A DNA stretch of 64,000 nt from Nocardia paucivorans NBRC 100373 (lineage in GTDB: Bacteria > Actinomycetota > Actinomycetes > Mycobacteriales > Mycobacteriaceae), in the NCBI RefSeq assembly GCF_000308675.1, contig NZ_BAGE01000001.1, positions 124,001-188,000 of the forward strand, read 5' to 3'. The notes below the pieces were generated by a model. It had not been told where the DNA came from. It saw nothing but the letters and a program-made list of their open reading frames with translations, and ran no database searches. Below, piece by piece: positions 1-64,000 of the stretch. A program made the position numbers and the translations under genes. Every line of letters begins with the position of its first letter. Position 1 is the first letter of the stretch.

Positions 1-1017
1 CTCGGTTTCGTGCTGTGGGGGGTGTCGGGTGCGCTGCGCTCCGGCACCTTCGAGGCATTGCTGTACGACGAGCTCACCGCATACGGCTCGACATGGGCCT
101 ATCCGCGCATCCTGGGATATGTCCGGGCCGCGACCGAGATCGCGGCCGTACTCGGCATCCTCGCGGCCACCCCGCTGTATCTGTGGGGCGGTTATCCGCT
201 CGTCGGTTGGGTCAGTGTCGTGGTCGCGGCCGGGCATACGGCCTTGGCCTGTGCGCTGCCCGCTGCGCCGAAAAGCGTTTCCGCGACGGAGGTGGACGAG
301 TTCGCCGACGCTGTCGCCGGGGGCCCGACCGAGTCGCGACCGGTCGACGCCGCCGGATCGGTCTCCCGCTATCTCGCGATGTTGCGCACGGGGGTGACGG
401 AGGCGGTGCGGATACGGGTGGTTCGGCGCGGGGCGGTGTTGGCTGCGTTATTGGCCGGTATCACCGCGTTCGACGAATATTTCGCCCTGCTCGCCGCGGA
501 GGCGGGTGTTGCGACTGCGGTGGTGCCGGTGCTGGTCGGGGTGACGGTGTTGGGTTCGTTGTTCGGGTCGAGCCTGGCGGGCCGCACGGAGGGGGTCGGC
601 GCCCGGGCCCTGGCTCTTGCGCTCGGTATCGGGGGTGTGTTGTTCCTGGTGGGCGCGGTCGTCGTGGGCCTGGCGGTGCGTCGGCCGGAGGCGGTGTATG
701 TGTGCGCCGGTCTCGGGTTCGCGGCCATGGCCGCCGCCTACGGTGTCGTCTACAACGCGGCCGTTATCGCCGAGGCCAGGTTGCAGGACGCCATCGAAGG
801 GCCGGCGCGGGCCACCGTCACCTCGGTCTCCGGCCTGCTGGAGGAGGTGGTCTCGTTGGTGGTGTTCGGGTTCGTCGCATCGGCGACGCTGTGGTTGTCG
901 ATGTCGTCGACCGTTGCCCTGCTCGGTATCGCGATTCTGGGCATTGCCGTAATGACCCGTTTCTGGCTGCCGCGTCGTGCGGAAACAGCAGGTCGGGACG
1001 AGGTCCGACTTGGTTGA
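1..1017 (+). CDS. MFS transporter, 5'-truncated by window edge
   Basis: The reading frame is open from base 1, so the true start lies upstream and the first helices are missing. About 338 residues remain. They show repeated hydrophobic spans (around residues 35-50, 60-75, 150-185, 200-240 and 285-320) and a long Ala-rich cytoplasmic loop near residues 90-125. This fits the later part of a 12-helix major facilitator transporter. No substrate can be assigned. The GTG at base 10 is just an internal valine codon. The stop codon at 1015-1017 lies inside the -35 element of the copper operon promoter, so this gene ends where that regulation begins. Confidence 0.75.
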   Translation, partial: LGFVLWGVSGALRSGTFEALLYDELTAYGSTWAYPRILGYVRAATEIAAVLGILAATPLYLWGGYPLVGWVSVVVAAGHTALACALPAAPKSVSATEVDEFADAVAGGPTESRPVDAAGSVSRYLAMLRTGVTEAVRIRVVRRGAVLAALLAGITAFDEYFALLAAEAGVATAVVPVLVGVTVLGSLFGSSLAGRTEGVGARALALALGIGGVLFLVGAVVVGLAVRRPEAVYVCAGLGFAAMAAAYGVVYNAAVIAEARLQDAIEGPARATVTSVSGLLEEVVSLVVFGFVASATLWLSMSSTVALLGIAILGIAVMTRFWLPRRAETAGRDEVRLG

Positions 1018-1041
1018 CAAAATACCCTAGGGGGGTATGGT
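1014..1041 (+). promoter_or_regulatory. Promoter with CsoR-like copper operator
   Basis: A perfect -35 hexamer TTGACA (1014-1019) is followed 16 nt later by TATGGT (1036-1041) as a plausible -10. Between and over them lies the inverted repeat ATACCC (1022-1027) / GGGTAT (1033-1038) with 5 nt between arms. CsoR-family copper repressors bind G/C-rich dyads of TACCC...GGGTA type. The site blocks the promoter spacer and precedes a copper ATPase operon, so copper-relieved repression is the natural inference. No csoR gene lies in the window. Confidence 0.6.
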
Positions 1042-1100
1042 AGGTCTTGAGGAGGCGGCACCGACGTCGCTGTGCAGGTCCACCCCGAATGGAGCGCCCG

Positions 1101-2054
1101 ATGAAAAACCCCCTGAAACTCGCCGGTTTCGCGGTCGGTCTGGCCGCGGTCTTCGGTATCGCGCTGGGGCTCGGTGCCCTGGCCGGTCCCGTCGACGAGG
1201 AGGCAAGCGCGCACGGAAACGGTGCGCACGAATCCACCCCATCCGAAGGCGGGGAGGTCGGTGGGCTGACCGATACCGCGGGTGGCTACACATTGACCCT
1301 GCTGGAGCCGACCGTGTCCCCGGGTTCGCGGGTGCCGCTGCGTTTCCGGATCTCGGACGCCGACGGGTCCCCCGTCACCCGCTATACGCCCAACCACGAG
1401 AAGGACCTGCACCTGATCGTGGTGCGGCGGGATATGGCCGTCTTCCGACACCTCCACCCGGTGCTCGACGAGCAGGGCACCTGGAGTGTGCCGGTGGATC
1501 TGAGCCGCGCCGGCGACTACCGCGTCTTCGCCGATTTCGTCACCGCCGACGGGCAACCGTTCACCCTGGGAGCGGATCTGCGTGTGACGGGCGACTACCA
1601 TCCACAACCACTGCCGAAGGCGGCCACAACCACAACCGTCGACGGGTATACCGTCACACTCGACGGCACACTCGTTCCGGGACGGGCCTCGACCGTGACG
1701 CTCACCGTTTCCCGTGACGGGGAACCCGTCACCGATCTGGAGCCCTACCTGGGGGCATACGGCCACTTGGTGGCGCTGCGGGCCACCGACCTCGGTTACC
1801 TCCACGTCCATCCGGAAGGACACCCCGGTGACGGAGTGACGAAGGCCGGACCCGATATCACCTTCGCGGTGACCGCGCCGAGCGCCGGTGACTACCGGAT
1901 GTTCCTCGATTTCCGGCACCGCGGGGTGGTCCGAACGGCCGAGTTCACCGTGGTCGCCGCACCGGCCACCCCGATGACCGGCGACCACCCCGAGCCTCCG
2001 GTGGCCGGCCCCGGACACACGCACCACCCGAGCCACTCGGGCCACGGACACTGA
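1101..2054 (+). CDS. His-rich exported protein of the copper operon
   Basis: This is a 317-aa protein with an N-terminal membrane/signal segment (about residues 8-28). Two related beta-rich domains follow (about 55-175 and 180-290). Each has a His cluster of similar type: one near HLIV...RHLHP, the other near GHLV...YLHVHPEG. The C-terminal tail is very rich in His ([13 protein letters not shown]). ATG 1101 is chosen because GGAG (1091-1094) sits 6 nt upstream; in-frame starts at 1047 and 1089 lack a comparable site. It is first in an operon with the copper ATPase 28 nt downstream and behind a CsoR-like operator. An extracytoplasmic copper-binding or chaperone role is inferred; I cannot name the family firmly. 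Confidence 0.8.
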
Positions 2055-2082
2055 CCGGCGGAAATACCGAACGGAGCACACC

Positions 2083-4326
2083 ATGACCACGGCTCAGCAG
2101 CACACCGGCCAGGTTGAACTGGTGATCGGTGGGATGACCTGCGCATCCTGCGCGAGTCGTATCGAGAAGAAATTGAACCGACTCGACGGCGTCGTGGCGA
2201 GCGTGAACTACGCGACGGAGAAGGCACGCGTCGCCTACACCGGTGATATCGCCCCGGAGGATCTGGTGGCCGTGGTGGAGCAGGCCGGCTACACCGCCAC
2301 CCTGCCGCAACCGGAGGCAACCGCCGCCGACACGTCAACGGAGCCGGACCCGACCGCATCGTTGCGAACCCGACTGCTGGTATCGGCGGTGCTGACGATT
2401 CCGGTGATCGCCATGGCCATGATCCCGGCATTGCAGTTCACCAACTGGCAGTGGCTGTCGCTCACTCTGGCCGCGCCGGTGGTGGTGTGGGGCGCGCTGC
2501 CATTCCACCGGGCGGCGTGGACCAATCTGCGGCATGGCACCGCGACCATGGACACGCTGGTCACCATGGGCACCCTGGCCGCTTTCGCCTGGTCGGTCTA
2601 CGCCCTGTTCTGGGGCACTGCCGGCATCCCCGGCATGACCCATCCGTTCGAGTTGACCATCGCCCGCATGGACGGCACCGGCAATATCTACCTGGAGGCC
2701 GCCGCGGGCGTCACCACCTTCCTGCTGGCCGGGCGCTACTTCGAAGCCCGGTCCAAGCGGCGGGCCGGCGCGGCACTGCGGGCGCTGCTGGAACTCGGCG
2801 CCAAGGAGGTCTCGGTCCTACGCGGTGGAACCGAACAGCGGATGCCGGTGGAGCAGCTCGAGGTCGGCGACCGTTTCGTGGTGCGTCCCGGCGAGAAGAT
2901 CGCCACCGACGGAGTGGTCGAGGACGGCTCCTCGGCCGTGGACGCGTCCATGCTGACCGGGGAATCCGTTCCGGTGGAGGTCGGCCCGGAGGACGCGGTG
3001 ATCGGGGCGACGGTCAATGTGGGCGGGCGGATCGTGGTGCGGGCCACGCGGATCGGCTCGGACACCCAGCTGGCGCAGATGGCGAAACTGGTGGAGGACG
3101 CCCAGACCGGTAAGGCGCAGGCACAGCGGCTGGCGGACCGTATCGCCGGGGTCTTCGTTCCGATCGTCATCACCTTGGCCGTGGCGACCCTCGGTTTCTG
3201 GCTCGGGACCGGGGGCTCGGTCGCGGCGGCGTTCACCGCGGCGGTGGCGGTGTTGATCATCGCCTGCCCGTGCGCGCTGGGTTTGGCCACCCCGACCGCG
3301 CTGATGGTCGGCACCGGCCGCGGCGCCCAGCTCGGCATCCTCATCAAGGGCCCCGAGGTCCTGGAATCGACCCGGCGGGTGGACACGGTGGTTTTGGACA
3401 AAACCGGCACCGTCACCACGGGCAAGATGACCCTGCACGAGGTGATCCCCGCCGCCGGTGAGCGGCCCGAGCACATCCTGAGACTGGCGGGAGCGTTGGA
3501 GAACGCCTCCGAGCACCCCGTCGCCCAGGCAATCGCCAAGGGCGCCCGGGAACGGGTGGGCGATCTCGAACCGGTCGAGGACTTCGCCAATGTCGCCGGA
3601 CTCGGCGTCCACGGTGTGGTGGACGGACACGCCGTGGTCGTCGGACGCACCGGGCTGCTCGCGGACCGGTCCCTGCACCCGGACACCGAATTGGAGCGGG
3701 CGATGCGCGCGGCGGAGGCCGAGGGACGCACCGCCGTGGCGGTCGGGTGGGATGGTCGGGTCCGTGGTGTTCTGGTCGTCTCCGACACGGTGAAACCGAC
3801 CTCCGCCGAAGCGGTGGCGCAGTTGCGTGGTCTCGGTCTGACACCGATCATGCTCACTGGCGACAACGAGGCGTCGGCGCGGGCGATCGCGGCCCAGGTC
3901 GGTATCGATGAGGTGATCGCGGAGGTGCTGCCCCAGGACAAGGTGGCCGTGATCGAACGCCTACAGCGGGAGGGCAAGGTCGTCGCCATGGTCGGCGACG
4001 GGGTCAACGACGCGGCCGCCCTGGCCCGCGCCGACCTGGGCCTGGCCATGGGCACCGGCACCGATATAGCCATCGAGGCGAGCGATCTGACCCTGGTCCG
4101 GGGCGATCTACGGGCCGCTGTCGATGCCATCCGCCTGTCCCGCCGCACCCTTGGAACCATCAAGGGCAATCTGTTCTGGGCCTTCGCCTACAACGTCGCC
4201 GCCATCCCCTTGGCCATGGCGGGTCTGCTGAATCCCATGCTGGCCGGGGCGGCCATGGCGTTCTCCTCGGTGTTCGTGGTCAGCAACAGTCTGCGACTGC
4301 GCCGCTTCCGCTCCACCGCGCGTTGA
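2083..4326 (+). CDS. copA: Copper-translocating P1B-type ATPase
   Basis: This 747-aa protein pumps copper out of the cytoplasm using ATP. It has an N-terminal heavy-metal-associated domain with GMTCASC (Cys20/Cys23), then transmembrane helices, the TGES actuator loop (LTGESVPVE), the intramembrane CPC metal site (Cys395-Pro-Cys397), the phosphorylation motif DKTGT (Asp439), an HP motif in the nucleotide domain (SEHPVAQ) and [10 protein letters not shown] near the end. CPC plus an MTCASC domain indicates a Cu(I) pump. GGAG (2073-2076) lies 6 nt before the ATG. It follows the His-rich gene in one operon, and a hairpin follows its stop. The call to the copper P1B-1 class is firm; the exact orthologue name (copA, ctpA or ctpV) is less so. 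Confidence 0.93.
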
Positions 4327-4333
4327 GTCGAGA

Positions 4334-4369
4334 CCGGGTCACGGGTCTGCCGGCGCTTCCGTGACCCGG
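4334..4369 (+). terminator. Hairpin terminator after the copper operon
   Basis: A perfect 11-bp inverted repeat, CCGGGTCACGG (4334-4344) and its complement (4359-4369), with a 14-nt loop, starts 7 nt after the ATPase stop codon. There is no U tract, as is usual in high-GC actinobacteria. Confidence 0.6.
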
Positions 4370-4414
4370 GCCTGCCGCGGGAATTATTGCCGCGGCCGAG
4401 CAGTAGAAGAACAT

Positions 4415-4840
4415 ATGAAACTTGACGATTCGGCCCGCGAGCTCATTGGTTCGGGTGCCGTTGCCACCCTGGTCACCCTCAATCCGGACGGAAGCCCCCA
4501 GGTCAGCCTGGTGTGGGTGGCTCTCGAATCGACACCCGAGGAAGACGAACTCGTGGTGGCGCATCTGAGCGAACACAAGAAGATACGCAATATCCGCCGT
4601 GACGGGCGGGTGGCTCTCACCATTGTCGCCCCGGAGAACGGCGAGGTGATGCGCCCCTACCTGGCGATCACCGGAACCGCCCGGATCGTCGAGGGCGGAG
4701 CGCCCGAGATCCTTGCCGATCTGGCGCGGGCCCTGGTCGGTCCGGGGGTCGAATTCCCACCCCCGGACGCGCCGCCCGGCTACCTCACCCGGATACGCAT
4801 CGACAAGGTCGGCGGTGTGGGCCCCTGGGTCACCGACTGA
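4415..4840 (+). CDS. PPOX-class F420/flavin-dependent oxidoreductase
   Basis: This is a 141-aa single-domain split-barrel protein of the pyridoxamine-5'-phosphate-oxidase fold. The segment VATLVTLNPDGSPQVSLVWV, then HKKIRNIRRDGRVALTIV and a YLAITGTARIV strand are typical of actinobacterial F420-binding members such as Rv1155. Such proteins use F420H2 or flavin on small substrates; the substrate here is unknown. ATG 4415 is preferred over the upstream frame start at 4361 because homology begins there, and AGAAGA lies just before it. The stop overlaps the converging acyltransferase by 11 nt. Confidence 0.8.
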   Translation: MKLDDSARELIGSGAVATLVTLNPDGSPQVSLVWVALESTPEEDELVVAHLSEHKKIRNIRRDGRVALTIVAPENGEVMRPYLAITGTARIVEGGAPEILADLARALVGPGVEFPPPDAPPGYLTRIRIDKVGGVGPWVTD

Positions 4841-5594
4841 CCGATCGAGCCCGGGCCTGGGAATGGGCGCGGCGGCGAGCCCATTCCTCCTCTTCGAGAA
4901 CCGCGGCTTCGGCGAGGGTGGGGGCGCTGCCGCCGAACCGGGCGGGTACCCACGGTTGGCCCGGCGGCATCGGGTAGCCGTCCTGAGCGGCGGTGAGCAG
5001 TTCGCTCATACGTGCGCGCAGGGTTGCGGTCAGTTCGCCGGCGGTGCCCCGGGGGGCGATGGGGGAGCCGATGCGGATGTTCACCGGAAAGTTGTGTCTA
5101 CCCAACTGTTTCGGGAATCCCTTGGTCCAGATGCGGTGGGCGCCCCAGATGGCCATCGGGACAATCGGGACGTTGGCCTCCAATGCCATCCGCGCGGCGC
5201 CGGATTTGAATTCCTTCAGCTCGAAGCTGCGGCTGATGGTCGCCTCCGGATACACCACCACCACTTCGCCCGAGCGCAGCGCGGCGACCGCCCGGGTGTA
5301 GGACTCCGCGCCCGCGGTGCGGTCGACACCGATCGCCTTGCAGTGCTTCATGAGAAAACCGACGATGCCGTGCTCGAGCTCGGCCTTCATCATGAATCGA
5401 ACATTGCGTCCGGCCCGGCGGCCCGCCAGACCCACCTCGATGAAATCGACGTAGGAGGTGTGGTTCACGGCGAGAACGGCGGCGCCGGAGCGGGGTATGT
5501 TCTCCTGGCCTTCGAAATCAATGCGCAGCCCCTGCGCGAAGACCATGGTGTGGGCCAGTCCGGCGAGAATGTCGAAAACCGGTTCACGGGCCAT
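4830..5594 (-). CDS. 1-acylglycerol-3-phosphate acyltransferase family (copy 1)
   Basis: This 254-aa membrane-associated acyltransferase (PlsC fold) has the catalytic NHTSYVD box (HX4D, about residues 44-50), a second block with FMMKAEL, the YPEATISRSF substrate box (about 114-123) and a VPIVPMAIWG strand. It transfers an acyl group to a glycerolipid-type acceptor; the exact acceptor is unknown. AGGAG ends 6 nt before the ATG at 5594. It lies 12 nt downstream of a paralogue on the same strand. Both resemble the Rv3814c-Rv3816c acyltransferase cluster, which sits near the arabinogalactan genes in M. tuberculosis. Part of its DNA is almost identical to the neighbour, suggesting gene conversion. 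Confidence 0.88.
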   Translation of the reverse strand: MAREPVFDILAGLAHTMVFAQGLRIDFEGQENIPRSGAAVLAVNHTSYVDFIEVGLAGRRAGRNVRFMMKAELEHGIVGFLMKHCKAIGVDRTAGAESYTRAVAALRSGEVVVVYPEATISRSFELKEFKSGAARMALEANVPIVPMAIWGAHRIWTKGFPKQLGRHNFPVNIRIGSPIAPRGTAGELTATLRARMSELLTAAQDGYPMPPGQPWVPARFGGSAPTLAEAAVLEEEEWARRRAHSQARARSVSR

Positions 5595-5606
5595 AACGAA
5601 CTCCTG

Positions 5607-6497
5607 TTACTGCTGTGCGGTCCCCTCGCCCGCGTCGGTTTCCTCGTGCCCGGACCGTGCCCCGTCCGTGTCACCGGCTCCCGCTTCGTCCCGAGCCCGG
5701 CCCCGGGCGAGCCGCTCCGCGGCTTCGGCGGCGTCCATGGCATCGGCTTCTTCCAGGGTAGGCGCACTACCGCCGAGGCGGGCCGGCACCCAATACGCTC
5801 CGGGTTCGTGCACATAGTCCTGCTGTATCTCGTGCAGCAGCCGTTGCATGGTGGAGCGAAGTTCCGCGGTGAGCTCGGCGGCGGGCTCATAGGGTTGGAT
5901 CGGGGCGCCGACCGCGATGGAAATGGGAGTATTGGTACGGCCCAGCCGTTTCGGATGGCCCTTCGTCCACACCCGCTGCGCACCCCAGATCACCATCGGG
6001 ATGATCGGGACGTTGGCCTCCAATGCCATCCGCGCGGCGCCGGATTTGAATTCCTTGATCTCGAAGCTGCGGCTGATGGTCGCCTCGGGATACACGCCCA
6101 CCAGCTCTCCGCGCCGCAGATATTCCACGGCGGTCTTGTAGGACTCCGCGCCCGCGGCGCGGTCCACCGGAATATGCTTGAGCGCACGCATGATCGGCCC
6201 GGAGATCTTGTTGTCGAAGACCTCTTTCTTGGCCATGAACCGGATATAGCGCTTCGGTGTGCGGGCCGGTAGCCCGGCGTAGGTGAAGTCCATATAGCCG
6301 GTGTGGTTGACCGCGATCACGGCGCCACCCGTGGCCGGGATATGTTCATCACCGGTGACGGTGAACTTCAGGCCTTGGGCGAAGAAGACGGTCCGGGCCA
6401 GGCCGATGATCGTCCGATAGACGGGTTCCACAAGTTCGCTAGCGTAGTCGCTGCCGTTTCCTTCGGCAGCGACGCGTCGGTAGCGCGATCCCCACAT
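5607..6497 (-). CDS. 1-acylglycerol-3-phosphate acyltransferase family (copy 2)
   Basis: This 296-aa paralogue of the next gene has the same boxes: NHTGYMD, FMAKKEV, YPEATISRSF and VPIIPMVIWG. It also has a 35-residue acidic, Gly/Glu-rich tail that the other copy lacks. The frame is open far upstream, but that part (to 7529) is Gly/Arg-rich shadow sequence antisense to another gene. ATG 6497 (MWGSRYRR) is the sensible start. It is the first gene of a two-gene operon and is divergent from the exported hypothetical protein. The two may differ in acyl or acceptor preference, which cannot be read from sequence. Confidence 0.85.
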   Translation of the reverse strand: MWGSRYRRVAAEGNGSDYASELVEPVYRTIIGLARTVFFAQGLKFTVTGDEHIPATGGAVIAVNHTGYMDFTYAGLPARTPKRYIRFMAKKEVFDNKISGPIMRALKHIPVDRAAGAESYKTAVEYLRRGELVGVYPEATISRSFEIKEFKSGAARMALEANVPIIPMVIWGAQRVWTKGHPKRLGRTNTPISIAVGAPIQPYEPAAELTAELRSTMQRLLHEIQQDYVHEPGAYWVPARLGGSAPTLEEADAMDAAEAAERLARGRARDEAGAGDTDGARSGHEETDAGEGTAQQ

Positions 6498-6584
6498 CGC
6501 GCCGTCACCGGTGTGGCATGTCAACGTTCGGACCGGGAAACCCGCTCGCCTCGGATCGGGTCGTAACGAAAGGTGATCGTCCAA

Positions 6585-7505
6585 GTGGAACGCGCCCAAC
6601 GGGTACCGTCGACCGGCCGCGACCGGCGTCGTCGGACGATGCGCGCCGTGAGTACGGGAATCGCCGTGGCCGGTGCCCTGATCGGCGCCGGATGCGATTC
6701 CGTCTCCGGTATCCAGGACGAGTACGCGGATCCACCGCCCGTGGCCGAGGCCGCGACCGAAGCCGCCGCGCCGACCACGGGCGCGACGGACGGCCGCCCG
6801 GGCGCCGCGTCGGAAACCACCGAATTGCCGCCCGTACCCGCGGACGCCCCGGAGGTCGGCCCCGTCGCCGGGATGCCGGAGGCCGTGCCCGCCCTCCGGC
6901 GTTTCGCCACCGACCTGGCAGCCGGTGATACGACCGCCCTGCAGGACGCGTGCTGGACGATTCCGCCGCTGACCCTGGCCGATATGTACGCCGACAGCGC
7001 GGGGGTGCTGGCCGCTCTGTCCGGGCCCGGGACTCTTGCGGACGGCCGGATCACCTGGTCCGACGACACCTACACGCTCACCGTCGGGACGGCCGCCGTC
7101 GAGTCCGGTTATGCCTGTCCGCGGGTCCACCCGGCCGGGACGGAACCCACCTACGACACCGCCGACGCCCGACACACGGTACGTCGTTACCTGGCCCGGC
7201 TCGTCGGGCGGCCACTGCACCCCACCGACCGGGAGGACACCTATCCGCTGGTCTGCCCCGCCACCCCGGCGAACTGGGATCCGCAGGGATCGGGAAATCC
7301 GGTCTCCGCACCATTGGCAAGTGAACCCGACGCCCTGACCGGGATCACCACGTTCGCCGATCAGGAGATCAGCTCCGAGCAACTCGGCTCCGGCTATATC
7401 GCGGTGCGGGTCCCGGTGACGGATGCCTCCGGGACGACCCGCGGCCGAGTATTCACCGTGACCGAAACCACCGATGGCCACTGCATCGGTGATGTGACGC
7501 CCTGA
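6585..7505 (+). CDS. Exported hypothetical protein, possible lipoprotein
   Basis: This 306-aa protein has an Arg-rich N-terminus (residues 13-18), a hydrophobic segment (about 24-36) and a Cys in ...IGAGCDS, which resembles but does not fully match a lipobox. A Pro/Ala/Thr-rich stretch (to about residue 95) leads to a folded domain containing Cys residues. GTG 6585 is chosen because GAAAGGTG (6568-6575) sits 9 nt upstream; the GTG at 6573 overlaps that same site. No family is recognised. It sits between the acyltransferases and the Rieske gene, where M. tuberculosis has Rv3817, but it does not look like that phosphotransferase. Confidence 0.65.
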   Translation: MERAQRVPSTGRDRRRRTMRAVSTGIAVAGALIGAGCDSVSGIQDEYADPPPVAEAATEAAAPTTGATDGRPGAASETTELPPVPADAPEVGPVAGMPEAVPALRRFATDLAAGDTTALQDACWTIPPLTLADMYADSAGVLAALSGPGTLADGRITWSDDTYTLTVGTAAVESGYACPRVHPAGTEPTYDTADARHTVRRYLARLVGRPLHPTDREDTYPLVCPATPANWDPQGSGNPVSAPLASEPDALTGITTFADQEISSEQLGSGYIAVRVPVTDASGTTRGRVFTVTETTDGHCIGDVTP

Positions 7506-7549
7506 CCCACTACCCTGGATGGCCGGCAACGGTCAAGAGGAGCAAGCTC

Positions 7550-9109
7550 GTGCAGATCACCAGCGTCGGACACGCAGGTTTCCATATCCGAACCGCGGCC
7601 GGGACGATCCTCTGCGATCCCTGGGTCAACCCCGCCTACTTCGGTTCGTGGTTCCCTTTCCCCGACAACACCGACTTGGACTGGGACGATCTGGGTAATT
7701 GCGATTTCCTGTACGTGTCCCATCTGCATCGCGACCATTTCGACGCGAAGACGCTGGCCGATCACGTCAACAAGGACGCCGTCGTCCTGCTGCCCGACTA
7801 TCCGGTCCCGGACCTGCGGCGGGAACTGGAGAAGCTGGGCTTCCACAAGTTCTTCGAAACCGAGGATTCGGTCAAGCACACCGTCGCGGGTCCGGGCGGT
7901 GAGCTGGACATCATGATCATCGCGCTGCGCGCGCCTGCCGACGGTCCGATCGGCGATTCCGGCCTGGTGGTCTCCGATGGCGAAACCACCTGTTTCAACA
8001 TGAACGACGCCCGGCCGGTGGATATGGACGTTCTGCACGAGGCGTTCGGTCATATCGATATCCATCTGCTGCAGTATTCGGGCGCTATCTGGTACCCGAT
8101 GGTCTACGACATTCCGGCGCGCACGAAATCGAATTTCGGCAAACAGAAGCGGCAGCGCGGTATGGACCGGGCCCGCAGCTATATCGAACAGGTCGGCGCC
8201 ACCTGGGTGGTGCCCTCGGCCGGTCCGCCGGTCTTCCTGGACGACGAACTGCGCTATCTCAACGACGACCGCGGTGACGAGGGAAATATCTTCCCCGACC
8301 AGATGGTCTTCCTGGAGCAGATGCGCATCCACGGCCATACCGGTGGTGTGCTGATGATTCCGGGTTCGGTGGCCGAGGTGCACGGCGCCGAACTGGAACT
8401 CACCCATCCCTACGATCCGGACGAGATCTGGAACGACAAGGCCGCCTATATCGAGAAGATGGCCCAGAAGATGGCGCCGGTATTGGAGCGGGAGAAGCGG
8501 TCGTGGGCGCCCGCCGAGGGGGAGCCGCTGCTGCAGCCGTTGAAGGCGCTGTTCGAACCGCTCATGGCGCAAAGCGATCTGATCTGCGACGGTATCGGCT
8601 ATCCGGTGGGTCTGGTGCTGGGCGACGAGACCGTGGTGCTGGACTTCCCCAAGCGAACCGTGCGTGCCCCCATCGACGGTGAAGGTCGATACCGCTACGG
8701 TTTCCGCATCGCCCCCGAGCTGGTGCGCACGGTGTTGCGGGACAATGAGCCCGACTGGGTGAACACCATCTTCCTGTCCACCCGTTTCCAGGCGTGGCGC
8801 ATCGGCGGCTACAACGAATTCCTCTACACCTTCTTCAAATGCCTCACCGACGAGCGCATCGCCTACGCCGACGGCTGGTTCTCCGAGGCGCACGACGATT
8901 CGGCCTCGGTGGAGCTCGCCGGCTGGGAGGTGCAGCGCCGCTGCCCGCACCTGAAGGCCGACCTGTCCAAGTTCGGTGTGGTGGAGGGCACCACTCTCAC
9001 CTGCAATCTGCATGGTTGGCAGTGGGATCTGGAGTCCGGACGGTGCAAGACCTCGAAGGGACACGAACTGCGGTCCCGCAAGCTCACCGATCAGGCGGGC
9101 GAGCGGTAA
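7550..9109 (+). CDS. MBL-fold hydrolase fused to a Rieske [2Fe-2S] domain
   Basis: In this 519-aa protein, residues about 1-300 form a metallo-beta-lactamase-type domain with the zinc motif HLHRDH (in VSHLHRDHFDA, about residue 61) and a conserved GHAGF near the start. Residues about 435-490 form a Rieske domain with paired ligands CPH and CNLH, each contributing Cys and His. This UlaG-like/Rieske combination also occurs in Rv3818 and, in another arrangement, in CMP-NeuAc hydroxylase-like proteins. It is likely a cytoplasmic redox enzyme of unknown substrate. GAGGAG lies upstream of GTG 7550. The TAA stop abuts the stop codon of the converging transporter with no base between. Confidence 0.85.
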   Translation: MQITSVGHAGFHIRTAAGTILCDPWVNPAYFGSWFPFPDNTDLDWDDLGNCDFLYVSHLHRDHFDAKTLADHVNKDAVVLLPDYPVPDLRRELEKLGFHKFFETEDSVKHTVAGPGGELDIMIIALRAPADGPIGDSGLVVSDGETTCFNMNDARPVDMDVLHEAFGHIDIHLLQYSGAIWYPMVYDIPARTKSNFGKQKRQRGMDRARSYIEQVGATWVVPSAGPPVFLDDELRYLNDDRGDEGNIFPDQMVFLEQMRIHGHTGGVLMIPGSVAEVHGAELELTHPYDPDEIWNDKAAYIEKMAQKMAPVLEREKRSWAPAEGEPLLQPLKALFEPLMAQSDLICDGIGYPVGLVLGDETVVLDFPKRTVRAPIDGEGRYRYGFRIAPELVRTVLRDNEPDWVNTIFLSTRFQAWRIGGYNEFLYTFFKCLTDERIAYADGWFSEAHDDSASVELAGWEVQRRCPHLKADLSKFGVVEGTTLTCNLHGWQWDLESGRCKTSKGHELRSRKLTDQAGER

Positions 9110-10105
9110 TCACGTCGGTTCGGATCGGTCGCCACGTCCCGAATCGTCACGGGTGTGATCACCCTGGCGGGAAGCGCCGACCAGCACCGCTATCAGGGTG
9201 AGGGCGCAGCCGAGCAGCGCGGTGGGGGAAAGACCCGGCCCGGTGGGCAGGGCCCAGTCGAGCAATACCGAGGCCAGGAGCTGTCCGGCGACCGAGGTGA
9301 GGCCGAGCAGTAGCACCCCGATTCGGCGCACCACCAGCACCCCGGCGGCGATGAAGACGACACCGAGTGGTCCGCCGAGGTAGAGCCACGGCTCGGTTGG
9401 GAACCGGTTCGGCCGGCCGAGGCCGATCAGTACCGCGGTTTCGATGACGAGCAGGGCGGTGAGTCCGGCGGTGAAATTGATCAGGGTCGCCGCGATCGGT
9501 CCGCCTGCCGCGCCGACCTGCCCGTTCACCGCCTGCTGCCAGGCCAATCCGATACCGGCCGCGGCGGGGAGCGCGATGAGCAGTGGTGTGGGTATCTCGG
9601 GTAGCGCCGCCATGGCGGTGAAGGCCTGCGGTTCGCCACCACCCGAACCGGCCAACAGCACGGCCGCCACCGCCAGTACGGCGCCGGCGACCCGCATAAC
9701 GGTGACGGGTGTGCGTCCGCTGGGCGCCAAACCGAGGCGGTCCACCACCAGACTGCTCAGCAGCTGTCCCGCGACCACGGCCACCGTGAACGAGGTCACC
9801 CCGAGCGCGGCCACGGTGAGTCCCTGAGTCGCGACGAAACCGGCCCCGAACAGCCCACCGAGCAGCTGCCACGGCCGTAGTATTCCGTCGGCGAGGGCGC
9901 CGCGTACCCGTCGTAGCTCGGTGCGCAGTCGCGTGCTGAGCAGGAATGCGACGACCAACAGGAACAGGCCGGTTCCGAAGCTCACCACCGCCGCGGCGAT
10001 GCCGTCCTGCAGCCGCTCTCCCAATGCGCCGTTGATTCGCGCCTGGAGCGCCACCCCCGCCCCGATGCCCATACCGAGCGCCGGCCCCACCCATCGCGAC
10101 AGCAT
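9110..10105 (-). CDS. DMT-superfamily transporter, YdcZ/DUF606 type
   Basis: This 331-aa integral membrane protein has about ten hydrophobic helices arranged as two repeats. The first repeat begins GIGAGVALQARINGALGE (about residues 14-31) and the second GLAWQQAVNGQVGAAGG (about 186-202). This internal repeat with an N-G motif is characteristic of the YdcZ (DUF606) branch of drug/metabolite transporters. The substrate is unknown. ATG 10105 begins just before the first helix. It lies 85 nt downstream of the sterol desaturase gene on the same strand. Confidence 0.8.
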   Translation of the reverse strand: MLSRWVGPALGMGIGAGVALQARINGALGERLQDGIAAAVVSFGTGLFLLVVAFLLSTRLRTELRRVRGALADGILRPWQLLGGLFGAGFVATQGLTVAALGVTSFTVAVVAGQLLSSLVVDRLGLAPSGRTPVTVMRVAGAVLAVAAVLLAGSGGGEPQAFTAMAALPEIPTPLLIALPAAAGIGLAWQQAVNGQVGAAGGPIAATLINFTAGLTALLVIETAVLIGLGRPNRFPTEPWLYLGGPLGVVFIAAGVLVVRRIGVLLLGLTSVAGQLLASVLLDWALPTGPGLSPTALLGCALTLIAVLVGASRQGDHTRDDSGRGDRSEPT

Positions 10106-10190
10106 GTTCGCACCCTACCGGCGTGGTTGTTCGGGGTGGTCGACGTTCGTGGGCGACTTCGGGTGCGTGCCGGTGCCGGGCGGGGTCGGA

Positions 10191-10919
10191 TCAGGCCGCG
10201 TGCAGATTGCGCGCGGTGGGAGAGGTAGGGACCGTGGCCGGATCCGGGAATGTGCCCAGCAGCCGGTCGGCGGTCCCGGTGGTGGTCACCGCGAACCAGT
10301 AGTGCTCGTTCTTGTAGTGGTGGTGCCGGTGGTTGCGCCAGATGGCGCGGTAGAAGGCGTGTTTCGGTTTGTAGTCGGAGTGGATCAGGTAGTGGGTCCA
10401 CTCGTAGATCAACCCGATCACGGTGAAGGTGAGTAGGAAGGTGAAGCCGAGCCCGAGTCGGGGGAAGGCCAGGAGGCCGACCGCTCCCAGGGCGGCGATC
10501 ACCACCAGCAGACTTCGGGTGGGGATGAAGATCAAGGGGATATCGCGCGGATCGATATGGTGTTCGCGGTGCTTGCGGGCCAGTTCGCTGTCGAGGGCCA
10601 GCGGGCCCAGCCGGCGGGGGCGCCAGTGCAGCACGGTGACGTGCACAATCCATTCGAAGAACGGAAACAATGCCAGCATCACCAGGGGCAGTAGCGCATC
10701 GCCGAGCTGCCAGTCGCCGATCAGCAGTCGCCCGGTGAGCGCGACCACCGTGGCGGCGCCGATAAGCAACGGTGAGGGGTGCCGCCAGAATTCCCGCAGT
10801 GCCATCCGCAGGGTGAATCCGCGCCGCAGTGCGCGTTCGTCCCGCCGGACCGCGGCCTTGGCAGTCGTATCGGTCGATTTGTCGGGGTGTGCTGTGCTCA
10901 TCGTTGTTTCCGATCTCAC
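10191..10919 (-). CDS. Sterol desaturase/fatty acid hydroxylase family protein
   Basis: This 242-aa membrane di-iron oxygenase has four to five hydrophobic segments and the His clusters HREHH (about residue 134), [12 protein letters not shown] (about 178) and HRHHHY (about 196), spaced as in the fatty-acid-hydroxylase superfamily. It would hydroxylate or desaturate a lipid in the membrane; substrates of actinobacterial members are mostly unknown. GTG 10919 overlaps the stop of the upstream regulator as GTGA, a coupling pattern common in this window. ATG 10901, with GGAAA 7 nt upstream, is the alternative start. The FadR-type regulator is translated from the same message, so it probably controls this enzyme. 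Confidence 0.82.
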
Positions 10920-11653
10920 GCTCGAGTCCGGTCGAAGACGCCGAGCAGTGCGGTGGTCGCCGGTTCCAGAAGCTCTCGGGCCTGTTCGGCGGCTTGTTGG
11001 GGCCGACCCGCCAGCACGGCGGTGGCCACATCGCGATATCCCGCCGCATTGCCGACCTCGGCCGACATCACGGGGGCCAATGCTTCGAGCGCGGGCTCGT
11101 AGGCGGCGCGCAGCATGTTGTACATAAGGCGGAAGACGATCGAATCGGCGGCGTCGACCAGGTGATCCCAGAATTCGAGGGCGATGCGCTGTTGTTCGAT
11201 CGGCTCCCGGGCGCTCGCCAGCCGATCGACGCTGTCGAGCAGGGCGGTCGCTGAACGGGAGGATTCGGTTTCGTCGGCCGCGGCGTATCGGGTGGCAGCG
11301 AGTTCGGCGATTTTCGGCCCGTTGTGCAGCCGTGCCTCCAGGATGCTGCGGGCCACCGTGGGTTCGAGCGCGCCGTCGCGAATGAGCAGCCGAGGCAGTA
11401 TTTCGAGTCCGGCGCCGCGGCGGTAATCCAAAACCGTTGTGGCGTCCCCCTGCCGCACCGAAACCAGTCCGGCCGCGGCCAACCGCTGGATCGCTTCCCG
11501 CACCGCCGGTCGGGAGACGCCCAAGGCCTCGGCCAGCTGTCGTTCGCTCGGTAGGGCCGTTCCCGGCGCCAGTTCCCCGCTGAGCACATCGGCTGCGATC
11601 TGCTCGAAGACCTCGGTCGAGACCGATCGCTTCACCACCCGTTGCAATGCCAT
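10916..11653 (-). CDS. FadR-type GntR transcriptional regulator
   Basis: This 245-aa protein has an N-terminal winged helix (about residues 8-75) with the GntR signature [29 protein letters not shown] helical FCD-like effector domain follows to the C-terminus, which suggests control by a small carboxylate or acyl ligand. ATG 11653 starts at [10 protein letters not shown]; the longer frame upstream has no family similarity. The stop overlaps the sterol desaturase start. A TGGT-AAG-ACCA palindrome lies 37 nt upstream of the start, so autoregulation of the two-gene operon is likely. Confidence 0.87.
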
Positions 11654-11689
11654 GAGCCCACTGTGGGGCAAATTGGTAATAAGGTCAAG

Positions 11690-11700
11690 TGGTAAGACCA
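11690..11700 (-). promoter_or_regulatory. Probable operator of the FadR-type regulator
   Basis: TGGTAAGACCA is a perfect 4-bp-arm palindrome with 3 nt between the arms. It matches the TNGTNNNACNA pattern typical of FadR-subfamily regulators. It sits just upstream of the regulator gene, next to a possible -35 (TTGACC on the minus strand). Confidence 0.5.
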
Positions 11701-11751
11701 ATTCAATTCGGCCGGGCCGTGCTACCGAGAGCGCACCGGAACATGCTCTGC

Positions 11752-12399
11752 TCAGCTGGGGTCGGAACCGCGGATCGCCGACAGCCACACCGTCGCGGCC
11801 GCGGCCACACAACTCGCCCCCACGAATGCCGCGGCCCCACCGCCGACCACGTACACCCACAGCAGACCGGCGAAGGGCGCGGCCACCGCGGGTTGCGCGT
11901 CCAACAGCAGACGCCTGCGTATTCGTACGGCCGCGGCGGCCCGCTGTGTCGCATCGGGGAAGGGGCGCGAAGGATTATCGATCAATCGCCCGGGTGGTTC
12001 CGTCTGCCGTATCCGCCCGGCGGGATATATGCGCAGTCGGCCGAGCATGATCCTTCCGTCTCGGATCCGGGCCTCGGATTCGACCAGGCCGATCAACGCC
12101 GGATCGAAATACACCGGCAGGTGGCGCTTACGTTCACCATCGTCCAGTTCCAGCCACGAGCGACTCAGCAGACGGTACTGCTGGCGTACTCGCCGCACCG
12201 TCACGGGACCGGAAGTTCTCGGTAGCGGCCTGCCCAACGCCACGGCCACGCGATATGCCGTATACCCCACGATTCCCGCTACCACCACCGCCAGGGCGCT
12301 GAGCTGGTCCGGATCGGCGAACGGTATCCAGGCGAGGCATACGACCACCACGGCGGCCGATATCAACAGCGGATACGCCAGGGGACGGGGAAATATCAT
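11752..12399 (-). CDS. Conserved-looking membrane protein, unknown function
   Basis: This 215-aa protein has two hydrophobic segments near the N-terminus (about residues 9-27 and 33-50), a charged middle region of about 110 residues, and two more hydrophobic segments near the C-terminus (about 168-182 and 186-205). AAAGG lies 9 nt upstream of ATG 12399. The middle part ([21 protein letters not shown] and [13 protein letters not shown]) looks like a small cytosolic domain. I recognise no family. It lies alone between the FadR-type regulator and the opp operon. Confidence 0.65.
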
Positions 12400-12628
12400 C
12401 GGGTCAACCTTTCAGGCGTCTTCCCGCCGTCGAGCGGGCAACCTGATCCGCTCGCACCCTACCCACCGGCGACAATCCGACCCGCACCCCTACACGGAGA
12501 TATCGGCCCGGGCGCACTCTCTCCCGGTATGCGTGGTGGTCGCTACCGCCCCGGAGCATGGTGGGTCGACGACGAACGGCGCCCGAACGGTGACAACCGT
12601 CGAGCGCCGAACATCGTGAACGGCCACT

Positions 12629-12650
12629 GGGCCGGGATCGCACCCGGCCC
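12629..12650 (-). terminator. Hairpin terminator of the opp operon
   Basis: A perfect 8-bp stem (GGGCCGGG 12629-12636, CCCGGCCC 12643-12650) with a 6-nt loop lies 6 nt past the oppA stop. The rest of the 256-nt gap from 12400 to 12655 shows no convincing gene. Confidence 0.55.
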
Positions 12651-12655
12651 GTGGA

Positions 12656-14335
12656 TCACTTCAGGAAACCGATCTTGGTGTAGTCGATCGAGGCGAGACC
12701 GGCCGCGCCGTAGTTGGCCAGATCGGCGCGCACGCCCACATTGCCGGCCGACTGCACCAGCGGGATGGAATGCCCCAGGGCCCAGATCTGTTGGTCGACC
12801 TGGTTGGCCAGATCACGTGCCTTGGCCGGGTCGAGTTCCGACAGGGTCTTTTCGATCAGATCGTTCAGCTCAGGAGTACCGATCCGGCCGTAGTTGCCCT
12901 GCGTATTGTCGGGGTAGTAACCCCAGATCTGGGGAATGCTTCCCAGCGGGAACGGATCGCCGACCCACGTCCACTGGCCGACGTCGAAGTTGCCGGGACG
13001 GATCACATCGGTGAAGAAGCCTGGGCCGGGCTTGGTTTCGATCTTCAGCTTCACCCCTACGCTGCTCAGATTCTGCTGAATGATCTTCGCCACCTGTACC
13101 CAGGTCTGGTCGTTGTACATGACATCGCGGATCTCCAGCCTGCGGCCGTCCTTTTCCCGCACATCACCGTTCAACCGCCAGCCCAGCTCGTCCAGCTCCC
13201 GGGCTGCGGCCGCCGGATCGTAGGGAATGCTGTTGTCCTGATAGCCTTCCTGGCCCTGCAGGTAGATGTGGTTGTTCAGGGGGACGGGATCGGTCACCAG
13301 GCCGTTCTGCATGGCCCTGGCGATACCGCTGCGGTCGATCGCCTTGATGATCGCCACCCGCAGTCGCGGATCCTCGAGCAGGGAGCCGGGCGCGCCGTTG
13401 AAAGTCAGATGTGACCAGCTGTTACCGGGTGCCCGGCGGATCACCACGCCGGGGGTGTTGCGGGCGGTTTGCATCTGGTCGCGGGTGGCCAGGCCCACGG
13501 CGTCGATCTCGTTGTTGGCGAGCGCCGGCACCATCGCCTCGCTTGCCAACTGGGTGTACGTGATGTTGTCGAGCTTCGGGGTATCGCCCCACCATTTGGG
13601 ATTGCGGCCCAAAACGATTCGGGACTGTGCCCGATCGGTGGACTGCAGAATGAACGGACCCGCGGTCTTTCCGGGAGCATCACGCCAACTCTCGTTGAAG
13701 GCCTCGGGAGTGCTGGTGAGCTCCTTGGGGAACAGCATGCTGTTGCCCGCGAACTGCCCGCGCCAGTCGGCGAAGTGTTCGGCGAAGGTGATGATCGCCT
13801 GGCGATCGTCGACGCCGCGCTCCACCTTCGCCACCCGGTCGAAACCGGAATGCTGGGCAATCAGGTACCGCTTGTCCCGGCCGCTCAACGCATGGGCCTG
13901 AGAGGCGATGTCCTCCCAGGTGATCGGGCTCCCGTCGGACCAGACGGCCTCCGGATTGATGGTGTAGGTGACCTGCTGCGGATCGGTGTTGGTGAGTTTG
14001 ACATCGGTGAAGAAATCGAGGTTCACCGATGTCTTTCCGGCGGCGTCGGTCTTGAACGCTCGCGGCATCATCATCTTGAGCATGCTGCCGGTCTCGGCGT
14101 CGTTGCCGTCGTTGCTCAACCCGTTCCAGTTGGCCGGATACGACGACATGGCCAGGCGAAGATTCCCACCGTCACGCAGCTCGCTCACATCGTGCGGATT
14201 GATGTCGTTGACCGTGCCGAGTGCGGCGACCGCGTCTTCCGGCATCCCCATATCGTTCGCGCCGCAGCCGGCCGCGAACAGCGCACCGACGAGTAATGGC
14301 ACCGCGAGACTTCTGCGCAGAGATCGAATCCTCAT
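12656..14335 (-). CDS. oppA: ABC transporter family 5 substrate-binding lipoprotein
   Basis: This 559-aa extracytoplasmic peptide-binding protein has an N-terminal signal (residues 1-23) ending in AAGC, so Cys24 is the probable lipidation site. The mature protein has the SBP_bac_5 features: an early LRLAMSSYPANWNGL segment, VTYTINPEAVWSDGSPIT, GPF and NPKWW motifs, and a late IPLVQS segment. It would capture oligopeptides and pass them to the OppBC channel. It is the last gene of oppB-oppC-oppD-oppA, the same order as Rv1283c-Rv1280c in M. tuberculosis, with 43 nt separating it from oppD. The real ligand is unknown. Confidence 0.87.
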   Translation of the reverse strand: MRIRSLRRSLAVPLLVGALFAAGCGANDMGMPEDAVAALGTVNDINPHDVSELRDGGNLRLAMSSYPANWNGLSNDGNDAETGSMLKMMMPRAFKTDAAGKTSVNLDFFTDVKLTNTDPQQVTYTINPEAVWSDGSPITWEDIASQAHALSGRDKRYLIAQHSGFDRVAKVERGVDDRQAIITFAEHFADWRGQFAGNSMLFPKELTSTPEAFNESWRDAPGKTAGPFILQSTDRAQSRIVLGRNPKWWGDTPKLDNITYTQLASEAMVPALANNEIDAVGLATRDQMQTARNTPGVVIRRAPGNSWSHLTFNGAPGSLLEDPRLRVAIIKAIDRSGIARAMQNGLVTDPVPLNNHIYLQGQEGYQDNSIPYDPAAAARELDELGWRLNGDVREKDGRRLEIRDVMYNDQTWVQVAKIIQQNLSSVGVKLKIETKPGPGFFTDVIRPGNFDVGQWTWVGDPFPLGSIPQIWGYYPDNTQGNYGRIGTPELNDLIEKTLSELDPAKARDLANQVDQQIWALGHSIPLVQSAGNVGVRADLANYGAAGLASIDYTKIGFLK

Positions 14336-14378
14336 GGCCGATACATCCTTCCTACCGGTGGGCCGCAGAACACGTTGA

Positions 14379-16286
14379 TCAATCCCGTACCACGGGTACG
14401 GGCACCGCGTCGATCAACGAGCGCGTGTATTCGTGCCGCGGATCGCCGAAGATCTGGTCCGCCGGACCCGCTTCGACTATCTTGCCCCGGTACATCACGG
14501 CGATATCGTGTGCCAGGTTCCGCACCACGGACAGATCGTGGGAGACGAACAGGTACGACAGGCCGCGTTCGGCCTGGAGATCACGCAGAAGGTTGAGCAC
14601 CCCGGCCTGAATGGAAACGTCCAGGGACGACACCGGCTCGTCCAGCACCAGTACTTCCGGGTCGAGCGCGAGGGCCCGGGCGATACAGATGCGCTGTTTC
14701 TGTCCACCGGAGAAATCGGAGGGGTAGCGGTCGGCGTGTTCCGGGCGCAACCCCACCTGCCGCAGGAGCTCCGGCACCCGTGCCGCGATCTCCGATTTCG
14801 GGCGTCCCGCTATGCGCAGTGGTTCGGCGATGGCGTCGGAGATGGGCAGACGAGGATCCAGGGATGCGGTGGGGTCCTGGAAGACGATCTGCAGCTTGCG
14901 GCGCAATTCACGGCGCTGCGACCTGGTGAGGTCGGCGACATTTCGCCCCAGGATCTCGATGGTTCCGGATTGTGGTTTCGCCAGGTCCAGGATCTGGGTG
15001 AGGGTGGTGGACTTACCGGACCCGGATTCGCCGACCAATGCGAGGGTGCGGCCGGCGCGGAGCTGGAAACTGATCCCGTCCACCGCGCGAACCTCGCCCT
15101 TCCGGCGGCGCAGGATCACCCCCGAGGTGATGGGGAAGGTTTTCACCAGGTCGGTCACCCGCAACACCACATGGGCATCGGTTTCGGCGGTGTCGTGGGG
15201 TTCGTCGATCTCCTGTCGGTAGGCATCGAACAGCGCCGCGCTGTCGAGCTCCTGCGTTCGGATGCAGGCGGCGCGGTGACCAGGGCCGGTTTCGGCGAGT
15301 GGTGGCTCGGCGGTGCGGCAGTCGTCGATCGCGACCGGGCACCTGGGTGCGAACGAGCAACCGGACGGTAGCGCGTGCATGGCGGGGGGAGCGCCGACGA
15401 TCGGGATCAATGGTGCGCGGGCCGGACCGTCCATCCGGGGAATGGAACCGAGCAGGCCCACCGTGTAGGGCATACGGGGATCCCGGAAAAGTTGCGCGGT
15501 ACTCGCCGTTTCGACGATCCGCCCCGCGTACATCACCGCCACACGATCGGCCAGGGTGGCGGCGATTCCCATATCGTGGGTGATCATGATGACCCCGGCA
15601 CCGGTTATATCGCGCGCCTTGCGCAGCAGATTCAGAATCTGCTTCTGCACCGTCACATCCAGGGCAGTGGTCGGTTCGTCGCAGATGATGAGGGACGGAT
15701 CGTTGGCGATCGCCATGGCTATGACCACGCGTTGCCGCATCCCCCCGGAGAACTCGTGCGGGAAGGCCCGCGCGCGCAGTTCCGGCTCGGGGATACCGAC
15801 CAGATCCAGCAGTTCCACCGCTCGTTTCGCGGCCTCGGCGCTGCTCATCTTCCCGTGGGCGAGCAGGGCTTCGGCGACCTGATCACCGATCCGATACACC
15901 GGAGTGAGCGCGGACAGCGGATCCTGGAAAACCATGCTCACCGAGCGGCCGCGCAGTCTCGACAGTTCCTTGTCGCCGAGCCCGAGCAATTCCCGGCCGC
16001 GCAACCGGATCGATCCACTGACCCGCGCCTGATCCGGTAGCAAGCCCATCACCGCAAGCGACGACACCGATTTGCCCGATCCGGATTCGCCGACGATCGC
16101 CAGCACCTCCCCGTCGGCCACGGTGTAGTCCACACCGCGCACCGCCTCGACCCGCCCTTCCTCGCTGGGGAAGGAGACCCGGAGGTCGGATACCTCGAGT
16201 AGTGGCGCGCCGGTGCTCGAGGCGTCGGACGCGGCCGGGGTGGTTGGTGCCGGCTCGGTTTCGGTCATGGTGGTGTCGTCGGTCAT
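14379..16286 (-). CDS. oppD: Dual ATPase subunit of a peptide ABC transporter
   Basis: This 635-aa protein contains two complete ABC ATPase domains in one chain, replacing separate OppD and OppF. Domain 1 (about residues 28-290) has Walker A GESGSGKS, signature FSGGMRQR and Walker [12 protein letters not shown]. Domain 2 (about 365-620) has the same Walker A, FSGGQKQR and [11 protein letters not shown]. The first domain ends with an oligopeptide-transporter C-terminal segment containing Cys residues ([17 protein letters not shown]), the usual place for an iron-sulfur-like motif. Its ATG overlaps the oppC stop by 4 nt, so translation is coupled. Confidence 0.92.
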
Positions 16287-17236
16287 TTCCCTGCATCCCC
16301 CGATTCGCGGGCCTTACGTGCCTTTCGCGATATCCGCGACCGTGCCTGCCCGGCGCCCGGATCGAAGGCGTCGCGCAGGCCGTCGCCGACCAGGTTGGCG
16401 CACAGCACGGTGATGATCAGCAGTCCACCCGCGAACATGAACAGCCAGGGGTAGGTCATGGCGGAGCCGGTGCCGGCGGCGATCAGCGAGCCCAGCGAGA
16501 CATCGGGTGGCTGGACGCCGAAACCGAGGAAGCTGAGACCGGTTTCGGCCATGATCGCGGCACCGACGGTGAGTGTCGTGTCGATGATCAGGATCGACGC
16601 GACATTCGGGACGATATGGGTGAGGATGACGGTCCGCGTCGGAGCGCCCATATATCGGGCGGCCCGCACGAATTCGCGCTCGCGCAGGCTCATGGTCAGA
16701 CCGCGTACGATCCGGGCGCTGATCATCCAGCCGAACACACTGAGCAGGACGATCAATATCACCAGCGAGCCCTCACCTTTGGTGCGCGGCGCGAACAACG
16801 CGATGATGATGAAGCTCGGCACCACCAGCAACAGGTCGACCAACCACATGATGGCCCGGTCGGTCCAACCGCCCAGCAATCCGGCCACGGTGCCCGTCAG
16901 CGCCGCGATGGTGGTGGAGAACACCGCCACACACAGGCCTATGAGCAAGGATTTCTGCAATCCGCGCAGGGTTTGCGCGAGAACGTCCTGGCCGATCTCG
17001 GTGGTTCCGAACGGATGTTGTGGACTCGGCGGCTGGAGGAGCGCGGTGTAGTCGAGTTCCTGGTAGTCGTAGGGAAGAAACGGCGGGAGCGCAAAACTCG
17101 CGAGGAACAGCGCGATCAGTATCACGCCTCCGGCCACGGCCGGTTTGTTGCGCAGGAAACGACGCAATACCAGCTTGCGTCTGCCCGAGGCGGCGACCTC
17201 GGGGGCGCCCTGAACGATGATCTCGGCTTCGGTCAT
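16283..17236 (-). CDS. oppC: Peptide ABC transporter permease (OppC type)
   Basis: This 317-aa inner-membrane permease has an N-terminal cytoplasmic tail, one helix (about residues 33-55), a periplasmic loop, then five more helices. It contains the BPD-transporter EAA-type loop ([18 protein letters not shown], about residue 195) that docks on the ATPase, and the [13 protein letters not shown] segment typical of DppC/OppC C-termini. It pairs with OppB. It starts 67 nt after oppB and overlaps oppD by 4 nt. Confidence 0.9.
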
Positions 17237-17303
17237 GCTGCCCCCATGGCGGGATATATCGGCCCCACGTGGTCACACGAGTCGCCTGCTTCGGCCCTGA
17301 TAT

Positions 17304-18281
17304 TCATCCAACCCGCACTCTCGGGTCGAGAATCGCGTACACGATATCGGAGAGCAGACCGGATATCAGGATGACCAGCCCCGCGAAGGCGGTCACGGTG
17401 ACCACCACGTACACGTCCTGGGCATTGACCGAATCGACCAGCCACTCCCCGACCCCGTGCCAGCCGAAGATCTTCTCGGTGAAGGTCGCGCCGGTGATCA
17501 GGCCGCCCAGACTGTAGGCGAACAGGGTTGCCATCGGGATGAGCGCGGTGCGCAGGCCGTGTTTGTACAGGGCCCGGCCGCGGGTGAGGCCCTTGGCGCG
17601 GGCGGTGCGGATGAAATCGCTCTGCAATACATCGAGCATGGCGTTGCGCTGGTAGCGGCTGTAACCGGCCATCCCACCCAATGCCAGGGTCAGGGTGGGC
17701 AGCACGAGATGCTGTAGGCGGTCGAGCAGTTGCGCGCCGAAACCCTCGATATTGCCGGCGGAGGTCTCACCGGTGTAGAGGAAGATCTGTTGGCCGGTCA
17801 GCGCGTTGATCTCCAGCGCCCCGTATTTCAGCAAGGTCGCGAGCAGGAAGATCGGAGTGGACAGGATCAGCAGCGAAACCACCGTCGTGAAATAGTCGCT
17901 GAACCGGTACTGCCTGATGGCCCCGGCCGCCCCGATCAGCACCCCGAGTACGGTACCGACGATCGAGCCGATGAGCAGCAGGCGCAGACTCACCCCCACC
18001 CGGCGAGGCAGTTCCTCGCTCACCGGCTGACCGGTGAGCGTGGTGCCGAAGTCGCCGTGCAACACCCCCCGCGCCCAGATCAGATAGCGCTGCGGGATGG
18101 GATCGTTGAGATGCAGTTCCTCGGCCTTGGCATCGATCACCGACTGGGGCGGGCGCGGATTACGCTGTTCGAGACTGTCCAGCGGCCGAAATGTCAGTGA
18201 CGCGAGGCCGAACGTGAGGAACGACGCCAACAGCAACAGAACGACGTAGTTGAGCGCGCGTCGTAGCAGAAAGCCGGTCAT
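17304..18281 (-). CDS. oppB: Peptide ABC transporter permease (OppB type)
   Basis: This 325-aa permease has an N-terminal helix after MTGFLLRRALNYVVLLL, the FGLASLTFRPLD region, a large periplasmic loop and the docking loop ARAKGLTRGRALYKHGLR (about residue 240), followed by LGGLITGATFTEKIFGW, a strong OppB/DppB signature. ATG 18281 is chosen for the GAGGGGA site a few bases upstream; the frame can be extended 9 codons to 18308 without support. It is the first gene of the oppBCDA operon. The 185 nt between it and the divergent HAD gene must hold both promoters. Confidence 0.9.
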   Translation of the reverse strand: MTGFLLRRALNYVVLLLLASFLTFGLASLTFRPLDSLEQRNPRPPQSVIDAKAEELHLNDPIPQRYLIWARGVLHGDFGTTLTGQPVSEELPRRVGVSLRLLLIGSIVGTVLGVLIGAAGAIRQYRFSDYFTTVVSLLILSTPIFLLATLLKYGALEINALTGQQIFLYTGETSAGNIEGFGAQLLDRLQHLVLPTLTLALGGMAGYSRYQRNAMLDVLQSDFIRTARAKGLTRGRALYKHGLRTALIPMATLFAYSLGGLITGATFTEKIFGWHGVGEWLVDSVNAQDVYVVVTVTAFAGLVILISGLLSDIVYAILDPRVRVG

Positions 18282-18466
18282 GCGTCCCCTCGTGAGCTGG
18301 TGTAGCACCCGATCATAGGGAGCGGATGCCCGATGCGCGCAGGCAACGGCCGCGCTGCGTGTTCGCCCACCGGCCCCTTTCGGTACGGCGGTGTGATCCG
18401 GTCGGCAAACGACGCTGTCGGCGTCCTGGATGGGACACAGCAGGGCGCCGCGCGGGACACAGCAGA

Positions 18467-19306
18467 ATGGAAGAGGTGACGCGTCTGCAACTGCCCAAAC
18501 CGAAGCTTGTCGCCACCGATGTCGACGGCACCCTCATCGACCCCGCGGAACGGGTGAGCGCTCGCACCAAGGCCGTGGTCGGGGCGCTGGTGTCCGATGG
18601 GGTGCCGTTCGTGCTGGCCACCGGGCGTCCGCCGCGCTGGATCGCGCCGGTGGTCGAGGGGCTCGGTTTCGCGCCGTTGTGCGTCTGCGGTAATGGCGCG
18701 GTCATCTACGACAGCGCCGCCGATCGGGTGTTGGCTGCCCGGGCGCTGGACGTGGACACCCTGGGCTGGTTGGCCGAGCTCGCCGAGAAGGAACTACCCG
18801 GCTGTGGGTTGGCCGCCGAACGGGTGGGCGCCAGCGCCCACGACGCGGCGACCCCGCAATTCGTCAGCTCACCCGAATACGAACACGCTTGGCTCAACCC
18901 CGACGACACCGCGGTCGCCCGGGACGAGGTGATCGACGCGCCCGCCATCAAAATGCTGATCCGTCTACCGGGCGCGCGCAGCGGGGACATGCGCGCCACG
19001 CTGGCTCCGCTGGTCGGTGACCGAGCCGATATCACCTATTCCACCGAGCACGGTCTCATCGAACTGTCCGCCCCTGGGACCACCAAGGCGTCGGGACTGA
19101 CAGTGGTCACCGAGCGGCTGGGGATAGATCCGGAGACCATGATCGCCTTCGGTGATATGCCCAATGACGTGCCGATGCTTCTCATGGCCGGACACGGTGT
19201 CGCCATGGCCCAGGCCCATCCCGAGGCGCTGGCCGCCGCGGACGAGGTGACCGCGTCGAATACCGACGACGGGGTGGCGCGGGTGCTCGAGCGTTGGTGG
19301 AACTGA
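18467..19306 (+). CDS. Cof-type HAD phosphatase
   Basis: This 279-aa cytoplasmic phosphatase of the HAD IIB (Cof) class has motif I DVDGTLID (Asp nucleophile about residue 17), motif II in FVLATGRPP, a Lys in the cap region (APAIKMLI) and motif III/IV FGDMPNDVPMLLMAG, whose Asp residues bind magnesium. Sugar phosphates are typical substrates of the class. The size and position next to an amidase gene match Rv3813c. ATG 18467 is preferred; GTG 18476 is possible but its own ribosome site would be too close. Confidence 0.88.
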   Translation: MEEVTRLQLPKPKLVATDVDGTLIDPAERVSARTKAVVGALVSDGVPFVLATGRPPRWIAPVVEGLGFAPLCVCGNGAVIYDSAADRVLAARALDVDTLGWLAELAEKELPGCGLAAERVGASAHDAATPQFVSSPEYEHAWLNPDDTAVARDEVIDAPAIKMLIRLPGARSGDMRATLAPLVGDRADITYSTEHGLIELSAPGTTKASGLTVVTERLGIDPETMIAFGDMPNDVPMLLMAGHGVAMAQAHPEALAAADEVTASNTDDGVARVLERWWN

Positions 19307-19341
19307 ACTCACGGTATCCGGTCGGCGGGGATGGGCCCGAC

Positions 19342-19388
19342 AACACTTCGGGACGGGCGACGTCGATTGTCGCCCGTCCCGAAGTGTT
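19342..19388. terminator. Bidirectional terminator, 20-bp perfect stem
   Basis: Arms 19342-19361 and 19369-19388 are perfectly complementary over 20 bp, with a 7-nt loop (GTCGATT). The hairpin lies between the converging HAD phosphatase and amidase genes and would stop transcripts from both sides. Confidence 0.85.
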
Positions 19389-19402
19389 CGAGATCGGGTT
19401 GT

Positions 19403-21406
19403 TCAGCCCGCCAGGGTCGGTTCGGGTTCCGCCTGCGGGGGTGTATCGCCGGGAGATGGTTCCGCGACGGGGGTCTGCTCGGGCCCGGACACGCCCTGCT
19501 GTGGGTCGCCGCCGGGCTGCGGGGCCGCGGGCGCCGGTGTTTCGGCAACCGGTGCCGCGGGGGCCGGTAGGGGCTGTCCGCCCTGGTCCGGCTCGGTATT
19601 GCCCGGGGCCTGTTGCTGGTGGGTCTGGATATAGCTGCGCCACACCGTGGTGACTATGTCGGTGAGTTCGTTGAGGATCAGCGAACCGTTCTGGAAGTCG
19701 AGGCGCAGCCCGTCGGGTACGGGGTAGGCATTGCTGAGCGGCAGGCCGAGCGCGCCGGTGTCGGCGCCCAGTTCCAGGAAACGATCCAGGATCTTGCCGG
19801 TTACCTCGTGGGCCGATCCGTCCGGTGCGGTGTAGACATTGCCGTTGACGAATTCGGCGTACTGCTGGCCCTGCGCCGCGGGCATCGGTTCGGATACCGC
19901 CTGGCCGAGTGGACCGTCCGGTCCGCCGGTGGAAGCCCAATACCTGGCGACGAGGTTGTCGTGCGCCATGGCGAGCAGTTTGGCGGTGAGCGCGGCCAGA
20001 GCCGCCATATCCGACCGGTTCGGACGCCGGGTTTGTTCGGGTCGGACGCTGCCGCCGCCGGCCGTGCCCGCGGCGATGGCGCGGATGCGATCCATCTGGG
20101 CGTAGGCGGCGTCGCCGGGGCAGCTGGTGTGACCGACATCTCGGTGGGCGAAGACGATTGGCAACTCCACCTGTTCCCCGCGGGCGTACGGGGTGAACTG
20201 GGTGCCCTCGGAGTACATGACGGTGCGTCCCTGTGGGTCGAGCCCGGCGATCTTGGTCCGCCAACCGACGAACCGCCCGGCGGCCTCGATGCTCGCCTCG
20301 GACGGGGTCTCGCGTTCGTAGTTGCCCATGAGCGCCACCCCGGAGGTGTTCTCGTTGAACCCTCCCGCGTGGGCGCCCTGAACCGGCTTGTCCAGCCCGC
20401 CGTAACGGCCTTCGAAGATCTGCCCGTATTTATCGATCAGGGCGTTGTAGCCGATATCGCACCAGCCCAGGGTCTGCGCGTGATACGTGTAGATGGCGCG
20501 GACGATTCCGGCCGACTCGGCCTTGGAGTAGTCGTTGCGGCCGGCGGTGTGGTGGATGGTGACCCCGCCCAGACCGTCGTCGTAGGTGGGTTCCTGGCAG
20601 CGGATGGATTCGTCGGCTCCCCATTGGCCACGGGTGATCACGCGCGGTCCGCCGTTCGGCAGTTCCGCCGCGATGCTGTCGAGCTCGGCGTCACCGGCCC
20701 CGTTGCCCGGGTCGATGAGCACCGCGGTGAGGCCCGGGACGGTCGCGCCCACCGGATGGCCCGTGGTGACGGGTTGGACCGCGGGGTCGGCCGGTGGGGC
20801 GCTTTCCTTCCGGGTCACCAGAATCTGCACCGCCTGGGTATTGCCGACATAGATCGGTTCGGTGCCGTGGGGGCCGTTCGTCGCGGTGCCGCCTTGTTCC
20901 TCTATGGGTTCGGCCCGGTACCACGGACCCCAGGTGCCGTCCGGTTGCCGCGCGCGGATCAGGGCCGTGGTGTTCGTCAGGTCTTCGGCGGTGAGGGCGA
21001 CCACGCTGAACGGGGTCTCCTGGGTGAGTTCCTTGACATGCGCCCCCACGTCGTTCCCGAGTTCGGGTGGGACGGCAGCGGGGGGCGGTGCGGGGGCGTG
21101 GGGGTCGGCGACGAATTGGATGCCGTCGGGTGTGGGGCCGGCAGCGGTCGCGATCGGCAGCGTTGCGGGTAGATCGGAAAGCCTCAGGTCGGAGAACTCG
21201 GCGCCGATGAGTTCGCGTAGCGGCAGCACGGTATCGGAGGCGGTGTGCAGGCCCACCTCGACCAGCCGTGTCCCGACGGCGGCGGGTTCGTTGTCACCGG
21301 TTGTGCGGTAGTCGCCGGAATCTCCGGGCAGGAGCGCCGGAGTTGCAACCGCGAGAACCGCGATTACAGGGAGAACATAGGAACGCTTCGGTTTGGGGTA
21401 GAGCAC
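19403..21406 (-). CDS. Exported N-acetylmuramoyl-L-alanine amidase with LGFP repeats
   Basis: This 667-aa exported protein has a signal/anchor segment (about residues 10-26) and a long N-terminal region containing a WYRAEP stretch. The PGRP/amidase_2 domain (about 250-420) carries zinc ligands in VTIHHTA and in HRDVGHTSCPGD, with the family Trp in ITRGQWGADE. One or more LGFP-like repeats follow (about 480-580; GPLGQAV, LGALGLPLSNAY), then a Pro/Ala/Gln-rich tail. It would cleave the stem peptide from peptidoglycan; LGFP repeats tether proteins to the envelope. It resembles Rv3811. The frame reaches a TTG at 21418, but GGAG lies 6 nt before GTG 21406, so that start is chosen. Confidence 0.88.
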   Translation of the reverse strand: MLYPKPKRSYVLPVIAVLAVATPALLPGDSGDYRTTGDNEPAAVGTRLVEVGLHTASDTVLPLRELIGAEFSDLRLSDLPATLPIATAAGPTPDGIQFVADPHAPAPPPAAVPPELGNDVGAHVKELTQETPFSVVALTAEDLTNTTALIRARQPDGTWGPWYRAEPIEEQGGTATNGPHGTEPIYVGNTQAVQILVTRKESAPPADPAVQPVTTGHPVGATVPGLTAVLIDPGNGAGDAELDSIAAELPNGGPRVITRGQWGADESIRCQEPTYDDGLGGVTIHHTAGRNDYSKAESAGIVRAIYTYHAQTLGWCDIGYNALIDKYGQIFEGRYGGLDKPVQGAHAGGFNENTSGVALMGNYERETPSEASIEAAGRFVGWRTKIAGLDPQGRTVMYSEGTQFTPYARGEQVELPIVFAHRDVGHTSCPGDAAYAQMDRIRAIAAGTAGGGSVRPEQTRRPNRSDMAALAALTAKLLAMAHDNLVARYWASTGGPDGPLGQAVSEPMPAAQGQQYAEFVNGNVYTAPDGSAHEVTGKILDRFLELGADTGALGLPLSNAYPVPDGLRLDFQNGSLILNELTDIVTTVWRSYIQTHQQQAPGNTEPDQGGQPLPAPAAPVAETPAPAAPQPGGDPQQGVSGPEQTPVAEPSPGDTPPQAEPEPTLAG

Positions 21407-21480
21407 GAGCGTCTCCAATCAGGGTTTTTCGAACCGGTGATCAATGAGATGTTTCGCTCTTGCATACAGACGTCTCAAAG

Positions 21481-21507
21481 ATCACACTAGTCACAAACGT
21501 CACATCT
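21481..21507. promoter_or_regulatory. Three MtrA-like 9-bp direct repeats
   Basis: The units ATCACACTA (21481-21489), GTCACAAAC (21490-21498) and GTCACATCT (21499-21507) repeat at exactly 9 bp with an invariant TCACA. A fourth degraded unit, GTCTCAAAG, is at 21472-21480. M. tuberculosis MtrA is reported to bind direct repeats of a GTCACAgcg-like 9-mer. The repeats lie between divergent cell-wall remodelling genes, a typical MtrA setting. Confidence 0.6.
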
Positions 21508-21619
21508 CTAAACCTGTGGTTGAGGCTTTACCTGATCGCTCGAATGTAGCTCTCGAATCGTGACCCGCCGATACGACATGCCGGACGCGCCGCGTAGGGA
21601 TGAACGAGGGAGTGCACGG

Positions 21620-23290
21620 ATGCCACAACAAAACCACAACAACCGCCCCCAGCCGGGCCGGCGTCCGCGAAACACGCCGGTAAGGGCCTGGTTATCCCGC
21701 TTGACATGGCGGAGAACCATTCGGGCCGGTACAGCGCTCGCCATCGGGGTCGCGGCCGGTTTGCTCGCCGAACCCCTGATCTGGCCCGGTGACAGCGCGG
21801 ACCCGGCCTATCGCACCGTCGCCGAACCCACGCATGGGCGCGGGCTGAGTCAGTTGGGCGCCATGCGCAATGCGCGCGACGGATGGACGGCCGAACGTAT
21901 TCTGGGGCACTACTATCCGGGCGCCACCCTGGGCAGCGTCGGTCCCGCCTCGATATCGGTATGGCTCACCAGTCGGGACGGCGCCGATCTGAGCGCCTTT
22001 TCCGATATGGGCGCGCGTGTGGCCGGTCGGCTGGTGAAACCGGGACAGGTGGCCCATCTGATCCCGCGGCCGAACGGGCGGGCCGATGTCAAGGTGACCA
22101 CCGGCTGTGAAGGCGAGGTGATCTGGCAGACCGAAACCGACGATCCCTGGATTTACCCCCTCGATCCCTCGCCGAACCGGCCGGCGACCGAACATCTGAC
22201 CCTGTGCGGTGGTGGCTCCTATCGCGGTTCCCTGGGTGTGGCGGAGTCCGGCGGTGCCGTCCACACGGTGAACCGGGTCGATGTCGAGGACTATCTGCTC
22301 GGTGTGCTCCCGGCCGAGGTCCAGGCGAATTGGGCCGACTCCGGCGCCGCCGAGGCCCTGCGCGCACAGGCCATCGCCGCCCGCTCCTACGCCCTGGCCG
22401 AACAGCGCTATCCCTTCGCCCAGACCTGCGATACCTCCGACTGTCAGACCTATCCCGGGACCGCCAAGGAAGACCGGCGCACCAACGTCGCGGTGGACTC
22501 CACCACGGGCACCGTCCTGCTGCGGGAGGGACGGATCCTGCGGGCGGAGTACTCCTCCGCGTCCGAGGACGGCCCTCCGGCGGATATCCGGATCTTCGAG
22601 GTGGGGCCGACGCCGGCCGAGCTGACCATCGGAACGCCGGTTCCGGGCGCGCCGCGCTTCCGGGTCGATCTCGGGGTGCCCGTCGACCCGAATACCGACC
22701 CCGCCACCGCCGAGCAGGCCCGGCACGAACGGGTCGAGCTGGTGCCGAACGCTTCCCTTCCCCTGGGGTCGCAGCCGGGGCCCCGGCCGGATGTTTCGCC
22801 GGGGCAGCAACCGGGTGCTCCGGCCGGGCCGCCACCAGGAGCCGGGCCGGGTGCTCCGGCGGGTGCGGAACCGAGCGCGCCCGCGGCATCCGAACCGAAT
22901 GCCTCCGCGAACCGCGATCCCGGCGCGCCCGGCACCGGATCGCCCACCGACTCGCCGGGTGCCTCCGATACACCCAGGCGGCCACCGACGGCGATCGAGA
23001 CCGAATACGCCCGCTTGGGCGGCGCCGACAGCGTCGTCGGGAAACCGCTCGGTCCGGAGATGCGGCTGCCCGGTAATCGAGGCACCTACCGACTGTTCGA
23101 GAAGGGTGTGATCATCGATACCCCCATGCTCGGCACCCAGGTCGTCGATTTCGACGCCCTGATGCGGATGGTCCCCGGAATGGAGGGAACCGAACCGGGT
23201 GACGCGGGCCCGTCCCAGGCCATACCGGCCCCTCGACTGCCCGAGGGGCCGGCCGACTCCGAGGCGCCCGCCGGTACCGGCCCGCGGTGA
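21620..23290 (+). CDS. SpoIID/LytB-domain exported protein with LGFP-like C-terminus
   Basis: This 556-aa protein has a basic N-terminus and one hydrophobic segment (about residues 38-55). A SpoIID/LytB domain (about 65-330) contains HGRGLSQLGAM, the core VNRVDVEDYLLGVLPAEVQ, and AQAIAARSYAL, where the catalytic-type acidic residue of lytic transglycosylases lies. A Pro/Ala/Gly-rich linker (about 385-480) leads to an LGFP-like repeat (YARLGGADSVVGKPLG, about 478). It is probably an envelope peptidoglycan glycan-strand enzyme or amidase activator. GAGGGAG (21606-21612) lies 7 nt before ATG 21620; the frame also extends to GTG 21560. It is divergent from the amidase gene. Confidence 0.82.
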   Translation: MPQQNHNNRPQPGRRPRNTPVRAWLSRLTWRRTIRAGTALAIGVAAGLLAEPLIWPGDSADPAYRTVAEPTHGRGLSQLGAMRNARDGWTAERILGHYYPGATLGSVGPASISVWLTSRDGADLSAFSDMGARVAGRLVKPGQVAHLIPRPNGRADVKVTTGCEGEVIWQTETDDPWIYPLDPSPNRPATEHLTLCGGGSYRGSLGVAESGGAVHTVNRVDVEDYLLGVLPAEVQANWADSGAAEALRAQAIAARSYALAEQRYPFAQTCDTSDCQTYPGTAKEDRRTNVAVDSTTGTVLLREGRILRAEYSSASEDGPPADIRIFEVGPTPAELTIGTPVPGAPRFRVDLGVPVDPNTDPATAEQARHERVELVPNASLPLGSQPGPRPDVSPGQQPGAPAGPPPGAGPGAPAGAEPSAPAASEPNASANRDPGAPGTGSPTDSPGASDTPRRPPTAIETEYARLGGADSVVGKPLGPEMRLPGNRGTYRLFEKGVIIDTPMLGTQVVDFDALMRMVPGMEGTEPGDAGPSQAIPAPRLPEGPADSEAPAGTGPR

Positions 23291-23329
23291 CCCCTGCGAG
23301 AGAACGGTCGAGAACGCCGGAATTCGGCC

Positions 23330-23360
23330 TTGACCTTGACGTAGCGTCAACTTGCACGCT
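23330..23360 (+). promoter_or_regulatory. MerR-type operator and promoter
   Basis: TTGACC (23330-23335) can serve as -35. The perfect dyad TTGACG-TAG-CGTCAA (23336-23350) fills the spacer. CACGCT (23355-23360), 19 nt from the -35, can serve as -10. An overlong spacer occupied by a dyad is the standard MerR-family promoter design. The site overlaps no gene and lies 35 nt before the MerR gene. Confidence 0.6.
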
Positions 23361-23394
23361 GGTGGTACCGACGCGAACGGAAAGGAGAAAGGTC

Positions 23395-24165
23395 GTGGGA
23401 ACGCGGACCCGGGACGAGTGGTCCATCCAGGATCTGGCCAAGGCGGCCGGTACCACCAGCCGCACCCTGCGCCACTACGGGCAATTGGGGCTGTTGCCGC
23501 CCAGCCGGATCGGCGCCAACGGGTACCGCTACTACGACCAGGACTCGCTGGTACGGCTACAACGCATTCTGCTGTTGCGCGACCTCGGACTCGGACTTCC
23601 GGTCATCGCCGAAGTCCTCGCCGGAGAGCAGGATGCCACCGCCGCGTTGCGCACCCATCTGGAACTGCTGCGGCAGGAACAGGATCGGATCCGCCGCCGG
23701 ATCGAGTCGGTACACACCACGCTGAGCAAGATGGAAAGAGGTGAACGACTCGTGGCCGCCGAGGTTTTCGACGGGTTCGACAACACCCGATACAAGGACG
23801 AGGTCATCGAGCGCTGGGGGAAGGAGGCGTACGAGAGCGGGGACCGCTGGTGGCGGTCGATGAGCGAGGCCGACCAACGGACATTCCTGCAGACCCATAG
23901 CGATATCGCGGCCGACTACGGCCGGGCCCACACCGCCGGGCTCGCCCCGGACAGCGCCGAGGCGCAGGCCATCGCGGCTCGCCACTACGAGTGGGTCGCG
24001 CAGGGATGGCAGGGTAGACGACCCGATGCGCAGGCCTTCGCCGGTTTGGGTGAGATGTATGTGGCCGATGAGCGTTTCGCGGCGAATTACGAGGTCCACG
24101 GCGCGGGTACCGCGGAATTCGTCCGTGATGCCATGCGGGTCTACGCCGATATCAACCTGGCGTAG
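23395..24165 (+). CDS. MerR-family regulator with TipAS-like domain
   Basis: This 256-aa protein has an N-terminal MerR winged helix (about residues 8-75; WSIQDLAKAAGTTSRTLRHYGQLGLLPP, then NGYRYYDQDSLVRLQRIL) and a coiled-coil dimerisation helix (about 80-120). The C-terminal domain (about 135-250) contains RWGKEAYESGDRWW and YVADERFAANYEVHG, the TipAS/antibiotic-recognition fold. Such proteins sense hydrophobic drugs and activate promoters with a 19-bp spacer. GTG 23395 has GGAG 7 nt upstream. It is likely autoregulated through the dyad at 23336-23350. No obvious drug-pump target lies beside it. Confidence 0.9.
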   Translation: MGTRTRDEWSIQDLAKAAGTTSRTLRHYGQLGLLPPSRIGANGYRYYDQDSLVRLQRILLLRDLGLGLPVIAEVLAGEQDATAALRTHLELLRQEQDRIRRRIESVHTTLSKMERGERLVAAEVFDGFDNTRYKDEVIERWGKEAYESGDRWWRSMSEADQRTFLQTHSDIAADYGRAHTAGLAPDSAEAQAIAARHYEWVAQGWQGRRPDAQAFAGLGEMYVADERFAANYEVHGAGTAEFVRDAMRVYADINLA

Positions 24166-24197
24166 GGCACCGGACGGTAAGGGCGTCGAGGCGACCG

Positions 24198-24232
24198 GAA
24201 AGCGTCCGCACTCTTCGGGTGCAGACGCTTTC
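24198..24232 (+). terminator. Hairpin terminator after the MerR gene
   Basis: The 13-nt arms 24198-24210 and 24220-24232 pair with one mismatch around a 9-nt loop, and a short T-containing tail follows. It lies 32 nt after the MerR stop. Confidence 0.65.
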
Positions 24233-24315
24233 TGTCGTTTCCGGCGGCCGTTGTGGCACAGTGGGTCCGCATGCGCACGGCCACGGGGGCGCACGGACCA
24301 GGGGAGGGAATCCCG

Positions 24316-24933
24316 ATGAGTTATCCATACGGTGGACCCGGCCATCCGCATCCACCGGGCCATCCGGTACCGCCCGGCTACCCGGCCCCGGCGGGATACG
24401 GCTACCCATACGTGCCGCGGCCACCGAGCGGCGGTACCGCTATCACCGCCGGGATCCTGGCGATCATCGGCGGGGTGGTGAGTCTCCTGATCGCCGTATC
24501 CGGGATTATCGCAGCATTCGACCGGCGCGACAGTTCACTGGCAACCGGCGCGCGTAGGCGTGGGAGCAGTAGTTCGAGCCATAGCGATGTGGATGTCGAT
24601 ATCGACCTCAGCGGGATCGATGGCCTGAGTCTCTTCCTCGGCGTCGTCGCCGCCCTTGTGGCCCTGCTCCTGCTGATCGGCGGCATCATGCTTCTCCGCC
24701 GCAGCGGTATCGGGCGGATCATGGTCATCGTGGGCTGTTCGGTGTATCTGCTCATGATAGTGGTCGGTATTGCCCGGGTCGGCGCGTTCGCCGGTCCGTT
24801 GTCCGTGTTCTTCCCGGTGCTCACTCTGGTAATGGCCTCGTCGGGGTCCACCAAACGCTGGATCGAGGCCGGTCGGTCGCCGATGCCGGTCGCCGGTGGT
24901 TACGGTCAACCGCCCTATCCGACCTACGGATGA
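24316..24933 (+). CDS. Small membrane protein with Pro/Tyr/Gly-rich N-terminus
   Basis: This is a 205-aa protein. The first 40 residues are a Pro/Tyr/Gly/His-rich cytoplasmic tail (MSYPYGGPGHPHPPGHPV...). Four hydrophobic segments follow (about residues 44-68, 105-130, 135-158 and 160-180), and the C-terminus is again Tyr/Pro-rich. Between the first two helices is a Ser-run plus an Asp-rich stretch (SSSSSHSDVDVDIDLSG). ATG 24316 follows GGGGAGGGAA by a good distance. No family function is known to me. Similar Tyr/Pro-rich tails occur in many actinobacterial membrane proteins. Confidence 0.72.
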   Translation: MSYPYGGPGHPHPPGHPVPPGYPAPAGYGYPYVPRPPSGGTAITAGILAIIGGVVSLLIAVSGIIAAFDRRDSSLATGARRRGSSSSSHSDVDVDIDLSGIDGLSLFLGVVAALVALLLLIGGIMLLRRSGIGRIMVIVGCSVYLLMIVVGIARVGAFAGPLSVFFPVLTLVMASSGSTKRWIEAGRSPMPVAGGYGQPPYPTYG

Positions 24934-28288
<3,355 letters not shown>

Positions 28289-28292
<4 letters not shown>

Positions 28293-28864
28293 CCTCGGTG
28301 AATACGGCATTGAACGCCGGCAGCGGTGCCGGCCCCGCACCCGAGGTGGCGGTGATCGAGGCCGTGCAGGGCGCGATCGGCACGCCGGCGGTGATCTCCG
28401 CGGCGCGCGGGATGTCGCATTTCGGCGAGCACGCGCTCGGGTGGGTCGGTATCGCCGCGGTCGGCGCCTTGCTGGACAAGCCGCGGCGGCGGCGTTGGGT
28501 CGGGGTGGCGGTCGGCGCGGTCGGCGCCCACGCGGCCTCGATCGTGATCAAGCGGATCGTCCGCCGACCCCGGCCGCATGCGCCGTCGGTGCAGGTCAAC
28601 GTATCGACGCCGAGTAAGTTGAGCTTCCCGTCCTCGCATGCCACCTCCACGACCGCGGCGGCGGTGTTGCTCGGAAAATTGACCGGGCTACCCTTGCCTG
28701 CGGTGCTCGTACCACCGATGTTGCTCTCACGGGTTGTGCTCGGGGTCCACTATCCCTCCGATGTACTCGCCGGTTCGGCGCTCGGTGCCGCGTCCGCCGC
28801 CGCCCTGCTCGCCGCCGAAAAGAGACTCGACAGTGACCGCACAAGAAGAAAAGGCGCTGCCTGA
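28289..28864 (+). CDS. PAP2-family phosphatase of the decaprenyl-arabinose pathway
   Basis: This 191-aa membrane phosphatase has the three PAP2 motifs: KRIVRRPRP (about residues 89-97), FPSSHATS (about 112-119) and SRVVLGVHYPSDVLAG (about 146-161, with the catalytic His). It matches Rv3807c, proposed to dephosphorylate decaprenylphosphoryl-5-phosphoribose after UbiA and before DprE1. The gene order glfT2-PAP2-ubiA is the same as in M. tuberculosis. GTG 28289 overlaps the glfT2 stop as GTGA. Assignment to the pathway rests on context. Confidence 0.9.
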
Positions 28865-28865
28865 T

Positions 28866-29792
28866 ATGAGCGAAGAACCCACCGGCGCCGATCTGGCCGA
28901 AGCCGTTGTCAAAGGACCGCCGAAAACACTGGTCGGCGGCCTGGTCAAGGCCGTCCGTCCGCGGCAGTGGGTGAAGAACGTCCTGGTGCTGGCGGCTCCG
29001 CTGGCGGCGGGCACGGTCACCGATGTCGACGTGCTCGCCCATGTCGGCATCGCCTTCGTGGTCTTCTGTATGGCCGCCTCGGGTATCTACCTGGTCAACG
29101 ACGCCATGGACGTGGAGGCCGATCGGGCGCATCCGACCAAGCGGAACCGTCCGATCGCGGCCGGGGTGGTGCCGGTGAACCTGGCCTATGCGTTGGCGGC
29201 GGTGCTGTTGATCGGATCACTGCTGGTCTCGCTGTTGGCCGCCTGGCAGCTGGCCGTGGTGATGGCCGTCTACATCGCCATTCAGCTGGGCTACTGCTTC
29301 GGGCTCAAACACCAGGCGGTCCTGGACATCTCCATCGTGTCCTCGGGCTTCCTACTGCGCGCGGTGGCGGGCGGCGCCGCGGCGGGGATACCGCTGTCGC
29401 AGTGGTTCCTGCTGATCATGGCGTTCGGCTCGCTGTTCATGGCGGCCGGTAAACGTTATGCCGAACTGCAGATCGCGCTGTCGACCGGCGCCAAGATCCG
29501 CAAATCGCTGGAGTACTACACACCCACCTACCTGCGGTTCATCTGGACCCTGGCGGCGACCGCGGTGGTGGTGTTCTACGGTTTGTGGGCCTTCGAGCAG
29601 AACCAGAACAACGACACACAGTGGTTTGCGATCTCGATGGTGCCGTTCACCATCGCGATTCTGCGGTACGCGGTCGATGTGGACGGTGGTGAGGCCGGTG
29701 AGCCCGAGGAGATCGCCTTCCGGGACCGTGTTCTGCAACTTCTCGCCGTAGCCTGGATCGGAGCGGTAGGTGTCGCTGTCTACCTCACCTGA
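28866..29792 (+). CDS. ubiA: Decaprenyl-phosphate phosphoribosyltransferase
   Basis: This 308-aa polytopic UbiA-superfamily prenyltransferase transfers phosphoribose from PRPP to decaprenyl phosphate, the first step of DPA synthesis. The aspartate-rich motif NDAMDVEADR (Asn78, Asp79, Asp82) is followed by HPTKRNRPIAAG. The second conserved region is GYCFGLKH...LDISIVSSGFLLRAVAGG, with about nine helices overall. Rv3806c is 302 aa. ATG 28866 is one base after the previous stop; GTG 28833 inside the previous gene is the alternative. It overlaps aftB by 23 nt. Confidence 0.93.
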   Translation: MSEEPTGADLAEAVVKGPPKTLVGGLVKAVRPRQWVKNVLVLAAPLAAGTVTDVDVLAHVGIAFVVFCMAASGIYLVNDAMDVEADRAHPTKRNRPIAAGVVPVNLAYALAAVLLIGSLLVSLLAAWQLAVVMAVYIAIQLGYCFGLKHQAVLDISIVSSGFLLRAVAGGAAAGIPLSQWFLLIMAFGSLFMAAGKRYAELQIALSTGAKIRKSLEYYTPTYLRFIWTLAATAVVVFYGLWAFEQNQNNDTQWFAISMVPFTIAILRYAVDVDGGEAGEPEEIAFRDRVLQLLAVAWIGAVGVAVYLT

Positions 29793-31725
29793 CGAAAAGC
29801 TGGTAGCGGAGGCGGAGCGAATCGAACCCGCGCACGAGCGCTCCGCGGTCGAAGGGGAATTTCCGTCGCGGTTCGTGCGACTGTCCCGCACCACTTTCGT
29901 CGGTGGGATCGTGCTCGTCGCCGCCCTGTTCGCGCTCGGCGGCTGGCAGCGTCGGTGGATCGCCGACGACGGGCTCATCGTATTGCGCACCGTCCGCAAT
30001 CTGCTGGCGGGCAATGGCCCGGTGTTCAATGCCGGCGAGCGAGTGGAAACCAACACCAGCACCGCGTGGACCTATATCGTCTGGTTCTTCAGCTGGGTGA
30101 CCCAGGCGCGACTGGAGTACGTGGTGCTCGGGATCGCGCTGGTGCTGTCGGTGCTGGCCGTGACGTTCGCCATGCTCGGCACCGGCCGGCTGTGGGGCGG
30201 TACGTCCTCGGCACTGTTGTTGCCGGCGGGTGTGCTGGTCTATATCGCGCTTCCGCCCGCCCGCGACTACGCCACCTCGGGCCTGGAGAACTGCCTGGTC
30301 ATCTGCTGGATCGGCCTGCTGTGGTGGCTGTTGCTGCGCTGGAGCCAGGCCGCTCGCCCCCGGGTGCCCGCCTTGCTCGGACTGGTCTTCCTCGCCGGAC
30401 TGGCGCCGCTCATCCGGCCGGAGATGACCGTGGTGGGCGGGTTGGCCCTGCTGCTGATCTGGCTGGCGCCGATGCCGGAGTCGCGGTGGCGGCCGACGAC
30501 ACTGCGACTGGTGATCGTGGCCGTCGCCGGATTCGTGCCGCTGGCGTATCAGGTCTTCCGGATGGGCTATTACGGTCTGCCCTATCCGAATACGGCGGTG
30601 GCCAAGGACGCAGGTGGCGCCAAATGGGGCCAGGGTTTCACCTATCTGTGGGATCTGGTCGGCCCGTATTTTCTGTGGGTGCCGCTGCTGACATTGCTCG
30701 CCGTGGGTGCCGTTGCGACATGGGGCCGCCGGCCGATCGTGCTCGCCGGCCTCGGCGAGGGCAGTGGTCGTGAGCGGCTGCACCGGGTGCGGAAGCGGTT
30801 GCGGTCGCCGAGTGCGGTGGTCGCGCTGGTGTTGTTCGCCGGTGCGCTGCTCACCGTCTACGCCTTGCGGGTGGGCGGCGATTTCATGCACGGCCGGATG
30901 TTGTTGCCGCAGTTGTTCCTGCTGCTGCTTCCGGTAATGGTCTTCCCAGTCCGCGTTCCCGCGCTGTCTCGGGAGGGGCTCGGGAAAACGATCGGGGTGC
31001 CCGCGATCGCGCTGACCGTCGTGGTGGTCTGGGCGCTGCTGGCGATGGGAACCACCGCCATCACGACCGGCACCAAGATCAGCAGGTCCGGGATCGTCGA
31101 CGAGCGCGTCTACTACGTGCTCAATACCGGCCACGACCATCCCATCCTCGCCGAGCACTACCTCGACTACGCCCGGATACGGCCCATGGTCGAGGCCATC
31201 GAACAGCACCCCGACGGGGGTTTGCTGCTGAACTCGCCGTCGTTCATGTTCTGGCATGTGGTGCCCCCGCCGCTGCCGATCCCCGAAGGTGGGGCCGGTC
31301 ATACGGTCTACTTCCTGAATCTGGGGATGACCAGTATGAACGTGCCCCTGAATGTTCGGGTTCTGGATCCGATGGGGCTGGCCTATCCGCTGGCCGCGCA
31401 TACCGACCGGCTCACCGACGGACGAATCGGCCACGACAAGAGCCTGTACTCGGACTGGGTGATCGTGGATACCGGGATGGTGGACCGCAAGCCGTGGATG
31501 CCCTGGTACATGGACGAGAAATGGGTCGATCAGGCCCGGGTCGCCATGTCCTGCCCGGACACCATCGCCTTGCAGCTGTCGTATCGGGAGCCACTCGGCT
31601 GGAAACGTTTCGCGCACAATCTGCGCAACGCCCTGCGGTTCGCCTCCTACCGCATCGACCGCGTACCCAAGTACGAGATCCAGCGGTGTGGCCTGGTCGA
31701 CCCGCACCCGTCGTCACCACGCTGA
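29770..31725 (+). CDS. aftB: Terminal beta-(1->2) arabinofuranosyltransferase AftB
   Basis: This 651-aa GT-C-fold integral membrane enzyme adds the terminal beta-1,2-arabinofuranose that later carries mycolates. A basic N-terminus precedes the first helix (about residues 40-58). The first periplasmic loop carries the acidic catalytic motif (WIADDGLIVLRTVRNLL, about residues 63-79). About nine more helices follow, then a soluble C-terminal domain (about 430-651). GGAG lies 6 nt before GTG 29770, inside ubiA, so the two are coupled. It is the last gene of the glf operon. Rv3805c is 627 aa. Confidence 0.93.
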   Translation: MSLSTSPDEKLVAEAERIEPAHERSAVEGEFPSRFVRLSRTTFVGGIVLVAALFALGGWQRRWIADDGLIVLRTVRNLLAGNGPVFNAGERVETNTSTAWTYIVWFFSWVTQARLEYVVLGIALVLSVLAVTFAMLGTGRLWGGTSSALLLPAGVLVYIALPPARDYATSGLENCLVICWIGLLWWLLLRWSQAARPRVPALLGLVFLAGLAPLIRPEMTVVGGLALLLIWLAPMPESRWRPTTLRLVIVAVAGFVPLAYQVFRMGYYGLPYPNTAVAKDAGGAKWGQGFTYLWDLVGPYFLWVPLLTLLAVGAVATWGRRPIVLAGLGEGSGRERLHRVRKRLRSPSAVVALVLFAGALLTVYALRVGGDFMHGRMLLPQLFLLLLPVMVFPVRVPALSREGLGKTIGVPAIALTVVVVWALLAMGTTAITTGTKISRSGIVDERVYYVLNTGHDHPILAEHYLDYARIRPMVEAIEQHPDGGLLLNSPSFMFWHVVPPPLPIPEGGAGHTVYFLNLGMTSMNVPLNVRVLDPMGLAYPLAAHTDRLTDGRIGHDKSLYSDWVIVDTGMVDRKPWMPWYMDEKWVDQARVAMSCPDTIALQLSYREPLGWKRFAHNLRNALRFASYRIDRVPKYEIQRCGLVDPHPSSPR

Positions 31726-31822
31726 CCCGTGCCTTCCTCGTTTCGGTGCGGTAAATCTCGGGGTGAGGGAGGAATTCGGGGCACGCGCGGGCCCGGTGGT
31801 CGGGTTAGGCTGCCGTGGTGTC

Positions 31823-31851
31823 GGCGCCCTCGCTGTTCCGGTGGGGGCGCC
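31823..31851 (+). terminator. Weak hairpin after the glf-aftB operon
   Basis: A 7-bp stem (GGCGCCC 31823-31829, GGGCGCC 31845-31851) with a 15-nt loop lies about 100 nt after aftB and 49 nt before the first mycolyltransferase. It could terminate or attenuate the operon transcript. Confidence 0.4.
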
Positions 31852-31899
31852 TTGTGGGGTAACGCGGCAGTGTGCCGCACGAGGGAAGGCCGAGAACAG

Positions 31900-33060
31900 A
31901 TGTCCAGCATGAGCGGTCATCGCCGGGAGGGGGTGGCGCACATATCCGTGGAAAGTGTCCACACAGGTTCCGAGGAGCAGGGTGAGGGTGGACGTCGTGC
32001 GCGTACCGGTCGGGGGGCGAGAGGCGGTATTCGCGGTCGGTTGCGCCGTTCGGTGTTGTTGGCGCTGACCGCCCTGTTACCGCTGGGAGTTTCGGTGGTC
32101 GGCCCGGCGGCGCCCGCGTCGGCGGCATTCGACCCGAGTGGTTTCGATTTCTGGGTCGATTCGGAGATGGGGCCGATCAAATCCCGGATCTTCCGCGCCG
32201 CCGACGGTAATACCCGCCGAGTGGTGTACGCGCTCGACGGGATGCGGGCCGGGAACGAGCTCAACGGGTGGGAAATCGACACGAATATTGCTCGTGAGCT
32301 GACCAAATGGAATATCAACGTGGTCATGCCGGTCGGTGGTATGTCCAGTTTCTACGCCGACTGGATCGCGCCGAGTAACTTCTTCGGGCTCAGTGGCACC
32401 GGAAGTGCCCAGGGGGCCACCGGATCGGCCTCCGGATCCGGACTGGCCTCGGGTTCGTCCGGCGGACCGGGTAAGTCGACCACGTACAAATGGGAAACGT
32501 TTCTCACCCAGAATCTGCGTTGGGCATTGCGTGACCGCCTCGGCTTCAACCCGAATCGCAATGGGGTGTTCGGCCTGTCCATGGGTGGTAGTGCCGCCCT
32601 CACTCTCGCGGCCTATCATCCCGACCAGTTCGTTTATGCCGGTTCGTATTCGGGTTATCTGAACATTTCCGCCCCCGGTATGCGGGAGGCATTGCGGGTG
32701 GCCATGCTCGACGCCGGTGGTTTCAATATCGATGCCATGGCGCCGCCGTGGAGTCCACAGTGGCTGCGAATGGATCCATTCGTCTTCGCGCCGCAATTGC
32801 GCCAGAACAATACGCGGCTGTGGGTTTCGGCCGGTAGTGCATTGCCCGGCCCGGGTGATGGATTCGACGGCAACACCGTCAGCGCCATGGCCCTGGAAGC
32901 ACTGGCGCTGGCCAATACCCGTGCCTTCCAGGCGCGGATGATGTCGATCGGGGCCACGAATGTGACCTACGACTTCCCGGCCGTCGGGGTGCACAACTGG
33001 CGATATTGGGAAACCGAGGTGTATCGGATGATCCCGGATCTGTCGGCTCATATCGGTTAG
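31900..33060 (+). CDS. Antigen-85-family mycolyltransferase (copy 1)
   Basis: This 386-aa exported alpha/beta hydrolase moves mycolates onto trehalose or arabinogalactan. A long basic N-terminus leads to a signal segment (about residues 50-75) ending in ASA. The core has FYADW, the nucleophile elbow GLSMGGS (Ser227), SGYLN and a C-terminal catalytic His365 in GVHNW. A 30-residue Gly/Ser/Ala-rich insert (about 168-197) sits between APSNFFG and YKWETF; copy 3 lacks it. ATG 31900 is taken as the start; the longer frame is not supported. It is the first of four adjacent paralogues. Confidence 0.87.
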   Translation: MSSMSGHRREGVAHISVESVHTGSEEQGEGGRRARTGRGARGGIRGRLRRSVLLALTALLPLGVSVVGPAAPASAAFDPSGFDFWVDSEMGPIKSRIFRAADGNTRRVVYALDGMRAGNELNGWEIDTNIARELTKWNINVVMPVGGMSSFYADWIAPSNFFGLSGTGSAQGATGSASGSGLASGSSGGPGKSTTYKWETFLTQNLRWALRDRLGFNPNRNGVFGLSMGGSAALTLAAYHPDQFVYAGSYSGYLNISAPGMREALRVAMLDAGGFNIDAMAPPWSPQWLRMDPFVFAPQLRQNNTRLWVSAGSALPGPGDGFDGNTVSAMALEALALANTRAFQARMMSIGATNVTYDFPAVGVHNWRYWETEVYRMIPDLSAHIG

Positions 33061-33090
33061 CCGGATCGGCCGGGACAACCGGAAGTCGTC

Positions 33091-33124
33091 GACGGCGCCG
33101 CGGGGTCGACTCCGCGGCGCCGTC
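33091..33124 (+). terminator. Intrinsic terminator after mycolyltransferase copy 1
   Basis: A perfect 13-bp stem (33091-33103 with 33112-33124), an 8-nt loop and a following T-rich run (TCTGTTTT) make this one of the few classical rho-independent terminators in the window. Confidence 0.8.
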
Positions 33125-33277
33125 TCTGTTTTGCCGTGGGGCGCGCGGTCGAACCGGTGAACGCGCCCGGGGCGGGTTTCGTTGCGGTACGGTCTCGCCT
33201 ACCGGAATGTCGAGCAACAGGACGGTAACGTAGCTCGTGATTTGCTGTCCGACTGTCCAGGCGAAAGGTCTAGTCGA

Positions 33278-34342
33278 ATGCGAAGTGCGCGCAGGGCCGG
33301 GAGATCGGAGCGCTCCGGTTCATGGCTGAAGCGGTGGACGAGGGGGATCGGTTCGCTGGGGCTGGCCCTGGCCGTACTCCTGCCGCTCGGAATCTCGGCG
33401 ACGAGCTCGGTCGCGCCCGCCGTGGCGGCGCCGAACCCCGCGGGATTCGATTTCTGGGTCGACTCTCCGATGGGCCCCATTCGGTCTCGGATCTTCCGTG
33501 CGAAGGACGGCAACACCGATCGGGTCGTCTACGCCCTGGACGGTATGCGTGCTCCCGAGACGCACAACGGCTGGGAGATGGAAACCGATATCGCCCAGGC
33601 GCTTATGGACTGGAATATCAATGTCGTCATGCCGATCGGTGGTATGTCCAGTTTCTATGCCGACTGGGCCGCGCCGAGTTCGTTCTTCGGAGCGCCACCG
33701 ACCGGTTCGTCCTCGGGTTCGGGTGCGCTCAACGTCCTCTCCGAGGGGCCGGGAAAGAGCTACCGATACCAATGGGAAACGTTCCTCACCCAGAATCTGC
33801 GTTGGGCGCTGCGCGATCGACTCGGGTTCAACCCCTATCGCAACGGGGTGTTCGGGCTATCGATGGGTGGTAGCGCCGCGCTGAAGCTGGCGGCCTACTA
33901 TCCGGACCAGTTCAGCTTCGCCGGTTCCTATTCCGGCTATCTGAACATCTCCGCGCCCGGTATGCGTGAGGCGATCCGGTTGGCCATGATCGATGCCGGG
34001 GGCTACAACGTCGATTCGATGGCCGCCCCGTGGAGCCCGCAGTGGCTGAACATGGATCCCTTCGTATTCGCGCCGCGGCTGCGGGACAACAACACGCGGT
34101 TGTGGATTTCGGCCGGTAGCGGCCTGCCCGAGCTCGCCGACGGGTTCGACGGCAATACCGTCACCGGTATGGGGCTGGAAGCGCTCGCACTGGCCAATAC
34201 CCGCGCCTTCCAAGTGCGGATGATGACGCTGGGGGCGAACAATGTCGTCTATTCGTTCCCGAATCTGGGCATACACTCCTGGACCTATTGGCAGGCCGAA
34301 GCTCACCGGATGATTCCGGATCTGTCCGCCCATATCGGTTAG
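33278..34342 (+). CDS. Antigen-85-family mycolyltransferase (copy 2)
   Basis: This 354-aa exported protein is closest to copy 1. A basic N-terminus and hydrophobic segment (about residues 25-42) end in AVAA before PNPAGFDFWV. FYADW, GLSMGGS (Ser195) and His333 in GIHSW complete the fold and catalytic set. A Ser/Gly-rich insert (about 142-165) sits at the same place as in copy 1. The start ATG 33278 has GAAAGG 9 nt upstream. Individual terminators before and after it suggest it has its own promoter. Confidence 0.87.
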   Translation: MRSARRAGRSERSGSWLKRWTRGIGSLGLALAVLLPLGISATSSVAPAVAAPNPAGFDFWVDSPMGPIRSRIFRAKDGNTDRVVYALDGMRAPETHNGWEMETDIAQALMDWNINVVMPIGGMSSFYADWAAPSSFFGAPPTGSSSGSGALNVLSEGPGKSYRYQWETFLTQNLRWALRDRLGFNPYRNGVFGLSMGGSAALKLAAYYPDQFSFAGSYSGYLNISAPGMREAIRLAMIDAGGYNVDSMAAPWSPQWLNMDPFVFAPRLRDNNTRLWISAGSGLPELADGFDGNTVTGMGLEALALANTRAFQVRMMTLGANNVVYSFPNLGIHSWTYWQAEAHRMIPDLSAHIG

Positions 34343-34355
34343 CGCCGCTCGATCC

Positions 34356-34399
34356 CACCGCCCGCCGGATGCGTCGGTCGACGTATCCGACGGGCGGTG
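34356..34399 (+). terminator. Hairpin terminator after mycolyltransferase copy 2
   Basis: The 19-nt arms (34356-34374 with 34381-34399) pair along their length, with two G-U-type positions, around a 6-nt loop. It starts 14 nt after the stop codon. Confidence 0.75.
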
Positions 34400-34770
34400 T
34401 CGTATCCGGAACCTGACACCTATTTGCCGGTGGTTCGCATACACATCGCGGTTGTGCGGGCGGAAATGAGATATGGAACAAATAATCTCTCCCGCGAGAC
34501 ATCAACAGCCGAAGGCGGTAGTGTCACGACGCAATCACAGAGTCTCCGCGGGCGCATTTCGGCCATCGGGTCCCCTCGGCCTTGCTAAGGCCCCCATTGG
34601 TCGAATATTGTCACCGAGCACATCTGTGACCGGATCGTTGTAGTGCCGTCGGTGATGTGTCGAGTAGGTCGGGAACCGGTAACGGACCGATGGCGCTCGC
34701 CGACAAAAAGGGGTGTTGTCCACGCGGTGTGGCGGACGACATCACAGACAGCAGAAAGAGAGCGGAATTC
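34400..34770 (+). other. Long untranslated region before mycolyltransferase copy 3
   Basis: This 371-nt stretch has no convincing gene. It is less GC-rich than its surroundings and holds a small dyad, GGCCTT/AAGGCC (34578-34592), and a GTCAC...GTGAC dyad (about 34610-34630). TTGTCA (34608-34613) could be a -35, but no good -10 is placed. The frame that runs from 34657 into the gene lacks a signal peptide at its start and is not used. A long leader fits a strongly and separately controlled gene. Confidence 0.4.
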
Positions 34771-35805
34771 ATGCGTTTCGGCAGGGCGGCCGCCCCGAAG
34801 GGAAGAACGGGGCGGCGGGGTGCACCTCGCGGTTGGCGTAACCGGATTCTGGCCATAGGCGCTGCGGCGCTCGCGCTACCGGTGGCGGCCGGTTTCGCGG
34901 CTCCGACCGCCGCGGTCGCGGCTCCCGCGCACGCGCCGGTGCTGCGGGCTCCCGCCGGTGGTTACGAGGAACTGATGGTTCCGTCCGGGATGGGACCGAT
35001 CAAGGTCCAGGTCCAGTGGGCCTCGCGTGGCGGCGACGCGGCCCTGTACCTGCTCGACGGTATGCGCGCGCGTGACGACCGCAACGCCTGGTCGTTCGAG
35101 ACGAACGCGCTGGAGATGTTCCGCAACGACAACATCAGCCTGGTCATGCCGGTCGGTGGTCAGTCGAGCTTCTACGCCGACTGGTATGCCCCGAGCAACA
35201 CCAACGGCCAGAAGTTCACCTACAAGTGGGAGACCTTCCTCACCAAGGAACTGCCCGCCTTCCTGGCGAACTACGGGGTCTCGCCCACCAACAACGCGGT
35301 CGCCGGTCTGTCCATGGGTGGTAGCGCCGCCCTGACCCTGGCCGCCTACCACCGTGATCAGTTCAAGTCGGCCGCTTCCTACTCCGGCTACCTGAACATC
35401 TCCGCGCCGGGTATGCGCGAGGCGCTCCGGATCGCCATGCTGGACGCCGGTCGCTACAACGTCGACTCGATGGCTCCGCCGTGGAGCCCGCAGTGGCTGC
35501 GGATGGACCCCTTCGTCTTCGCCCCGCAGCTGCGCGGTCTGCCGATGTACATCTCGGCCGGTAGCGGTCTGCCCGGCCCGTACGACAACCCCAACTCGGC
35601 CGTCGGCGCGTTCAACACCGGTAACGCCATGGCACTGGAAGCGCTGTCGCTGGTGAACACCCGGGCCTTCCAGGCGCGTCTGAGGACTCTGGGCATCCCG
35701 GCCCACTTCGAGTTCCCGGCGACCGGTACGCACAGCTGGCGCTACTGGCAGGACCAGCTCGCCGCGTCCCGGCCGATGTTCCTGGATTCCACCAACGGTT
35801 GGTGA
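34771..35805 (+). CDS. Antigen-85 mycolyltransferase (copy 3, probably the main enzyme)
   Basis: This 344-aa secreted mycolyltransferase has a twin-basic N-terminus and hydrophobic segment (about residues 27-45), with a cleavage site near AVAA/PAHAP. Motifs are YLLDGMRA, FYADW, GLSMGGS (Ser181), SGYLN, YISAGSGLPG and GTHSW with His321. It lacks the low-complexity insert of copies 1 and 2. Its codons strongly favour C-ending forms (AAC, GAC, TTC, TAC) more than its neighbours, which suggests high expression. AGAGAGCGG precedes ATG 34771. It is the best candidate for the FbpA-type role. Confidence 0.92.
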   Translation: MRFGRAAAPKGRTGRRGAPRGWRNRILAIGAAALALPVAAGFAAPTAAVAAPAHAPVLRAPAGGYEELMVPSGMGPIKVQVQWASRGGDAALYLLDGMRARDDRNAWSFETNALEMFRNDNISLVMPVGGQSSFYADWYAPSNTNGQKFTYKWETFLTKELPAFLANYGVSPTNNAVAGLSMGGSAALTLAAYHRDQFKSAASYSGYLNISAPGMREALRIAMLDAGRYNVDSMAPPWSPQWLRMDPFVFAPQLRGLPMYISAGSGLPGPYDNPNSAVGAFNTGNAMALEALSLVNTRAFQARLRTLGIPAHFEFPATGTHSWRYWQDQLAASRPMFLDSTNGW

Positions 35806-35825
35806 TCCCACACCGATAGCCGACT

Positions 35826-35869
35826 CGAAAGGCGCCCTCCGCTTCCCGGGAAGCAGGGGGCGCCTTTCG
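35826..35869 (+). terminator. Hairpin terminator after mycolyltransferase copy 3
   Basis: A 44-nt near-perfect palindrome is centred at 35847/35848; its 22-nt arms pair except for two positions. It starts 20 nt after the stop. Confidence 0.8.
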
Positions 35870-35959
35870 TATTCGAGAAGGTCGCCGGCGCACAACGACC
35901 TGGTCAATCCCCGCGCGAGTCGCTAGGGATTCGCACGCCGCCACGGTACAAACAGGTGT

Positions 35960-37828
35960 GTGGCAGGGGTAACACATGGGAGTGGGGGCACGTTGTGGGC
36001 CGGTCACCGCCGACGGTCGCTCCGTCGGTGCCTGGCGGCGCTGGTGACCGCGCTGGTCATGCCGTGGTGGGTCGGCCACGCACCGGCCGCCGCCCGCCCG
36101 GCCGCGGCCACGGAGTCGGCGACGGTCCGCGATGTCGTCTGGCTCACCGATCGACATGTGGTGTTGTGGGTGAATTCACCGGCCATGGGCGAGGCGATCC
36201 AGGTGCGACTACTCCTGGCCCGGGAGTGGAATGCCCGGTCCGACGCGAAATTTCCGGTGCTGTACATGCTCGACGGTTTGCGGGCCACCGATGAGAACAG
36301 CGGTTGGATCACCGAAACCGGTGCCGTGGATTTCTTCGCCGACAAGGACGTCACGGTGGTCCTACCGGTCGGCGGCCGGTCCAGTTTCTACTCCGATTGG
36401 CTGAAACCGGACAACGGCAAGAACTACAAGTGGGAAACATTCCTGACCAAGGAGTTGCCGCCGCTGTTGGAAAGCCAGTGGCGGGCTGCGACGACCCGTG
36501 GTCTGGCGGGTCTGTCGATGGGTGGCACCGCGGCCATGTTCCTGGCCGCCCGCAATCCCGGTTTCGCGAAATACGCCGCGTCCTATTCGGGTTTTCTCAC
36601 CACCACCACGATGGGAATGCCACAGGCCATCCAGCTCGCCATGGCCGATGCGGGTGGTTTCGATTCCACGGCCATGTGGGGGCCGCCGGGCAGTCCCGAA
36701 TGGCGGGAACACGATCCGCTGCTGTTGGCCGAGCGACTTCGGGGTGTCGCTCTCTACGTCTCCAGCGGTACCGGTGCCTCCGGGGACCATGATCCGGGCG
36801 CCGATATCCCGGGCGTCAGCACGAATATGGCCGGTATGGGATTGGAGACGTTGTCTTTGATCACTTCCCGGAATTTCGTTGCCGAACTGGGGAAACTATC
36901 GATTCCGGCCCAGGTCAACTATCGCTCGGCGGGCACCCACACCTGGCCTTACTGGGATTTCGAAATGCGGCAGTCCTGGCCGTACGCCGCCGCCGCACTC
37001 GGTGTTCCTCTCGATAAACCGGCCTGCGCCGCGGAGGGGGCGATCGGCGCGGTGGCCGCGGCGAATCCCTGGCTGGGTGACTGTCTCACCGGTGAATACC
37101 AGGTGCCGGGCGGGCTCGCCCAGGACTTCCGGCATGGCCGGGTGTTCTTCTCCGATGAAGGTGGGGCACAACCGGTGGCGGGCATGATCGGGGGCGGATA
37201 CCAGGCCTTCGCGGGCCCCGGAGGCTCATTGGGGCTGCCGACCGGGCCGGAACAGTCGCTGCCGGACGGACGAGGGCGGTTCCAGCCGTTCCGCAACGGT
37301 TCGCTGTACTGGACGCCACAGACCGGGGCGCAGCCGGTGCGAGGCGAGATTCTGGCCGAATGGGGAAGGCAGGGCCATGAAGGCGGGCCCGCCGGATATC
37401 CGATGGGTCCGGAGGTGCGAACACCGCACCGCGACGGCGCCGTGCAGGGCTTCGAGCATGGGCTCATGTATTTCTCCCCACCCGCCGGAGCCCACCTGGT
37501 GCAGGGACTCATCCTGGAGAAGTACGCGGCGCTCGGGTACGAGAACAGTCGGCTGGGTTTCCCCGTGGACGAGGAACTACCGCTGAAGGACGACGGCCGG
37601 TTCAGTCGTTTCGAGGGCGGCAATATCTACTGGACTCCGGCTTCCGGCGCCTGGACGGTGCTCAACGGGCCGATTATGGACGCCTGGCGGGAAGCCGGGT
37701 TCGAGGGCGGCAGGCTCGGGTATCCGGTGGGGGACGAATTCGCCGTGCCGGGAGGCGTCCAGCAGAATTTCCAGGGCGGTTTCATCACCATTCGGGACAA
37801 TCGGGTCGAGGTGCACCCGCCGCGCTGA
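35960..37828 (+). CDS. PS1-like mycolyltransferase fused to LGFP repeats
   Basis: This 622-aa exported protein has a basic N-terminus, a hydrophobic segment (about residues 24-42) and an antigen-85 domain (about 55-350) with YMLDGLRA, GRSSFYSDW, GLSMGGT (Ser186), SGFL and GTHTW (His327). Four or more LGFP-type repeats follow (about 395-615; examples GGSLGLPTGPEQ, GPAGYPMGPEV, NSRLGFPVDEE, GGRLGYPVGDE). Corynebacterium PS1 (Cop1) has this architecture, where the repeats hold the enzyme in the wall. GTG 35960 is the longest start. TTG 35993, after GGGAG, is also plausible and would begin just before the basic patch. Confidence 0.9.
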   Translation: MAGVTHGSGGTLWAGHRRRSLRRCLAALVTALVMPWWVGHAPAAARPAAATESATVRDVVWLTDRHVVLWVNSPAMGEAIQVRLLLAREWNARSDAKFPVLYMLDGLRATDENSGWITETGAVDFFADKDVTVVLPVGGRSSFYSDWLKPDNGKNYKWETFLTKELPPLLESQWRAATTRGLAGLSMGGTAAMFLAARNPGFAKYAASYSGFLTTTTMGMPQAIQLAMADAGGFDSTAMWGPPGSPEWREHDPLLLAERLRGVALYVSSGTGASGDHDPGADIPGVSTNMAGMGLETLSLITSRNFVAELGKLSIPAQVNYRSAGTHTWPYWDFEMRQSWPYAAAALGVPLDKPACAAEGAIGAVAAANPWLGDCLTGEYQVPGGLAQDFRHGRVFFSDEGGAQPVAGMIGGGYQAFAGPGGSLGLPTGPEQSLPDGRGRFQPFRNGSLYWTPQTGAQPVRGEILAEWGRQGHEGGPAGYPMGPEVRTPHRDGAVQGFEHGLMYFSPPAGAHLVQGLILEKYAALGYENSRLGFPVDEELPLKDDGRFSRFEGGNIYWTPASGAWTVLNGPIMDAWREAGFEGGRLGYPVGDEFAVPGGVQQNFQGGFITIRDNRVEVHPPR

Positions 37829-37888
37829 GCCGGCCGCTTCGGGCAGGCGGCGGTGCCGGTGGTGCGATACGGGTGCGGCCGGTGCGGT

Positions 37889-37946
37889 GGGCCGTTCGCC
37901 GGTGGCCGGTGTCGCAGACTTCGGAGGCCGGCCCGGCGAACAGCCC
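37889..37946 (+). terminator. Large hairpin after the LGFP mycolyltransferase
   Basis: Arms 37889-37909 and 37928-37946 pair over 19 positions, with one mismatch and a 2-nt bulge. It lies 60 nt after the stop and 130 nt before the lipoprotein gene. Confidence 0.65.
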
Positions 37947-38075
37947 GTTCGGGTATTACCCTCGGTGGTCGCGCCCTGCCGGTTCGCAACCGACGGTGAA
38001 CCCGAGAGGTTCGCGGCCGAGATCCGAGGGGCCCCGACCGGCCGCGCCGAAAGCGCGGCGAAGGACACGGACAGG

Positions 38076-38612
38076 ATGTGTATGTATCGGACCCGAGGCA
38101 AGGTTTTCGGTGTGGTAGCGGCTATCGCCGTTTCCGGTCTACTCGCCGCCTGCGGTGACGAGGAGTCGACCGCGACGAGTACGCCGACATTGTCGTCCGC
38201 GGCGACCAGCGCGCCGCAGTCCGCGAGCTCGGTCCCCGAGGCCCCGGCGCCGGAGGGCGAGGCCCCCGCGCCTCCCGAGGGCGAGTCGGCCGGGGAGCCG
38301 CCGGCCGAACCGGAGCGCCCGGCACCCCTGCCGCCGCAGGAATCGCCCGATAGCGCCCCGGTCGGCGACAAGGAGCAGCAGTTCCTGGACGAGCTGGGCA
38401 AACAGGGGGTGTCCCCGGCCAGTCCGGAGATCGCCCTGAATATCGGCAATTATGTCTGCCAGGGACTGGCGCAGGGCGTGTCCAGGGAAGAGATGACGAC
38501 CTTCGTCAATGCGATGGCCGGTTCCGATCCGTCGTTCGACCCGTCCAAGATGCCGGTTGAGCAGGCCGGGAAGATCTACATCGACACCGCCGAGCAGCAC
38601 TACTGCCAGTGA
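38076..38612 (+). CDS. DUF732-type lipoprotein
   Basis: This 178-aa exported lipoprotein has a signal peptide ending in a perfect lipobox LLAAC (Cys about residue 26), an acidic Pro/Glu/Ala-rich linker (about 27-95) and a small helical C-terminal domain (about 98-178) with FLDELGKQGV, NYVCQGLAQG and a final Cys, the DUF732 pattern with two Cys that may pair. ATG 38076 or ATG 38082 could be the start; both have weak upstream sites. Its stop overlaps the cutinase start (GTGA), so the two are co-translated. A partner role for the esterase is inferred only from this coupling. Confidence 0.8.
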   Translation: MCMYRTRGKVFGVVAAIAVSGLLAACGDEESTATSTPTLSSAATSAPQSASSVPEAPAPEGEAPAPPEGESAGEPPAEPERPAPLPPQESPDSAPVGDKEQQFLDELGKQGVSPASPEIALNIGNYVCQGLAQGVSREEMTTFVNAMAGSDPSFDPSKMPVEQAGKIYIDTAEQHYCQ

Positions 38613-39598
38613 GTGCGCGTCGTTCCACGGCGTCCCGTTTCTCGCGACCACCGGGATGCCTGATTCCGATCGCGGTCGTGGTGCTGGTCGTCATCGTGGT
38701 GCTGCTGCTGTGGTACCTGCTGGCGGGGCGGTTACGGGAGCCGGAACCCGGCCCCCCACCGCCGCCCGAGCCGCCCCTCACCCAGCCGGAGACCTGCCCG
38801 GATGTGCAGTTCATGTCGATTCCCGGTACTTGGGAATCCAGCCGTGAGGACAATCCGGAAAACCCGACCGCGAATCCGGCGTCGCTCATGCTGCACGTCA
38901 CCAATGCGGTGCGGCCGCAGTTCCCGGAGGAGCGGCTCGAGATCTACACCGTGCCGTATGTGGCGCAGTTCTCCAATCCCATCGCGTTCCCGCCGGACGG
39001 TCAGGCCTCCTATAACGTCAGCCGCTCCGAAGGCACCCAGCGTGCCATCGACGAGCTGGCACGCATGCACGCGGAATGCCCGTTGACCACCTATGTGCTG
39101 GCCGGATTCTCCCAGGGAGCGGTGATCGCCGGTGATATCGCGGCCCGGATCGGCGCGGGTGAAGGCCCGGTGCCCGCGGATCTGGTGCTGGGTGTGACCC
39201 TGATCGCCGACGGTCGCCGCAGTGGTGAGCCGGGGCCGGGACAGCCGATCCCGATCGGTGAGGTGCCGACCGGGGTGGGCGCGGAAGTCGCGCTCGGGGG
39301 TCTGAACGTCCCCGGGATCACGATGACCGGTCCGCGTGTCGGAGGGTTCGGGGAGCTGGCCGATCGCACATACACGATCTGCGCGCCGGGCGATCTGATC
39401 TGTGATGCCCCGCGGCAGGCGCTGAGCCCGACCAATATCTTCGGTAGCCTCGGCACCCTGGTGCAGGCGGTCGGCAACCCGATCCACAGCCTCTACCACG
39501 ACTTCGTGGTCGACGGGAACGGTACGACGGCCACCCGGTGGACGGCCGAATGGGCCGGCGGACTCATCGAGTCGGCACCCCATCCGCCACATTCCTGA
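38609..39598 (+). CDS. Cutinase-family envelope esterase (Culp6/Rv3802 type)
   Basis: This 329-aa protein has one N-terminal membrane anchor (about residues 16-36), a Pro-rich spacer and an alpha/beta hydrolase domain. The nucleophile is Ser168 in AGFSQGAV. The acid is near ICAPGDLICD and the His near SLYHDFVVDG. Rv3802c, beside fadD32 and the antigen-85 genes in M. tuberculosis, is an essential envelope phospholipase/thioesterase. GTG 38609 overlaps the lipoprotein stop by 4 nt. In this window it is separated from fadD32 by an inserted oxidoreductase. Confidence 0.9.
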   Translation: MSARRSTASRFSRPPGCLIPIAVVVLVVIVVLLLWYLLAGRLREPEPGPPPPPEPPLTQPETCPDVQFMSIPGTWESSREDNPENPTANPASLMLHVTNAVRPQFPEERLEIYTVPYVAQFSNPIAFPPDGQASYNVSRSEGTQRAIDELARMHAECPLTTYVLAGFSQGAVIAGDIAARIGAGEGPVPADLVLGVTLIADGRRSGEPGPGQPIPIGEVPTGVGAEVALGGLNVPGITMTGPRVGGFGELADRTYTICAPGDLICDAPRQALSPTNIFGSLGTLVQAVGNPIHSLYHDFVVDGNGTTATRWTAEWAGGLIESAPHPPHS

Positions 39599-39746
39599 TC
39601 GGGTGATGTTGTGACCGGCAATGGACACCGCACACAGCACGCCGGGTAGTTCGGGGCAGGCGGTAAAGTGCGCTGATAATCGTGCGCCCGTCGCTTTCCT
39701 CGCCCGGGGTGCGCAGTAATTTTCCGATAGCCAGGAGCATGAGTTC

Positions 39747-40766
39747 ATGACAGAAGCCGCCGCACCGGTTGGTGAGTTGAGCGCGCTGGGCACCCCGCTG
39801 CGCAAATTCCGTTTCGCGGCCGCCGGGGAGGGAAACAAGCAGGAGGGCGGTGCGCGCAAGTTCATCCAGACGGCGCAGCAGGCCGAGGAGTACGGCTATG
39901 ACACCTTCGTGGTGCCGGACCATCTCGGCGACCAGGTCGGACCGATCGCAGCCCTCGGCGCGCTGACCCAGGCCACCGAGAGGATCCGTCTGGGTACCTC
40001 GGTGCTGGCCAACGGTTTCCGCAATCCGGTGGTGTTGGCCAAGGATCTGGCCACCATCGACGTGCTGTCCAAGGGACGGCTCGAGGTGGGCATCGGCGCC
40101 GGCTGGAAGCAGGACGAATTCCTGGCGGCGGGGCTGCCCTATGAGCGGCCCGGCGCCCGGTTGGCCAAACTGGAGGAGACACTCACCATCCTGGATGTGC
40201 TGCTGCGGGGGCAGGAGTGCACCTTCGAGGGCAAGTACTACCAGGTGAAGGGTGTCAAGGGCACTCCCAGGCCGCGGCAGGGTCCGCGACCGCCGTTGTG
40301 CACCGGTGGTGGTGGTCCGAAGATGCTGCGGTTGGCCGCCAAGCACGCCGACATCATCTCCGTCGTGCCGATCACCAACTCCAACGGCAAGGGCATGCTG
40401 TCCTCCATCACGATGGAGAAGACCATCGAGAAGGTGCAACTGATCAAGGAGGCGGCCGGGGATCGATTCGACCAGATCGAGCTGAACTGGGCGATCACCG
40501 CGGTGGTGATCACCGACGACCGGGAGAAGACCGCGGAAATGGCGCTGTCGGCGCTCGACCGCGGACTGCACCCGGATCTCGAGGTCGATGTGAAACTGAC
40601 GGTGGAGGAAATTCTGGACTCGCCGTATGTGGCCATCGGCACCTTCGAGGAGATCGCCGACCAGATACGGCGGGTGCGACAGCTCACCGGTATGTCCTAT
40701 GTGGGAATCTTCCCGACCCAGATGGATGCCTTCGCACCCGTGATTCCCCTGCTGAGGGATGAGTGA
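39747..40766 (+). CDS. LLM-class F420-dependent oxidoreductase
   Basis: This 339-aa cytosolic luciferase-like TIM-barrel enzyme has FVVPDHLGDQVGPIAALGALTQAT (about residues 53-76), LGTSVLANGFRNPVVLAKD and GRLEVGIGAGWKQDEFLAAG (about 113-132), all typical of F420-dependent LLM proteins. F420H2 use is family knowledge; the substrate is unknown. AGGAG lies 9 nt before ATG 39747. In M. tuberculosis nothing lies here between Rv3802c and fadD32, so it is an insertion relative to that order. It may act in lipid metabolism, but nothing in the sequence proves it. Confidence 0.87.
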   Translation: MTEAAAPVGELSALGTPLRKFRFAAAGEGNKQEGGARKFIQTAQQAEEYGYDTFVVPDHLGDQVGPIAALGALTQATERIRLGTSVLANGFRNPVVLAKDLATIDVLSKGRLEVGIGAGWKQDEFLAAGLPYERPGARLAKLEETLTILDVLLRGQECTFEGKYYQVKGVKGTPRPRQGPRPPLCTGGGGPKMLRLAAKHADIISVVPITNSNGKGMLSSITMEKTIEKVQLIKEAAGDRFDQIELNWAITAVVITDDREKTAEMALSALDRGLHPDLEVDVKLTVEEILDSPYVAIGTFEEIADQIRRVRQLTGMSYVGIFPTQMDAFAPVIPLLRDE

Positions 40767-40958
40767 CAGCTGCTTCTCTGTAACATGTCTCTGGTTTGAG
40801 AACATCTAGCCGATAGCGGTCACCGCGCAGACCGCACCCCAAAATCTGCTGGCCGGCCCTCCCACCGAGGAGGGCACCTGCGGGCGAAAGCGAGTCGGGG
40901 CCTCACAGGTGATAGCGGCATCTCGCCGTCTTGCTGCGTGTGCCTCGGAGGAGAAGGA

Positions 40959-42872
40959 ATGGACGAGACTTTCGACGACTACCTGGACGAGAGCGGGAAG
41001 ATTTCGATTCCCGACCATCTCACCCTGGTCGACCACGTCGAGAAGCACACCAGAAACGACGCGAACACCTTGGCGTACCGCTACATCGATTACTCGCGGG
41101 AGCGGGACGGTGAGGTACACGAGCTGACGTGGCGTGAATTCGGTGTCCGGCTGCGCGCGGTGGCCGCTCGACTCCAGCAGGTCACCAAGACCGGTGACCG
41201 GGTGGCGGTGCTCGCACCGCAGGGGCTGGACTATGTGATCTCCTTCTTCGCCGCCATCTACGCGGGCACCATCTCGGTGCCGCTGTTCGACCCGGAAGAG
41301 CCCGGCCACACCGACCGGCTGCACGCCGTGCTGGGCGACTGCAAACCGTCGGCGATCCTCACCGCCGGTTCGTCCGCGGCCGGGGTGCGGCAGTTCTTCC
41401 GTTCGCTGCCGGCCGCCGAACGCCCGCGCATCATCGCCGTGGACGCCATTCCGGACAGTGTCGGCGAAAGCTGGGTACGCCCGGATATCTCGGTGGACGA
41501 TATTGCCTACCTGCAGTACACCTCGGGTTCCACCCGGACCCCGGCCGGTGTGGAGATCACCCATCGCGCGGTCGGCACCAACCTGCTGCAGATGGTGGAC
41601 GCCATCAAACTGGACGAGAACTCGCGCGGCGTCACCTGGCTGCCGATGTTCCACGATATGGGCCTGCTGACGGTGATCCTGCCCGCGGTGGGCGGCAAGT
41701 TCATCACCATCATGTCGCCGACCGCGTTCGTGCGGCGGCCCTACCGGTGGATCAAGGAGCTGGCCGCGGTATCCGACGGTGCCGGCACTTTCGCCGCCGC
41801 GCCGAACTTCGCCTTCGAGCACGCCGCCGCTCGCGGTCTGCCGAAGAACGGCGAAACGCTGGACCTGTCGAATGTCATCGGCCTGATCAACGGCAGCGAG
41901 CCGGTCACCACCTCGTCGATGCGGAAGTTCAACGAGGCGTTCGCGCCGTACGGGCTGCCCAAGACCGCAATCAAGCCCTGCTACGGCATGGCGGAGGCCA
42001 CGCTGTTCGTCTCGGCGACCAAGCACGAGGACGAGGCCAAGGTCACCTATGTCGACCGCGCCGAGCTGAACGCGGGCCGCATGGTGCGGGTGGATCCGAA
42101 TGCGGAAAACGCCATCGCTCAGGTGAGCTGCGGTTATGTCGCGCATTCCCAGTGGGCGGTGATCGTCGATCCGGCGTCCATCGAAGAAGGCACCGCGCGG
42201 GAACAGCCGGACGGCCATGTCGGTGAGATCTGGTTGCACGGAAACAACATGGGTATCGGCTATTGGGGCCGGCCGGAGGAAACCAAGGCGACCTTCCAGA
42301 ACAAGGTCGTGCATCGGCTCCCCGAGGGCAGCCACGCCGAGGGGGCCGACGAGGACGCCAACTGGATGCGCACCGGCGACTACGGCGTCTACTTCGAGGG
42401 CGAGCTCTACATCACCGGCCGCGTCAAGGACCTGGTGATCGTCGACGGCCGCAACCACTACCCGCAGGACTTGGAGTTTTCCGCCCAGGAGGCCAGCTCC
42501 GCGCTGCGGCCCGGTTTCATCGCCGCCTTCTCGGTGCCCGCCAACCAGTTGCCCGCCGAGGTGTTCGAGCAGGGCGCACACTCGGGTCTGAAGTTCGACC
42601 CCGAGGACACCTCCGAACAACTGGTCGTCGTGGCCGAGCGTGGTCCCGGTGCCGGTAAGGCCGATCCAGGTCCGATCGTGGACGCGGTGCGGGCGGCCAT
42701 TTCGCACCGCCACGGGGTGACCGTGCGTGACCTGCTGTTGGTACCCGCGGGTTCGATTCCGCGTACCTCCAGTGGCAAGATCGCGCGTCGCGCCTGCAAG
42801 GCCGCGTATCTCGAGGGGACCCTGCGGGGCGGCTACACCCAGCAGTCCTTCCCGGACGCCCCCGAGGAATAG
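40959..42872 (+). CDS. fadD32: Long-chain fatty acyl-AMP ligase FadD32
   Basis: This 637-aa cytosolic adenylating enzyme activates the meromycolic acid to acyl-AMP and loads it on the N-terminal carrier domain of Pks13. The phosphate loop [15 protein letters not shown] (about residues 184-198), the [13 protein letters not shown] block and the adenylate motif [19 protein letters not shown] (about 485-503) are present. An [12 protein letters not shown]-terminal subdomain carries [13 protein letters not shown] with the catalytic Lys region. GGAGGAG (40947-40953) precedes ATG 40959. It heads the fadD32-pks13-accD4 cluster. Confidence 0.95.
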
Positions 42873-43009
42873 CGGTGCTGTCCGGCGTCTTGTGCGAGGT
42901 GTTCGCAGACGGGCCCGGCCGCGACCCTCGAACAGCGTCCGGGAAGAATGGCCGCGGTGCGTCGGCCGACACCCCACGTGCCGTACATCGACAGGTAGCT
43001 TGAGGACTG

Positions 43010-46000
43010 ATGGCTGAGAACGAGGGCACGTCCCACGAGACGACCGAGAACCTTCCCGCGACCGAGGCCGCGGCCGCCGGCGGGACCGGTGCGGACGCGC
43101 CGTCGTCCGGTGCGAACACCGAGATCACGGTGGCCGAGCTACGGGAGTGGCTGCGTCGCTGGGTGGCCGAGGCCACGGGCCAACCGCTGGAGAACATCAC
43201 GGTGGACCGGCCCATGGAGGAGTTCGGGTTGGCCTCCCGCGACGCCCTCGCCCTCGGCGGCGATATCGAGGAGCTGACCGGGGTGGTGTTGAACGCCACG
43301 GTGGTGTATCAGCACCCGACCATCGCCTCCTTGGCCGAGGTCATCGTCAACGGCGATCCTCAGCAGCCCGCCGAGGCGTCGGACGACCTGTTCTACACCG
43401 CCGGCTACACCCCGGGTGAGCAGCGCGATATCGCCATTGTCGGCCTGTCCACCCGGCTGCCGGGCGCCGGTGACACCCCGGAATCGACCTGGGAGTTCCT
43501 GATCAATCGCGGTGACGCGATCCGGGATCTGCCGCCGGGACGGTGGGCGGAGTTCCTGGACGAGCCGGAGCTGGCCCGGGCCGTCGCCGAGGCCAATACC
43601 CGCGGCGGTTATCTGGACCAGGACGTGGTCACCGGTTTCGACGCGGAGTTCTTCGCCATGTCGCCGGTCGAGGTGGAGCGTGTCGATCCACAGCAGCGGT
43701 TGATGATGGAACTCACCTGGGAGGCGCTCGAGCACGCCCGGATTCCGGCAAGCGAGCTCAAGGGCGAGCCCGTCGGTGTTTTCATCGGTAGCTCCACCAA
43801 CGATTTTCAGCTGATCTCCGCGCTCGGTCTGGGGGAACAGGACCCCGATGTTCCGGCCTCGGCCCAGGCGTATGCGATCACGGGCAGCTCGTCGAGCATT
43901 ATCGCCAACCGGGTGTCCTACTTCTTCGACTTCCGTGGGCCGTCGGTGGCCATCGACACCGCGTGCTCGTCCACCATTGTCGCGGTGCACCAGGCGGTGC
44001 GCGCCCTCCGAGACGGTGATGCCGATATAGCACTGGCCGGCGGGGTGAACATGCTGCTCATGCCGATGGCCACCCTCGGTTTCGACAAGATCGGGGCGGT
44101 ATCGGCGGACGGTCGGATCAAGGCGTTCTCCGCCGATGCCGACGGTATGGTCCGCTCCGAGGGCGCCGGCATGGTGGTGCTCAAACGACTGGCCGACGCC
44201 GAACGTGACGGCGACCGCGTCCTCGCCGTCATCAAAGGCTCCGCGGTCAACAGCGACGGTCGTTCCAACGGTCTGGTCGCGCCGAACCCGGAGGCCCAGG
44301 TGGATGTGCTGCGGCGCGCCTACCGCGACGCGGGGATCGTGCCGTCCACCGTCGACTACATCGAAGCGCACGGCACCGGCACCCTGCTCGGCGATCCCAT
44401 CGAGGCCGAGGCTCTGGCCCGGGTGGTGGGCCATGGGCGCGACGCCGACAAACCGGCCTTGCTCGGCTCGGCCAAGACCAACTTCGGACACCTGGAATCC
44501 GGTGCGGGTGCGGCGAGCCTGGCCAAGGTGGTCATGGCGTTCCAGCACAATGTGCTGCCGCCGAATATCAACTTCGCCGGACCCAATCCGTATATTCCGT
44601 TCGAGCAGGCCCGGTTGAAGGTGGTCGACGAGCCGACGGAGTTCCCGCGGTACAGCGGGGTCGCGACCGTCGGTATCTCCGGTTTCGGCTTCGGCGGTAC
44701 GAACGCGCATGTCGTACTGCAGGAATACGTGCCCGCGAGCGAGTCCGCGGCGGACGGGACGCCCGATGCGCCCGACACCGCCGCGACGAAAGACCAAGTG
44801 TCCGAACCGGAATGGTCGACGGAGCGGGAAGAGCCGCTGCCGGTGATCCTCGCGGTCTCCGGATATCTGCCGTCGCGTCGCCGGCGCGCCGCCGCGGACC
44901 TGGCCGATTGGCTGGAAACCGAGGAGGGGCGTCGTACCCCGCTGGAGAATGTGGCCCGGTCGCTGGCCAAACGCAGCCACTGGCGTTCTCGCGGCGTTGT
45001 GCTGGCCAAGACCCATGAGGAGGCCGTCGCCGGACTGCGCGCCATTGCCGCGGGTAAACCGGGGCCGGGGGTGTTCACCGCCGACGCCCCGGCCGCGCAG
45101 GGGCCGATGTGGGTGATGGCCGGTTTCGGCGCCCAGCACCGCAAGATGGGCAAACAGCTCTATCGGGAGAACTCCATCTTCCGCCGCACCGTCGATCAGG
45201 TCGACGAGCTGGTACAGGATGAGGCCGGGTATTCGGTGCGCGAGATGATCCTGGACGACGCCCAGGACTACGACGTGGGGACCTCCCAGGTCGGTATCTT
45301 CACCATCCAGCTCGGCCTGGCCGCGTTGTTGCGCGCGCACGGGGCCGAGCCGGCCGCCGTGGTCGGCCATTCGATGGGTGAGGTCGCCGGTGCCTATATC
45401 GCGGGCGGTCTGCCGCTCGAGGACGCGGTGCGGGTGATCTGCGCCCGCTCGCGGTTGATGGGCGAGGGTGAGCAGATGCTCAGCGACGCCGATGTGCGCA
45501 ATATGGCCCTGGTGGAGTACAGCGCCGCCGAGATCGAGGCACTGCTGGACGAATTCCCCGATGTCGAGGTCGCGGTGTACGCGGCGCCGACCAATACCGT
45601 GATCGGTGGGCCGGTGGACCAGGTGGCCGCGATCGTGGCGCGGGTCGAGGAGGCGGGCAAATTCGCCCGGGTCCTGCAGACCCGCGGCGCGGGACACACC
45701 TCGCAGATGGACCCCCTGCTGGGTGAACTGGCCGCCGAACTGGCCGGTATCGAACCCACCAGGTTGAAGGTCGGCCTGTACTCCACGGTCGACAAGGAGC
45801 AGTACTACCGCCCTGGCCACGATCCGGTCCACACCGAGGCCTACTGGGTGAAGAACATGCGCCACAGCGTGTACTTCACCAATGCGATCAAATTGGCCGT
45901 CGACAGCGGTATCACCACTTTCCTGGAATTGGCGCCGAATTCCGTGGCGCTGATGCAGGTGTTGGGCACCACCTACGCCGCCGGCCTGCACGACGCGCAG

Positions 46001-48310
46001 TTGATTCCCACACTCAAGCGCAAGGAAGACGAATCGGCCGGTGTCATCGCCGCATTGGCCCAGCTGTATGTGCACGGCCATGCGGTGGACCTGGCGTCGC
46101 TGCTGCCCGCCGGCGAGTACGCCGATATTCCGCGGACCGCTTTCCTGCGTAAGTCGTACTGGCCCAAGACCCGCGCCCTCGTCGCCGGTGGCGGTGCTTC
46201 CCGGGTGCCCGGCGCGCATGTCGCGCTGCCGGATGGGCGTCATGCCTGGGAGATATCGGCGTCCGCGGTTACCGATCCGGTGGAGCTGGTGCGGGCCGCC
46301 GCGGCGCAGGTGCTCGGCGATGTCTCGGTGGGCGCGACCGTCGCCCACGGTGCGGTTCCCGCTTCGGGCACGCTGACCACCACACTCACCCCGCATCCGG
46401 GCGGCGCTTCGGTGCAGGTCCATGTGCGGGAAGAAGGCACCTTCCGACTGCTGTTCGACGCGGTGGTCACCGGTGGTGGCGTAGTTGCCTCTTCCGCCGA
46501 AACCGCTGTCGCCGTGCCGGATTCCGCTCCGCTTGCCGATACCGCCGCCGAGGAGGCCCCGGACACCGCGGGTTTCGGGGAGCGCTGGGATCCCGACAGC
46601 GGCCAGACCGTCGAGGAGCGGCTGGCGTTGATCGTGGCCGAGTCCATGGGCTATGCCGTCGAGGACCTGCCCATGGAGATTCCGCTCATGGAGCTGGGGC
46701 TGGATTCGTTGATGGCCATGCGGATCAAGAACCGGGTCGAATACGAATTCGATATTCCGCAGTTGCAGGTGTCGGCGGTGCGCGATGCCAACCTGCACGA
46801 GGTCGCCAAGGTGCTGCACTACGCCATCGAGCACCGTGACCAGGTGCAGGCCATGGCCGACCAGCAGGCCGCGGCTCGGGCCGCCGGGGGATCCGCCGAG
46901 TTGACCGTGGACGACGATTTCGTCGCCGCCGCCAAGGCCGCCATGGAAGCGGGTGCGGACCCGGTTGTCGCCCTGGCACAAGGCGTGGACGCAACCGAGG
47001 ATGCCGCGACGAGCCCCGAAACGGCCGAGGCCTCTGCGGAATCCGCCTCGAATGCGACGGAAAGTGTTGCCGGGCAGTCCGATTCGGGTATCTCCGATTC
47101 GGCTGGTGAGTCCGTTACCGTCGAAGCCGGTGCGACGCAGGACGATCCGGTTCCGGCCGGGGCCGCCGCGCTGTTCGGTGGTGCCCCGGAGTCCGGTTCC
47201 GACGATGACAATGTCCCCCCACGGGACGCCGCCGAACGACTGACCTTCGCCACCTGGGCCGTGGTGACCGGTAAATCGGCCGGCGGTATCTTCAACACCC
47301 TCCCGATCCTGGACGAGGACACCGCAGAGAAGTTGGCGGCCCGCCTCACCGAGCGGGTGGGCGCGGAGGTCACCATCGACGATGTGCTCGACTCCGAGAC
47401 CATCGAAGAACTCGCCGATATCGTGCGAACCCTGCAGGACAGTGGTGCCGATGTGGACGGTTTCATCCGTCCGCTGCGTGCCCGTCCGGAGGGATCGGAT
47501 GCCGTTCCGGTCTTCGTCTTCCACCCCGCCGGCGGCAATACGTTGGTCTACGAACCGCTGCTCAAGCGCCTGCCGGCCGACACCCCGATGTACGGGTTCG
47601 AGCGGGTGGAGGGGTCGATCGAGGAACGGGCCCGCCAGTACGTGCCCGAACTGCGAAAACTCCAGGGCGAGGGGCCGTATGTGCTGTACGGCTGGTCGTT
47701 GGGTGCGGTACTGGCCATGGCGGTCGCGCAGATCCTGCGGTCCGAGGGTGCCGATGTGCGGGTCGTCGGACTGATCGACCTGGCGATCCCCACCGAACCG
47801 GAGGACAACAGCCCGGCCGAGCGGCTCGCTCGGATGCAGCGTTACCAGGCCTTCGCCAAGAAGACCTATGGCGTGACGGGTGAACTGGGACCGGAGCAGC
47901 TGCGCGAACTCGCGGAGGCATCCGATGAAGAACAGTTCAAGATGATCTCCGATCTGATCAAGATGACCGGCGCCAAGATTCCCGGCGGTGTCCTCGAACA
48001 TCAGAAGACCTCATGGATCGAGAATCGCGCGCTACAGCAGGTGCAGCCGACCCACTACGACGGTGATGTCGTGCTCTACCTGGCCGATCGCTACCACGAT
48101 GGGGCGATCGAACTCGAGCCCCGCTACGCCCATCGGCGACCCAATGGCGGCTGGGACGAGTACCTGCCGAACCTGGAGGTCATCCACATTCCGGGCGACC
48201 ATCTCCAGATCATCGATGAGCCACGTATCGGCCGGATCGGTGCCGATCTGACCGCTAAACTCGCGGAAATCAGCACATCGAGGGGCGTGGCCGCGAAAGG
48301 GAGCAAGTGA
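43010..48310 (+). CDS. pks13: Mycolic acid condensing polyketide synthase Pks13
   Basis: This 1766-aa enzyme performs the Claisen condensation of the two mycolate chains and releases the product to trehalose. Domain order: N-terminal carrier (about residues 40-110; Ser in FGLASRDAL), ketosynthase (about 138-570; Cys319 in DTACSS, His in EAHGTGTL and NFGHLE), acyltransferase (about 690-1050; Ser788 in GHSMG), C-terminal carrier (about 1195-1270; Ser1233 in LGLDSL), an acidic low-complexity linker (about 1315-1400), a carrier-like helical segment without the Ser (about 1405-1480), and thioesterase (about 1495-1755; Ser1563 in GWSLG, Asp1590, His1731). M. tuberculosis Pks13 has 1733 residues. 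It is followed by accD4 with GTGA overlap. Confidence 0.97.
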
Positions 48311-49851
48311 GCACTACCGCCGAGAAACTCGCGGATCTGCGCAAGCGTTTGGAGCTGGCCCAGGAACCGGCGGGAGAAGCCGGCGTGGCCAAGCGGGCGA
48401 AGAAGGGGATCCCCAGCGCTCGCGAACGGATCAATATGCTGCTCGATCCGGGCACCTTCGTGGAGATCGGTGCGCTGGTTCGGCGTCCCGGTGACCCGTC
48501 GGCGCTGTACGGCGACGGCGTGGTGACCGGACACGGACTGGTCGACGGACGTCCGGTCGCGGTCTTCTCACATGATCAGACCGTCTACGGCGGTTCGGTG
48601 GGTGAGATGTTCGGTCGCAAGGTTGCCGCGATCATGGAGTACGCGGCCAAGGTCGGCTGCCCGATGGTGGGTATCAACGACTCCGGCGGGGCCCGGGTGC
48701 AGGAGGCGGTGTCCTCGCTGGCCTGGTACGCGGAACTGGGCAGACGCCAGGAGCCGCTGTCGGGCATGGTGCCGACCATCTCGTTGATCCTGGGTAAATG
48801 CGCGGGTGGCGCGGTGTACTCCCCGATCAACACCGATGTGGTGGTGGCGACCGAGGACGCGTCCATGTTCGTCACCGGTCCCAAGGTGATCCGCGAGGTG
48901 ACCGGCGAGGATGTGAGCCTGGAAGAGCTCGGCGGCGCGCACAGCCAGGCCCAGTACGGCAATATCCACCATGTCGCCAAGGACGAGCGGGCCGCTTTCC
49001 AGTGGGTGCGCGAATACCTGTCCTATATGCCGAGCAGTTGCCAGGAGCTGCCGCCGGTGGTGAATCCCGGTTTGGAGCCGGAGATCACCGAGACGGACCT
49101 GGAGCTGAACTCGATCATCCCGGACGCCGACAACGCCGGCTACGATATGCACGAGGTCCTGCTGCGGATCTTCGACGACGGTAATTTCCACGAGTTCGCC
49201 GCCGAATCCGGGCGCAATATCATCACCGGTTTCGCTCGGGTGGACGGCCGCAGTGTGGGCGTGGTGGCCAATCAGCCGATGGTGTACGCGGGCTCTCTGG
49301 ACGCCAGAGCGGCGGACAAGGCGTCGCATTTCGTGCGGTTGTGCGACGCGTTCGAGATTCCGCTGGTATTCGTCGTCGACACCCCCGGCTTCCTGCCCGG
49401 TGTGGAACAGGAGAAGATCGGCGTCATCAAACGCGGTGGTCGGTTCCTGTTCGCCTTCGTGGAAGCGACGGTGCCGAAGGTGACCGTCGTGGTCCGTAAG
49501 GCCTACGGCGGCGGGTATGCCGTGATGGGTTCCAAACAGCTGGGCGCCGATGTGAACCTGGCGTGGCCGACCGCGCGAATCGCGGTCATGGGCGCGGAGA
49601 GCGCGGTGAGTCTGATCGGCGCTCGGCAGATCGACGCGGCCCCCGAAGACCAGAAGGCCGCCGTCCGACAGCAGATGATCGACTTCTACAACGCCACCGT
49701 GGCCACGCCGTGGGTGGCGGCCGAGCGGGGATTCATCGATGCCGTCATCGAGCCGGCGTCTACCCGGCTGGAATTGCGCAAGGCATTGCGCCTGCTGCGG
49801 GACAAGAAGGTCATCCGCAATCCGCGCAAGCACCACCTGCTGCCGTTGTAG
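48307..49851 (+). CDS. accD4: Acyl-CoA carboxylase beta subunit AccD4
   Basis: This 514-aa carboxyltransferase subunit carboxylates a long-chain acyl-CoA to give the alpha-chain extender used by Pks13. The crotonase-like N half has [14 protein letters not shown] (about residues 120-133) and [12 protein letters not shown]; the C half has [14 protein letters not shown] and [21 protein letters not shown], both oxyanion-hole regions. The start GTG overlaps the pks13 stop. The biotin-carrying partner subunit is not in the window. Position after pks13 identifies it as AccD4 rather than AccD5. Confidence 0.94.
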
Positions 49852-49881
49852 CCGAGGGCGGGAGTCGTTCCCGCACCGGGG

Positions 49882-49916
49882 CGGGCCCGGGCCCGGCGAT
49901 CATTCGCCCGGGCCCG
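49882..49916. terminator. Bidirectional terminator between accD4 and ppi
   Basis: An 11-bp perfect stem, CGGGCCCGGGC (49882-49892) and GCCCGGGCCCG (49906-49916), with a 13-nt loop, lies between two converging genes and serves both. Confidence 0.75.
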
Positions 49917-49931
49917 AGCCGAGTGATGCCA

Positions 49932-50432
49932 TCAGCCGGCGATGTTCGCCGACTCGATCACCACGTTCTCGACCGGGACATCCTGGTGCATGCCCTTCGA
50001 CGAGGTGGATACCGCCGCGATCCGGTCGACCACGTCGGTGCCCTCGGTGACGGTGCCGAACACCGCGTACCCCCAGCCCTGGCCCGACGGCTGGGTGTGG
50101 TTGAGGAAGTCGTTGTCGGCGACATTGATGAAGAACTGCGCGGTGGCCGAGTGCGGGTCGTTGGTCCGCGCCATGGCAACGGTGTACTTGTCGTTCTTCA
50201 GCCCGTTGGCCGCCTCGTTCTGGATGGGCGCCTGAGTGGGCTTTTGCCGCATTTCGCCGGTGAAGCCGCCGCCCTGGATCATGAAGCCCGGGATGACACG
50301 GTGGAAGATCGTGCCGTCGTAGTGGCCGGATTTCACGTATTCCACGAAATTGCGCACGGTGTTGGGTGCCTTCTCCTCGTCCAGCTGAAGGCCGATGGTG
50401 CCGAAGTTCGTCTCGAGATTCACCTTGGTCAT
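49932..50432 (-). CDS. Cyclophilin-type peptidyl-prolyl isomerase
   Basis: This 166-aa protein without signal peptide is a cytosolic prolyl isomerase. The cyclophilin core is complete: [15 protein letters not shown] (catalytic Arg in FHRV, about residue 45), [21 protein letters not shown] (about 88-108) and [18 protein letters not shown] 50432 is preceded by GGAAAGGTAGAGGAC; the frame continues upstream to 50603 without similarity. It converges on accD4 and is divergent from the first emb gene, with 179 nt between their starts. Confidence 0.93.
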
Positions 50433-50594
50433 GTCCTCTACCTTTCCATTACCGCCACACAACCCCTCGCATTCGGGGGTGTTTCGGCGCGATTCTGCCT
50501 GGGATACCCACTCCCCTTTACCCGGTCGGGCCCCTCGAATAACCCATGGATTCCGGTGACCGGTGTGGTTGATCCAACCCGAGGGAAACGACCC

Positions 50595-50611
50595 GGCTAG
50601 CATGGCTAGCC
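50595..50611 (+). promoter_or_regulatory. Palindrome over the start of the first emb gene
   Basis: GGCTAGC-ATG-GCTAGCC is a perfect dyad with 7-bp arms ending one base before the GTG start. TAGCAT (50598-50603) inside it fits a -10 element for a leaderless transcript. The core CTAGCATGGCTA (50597-50608) matches 11 of 12 bases of a site beside the TetR gene at 57787-57798. Confidence 0.5.
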
Positions 50612-53600
50612 GTGTCAGGAGTCGCCATAGCAGTACCGACGAAGACGTCGCCCGAACCCGTCACGGTCGCCCCCCGGGACTTTCGAGTGGCGCGCCTGCT
50701 CGCCGTGGTTTTCGGAATATTGGGGGCCTTGTTCGCACTGGCGACGCCGTTTCTGCCGGTCGTCCAGACAACGGCGACACTGAGTTGGCCGCAAAACGGC
50801 GCGCTCGGCAATGTGCAGGCGCCGTTGATGTCGCAGGTGCCGATCGAGCTCACGGCGAGCATCCCCTGCGCCGCGGTGCAGCAGCTACCTCCGCAGGGCG
50901 GCATGTTGCTCGCCACTGCACCTCCGCAGGGCGACCGGGCGGCGCTGGAGGCGCTGTTCGTGCGGGTCTCGCAGGACTCCGTCGATGTGGTGGATCGCAA
51001 TGCGGTGGTCGCCTCGGCTCCGCGTGCGGAGATGACCAACTGTTCGTCGATTGTCATCGACTCCGATATCGACCGAACCCAGGCCACGTTCCAGGGCCTG
51101 ACCAATGAGGCGGGCGATCCTCTGGAAGGGCAGCTGATCGGTGATCTGCGCCCGCAGGTGGTGGGTGTGTTCAGCGATCTGACGGGCGCAGTGCCCGAGG
51201 GTCTGACGTTCGACGCGACCATCGACACCCGGTTCAGCTCCAGCCCGACGGTGATCAAGCTCGTCGCGATGATCGCCGCGGTGTTGTGCACGCTTATCGC
51301 GCTGGGTGCGTTGGCCCGGCTGGATACCAGCGACGGTCGCGGTCATCGCCGGTTCTTCCCGGCGAACTGGTTCAAACCGACCTGGGCGGACGCCGCCGTC
51401 ATCGGCACCTTGGTGCTCTGGCACTTCATCGGTGCCAATACCTCCGACGACGGTTACATCCTGAACATGGTCCGGGTGGCCCCGGAGGCCGGCTATATGG
51501 CCAACTATTTCCGTTGGTACGGCGTCCCGGAGGCGCCGTTCGGCTGGTACTACTACGTGATCCAGCTGTTCGCAGAGGTCTCCACCGCCAGCCCGTGGGT
51601 GCGTCTACCGGCCCTGGCCTGCGGAATTCTGTGCTGGATGCTGATCAGCCGCGAGGTGGTGCCGCGACTGGGCCGTGGCCTGCGCGGTATGCGCGGTAGC
51701 CGCGCGGCGCAGCTGCGGTTCGGCAGTGTCCCGCTGTGGACCGGTGGTCTGGTCTTCCTGGCGTTCTGGCTGCCCTACGACAACGGTCTGCGTTCCGAGC
51801 CGATCGTGGCGCTGGGCGCTCTGCTGACCTGGGTGTCGATCGAACGGGCCATTGCCACCGCCCGCCTGCTGCCCGCCGCGGTCGCGGTGGTGGTGGCGGC
51901 ATTCACCCTGGCGGCGGCGCCTACCGGTCTGATGTGTGTGGCGGCGCTGCTGGCCGGTATCCGGCCGATCACCCGGCTGGTGGTGCGTCGGCATCGTGAA
52001 CACGGCACGGTGGCGTTGCTGGCGCCGCTCGCCGCGGCCGGGTTCCTGGTGCTGACCGTGGTGTTCTCCGATCAGACCTTCGCCGGGATCATGGAGGCCA
52101 ACCGTGTGCGGCAGCTGACCGGTCCGAACCTGGCCTGGTACGAGGACTACCTGCGCTACTACTACCTGTTCGTGGAAACCGTCGACGGTTCGCTGTCGCG
52201 TCGGTTCGCGTTCCTGGTGATGTTGCTGTGCCTGTTCACCACCATGCTGGTGTTGCTGCGCCGGCGTCGGGTGCCGGGTATCGCCGCCGCTCCGACCTGG
52301 CGGTTGATGGGCGTGGTCTACGGAACGATCTTCTTCATGATGTTCAACCCGACGAAGTGGACCCACCACTTCGGTGCATACGCCGGTATCGCCGGTTCTC
52401 TGGCGGCGGTGACGGCGGTGGCGGTGTCGGCGACGGCGCTGCGGGCGCGCAAGAATCGGGCGATCTTCCTGGCCGGTCTGTTGTTCGTCCTGGCCGTGGC
52501 GTTCTCCGGCATCAACGGGTACTGGTATGTGTCCAGCTACGGTGTTCCGTGGTTCGACAAGCGGGTGTCGTTGCACGGATACCAGTCCAATACCGCGATT
52601 CTGATCCTGTTCGGTGTGGCCCTGGCCCTGGTGGCCTGGCATTCGCTGCGAGAGGGCTACGCCAAACCGCCGAGTTCGTCGCGTACCACGCGCGGTCGAC
52701 GGATCCGGAAATTCGCCGCCATCCCATTGACGCTGGTGGCCGCGGCCATGGTGTTGTTCGAGGTGCTGTCACTGGCGAAAGGCGCCTATTCGCAGTACCC
52801 GGCGTATTCGCTGGCCCGCTCGAACACCGACGCGCTCACCGGCAAGAGCTGCGGTCTGGCCAATGATGTGCTGGTGGAGACCGATCCGAACGCCGGGCTG
52901 TTGCAGCCGATCATCGACCCGGCGAATCCGCCCACCAATCCGAACGATCCGCTCGCCGGTGTCGATCCGGTGGGCTTCGATCCCAATGGGGTGCCCGATG
53001 ATCTGTCCGCCGACGCCGTCGAGGTGAAGCCGGGTACCGGCAATACCTCCAGCCAATCGGTGGGCGCGGCGTTCGCCGAAGGCCAGAGCGCCGGCACCGG
53101 CGGTGGGCAGGGTGCACTCGGGGTGAACGGCAGTACGGTTGCGCTGCCGTTCGGCCTGGACCCGGCCACCACTCCGGTGCTGGGCAGCTACCAGAACGGG
53201 GTACAGCAGCCGGCGCATCTCACCTCCAGCTGGTACGCCCTGCCCGAACGTTCGCCGGATGCCCCGCTGATCGTGATCAGCGCGGCGGGCCGCATTCTGT
53301 CCTACGACGACACCGGCGCCATGCAGTACGGCCAGTCGCTCGTGGTGGAATACGGTAAACGGCAGTCCGACGGTACGGTCACCGCGTTGGGCACCTACCT
53401 GCCGCGCGATATCGGTCCGGCTCCGTCGTGGCGGAATCTGCGGGTGCCGTTGGACGAGATCGCTGCCGATGCCGACGCGGTACGTATCGTTGCCAACGAT
53501 CCGATTCTGATCGGCGACCAGTGGCTGGCCTTCACCCCGCCGCGGGTGCCGACCCTGCAGACGATCAACAGCTACCTCGGTTCCGAGCAGCCGATCCTGC

Positions 53601-53938
53601 TGGACTGGGCGGTGGGTCTGCAGTTCCCCTGCCAGCGGCCGTTCTACCACCGCAACGGTGTGGCCGAGGTGCCCCGCTACCGCATCCTGCCCGACCGGCC
53701 ACTGGCGGTGAGCTCCACCAATACCTGGCAGGCCCAGGAGTTCGGTGGACCGCTCGGCTTCTCGCAGATGCTGGCGAAATCGGTCACCGTCCCCACTTAC
53801 CTGCGGGACGACTGGGCCCGGGACTGGGGCTCGTTGGAACGTTACGAGCAGTATTACGAGGCCACCCCGGCGAAGCTGGAAACCGGAACCGCCACGCGCT
53901 CCGGTTTCTGGGACCCGGGCCGGTTGCGGGTGTTCTGA
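50612..53938 (+). CDS. emb: Arabinosyltransferase of the EmbABC family (copy 1)
   Basis: This 1108-aa GT-C membrane enzyme polymerises arabinan from decaprenyl-phospho-arabinose. A first helix (about residues 28-50) is followed by a periplasmic jelly-roll domain, helices from about 215, and the catalytic loop [13 protein letters not shown] (Asp279-Asp280). Further motifs are [34 protein letters not shown] (about 577-591) and a C-terminal carbohydrate-binding region from about 850 ([18 protein letters not shown]). A Ser/Gly-rich linker lies near 815-850. Ethambutol acts on this family; ILxM after DDGY keeps the Met equivalent to EmbB Met306. It looks closest to EmbB/EmbC; a single letter cannot be fixed here. 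Confidence 0.94.
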
Positions 53939-53948
53939 GCCGCGATAC

Positions 53949-53986
53949 GGTTCCGCGGATCGCCGGCCCGGCCGGTCCGCGGAACC
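53949..53986. terminator. First hairpin between the converging emb genes
   Basis: The outer 11-bp stem GGTTCCGCGGA (53949-53959) and TCCGCGGAACC (53976-53986) continues after a 3-nt bulge into an inner CCGGCC/GGCCGG stem. It starts 10 nt after the stop of the plus-strand emb gene. Confidence 0.75.
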
Positions 53987-54020
53987 GGTCGAAGGGCCAC
54001 GAAACCGAAGCGGTACGAAA

Positions 54021-54070
54021 CACTGTGGGCCGCCGCCCGGACAGGTTGTCCGAGGCGGCGGCCCACAGTG
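54021..54070. terminator. Second, 23-bp hairpin between the converging emb genes
   Basis: Arms 54021-54043 and 54047-54070 form a 23-bp stem with a single bulged A (54053) and a 3-nt loop (GGT). It is the longest stem seen in the window. It would terminate transcripts coming from both emb genes. Confidence 0.85.
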
Positions 54071-54133
54071 CCGAAGTGGTGGTGCGGAGTTCGGCTGGTC
54101 GAGCCGGCTGCCCCGCGTTCGGTGTTCGGTGCG

Positions 54134-54331
54134 TCAGACGCGTGCCATCCGCATATTGAGTTCGCGGCGCAGCACTTCCGGATCGGGTAGCCGGTTGAGC
54201 ACCCGCAGTACCGTAGGACGCAGCTCGCGCTGCTCTTCCTCGGTGAGTAGTCCGACGAGATCGCGCAGGTCCATGTCATCGAGTTCCGCCGTCATGCAGC
54301 ACAGGTTACGAGCGGATCCGGATTCCGTCAT
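54134..54331 (-). CDS. Small acidic helical protein downstream of an emb gene
   Basis: This 65-aa reading frame has GGGAAAGGG just 6-7 nt before ATG 54331, one of the better ribosome sites in the area. The protein is mostly predicted helix: DDMDLRDLVGLLTEEEQRELRP and VLRVLNRLPDPEVLRRELNMRM. There is no signal or membrane segment, and no homologue that I recognise. It lies 83 nt after the minus-strand emb gene, on the same strand, and ends before the double hairpin, so it is probably co-transcribed with that gene. Whether it is translated is not certain. Confidence 0.6.
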   Translation of the reverse strand: MTESGSARNLCCMTAELDDMDLRDLVGLLTEEEQRELRPTVLRVLNRLPDPEVLRRELNMRMARV

Positions 54332-54414
54332 CCGACACCCTTTCCCTCACCTGGGAGGGTTTCAAACTGTGAGGAAACCCACAACGGTCAGAGGCGGTTG
54401 CCCGCCCGCCCGAT

Positions 54415-57400
54415 TCACTGGACCCGGATCGGGTCGTCGGTCTCCCATCCCATGCGAGTTCGCACCTGCACCGTCGGATCCGCGGTCCGGGCGTCGGGCA
54501 CATACGGAGTGAACCGTTCCAACGAGCCCCAGTCGCGACCCCAGTCGTCGCGCAGATAAGCGGGAACGGTCTCGGCCCGCAACAGCAGTTCCGTCCAGCC
54601 CAGCGGGCCGCCGCCGATATGGTCCTGCCAGGCATTGGAGGCGTCGGAGCCGACCCGGTCGGGCAGAATGCGGTAGCGGGGCACCTCGGCGATACCGTCG
54701 TGGTGGTCGAACGGGCGCTGGCAGGGGAAAGCGAGTCCGACATGCCAGTCCAACAGCACCGGATCGGTGTGTCCCACTACGGAATCGAGGGTGGCCAGGC
54801 GTGGTAGCCGGGGCGGGGTGACCGCCAACCACTGCCGTTCGGTGATGTCGTTGTCCACCGCCACCAGTCGTACCGCGTTCACCTCGTGGGGTAGCCGGTC
54901 CAGCGGCACCCGCAGGTTCCGCCAGGACGGCGACGGGCCGATATCGAGCGGGGACACCGAGCCCAATACCTGCACGGACCCATCCGCGGCGCGGGTGCCG
55001 TACTCCAACAGCAGTTCCTGGCCATAGGTGACCACACCGTCGGAGTCGACCGACCGGATCCGTCCGGCGGCGGTGATGGCGAGCACCCGATAGGCCGGAT
55101 CGGCGCGCATGCTGTCGGACAGGTCCAGGCGATACCACTGCGAGGTGAGTTTCGCCTGCTGCTGTTCGCCCTGCCGATAGCTGCCGAGTACGGGGGTGCG
55201 GGCCGGATCGAGGCCGAACGGTAGTGCCACCGTGGACCCGTTGATTCCCGGTTCTGCGGTGGTACCGCCGCCGGTGCCCGCGCCGGTGGTGTCGGTGGTC
55301 TTGTTCTCGGTATCCGATTCGACCGAGTTCGCGCTTCCGCTCACCGTTTCCTCGGCGTCGGCGGTCAGATCGCGCGCCACCCCATTGGGGGTGAAACCCA
55401 CCGTCTGCGCATCCGGATCGGTGGAGATGAGACCGTCCGCCGGTGCGCCCTCGTAGGGGAGCAGCAGGGAGTCGGCGGTATCGGTTTCCACCAGGACGTC
55501 GTCGGCGAGTCCGCACGGATCGCCGGCCAAGGAGCGCAGATTCGATTTGCCCACCGAATACGCCGGATACTGGCCCACCGCTGCCTTGGCCAGTGAGGCC
55601 ACCTCGAACAGCACCAGCAGCGCGGCGGCCACGGTCAGCGGGGCCGAGGCGTAACGGACCGTCCGGGACGGGGAGCCGGCACGTGAGCGGGACGTGGTCG
55701 ATAATCCGGCGCGATAGTGCAGCCAGAGCGCGACCAACAGCGCCACTCCGCTGAGACCGAGGAACAGGGTGGAAAAGCCCTTACCCGCCACCAGCGGCGC
55801 CTTGTCCCACCACGGGACACCATAGCTGGAGACATACCACCAGCCATTGGAACCGGTGAAAGTGATCGCCAGCAGGAACAGCACCGCCGCGGCGAACAAC
55901 GCCCGATTGCGTGGGGCGCGAATACCGTTGGTGCTCACCGCCACCGCGGCCAGCGCGGCCAGCGACCCGGCCAGACCCGCGTACACGCCGAAATGATGGG
56001 TCCACTTCGTCGGGGTGAACATCATCAGCAGCAGCGAGGCGAACACGATGCCGAGAATGCGCACCGACGGGCCGCGGGAGGTCCCCGGGATCCGTCCCTT
56101 GCGCAGCACCTGCAATACGCATACCAGCAGGCACAGCAGCATGAGCAGCACGCCGAACCGGCGGGCCAGTGAACCGTCCGGCGAGAGCATGAGCAGCGAA
56201 TCCCAGCGGGTGCGCTCGTCGAACCACGCCACGTTCGGGCCGACGATTGTGCGCACCCGGGTGGCCTCCAGCACCGTGGACAAGGTCTGGTCGGCGAAGA
56301 TCACCACCAGTACCAGCGTCCCGGCCGCCAGTCCGGGAGCGAGCAGCGATGCATAGCGCAGCACCGCGCCCGGAGCGGGCCCGCCGGCCCGTTTCACGAT
56401 GATCTGCAATACCGGACGGGATCCGGCGATCAGCGCCGCGATACAGATGAGCCCGGTGGGGCCGGCGGCCAGCGAGAAGGCCGCGACGAGCACCGCAACG
56501 GCCGCGGGCAGCAGCCGGGCGGTGGCGATGGCACGTTCGATGGAGCACCAGGTCAACAGCGCGCCCGCGGCGATGAGCGGTTCCGGGCGCAGACCGTTGT
56601 CGTAGGGGAGCCAGAAGGTGAGGAACACCAGTCCGGCGGTCCACAGCGCCACCTTGTTGTCGCGTATCCGGGCGCCCAGCCGGGGCAGCACCTCGCGGCT
56701 GATCACCATCCAGCAGACGATTCCCGCGAGCAAGGTTGGTAGCCGGATCCACGGGCTGGCGTCGGAGATGCGTGACATCCAGCCCAATACCTCGTACGAC
56801 CAGCCGAACGGTGCCTCCGGCACCCCGAACCAGCGGTAGTAGTTGGCCAGGTATCCGGAGCGCTCGACGGTGCGCGCCATGCTCAGGATGTAGCCGTCGT
56901 CGGAGGTGTTGGCGCCGAAGAGATGCCAGCCGACCAGGGTGCCGAGGATTGTGATATCGGCGAGTCCGAACCGCCACCAGTGCGCGGGCAGGAAGCGCCG
57001 TGCCCGTCGGCCGTCGGTGACATCGAGCAGGTGCAGGGCGATCAGGGCGATCACCGTGCACAGCGCCGCCGCGAGTATGGCGGCCAGTTTCAGCGGGGTG
57101 GGTGAGGAGGTGAACCGGGAATCGAGGTCGGCGTGCAACCGGATACCGTCGAGCCGGTCGGCGTCCAGATCGGTGAACACCCCGACCAGTTGCGGTCGGA
57201 TATCCCGATCCACCTGGGCGGCGAACGATGTTCCGTCCGACCGCTGCGCGCCGACGAGCTCCGCCGTGGTGGCCGCGGCCGTCGAGGAGACGGTGAGGGA
57301 TTCGCAGTTCGCGAGCTCATCGCGGCTCGCCGAGAGCAATGGCACATCGCGCAGCAACACCGAGAGGGTGTCGTCGTGGACCGCCACCACCAGACCGCGC

Positions 57401-57681
57401 GACGAGGCCTGTCCCGAATCGACCGGGACGGTCGAGACCAGGGTGCCGGTGGTTTCCCGTACGACCTGGCACGGCACCGTGAGATCCATTCGCAGCGGCT
57501 GGTAACTCACCAGCGGCGCCTCGACACTGGTCGCCCCCGCCTGGGGCCAGTCCAGGGCGGCATGGTCCTGCCGCACCGGGAGCAGCGGCGTCAGCAGTGC
57601 CAGCACGAATCCGAGAAGCCCGGAGACGAGGGCGATCAGACGGATGCGGGTCGATGCTCGGGGGGTTCGTTCCGGTCGCAC
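54415..57681 (-). CDS. emb: Arabinosyltransferase of the EmbABC family (copy 2)
   Basis: This 1088-aa paralogue of copy 1 has the same layout: first helix (about residues 12-32), periplasmic domain, catalytic loop [13 protein letters not shown] (Asp261-Asp262), [34 protein letters not shown] and a C-terminal LLDWHVGLAFPCQRPFDH region. The linker before the C-terminal domain is Thr/Ser/Glu-rich rather than Gly-rich. GTG 57681 is the start. It is transcribed towards copy 1 and is divergent from a TetR regulator. It lies nearer aftA, the neighbour of embC in M. tuberculosis, but its subtype is unresolved. Confidence 0.94.
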   Translation of the reverse strand: MRPERTPRASTRIRLIALVSGLLGFVLALLTPLLPVRQDHAALDWPQAGATSVEAPLVSYQPLRMDLTVPCQVVRETTGTLVSTVPVDSGQASSRGLVVAVHDDTLSVLLRDVPLLSASRDELANCESLTVSSTAAATTAELVGAQRSDGTSFAAQVDRDIRPQLVGVFTDLDADRLDGIRLHADLDSRFTSSPTPLKLAAILAAALCTVIALIALHLLDVTDGRRARRFLPAHWWRFGLADITILGTLVGWHLFGANTSDDGYILSMARTVERSGYLANYYRWFGVPEAPFGWSYEVLGWMSRISDASPWIRLPTLLAGIVCWMVISREVLPRLGARIRDNKVALWTAGLVFLTFWLPYDNGLRPEPLIAAGALLTWCSIERAIATARLLPAAVAVLVAAFSLAAGPTGLICIAALIAGSRPVLQIIVKRAGGPAPGAVLRYASLLAPGLAAGTLVLVVIFADQTLSTVLEATRVRTIVGPNVAWFDERTRWDSLLMLSPDGSLARRFGVLLMLLCLLVCVLQVLRKGRIPGTSRGPSVRILGIVFASLLLMMFTPTKWTHHFGVYAGLAGSLAALAAVAVSTNGIRAPRNRALFAAAVLFLLAITFTGSNGWWYVSSYGVPWWDKAPLVAGKGFSTLFLGLSGVALLVALWLHYRAGLSTTSRSRAGSPSRTVRYASAPLTVAAALLVLFEVASLAKAAVGQYPAYSVGKSNLRSLAGDPCGLADDVLVETDTADSLLLPYEGAPADGLISTDPDAQTVGFTPNGVARDLTADAEETVSGSANSVESDTENKTTDTTGAGTGGGTTAEPGINGSTVALPFGLDPARTPVLGSYRQGEQQQAKLTSQWYRLDLSDSMRADPAYRVLAITAAGRIRSVDSDGVVTYGQELLLEYGTRAADGSVQVLGSVSPLDIGPSPSWRNLRVPLDRLPHEVNAVRLVAVDNDITERQWLAVTPPRLPRLATLDSVVGHTDPVLLDWHVGLAFPCQRPFDHHDGIAEVPRYRILPDRVGSDASNAWQDHIGGGPLGWTELLLRAETVPAYLRDDWGRDWGSLERFTPYVPDARTADPTVQVRTRMGWETDDPIRVQ

Positions 57682-57733
57682 GGGGAGACTCTATGACCTG
57701 CCTCCTCCCCGCCGAGCGCCGCCTCCGGGGCGC

Positions 57734-57757
57734 GCGTATCCGCCGGGGGCGTATCCG
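57734..57757. repeat. Short direct repeat in the emb-tetR intergenic region
   Basis: GCGTATCCG occurs at 57734-57742 and 57749-57757, giving a 15-bp period. It lies about 53 nt upstream of the emb copy 2 start and could be a second control element. Confidence 0.3.
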
Positions 57758-57786
57758 GCCGGGAAGCTTTATCTGCGACAGGATAT

Positions 57787-57802
57787 CTAGCATTGCTATG
57801 AT
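57787..57802. promoter_or_regulatory. Candidate TetR operator over a leaderless tetR promoter
   Basis: TAGCATTGCTA (57788-57798) is a palindrome with 5-bp arms and a 1-nt centre. It overlaps TATGAT (57797-57802), a good -10 that ends 6 nt before ATG 57809, with a GCGACA -35-like hexamer 16 nt further upstream. The 12-mer CTAGCATTGCTA recurs with one change at the start of emb copy 1. Confidence 0.5.
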
Positions 57803-57808
57803 CCCGGC

Positions 57809-58402
57809 ATGTCCGCCATCAGCGAACGCCGCGAACGGGAACGCGCGCAACGCCATCGGCTGATCGTCACGGCCGCACGCGAACTCGCTGAGACCGAGGG
57901 CTGGGAGGCGGTGACGACACGGCGGCTGGCCGAACGGGTGGAATACAGCCAACCGGTTCTGTACAGCCACTTCGACGGCAAGGACGCCATTGTGAACGCC
58001 GTCGCCATGGACGGGTTCGACGAACTCGCCGCACACCTGCGCCACGCCCGACGGGCCGTCGCCGAACCCGAGCAGGCCCTGCGTGCCATCTGCCGCGCCT
58101 ACCTGGAATTCGCGGCCGAGCGACCCGCCCTCTACCGGGCCATGTTCATCCTGCCCATCGACTCGAAGTTCGCGAGCGCCGACCCACCGCCACCGCTACG
58201 GGCCGCTTTTGCCGAGTTCGTCGCCTGCTTCCCCCCGGACGACGAGCGACGCGAGGCGGCCGCCGAAGTCCTCTGGAGCGCCTTGCACGGCATGGTCGTC
58301 CTACCGGCCTGCGGCCGTATACCCCCGGACGAGCAGGAGGAACGGCTCGACTTCCTCGTCACCCGGATCGCGGGTGCCCGGCCGGTATCGACCGCACCCT
58401 AG
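57809..58402 (+). CDS. TetR-family regulator divergent from an emb gene
   Basis: This 197-aa protein has an N-terminal helix-turn-helix (about residues 15-62; TAARELAETEGWEAVTTRRLAERVEYSQPVLYSHFDGKDAIV), the TetR signature. The C-terminal ligand domain has an RPALYRAMF helix and a WSALHGMVVL segment similar to the TetR_C WHG family. The effector is unknown. ATG 57809 has no ribosome site and lies right after a -10, so translation is probably leaderless. It is divergent from emb copy 2 (127 nt apart), so control of emb and of itself is the leading hypothesis. Confidence 0.88.
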   Translation: MSAISERRERERAQRHRLIVTAARELAETEGWEAVTTRRLAERVEYSQPVLYSHFDGKDAIVNAVAMDGFDELAAHLRHARRAVAEPEQALRAICRAYLEFAAERPALYRAMFILPIDSKFASADPPPPLRAAFAEFVACFPPDDERREAAAEVLWSALHGMVVLPACGRIPPDEQEERLDFLVTRIAGARPVSTAP

Positions 58403-58433
58403 CAGCGCACTCGGCCCCCGGTATCCGAGCGAG

Positions 58434-60431
58434 CTACCGATCCCGCACCACGACGAGGGTGAACGGCCCGATATCCGTGCTGGTGAAACGCGGGTCTGCG
58501 AATATCTTCCGCGGGAAGGCGACGGTGAATCGCCGCACGTTCGGATCATTCGGGTAGACGTCCTCGGTGAGCCGCAAGGTGTAGTTCTCCCCGCTACGAC
58601 GGAACAGGAACGCGTCCGGGGCCCGCCAGGGAGCCGCGGCCATGGCGTCGAGCAGTTGCTGGGGCGTGTCGAGTTCGCTCCACTCCTCGATGGTGGTGGT
58701 CCGGGCCGCGAAATCGGCGAGCGGATTGGCGTAGTGCGAGGTCATCCCCTGGAAACCGAAGTAGGGGTAGAAGGCCAGGAAGGTGGTGTCGCCGGTGAGC
58801 ACCACGGTATCGGAGCGTCGACGACCGGTCTGTTCCCGCAACGTGGTGTCGATCTCGCGGTAGTGCACCTCGGCCGCCGGATCCCGGCGATCGGCGCGGA
58901 CACCGTCGCCGTCGGTATCGGTGTAGGCGGTGGTGATCTCCGCGGCCAATACCCGAGGGATGTCCTGGGTGAAGGCGAGCGCGCCGATGGCAGCCACCGT
59001 CACCGCGGCCAACCGGAACCGAGCCGGTTCGTTGAAAGCCCGGTAGACCGCGCGGGCCCCTTCCACGAAGCCGAAACCGCCCGCCGCGGCCAGCAACACC
59101 AGCAGGATGGGTTCCAGCCGGAAGGACAGCAGCGTGGTCCCCGCCGCCGTGGCCGCCATGGACAGCAGCGACCACAGATAAACCGCCAGCACCCCGATAC
59201 CGAGTGATTGGGCCCGCCGGGACGACCCGGCCCGCAGCACCAGCCACAGCGTGCCGACCAGGCACAGCCCACCCAGCAGCGACAGGTTCGTCATCGGCAT
59301 AGGCAGTTGGGTGCCCGCTTCCGGCAGATAGTGGAAGGCGGTCCCGGACCGTGCGCCGACGCCCTCGAGCAACCGCAGCAGGAACGGCAGGTAGACGATG
59401 AGGCCGATCGCCCCCGCGACGACACCCATGAGGATCAGTCGTGGCAGCGGGGTGAGCGCGGCCCGGCGCGCACTGCCCACCGGTTCCCCACCGGTGCGGC
59501 GCCGCACCCGTTCGGCGACGCGATGCGCGTGTACGGCGAGTCCGGCGGCGATCACTGCCATCAGCACGATGGTGAACACCGCGAAGGCGAAGTACAGGGT
59601 GTAACAGACGGCCGCGAGCCCGAGGAACAGGCCGGTGCCGAGCGCGGCGCCCCAACCCCGTGCCGTCGCACCCGAATCCCGCGACGAGGCATCCCGTGCG
59701 TATTCGGCGGGTCGATGCAGGGCGCCCCAGGCCATGACCAGAACCGGCGGCAGCAGCACCGCGATGACCGCGCCGTAGGCCTCGGGCGAGGCATAGGCCA
59801 CCGTGACGGCGGTCACGGCCGCCGCGACCCCCACCGCCCAGTCCGCCCGCACCAGTTGCGACCACAGCACCAGCGCGATCACCGCGGCCACCGCGATCGA
59901 ACCGATCGCGTACGGCTTGAACGCTTCCCAGCCGTCCATGCCGAGCAGGTTGGCGAACCGTCCACCGACCCAGAACCAGCCCGCCGGGTAGAACGGCGGC
60001 AGATCGGCATAGGTCATATCGCGCAGTGCCGGGCTGTCGGTGAGTCGGGTGAGGTATTCGGTGCGGAACTCCTGGTCCACCGAAACCCCGAACAGATACA
60101 GCTTGGTGGCGGCCAGCGGCATGCCGAGGGTCACCGTGACGAAGGCGGCGATACCCGTCCAGGACAGCAGTTTCGCCATCCACCGTGCCCGTCGCAACCG
60201 CAGCAGCGCGATTGCGCCCGCCACCATGACGGCGGATACCACCTGCCCCACCGTGGTGAGCGCCCGCGTGACATTCGACGAATTGAAGGCGGGCCAATCC
60301 ACCTGTGAAAAGGCGACCAGCCCAATGGCGGTGACCACCGTGGCGACCACTGCCGCCGCCAACGCCTCACCGAGAGCGGTCCCGGCCCGGCGCACCAGCG
60401 GTCCCGGTCGCGCCCTGTCGTTCGTCGTCAT
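58434..60431 (-). CDS. aftA: Galactan arabinofuranosyltransferase AftA
   Basis: This 665-aa GT-C membrane enzyme puts the first arabinose on galactan, priming Emb action. About eleven helices are seen. The first periplasmic loop has QEFRTEYLTRLTD and the catalytic-type acidic segment before LPPFYPAGWFWVGGR (about residues 145-160). The soluble C-terminal domain (about 480-665) ends VVVRDR. ATG 60431 (MTTNDR) is preferred, with GGAGG 11 nt upstream; ATG 60455 is possible. Rv3792 has 643 residues. It converges with tetR, 31 nt apart, and lies after the dprE1-dprE2 terminator. Confidence 0.93.
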   Translation of the reverse strand: MTTNDRARPGPLVRRAGTALGEALAAAVVATVVTAIGLVAFSQVDWPAFNSSNVTRALTTVGQVVSAVMVAGAIALLRLRRARWMAKLLSWTGIAAFVTVTLGMPLAATKLYLFGVSVDQEFRTEYLTRLTDSPALRDMTYADLPPFYPAGWFWVGGRFANLLGMDGWEAFKPYAIGSIAVAAVIALVLWSQLVRADWAVGVAAAVTAVTVAYASPEAYGAVIAVLLPPVLVMAWGALHRPAEYARDASSRDSGATARGWGAALGTGLFLGLAAVCYTLYFAFAVFTIVLMAVIAAGLAVHAHRVAERVRRRTGGEPVGSARRAALTPLPRLILMGVVAGAIGLIVYLPFLLRLLEGVGARSGTAFHYLPEAGTQLPMPMTNLSLLGGLCLVGTLWLVLRAGSSRRAQSLGIGVLAVYLWSLLSMAATAAGTTLLSFRLEPILLVLLAAAGGFGFVEGARAVYRAFNEPARFRLAAVTVAAIGALAFTQDIPRVLAAEITTAYTDTDGDGVRADRRDPAAEVHYREIDTTLREQTGRRRSDTVVLTGDTTFLAFYPYFGFQGMTSHYANPLADFAARTTTIEEWSELDTPQQLLDAMAAAPWRAPDAFLFRRSGENYTLRLTEDVYPNDPNVRRFTVAFPRKIFADPRFTSTDIGPFTLVVVRDR

Positions 60432-60609
60432 CGGCGTGCCAACCTCCGGCTCCATCCATACGCCTGCACGTCCGGGCCAGCCTAATGGAGTTTCGGCGCC
60501 ATGCCCTCGCGCCGGATCGGTTGTGCCGTATCGGAAAGATGGGGCGCAACGACCACATCACGACGTCGAGTCCGACGGTCCTTCGTGCACATCGACTCGT
60601 TCGAGCTCG

Positions 60610-60648
60610 ACCGCGGGCCGTATGTCGAGACGGCATACGGCCCGCGGT
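60610..60648 (-). terminator. Terminator between dprE2 and aftA
   Basis: A 15-bp perfect stem (60610-60624 with 60634-60648) and a 9-nt loop start 12 nt after the dprE2 stop and 178 nt before aftA. It splits what is one co-directional run in M. tuberculosis into two transcription units. Confidence 0.75.
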
Positions 60649-60660
60649 GTGCGAGCGGGT

Positions 60661-61422
60661 TCAGATGGGCAGCCTGCGGAAGATCGGGCGCGGAATATGG
60701 CGCAGGATCATCATCACGAAGCGGAACGCGCCGGGCGCCCAGACGATCTCCTTGCCTTTCTGCGATGCCGCGACCGCCAGTGCCGCGACCTCTTCCTTGT
60801 CGACGGTCAGCGGCGCTTCCTTGACATGCGCGCTGAATCGGGTGCGCACCTGTCCGGGGCGCACGACCAGGACCCGCACCCCGTGTGGCCGCAGGGCCTC
60901 ACCGAGGCCGAGGTAGAACCCGTCCAGACCGGCCTTGGTGGAGCCGTACACGAAATTGGAACGGCGCACCCGCTCACCGGCCACCGACGACATGGTGATG
61001 ATGCGGCCGTAGCCCTGGGCCTTCATCTTCTCGCCGAGCAGCACGCCCACCGAGACACCGGCCGTGTAGTTGACGCCGGCGACGCGCACTGCCTTGGCCT
61101 GGTTCTGCCATAGTTCCTCGGCGTCGCCGTCCAGCGCGAAGGCCACGATCGCGACATCGATATCGCCGCGGTCCCAGGCGGCCTCGATCACCTTGGGGTG
61201 GCCGTCGGTATCGAGTGCGTCGAAATCGATTACGTCGACCTCGCTCGCACCGGCGGCCTTCATCTGCTCGACCGCGCTCTCCCGCAGCGGATCATTCGGC
61301 AAGGCGGCCAGCACGATCCGGGCGGGACTCTTCTTCAAGTACTCGGCGCAGATCGCCAAACCGATTTCGGAGGTTCCGCCGAGCAGCAGAATGGTCTGCG
61401 GATTGCCAACGGCATTGATCAC
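60661..61422 (-). CDS. dprE2: Decaprenylphosphoryl-2-keto-ribose reductase DprE2
   Basis: This 253-aa short-chain dehydrogenase reduces the keto intermediate made by DprE1 to decaprenyl-phospho-arabinose with NADH. The cofactor motif is [15 protein letters not shown] (about residues 9-23). The catalytic Ser and Tyr-Lys are in [24 protein letters not shown] (Tyr about 155, Lys about 159). GTG 61422 (VINAVGNPQ) has GGAG 5 nt upstream and overlaps the dprE1 stop as GTGA. The frame upstream to 61497 is not part of the family. Rv3791 has 254 residues. Confidence 0.95.
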
Positions 61423-62918
61423 GAAAGCTCCAGCCTTCTCGCTATATCGGACATGAAAACGCCTGTGGGATCGACACTGCGGCGAACCTTGATCCACTCC
61501 TCGATCCGTGGATACATCCGGTGGAAGGTCTCGGCGGTCGTGCGCGAGTCCTTACCGGTGTACAGCCGGCCGCCGAATTCCAGCACCCGCTGATCCAATT
61601 CGGTGACGAACTCGTTGAGTCCGGGTGCGATGGGGAAGTCGACGCAGATATTCCAACCCGGCATCGGGAAGCTCAACGGCGCCTGGTTACCGGGGCCGAA
61701 GAGTTTGAAGACGTTCAGGAAGGAATAGAACCCGGACTTCTGAATGTCGATGATGATGCGCTTGAACTCGTCCACCGACTCCGGCGGCACCACGAACTGG
61801 TACTGCAGGAAGCCGTTGGAACCGTAGCCGCGGTTCCATTCACCCAGCATGTCCAGAGGGTGATAGAACTGCGTCAGGTTCTGCACCTTGCCGCGATAGG
61901 TGCCCGATTTGCGGTACCAGAGCTCGCCGATCGGGGTGAAGGTGTATTTGTTGGCCAGCCCGTTGGGGAAGATATCCGGCAGGGTGAAGAAGGTTTTGCC
62001 GTTGAACCGCAGGGGGTCCTTGCGCAGTTTCTTCGGCAGCTCGTCCAGCTTCGCCAGATTGCCGCGGGAGATGGCCGCGCGGCCCAGTTTCGGCATCGGG
62101 CTGATCGCGTCGAACCAGGCCGAGCTGTATTCGTAACGGTCTTCGGAGCCGTCGCTGTGGAAGGCGATGGTCTCGTCCAGATCGGCGGTCACATCGCCGT
62201 CGGCGATGAAGTACGCGGTCTCCGTCGGGGTCATCTCGATGGTCGCGCGCAGGATGATCCCGGTCAGACCACAGCCGCCGATGGTCGCCCAGAACAGTTT
62301 GGCGTTCTTCTTGGGGGTGATGTGCTGGACTTCGCCGTCTGCGGTGAGCAGGTCGATCGAGCGCACGTGGTTGCCGAAGCTACCCGCGCTGTGGTGGTTC
62401 TTACCGTGGATATCGGAGCCGATGGCGCCGCCGACGGTGACCTGCCGGGTGCCGGGCAGCACCGGCACCCACAGGCCGAACGGTAGCGCGGCCTTCATCA
62501 GCTGGTCCAGGTTCACACCCGCGTCGACATCCACCAGCCGGGTGTCCCGGTCGATGCGGTGGATCTTGTTCAGCGCGGTCATGTCGACGACCAGCCCGCC
62601 GGCGTTCTGGGCATTGTCGCCATAGGAACGACCCAGACCGCGGGCGATGATGCCGCGGCGTAGATGGGCGGGCTTACTGTCGTTGTCCTCGGCGACCATG
62701 GCGACGGCCTTGGCGATCACTTCCGGATCGCTGGTCGAGAGCACTTCTGCGGAGGTTGGTGCGGTGCGACCCCACCCGGTCAGCGTCCGGGTCCGCGTCG
62801 GCAGCGCCGCGGCGGGCTGCGGGGACGCTGTCGCGCCCTCGGAGGCCTGCGTATCGCGGTCGTCGTTGCCTGCGGTCCCCATGGCACCGGTCGTGGTGGT
62901 CGGAGCTTTCGTGGACAT
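61419..62918 (-). CDS. dprE1: Decaprenylphosphoryl-ribose 2'-oxidase DprE1
   Basis: This FAD-dependent oxidase is 499 aa from ATG 62918. The PP-loop region [16 protein letters not shown] (about residues 89-104) and [15 protein letters not shown], containing the FAD-contacting His (about 171), are intact. [11 protein letters not shown] carries Cys425, equivalent to Cys387 of the M. tuberculosis enzyme, the covalent site for benzothiazinones. The N-terminus has about 40 extra Thr/Ala/Pro-rich residues before LTGWGRTAP. Starts at 62936 and 62957 are possible; the last sits just after a TTGTCG-17-TACTGG promoter-like pair. It forms an operon with dprE2. Confidence 0.95.
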
Positions 62919-62997
62919 CGGCATAGAGGCTACAGGCATCACCGGAATCCGGTTCATCGTGCGGACCCCAGTAGTCGTGCGCGAGGTCGTCGACAAG

Positions 62998-63003
62998 TAC
63001 ATT
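62998..63003 (+). promoter_or_regulatory. Probable -10 of a leaderless gtrA transcript
   Basis: TACATT fits TANNNT and ends 7 nt before the gtrA ATG at 63011, with no ribosome site between. The matching -35 region is weak. Confidence 0.35.
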
Positions 63004-63010
63004 TCGGTCG

Positions 63011-63571
63011 ATGCCCGCACACAGCAACGCCACCCCCCGGCCACCGGAGTCCGCCGGAGCGTCTTCCGAGTCTTCCGAGCAGGTCCGCTCCGCGCAGGAA
63101 CCGGTTGCCGTCGAACCGCAGGCCGGACCGCAGGCGCTTCCGGTCGAGATACCGCTGTCGGATGAGCCGGGCGGAACCCAGGTCGATCTGAAAACGCAGA
63201 TCATCCGGTTCGTGCTGACCGGTGGGCTGTCCGCGGTGGTGGACTTCGGGCTCTACGTCCTGCTGCTGAAGGTGGTGGGTCTGCCGGTCGACCCGGCCAA
63301 GGCCATAGGTTTTATCGCCGGGACCACGACCGCCTATCTGATCAACCGCCGTTGGACGTTCCAGGCGCCGCCCAGTCGGGCCCGCTTCATCGCGGTGGTG
63401 GTGCTGTATGCGGTGACCTTCGCGGTGCAGGTGGGTCTCAACGGGCTGGTGTATGGGGCCCTGGACGAGGAGCTGTGGTGGCGGGTGCCGCTGGCCTTCG
63501 TGGTGGCCCAGGGCACGGCGACGGTGATCAATTTCGTGGTGCAGCGGGTAGTGATCTTCAAACTCCGCTGA
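63011..63571 (+). CDS. GtrA-family membrane protein (Rv3789-like)
   Basis: This 186-aa protein has a disordered Pro/Ser/Glu-rich N-terminus (about residues 1-62). Four helices of the GtrA fold follow, starting [20 protein letters not shown] (about 68-87), then [19 protein letters not shown], a third helix, and [19 protein letters not shown]. GtrA proteins help move or anchor polyprenyl-linked sugars; Rv3789 has been linked to decaprenyl-phospho-arabinose and AftA. Rv3789 is only 121 residues, so the N-terminal extension is unusual. It is divergent from dprE1, unlike in M. tuberculosis. Confidence 0.88.
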
Positions 63572-63620
63572 AAAGATCTTCGAAATTCGGCGAAAACAGC
63601 AATCCGCCGAAAACAGCGTG

Positions 63621-63653
63621 GTGCCCGGCCCACGGGGTGATGGGGCCGGGCAC
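63621..63653. terminator. Hairpin terminator after gtrA
   Basis: An 11-bp perfect stem (63621-63631 with 63643-63653) and an 11-nt loop lie between gtrA and the converging gene at the window end. Confidence 0.75.
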
Positions 63654-63721
63654 TGAGCGCTGGTGTGTCCCGAGATGGGAGGCCGAGGGTCGAGGCCGCT
63701 CGGATCGGGTGAGCCTTCGAC

Positions 63722-64000
63722 TCAGCAGGCGATGCTGGTGAGCGGTGCGCGACGCCGGGCCAGCGCAGACCGCACGGCGGCCCCGATGGCGACCACCGGG
63801 GGGATCCAACGGGCCTCGTCGGGGCTCACACCCCAGCTGGCCGAGCCGGCGGACAGGTGGGTGGGCGGCAGTGGGACACCCGCGCCGTCCATGTGGACGA
63901 TCGCACCGGCCGCGCGCAGCGCCTCGATCGCCATGGCGGCCTTGCGGACACCGGTAACCAGATGAATTTCCCGACGCTCCTGACCCGGGATCTCGATTAC
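63722..64000 (-). CDS. C-terminal part of an unrecognised protein (cut by window edge)
   Basis: The minus-strand frame is open to the window end, giving 92 residues before the stop. It begins VIEIPGQERREIHLVTGVRK, has an Ala-rich helix (MAIEALRAAGAIV), a Pro-rich stretch (GVPLPPTHLSAGSASWG) and ends in Cys. The ATG at 63934 is internal to this longer frame. I do not recognise a family from this fragment, so no function is offered. Confidence 0.5.
   Translation of the reverse strand, partial: VIEIPGQERREIHLVTGVRKAAMAIEALRAAGAIVHMDGAGVPLPPTHLSAGSASWGVSPDEARWIPPVVAIGAAVRSALARRRAPLTSIAC

Follow-up and report, generated by a model that had tools for sequence, protein, structure and literature searches.

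Two similar 12-mers in the window (the whole stretch of Nocardia paucivorans DNA analysed here, 64,000 nucleotides) probably have separate origins: that in front of the regulator gene tetR is likely the TetR protein's own operator, which would serve autorepression, and that in front of the arabinosyltransferase gene emb1 matches the predicted leaderless −10 region of emb genes in relatives, altered at two bases in this species alone to a near-match that TetR likely does not use. The sequence comparisons behind this view show a motif that is conserved before tetR relatives and overlaps a TANNNT element, a TANNNT element at emb1, a palindrome at emb1 in the window only, and an absence of tetR near emb in the relatives inspected. 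It is most likely that TetR represses itself alone; because one word matches the tetR motif and the other a predicted emb promoter with two species-only changes, a shared TetR–emb regulon, although possible, is unlikely. The TetR interpretation of the earlier note stands in part, in that the tetR-side word is a conserved motif fitting a footprinted TetR site, and the arabinan regulon that it proposed is not supported. The features of the locus are as follows.

50595–50611, plus strand: inverted repeat GGCTAGC-ATG-GCTAGCC with perfect 7-bp arms, directly before the emb1 start codon
50598–50603, plus strand: predicted leaderless emb1 −10, TAGCAT (TANNNT class), 8 nt before the GTG
50612–53938, plus strand: emb1, arabinosyltransferase with a GTG start (Arabino_trans_N, Arabinose_trans, Arabino_trans_C)
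54415–57681, minus strand: emb2, arabinosyltransferase convergent with emb1, with the same three Pfam domains
57688–57693, minus strand: predicted leaderless emb2 −10, TAGAGT, compared with seven relatives
57787–57799, plus strand: likely TetR operator, CTAGC-ATT-GCTAT, with T in place of the final G of the consensus CTAGC-RNY-GCTAG
57797–57802, plus strand: predicted leaderless tetR −10, TATGAT, 6 nt before the ATG; it overlaps the operator's 3′ half
57809–58402, plus strand: tetR, TetR-family regulator between emb2 and aftA (TetR_N and TetR_C_33)
58434–60455, minus strand: aftA, arabinofuranosyltransferase (AftA_N, AftA_C)

Both 12-mers lie where the earlier note had placed them (CTAGCATGGCTA at 50597–50608 and CTAGCATTGCTA at 57787–57798), and there is indeed no third exact copy of the pattern CTAGCATNGCTA in the window (the maximum in 100 shuffles was 0). 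Throughout the 6,001,070-base (6.0-Mb) genome this pattern matches at these two words only; read backwards, as a control, it has six matches. With two mismatches allowed the window contains 8 matches against 4.56 expected, and because 12 of 100 shuffles reach 8, it is the near-exact pair alone that is unusual. A dyad is present in each word, stronger than had been claimed at emb1, where the 7-bp arms extend over 50595–50611, and weaker at tetR, where the next pair outward from TAGC-ATT-GCTA (C/T) is mismatched. The genome has three TAGC-N3-GCTA places, namely emb1, tetR and C71:101193, and seven that conform to CTAGC-N3-GCTAG with no more than one mismatch, the single perfect one being at emb1. 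Both words overlap a predicted −10, as had been suggested, in different parts of the word: TAGCAT occupies the 5′ half of the emb1 word, and TATGAT the 3′ half of the tetR word and beyond. It was loose to assign the words to both emb loci, since the second is at the tetR promoter, separated by 106–118 bp from where emb2 starts (57681) and by about 94 bp from the predicted emb2 −10 (TAGAGT, on the minus strand).

The word beside tetR is an instance of a motif that is conserved upstream of tetR relatives. A proximal CTAGC-RNY-GCTAG site, counted as such if it has no more than one arm mismatch and lies 40 bp or less from the inferred start of tetR, precedes tetR in 102 of 109 loci (some Nocardia genomes being counted twice), at −19 to −22 in 94 of them; two loci without a site and five with a distal site only were kept as misses. 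A second site further upstream is present in 89 of the 109 loci, and both sites in 84. The centre is RNY in 193 of the 198 sites of the tetR relatives, TANNNT falls at operator positions 11–16 in 99 of the 102 proximal sites, and in seven of them the last G is a T, as at the window tetR. Scored with a weight matrix trained on the relatives' 198 sites, 57787–57799 reaches 20.9 bits, above 66 of those sites, and it is the sole TAGCRNYGCTA of the genome. The motif is likely TetR's own operator. TAGCAT was also considered as a −10 common to both promoters and rejected, because in the tetR relatives operator position 7 is free (C in 40, G in 24, A in 20 and T in 18 proximal sites) and TANNNT lies at 11–16.

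The closest described system is LodR1, a TetR-family protein of Streptomyces sp. FXJ1.172, which is reported to repress the divergent genes lodAB and to give a footprint on a palindrome of 5′-CTAGCGTTGC-3′, near the predicted transcription start of the divergent gene (DUF1772 in Table 1 of PMC10100954). That palindrome fits the CTAGC-RNY-GC of the window tetR motif, and the likeness rests on the operator motif and the TetR family; the window tetR differs in having no such divergent partner and in being located among arabinan genes. Judged by title, the LodR1 paper was the only relevant one among those listed for TetR with CTAGCGTTGC, and the matches to the motif strings were unrelated; our searches gave no paper on DUF4267, alone or with TetR. 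DUF1772 was rejected as a name for other operator-bearing Nocardia membrane-protein genes, as Pfam assigned no family to either of two such proteins; a PF08592 match is present in the window's own genome.

Both domains of the window TetR are above cut-off (TetR_N 51.2 bits, TetR_C_33 58.6 bits), and YSQPVLY, which by its position would be the recognition helix, is identical in it and in all 109 relatives. Its protein matches 13 sequences of solved structures (best E 1.4e-10); 61 plasmid records contain a relative, every one at less than 60% identity, and a tree of 80 tetR proteins was built by a quick method. At four tetR loci chosen from 15, the divergent protein is a DUF4267 protein. No divergent partner with its own operator is present at the window tetR, where the divergent neighbour is emb2. 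An expected native target is lacking, too: the upstream stretch read for the genome's only DUF4267 gene (C72:131667) contains no operator, which leaves TetR with no obvious job besides itself.

TetR proteins frequently control divergent neighbours. As LodR1 exemplifies this (PMC10100954), and 127 bp separate the starts of the divergent tetR and emb2, TetR bound at 57787–57799 might act on emb2 and not emb1 from about 100 bp upstream, for example through divergent-promoter supercoiling or polymerase contact. We consider this very unlikely, as 84 of the 109 relatives have the second upstream site, and between tetR and emb2 there is none with one mismatch or fewer; moreover, a leaderless −10 is predicted for emb2 itself, and likewise in relatives without tetR. 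The counterpart of this −10 in the seven relatives inspected is TAGCAT in five and TAGAGT in two, and CTAGCAT stands at the leaderless emb2 −10 in four of the seven, without tetR.

At emb1 the same class of promoter is predicted. Of 117 Nocardia emb1 promoters, 116 have TANNNT 6–9 nt ahead of the start (genome G013, whose emb1 match lies at the end of a contig and begins with residue 173, was excluded before counting), and the −10 is TAGCAT in 60 promoters. Leaderless TANNNT promoters are known in Mycobacterium tuberculosis (PMC3898074), and the window emb1, emb2 and tetR resemble them in having TANNNT 6–8 nt before the start, although here leaderless transcription is predicted. In 48 emb1 promoters TAGCAT is followed by an 8-nt spacer; CTAGCAT is present in 31 of these, CTAGCATTGC in 28, and the palindrome in one, that of the window; CTAGCATTGCCAACC is the form of this region in a relative. 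The changes from the relatives' common form are C→T and A→G, and the two letters that complete the palindrome are in none of the other 47 promoters. Both are found together in G006, beside another −10 (TACCAT-CCATAGCC-GTG); they can therefore arise outside this species, and G006 has no tetR match at E ≤ 1e-20.

The earlier note had proposed a search for the 12-mer upstream of emb genes in relatives, and here its expectation fails: neither word nor palindrome is conserved there, the single occurrence among the 117 emb1 promoters being the window's own, and emb was accordingly rejected as a general target of TetR in Nocardia. Perfect 7-bp arms at a start codon could also serve another regulator or a nucleic-acid structure unrelated to TetR, an idea that the same restriction to one promoter in 117 makes highly improbable. 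CTAGCATNGCTA is present in 55 of 118 Nocardia genomes, and by eye none of the matches listed lies at emb1 except the window's; of 30 such loci that were fetched, 13 hold tetR and none holds emb. The reversed pattern is about as common or commoner in many Nocardia genomes, so CTAGCATNGCTA is not enriched as such and the evidence is its placement. TAGCATNGCTAGNNRTG occurs in two of 150 genomes, the window's and G082, where it is about 139 kb from emb1.

In 99 other Nocardia in which tetR and emb were placed, they share a contig in 25 and are within 30 kb of each other in none; no tetR lies near emb in 80 named loci or in 29 genus loci. In G075 and G033 aftA adjoins emb2 without tetR (about 159 bp apart in G075). 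The window genome is the sole examined one with tetR in the emb cluster, and it also carries the emb1 palindrome; from these placements tetR seems to be a newcomer to the cluster.

This coincidence raises the question of regulatory capture, in which tetR landed by emb2, two point mutations turned the emb1 −10 region into a working operator, and TetR represses itself and emb1 as a young species-specific regulon. The emb1 site is the genome's one perfect CTAGC-N3-GCTAG, emb1 and tetR make up two of its three TAGC-N3-GCTA sites, both completing bases are missing from the 47 aligned TAGCAT relatives, and the DUF4267 gene lacks an operator; the site also scores 15.7 bits, more than nine of the relatives' 198 sites and more than any of the five remaining non-tetR places (5.2 to 13.5 bits, all scored places having at most one arm mismatch). 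Because it ranks best after tetR among the seven places, chance alone is an uncomfortable answer. However, its ATG centre breaks RNY, so that despite perfect arms it falls short of a full operator (one of 198 sites has G as its third centre base), the −10 falls elsewhere within the word than it does in tetR promoters, the site is not conserved elsewhere, the identical two letters arose in G006 beside another −10, and the pair was chosen after the fact. We therefore regard capture as unlikely; that a horizontally acquired TetR, having lost its native DUF4267 partner, has by these two mutations put emb1 under a new ligand-responsive switch in one Nocardia lineage is, in our view, improbable too.

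Under the preferred reading of separate origins, the window TetR would bind 57787–57799 and so block RNA polymerase at the predicted leaderless promoter of its own gene. That gene would have entered the emb cluster with neither the divergent DUF4267 gene that usually accompanies it nor the operator of that gene, and its close relatives are patchily distributed, which suggests horizontal transfer at some point. Transcription of emb1, and of emb2 with its start 106 bp from the site, would not depend on TetR.

EmbR is not known to be a TetR protein. It does provide a likeness in M. tuberculosis, as a dedicated regulator of emb transcription: it regulates embABC, with phosphorylation acting as positive regulation (PMC9480834, citing Sharma et al. 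2006), and the title of a paper cited there names PknH as the kinase. Ethambutol targets the emb family in mycobacteria (PMC2610374). If capture were true, this would be a directly testable case of an operator born at an emb gene through two mutations. The case shows how TAGCAT, as a leaderless −10, can be taken wrongly for one half of a TetR operator, and it supplies CTAGC-RNY-GCTAG as the clear, likely operator consensus of a wide group of TetR proteins often paired with DUF4267.

The emb cluster of Nocardia paucivorans NBRC 100373 is arranged as follows.

emb1, 50612-53938, + strand, three arabinosyltransferase domains
emb2, 54415-57681, - strand, three arabinosyltransferase domains
tetR, 57809-58402, + strand, TetR_N and TetR_C_33 domains
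aftA, 58434-60455, - strand, after tetR
dprE1, 61419-63044, - strand, after aftA

The earlier note had raised the possibility that two similar 12-mers, one beside the emb1 start (50597-50608) and one before tetR (57787-57798), place both emb genes under TetR control, and both words are indeed present at these positions. The two copies of CTAGCATNGCTA in the window are also the only ones in the 6,001,070-base genome. The palindrome at emb1 is larger than the 12-mer (GGCTAGC-ATG-GCTAGCC, 50595-50611), and pairing on the tetR side is limited to TAGC-ATT-GCTA. TAGC-N3-GCTA is found at three places genome-wide, against 460 for the same pattern read backwards, a control that differs from it in composition. 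The word pair is real, and it is rare.

We surveyed 109 loci of tetR relatives, 29 from the genus and 80 from named genomes (kept from 100 confirmed), with some genomes present twice. A proximal CTAGC-N3-GCTAG, with at most one arm mismatch and no more than 40 bp from the inferred start, is present in 102, beginning at -19 to -22 in 94 of them; a site further upstream is found in 89 and both sites in 84. An RNY centre is shared by 193 of the 198 sites. The seven loci with no proximal site are five alphaproteobacterial ones with a distal site only (L090, L092, L093, L096 and L099), and L091 and L111, which have none. In the alphaproteobacterial five the distal site is kept as CTAGC-N3-GCTA(G/T), with CTAGCGTTGACA or a similar sequence in the proximal position. 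The footprint of the Streptomyces TetR-family repressor LodR1, at a divergent promoter, is reported to contain a palindrome of 5'-CTAGCGTTGC-3' (PMC10100954). Because the motif is conserved and analogous to that of this tested protein, the tetR word is likely an operator, and we infer that the TetR of the window binds it. The four divergent partners examined, selected from extracted frames after exclusion of some implausible ones, are DUF4267 genes; in N. brevicatena (L071) the divergent frame upstream of tetR reads as a shorter, odd protein, which may reflect either a broken DUF4267 gene or a frame misread by the extraction script.

The earlier note had suggested a search of relatives for the 12-mer upstream of both kinds of gene. 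Of 30 CTAGCATNGCTA loci fetched, tetR is found in 13 and emb in none. CTAGCATNGCTA is present in 55 of 118 Nocardia genomes, and a comparison by eye of its listed places with the located emb1 genes put none at emb1 except that of the window. The comparison of emb1 starts covered 117 from Nocardia: 87 were fetched and 30, the window's among them, came from loci. Genome G013 was omitted, since its emb1 match is truncated by the end of a contig. TANNNT, the predicted leaderless -10 class, lies 6-9 nt before the start in 116 of them, the exception being L164, and its hexamers are TAGCAT (60), TACGAT (18), TAACAT (18), TACCAT (16), TAGACT (3) and TACTAT (1). Among the 48 promoters with TAGCAT and an 8-nt spacer, CTAGCAT occurs in 31 and CTAGCATTGC in 28, and only the window has the full palindrome. 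The most frequent emb1 forms are GCTAGCATTGCCAATC and GCTAGCATTGCCAACC, with 11 each; the window has GCTAGCATGGCTAGCC, which differs from GCTAGCATTGCCAACC at three bases, two of which complete the palindrome and are found in none of the other 47. Genome G006 has both completing letters at emb1, but after another hexamer (TACCAT-CCATAGCC-GTG). TAGCATNGCTAGNNRTG is found in two of 150 Nocardia genomes, that of the window and G082, where it lies ~139 kb from emb1, the emb copy listed for that genome.

Counting along the 13-base motif, TANNNT stands at positions 11-16 in 99 of 102 tetR relatives, with position 7 free, and at positions 2-7 in emb1. The -10 thus sits at different motif positions, which rules out a single promoter element common to both words in one register. 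The predicted leaderless -10 of emb2 in seven relatives is CTAGCAT in four, TAGCAT in a fifth and TAGAGT in two; the window has TAGAGT, as in the latter two, and the emb2 stretches of the seven contain no tetR match. In the relatives inspected, emb genes thus commonly have CTAGCAT as their predicted -10.

A weight matrix built from the 198 relatives' sites gives 20.9 bits to the tetR word and 15.7 to the emb1 site (nine of the 198 score lower), against 5.2 to 13.5 for the other five genome sites from a search allowing one mismatch; the common emb1 form of relatives scores 9.8. The emb1 site therefore ranks second among the scored candidates, and is a marginal predicted operator with perfect arms and the wrong centre. 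That it works as a TetR operator is unlikely: such a site is rare in the genome and its completing bases are absent from the 47 aligned relatives, but G at the third centre position is found in just one of the 198 operators, relatives do not conserve the site, the same two letters arose elsewhere, and the word pair was chosen after the fact.

Operator-like sites also occur elsewhere. In the window's genome CTAGGATAGCTAG (contig C76, 99204-99216; L064), with one arm mismatch, lies only a few bases upstream of an open frame with a GTG start and a length of at least 498 aa. In several Nocardia (near position 1501 of L035, L036, L041, L045, L047, L055 and L060) the same kind of operator, CTAGCATCGCTAG, precedes a ~158-165 aa protein with the look of a small membrane protein; no tetR relative lies within ~1.5 kb of these sites, and two of two proteins tried gave no Pfam family. 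The same regulator may act on these genes in trans.

Of 118 Nocardia genomes, the window's counted, 100 have a relative of tetR at E <= 1e-20. Identity to the window's tetR is 48-59% for the usual Nocardia form and 71-81% for a scattered set including Saccharothrix, Micromonospora, Actinoplanes, Actinokineospora, Nonomuraea, N. brevicatena and N. shimofusensis. Within a quick tree built from 80 proteins, the window's tetR lies inside a 16-row set of mixed actinobacterial families (SH-aLRT 97), with N. shimofusensis as its sister row (85). This patchy spread of close relatives suggests that tetR was horizontally transferred at some point.

In genomes G075 and G033 aftA adjoins emb2, with ~159 and ~233 bp between and no tetR, and in G099, G044, G113, G020 and G047 the two are ~2 kb apart. 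Neither the 80 named tetR loci (up to 10 kb per side, less at contig ends) nor the 29 genus loci (up to 1.5 kb per side) contain a match to emb, aftA or dprE1. Both tetR and emb were placed in 99 other genomes, on the same contig in 25, the nearest pair being 165,831 bp apart; the remaining 74 pairs are split across contigs, which is a weak argument. Because the emb surroundings of the relatives inspected are without tetR and same-contig pairs are far apart, tetR appears to be an insertion in the window's emb cluster.

The ~2 kb gap between aftA and emb2 (L269, about 1000-3463; L271, L272, L273) contains an open frame of ~620-700 aa, membrane-protein-like in L269 and L273; the space between the two genes is too short for it in G075 and G033, and the window has tetR in that place. 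In five Nocardia (G089, G031, G051, G109 and G097) tetR and emb1 share a contig and are 166-198 kb apart. This fairly steady spacing may reflect a fixed home location of tetR in that subgroup.

The tetR half of the word pair is thus a conserved and likely TetR operator, and the emb1 half is most probably the ordinary -10 region of an emb gene, which has drifted, or been drawn, into near-identity with it.
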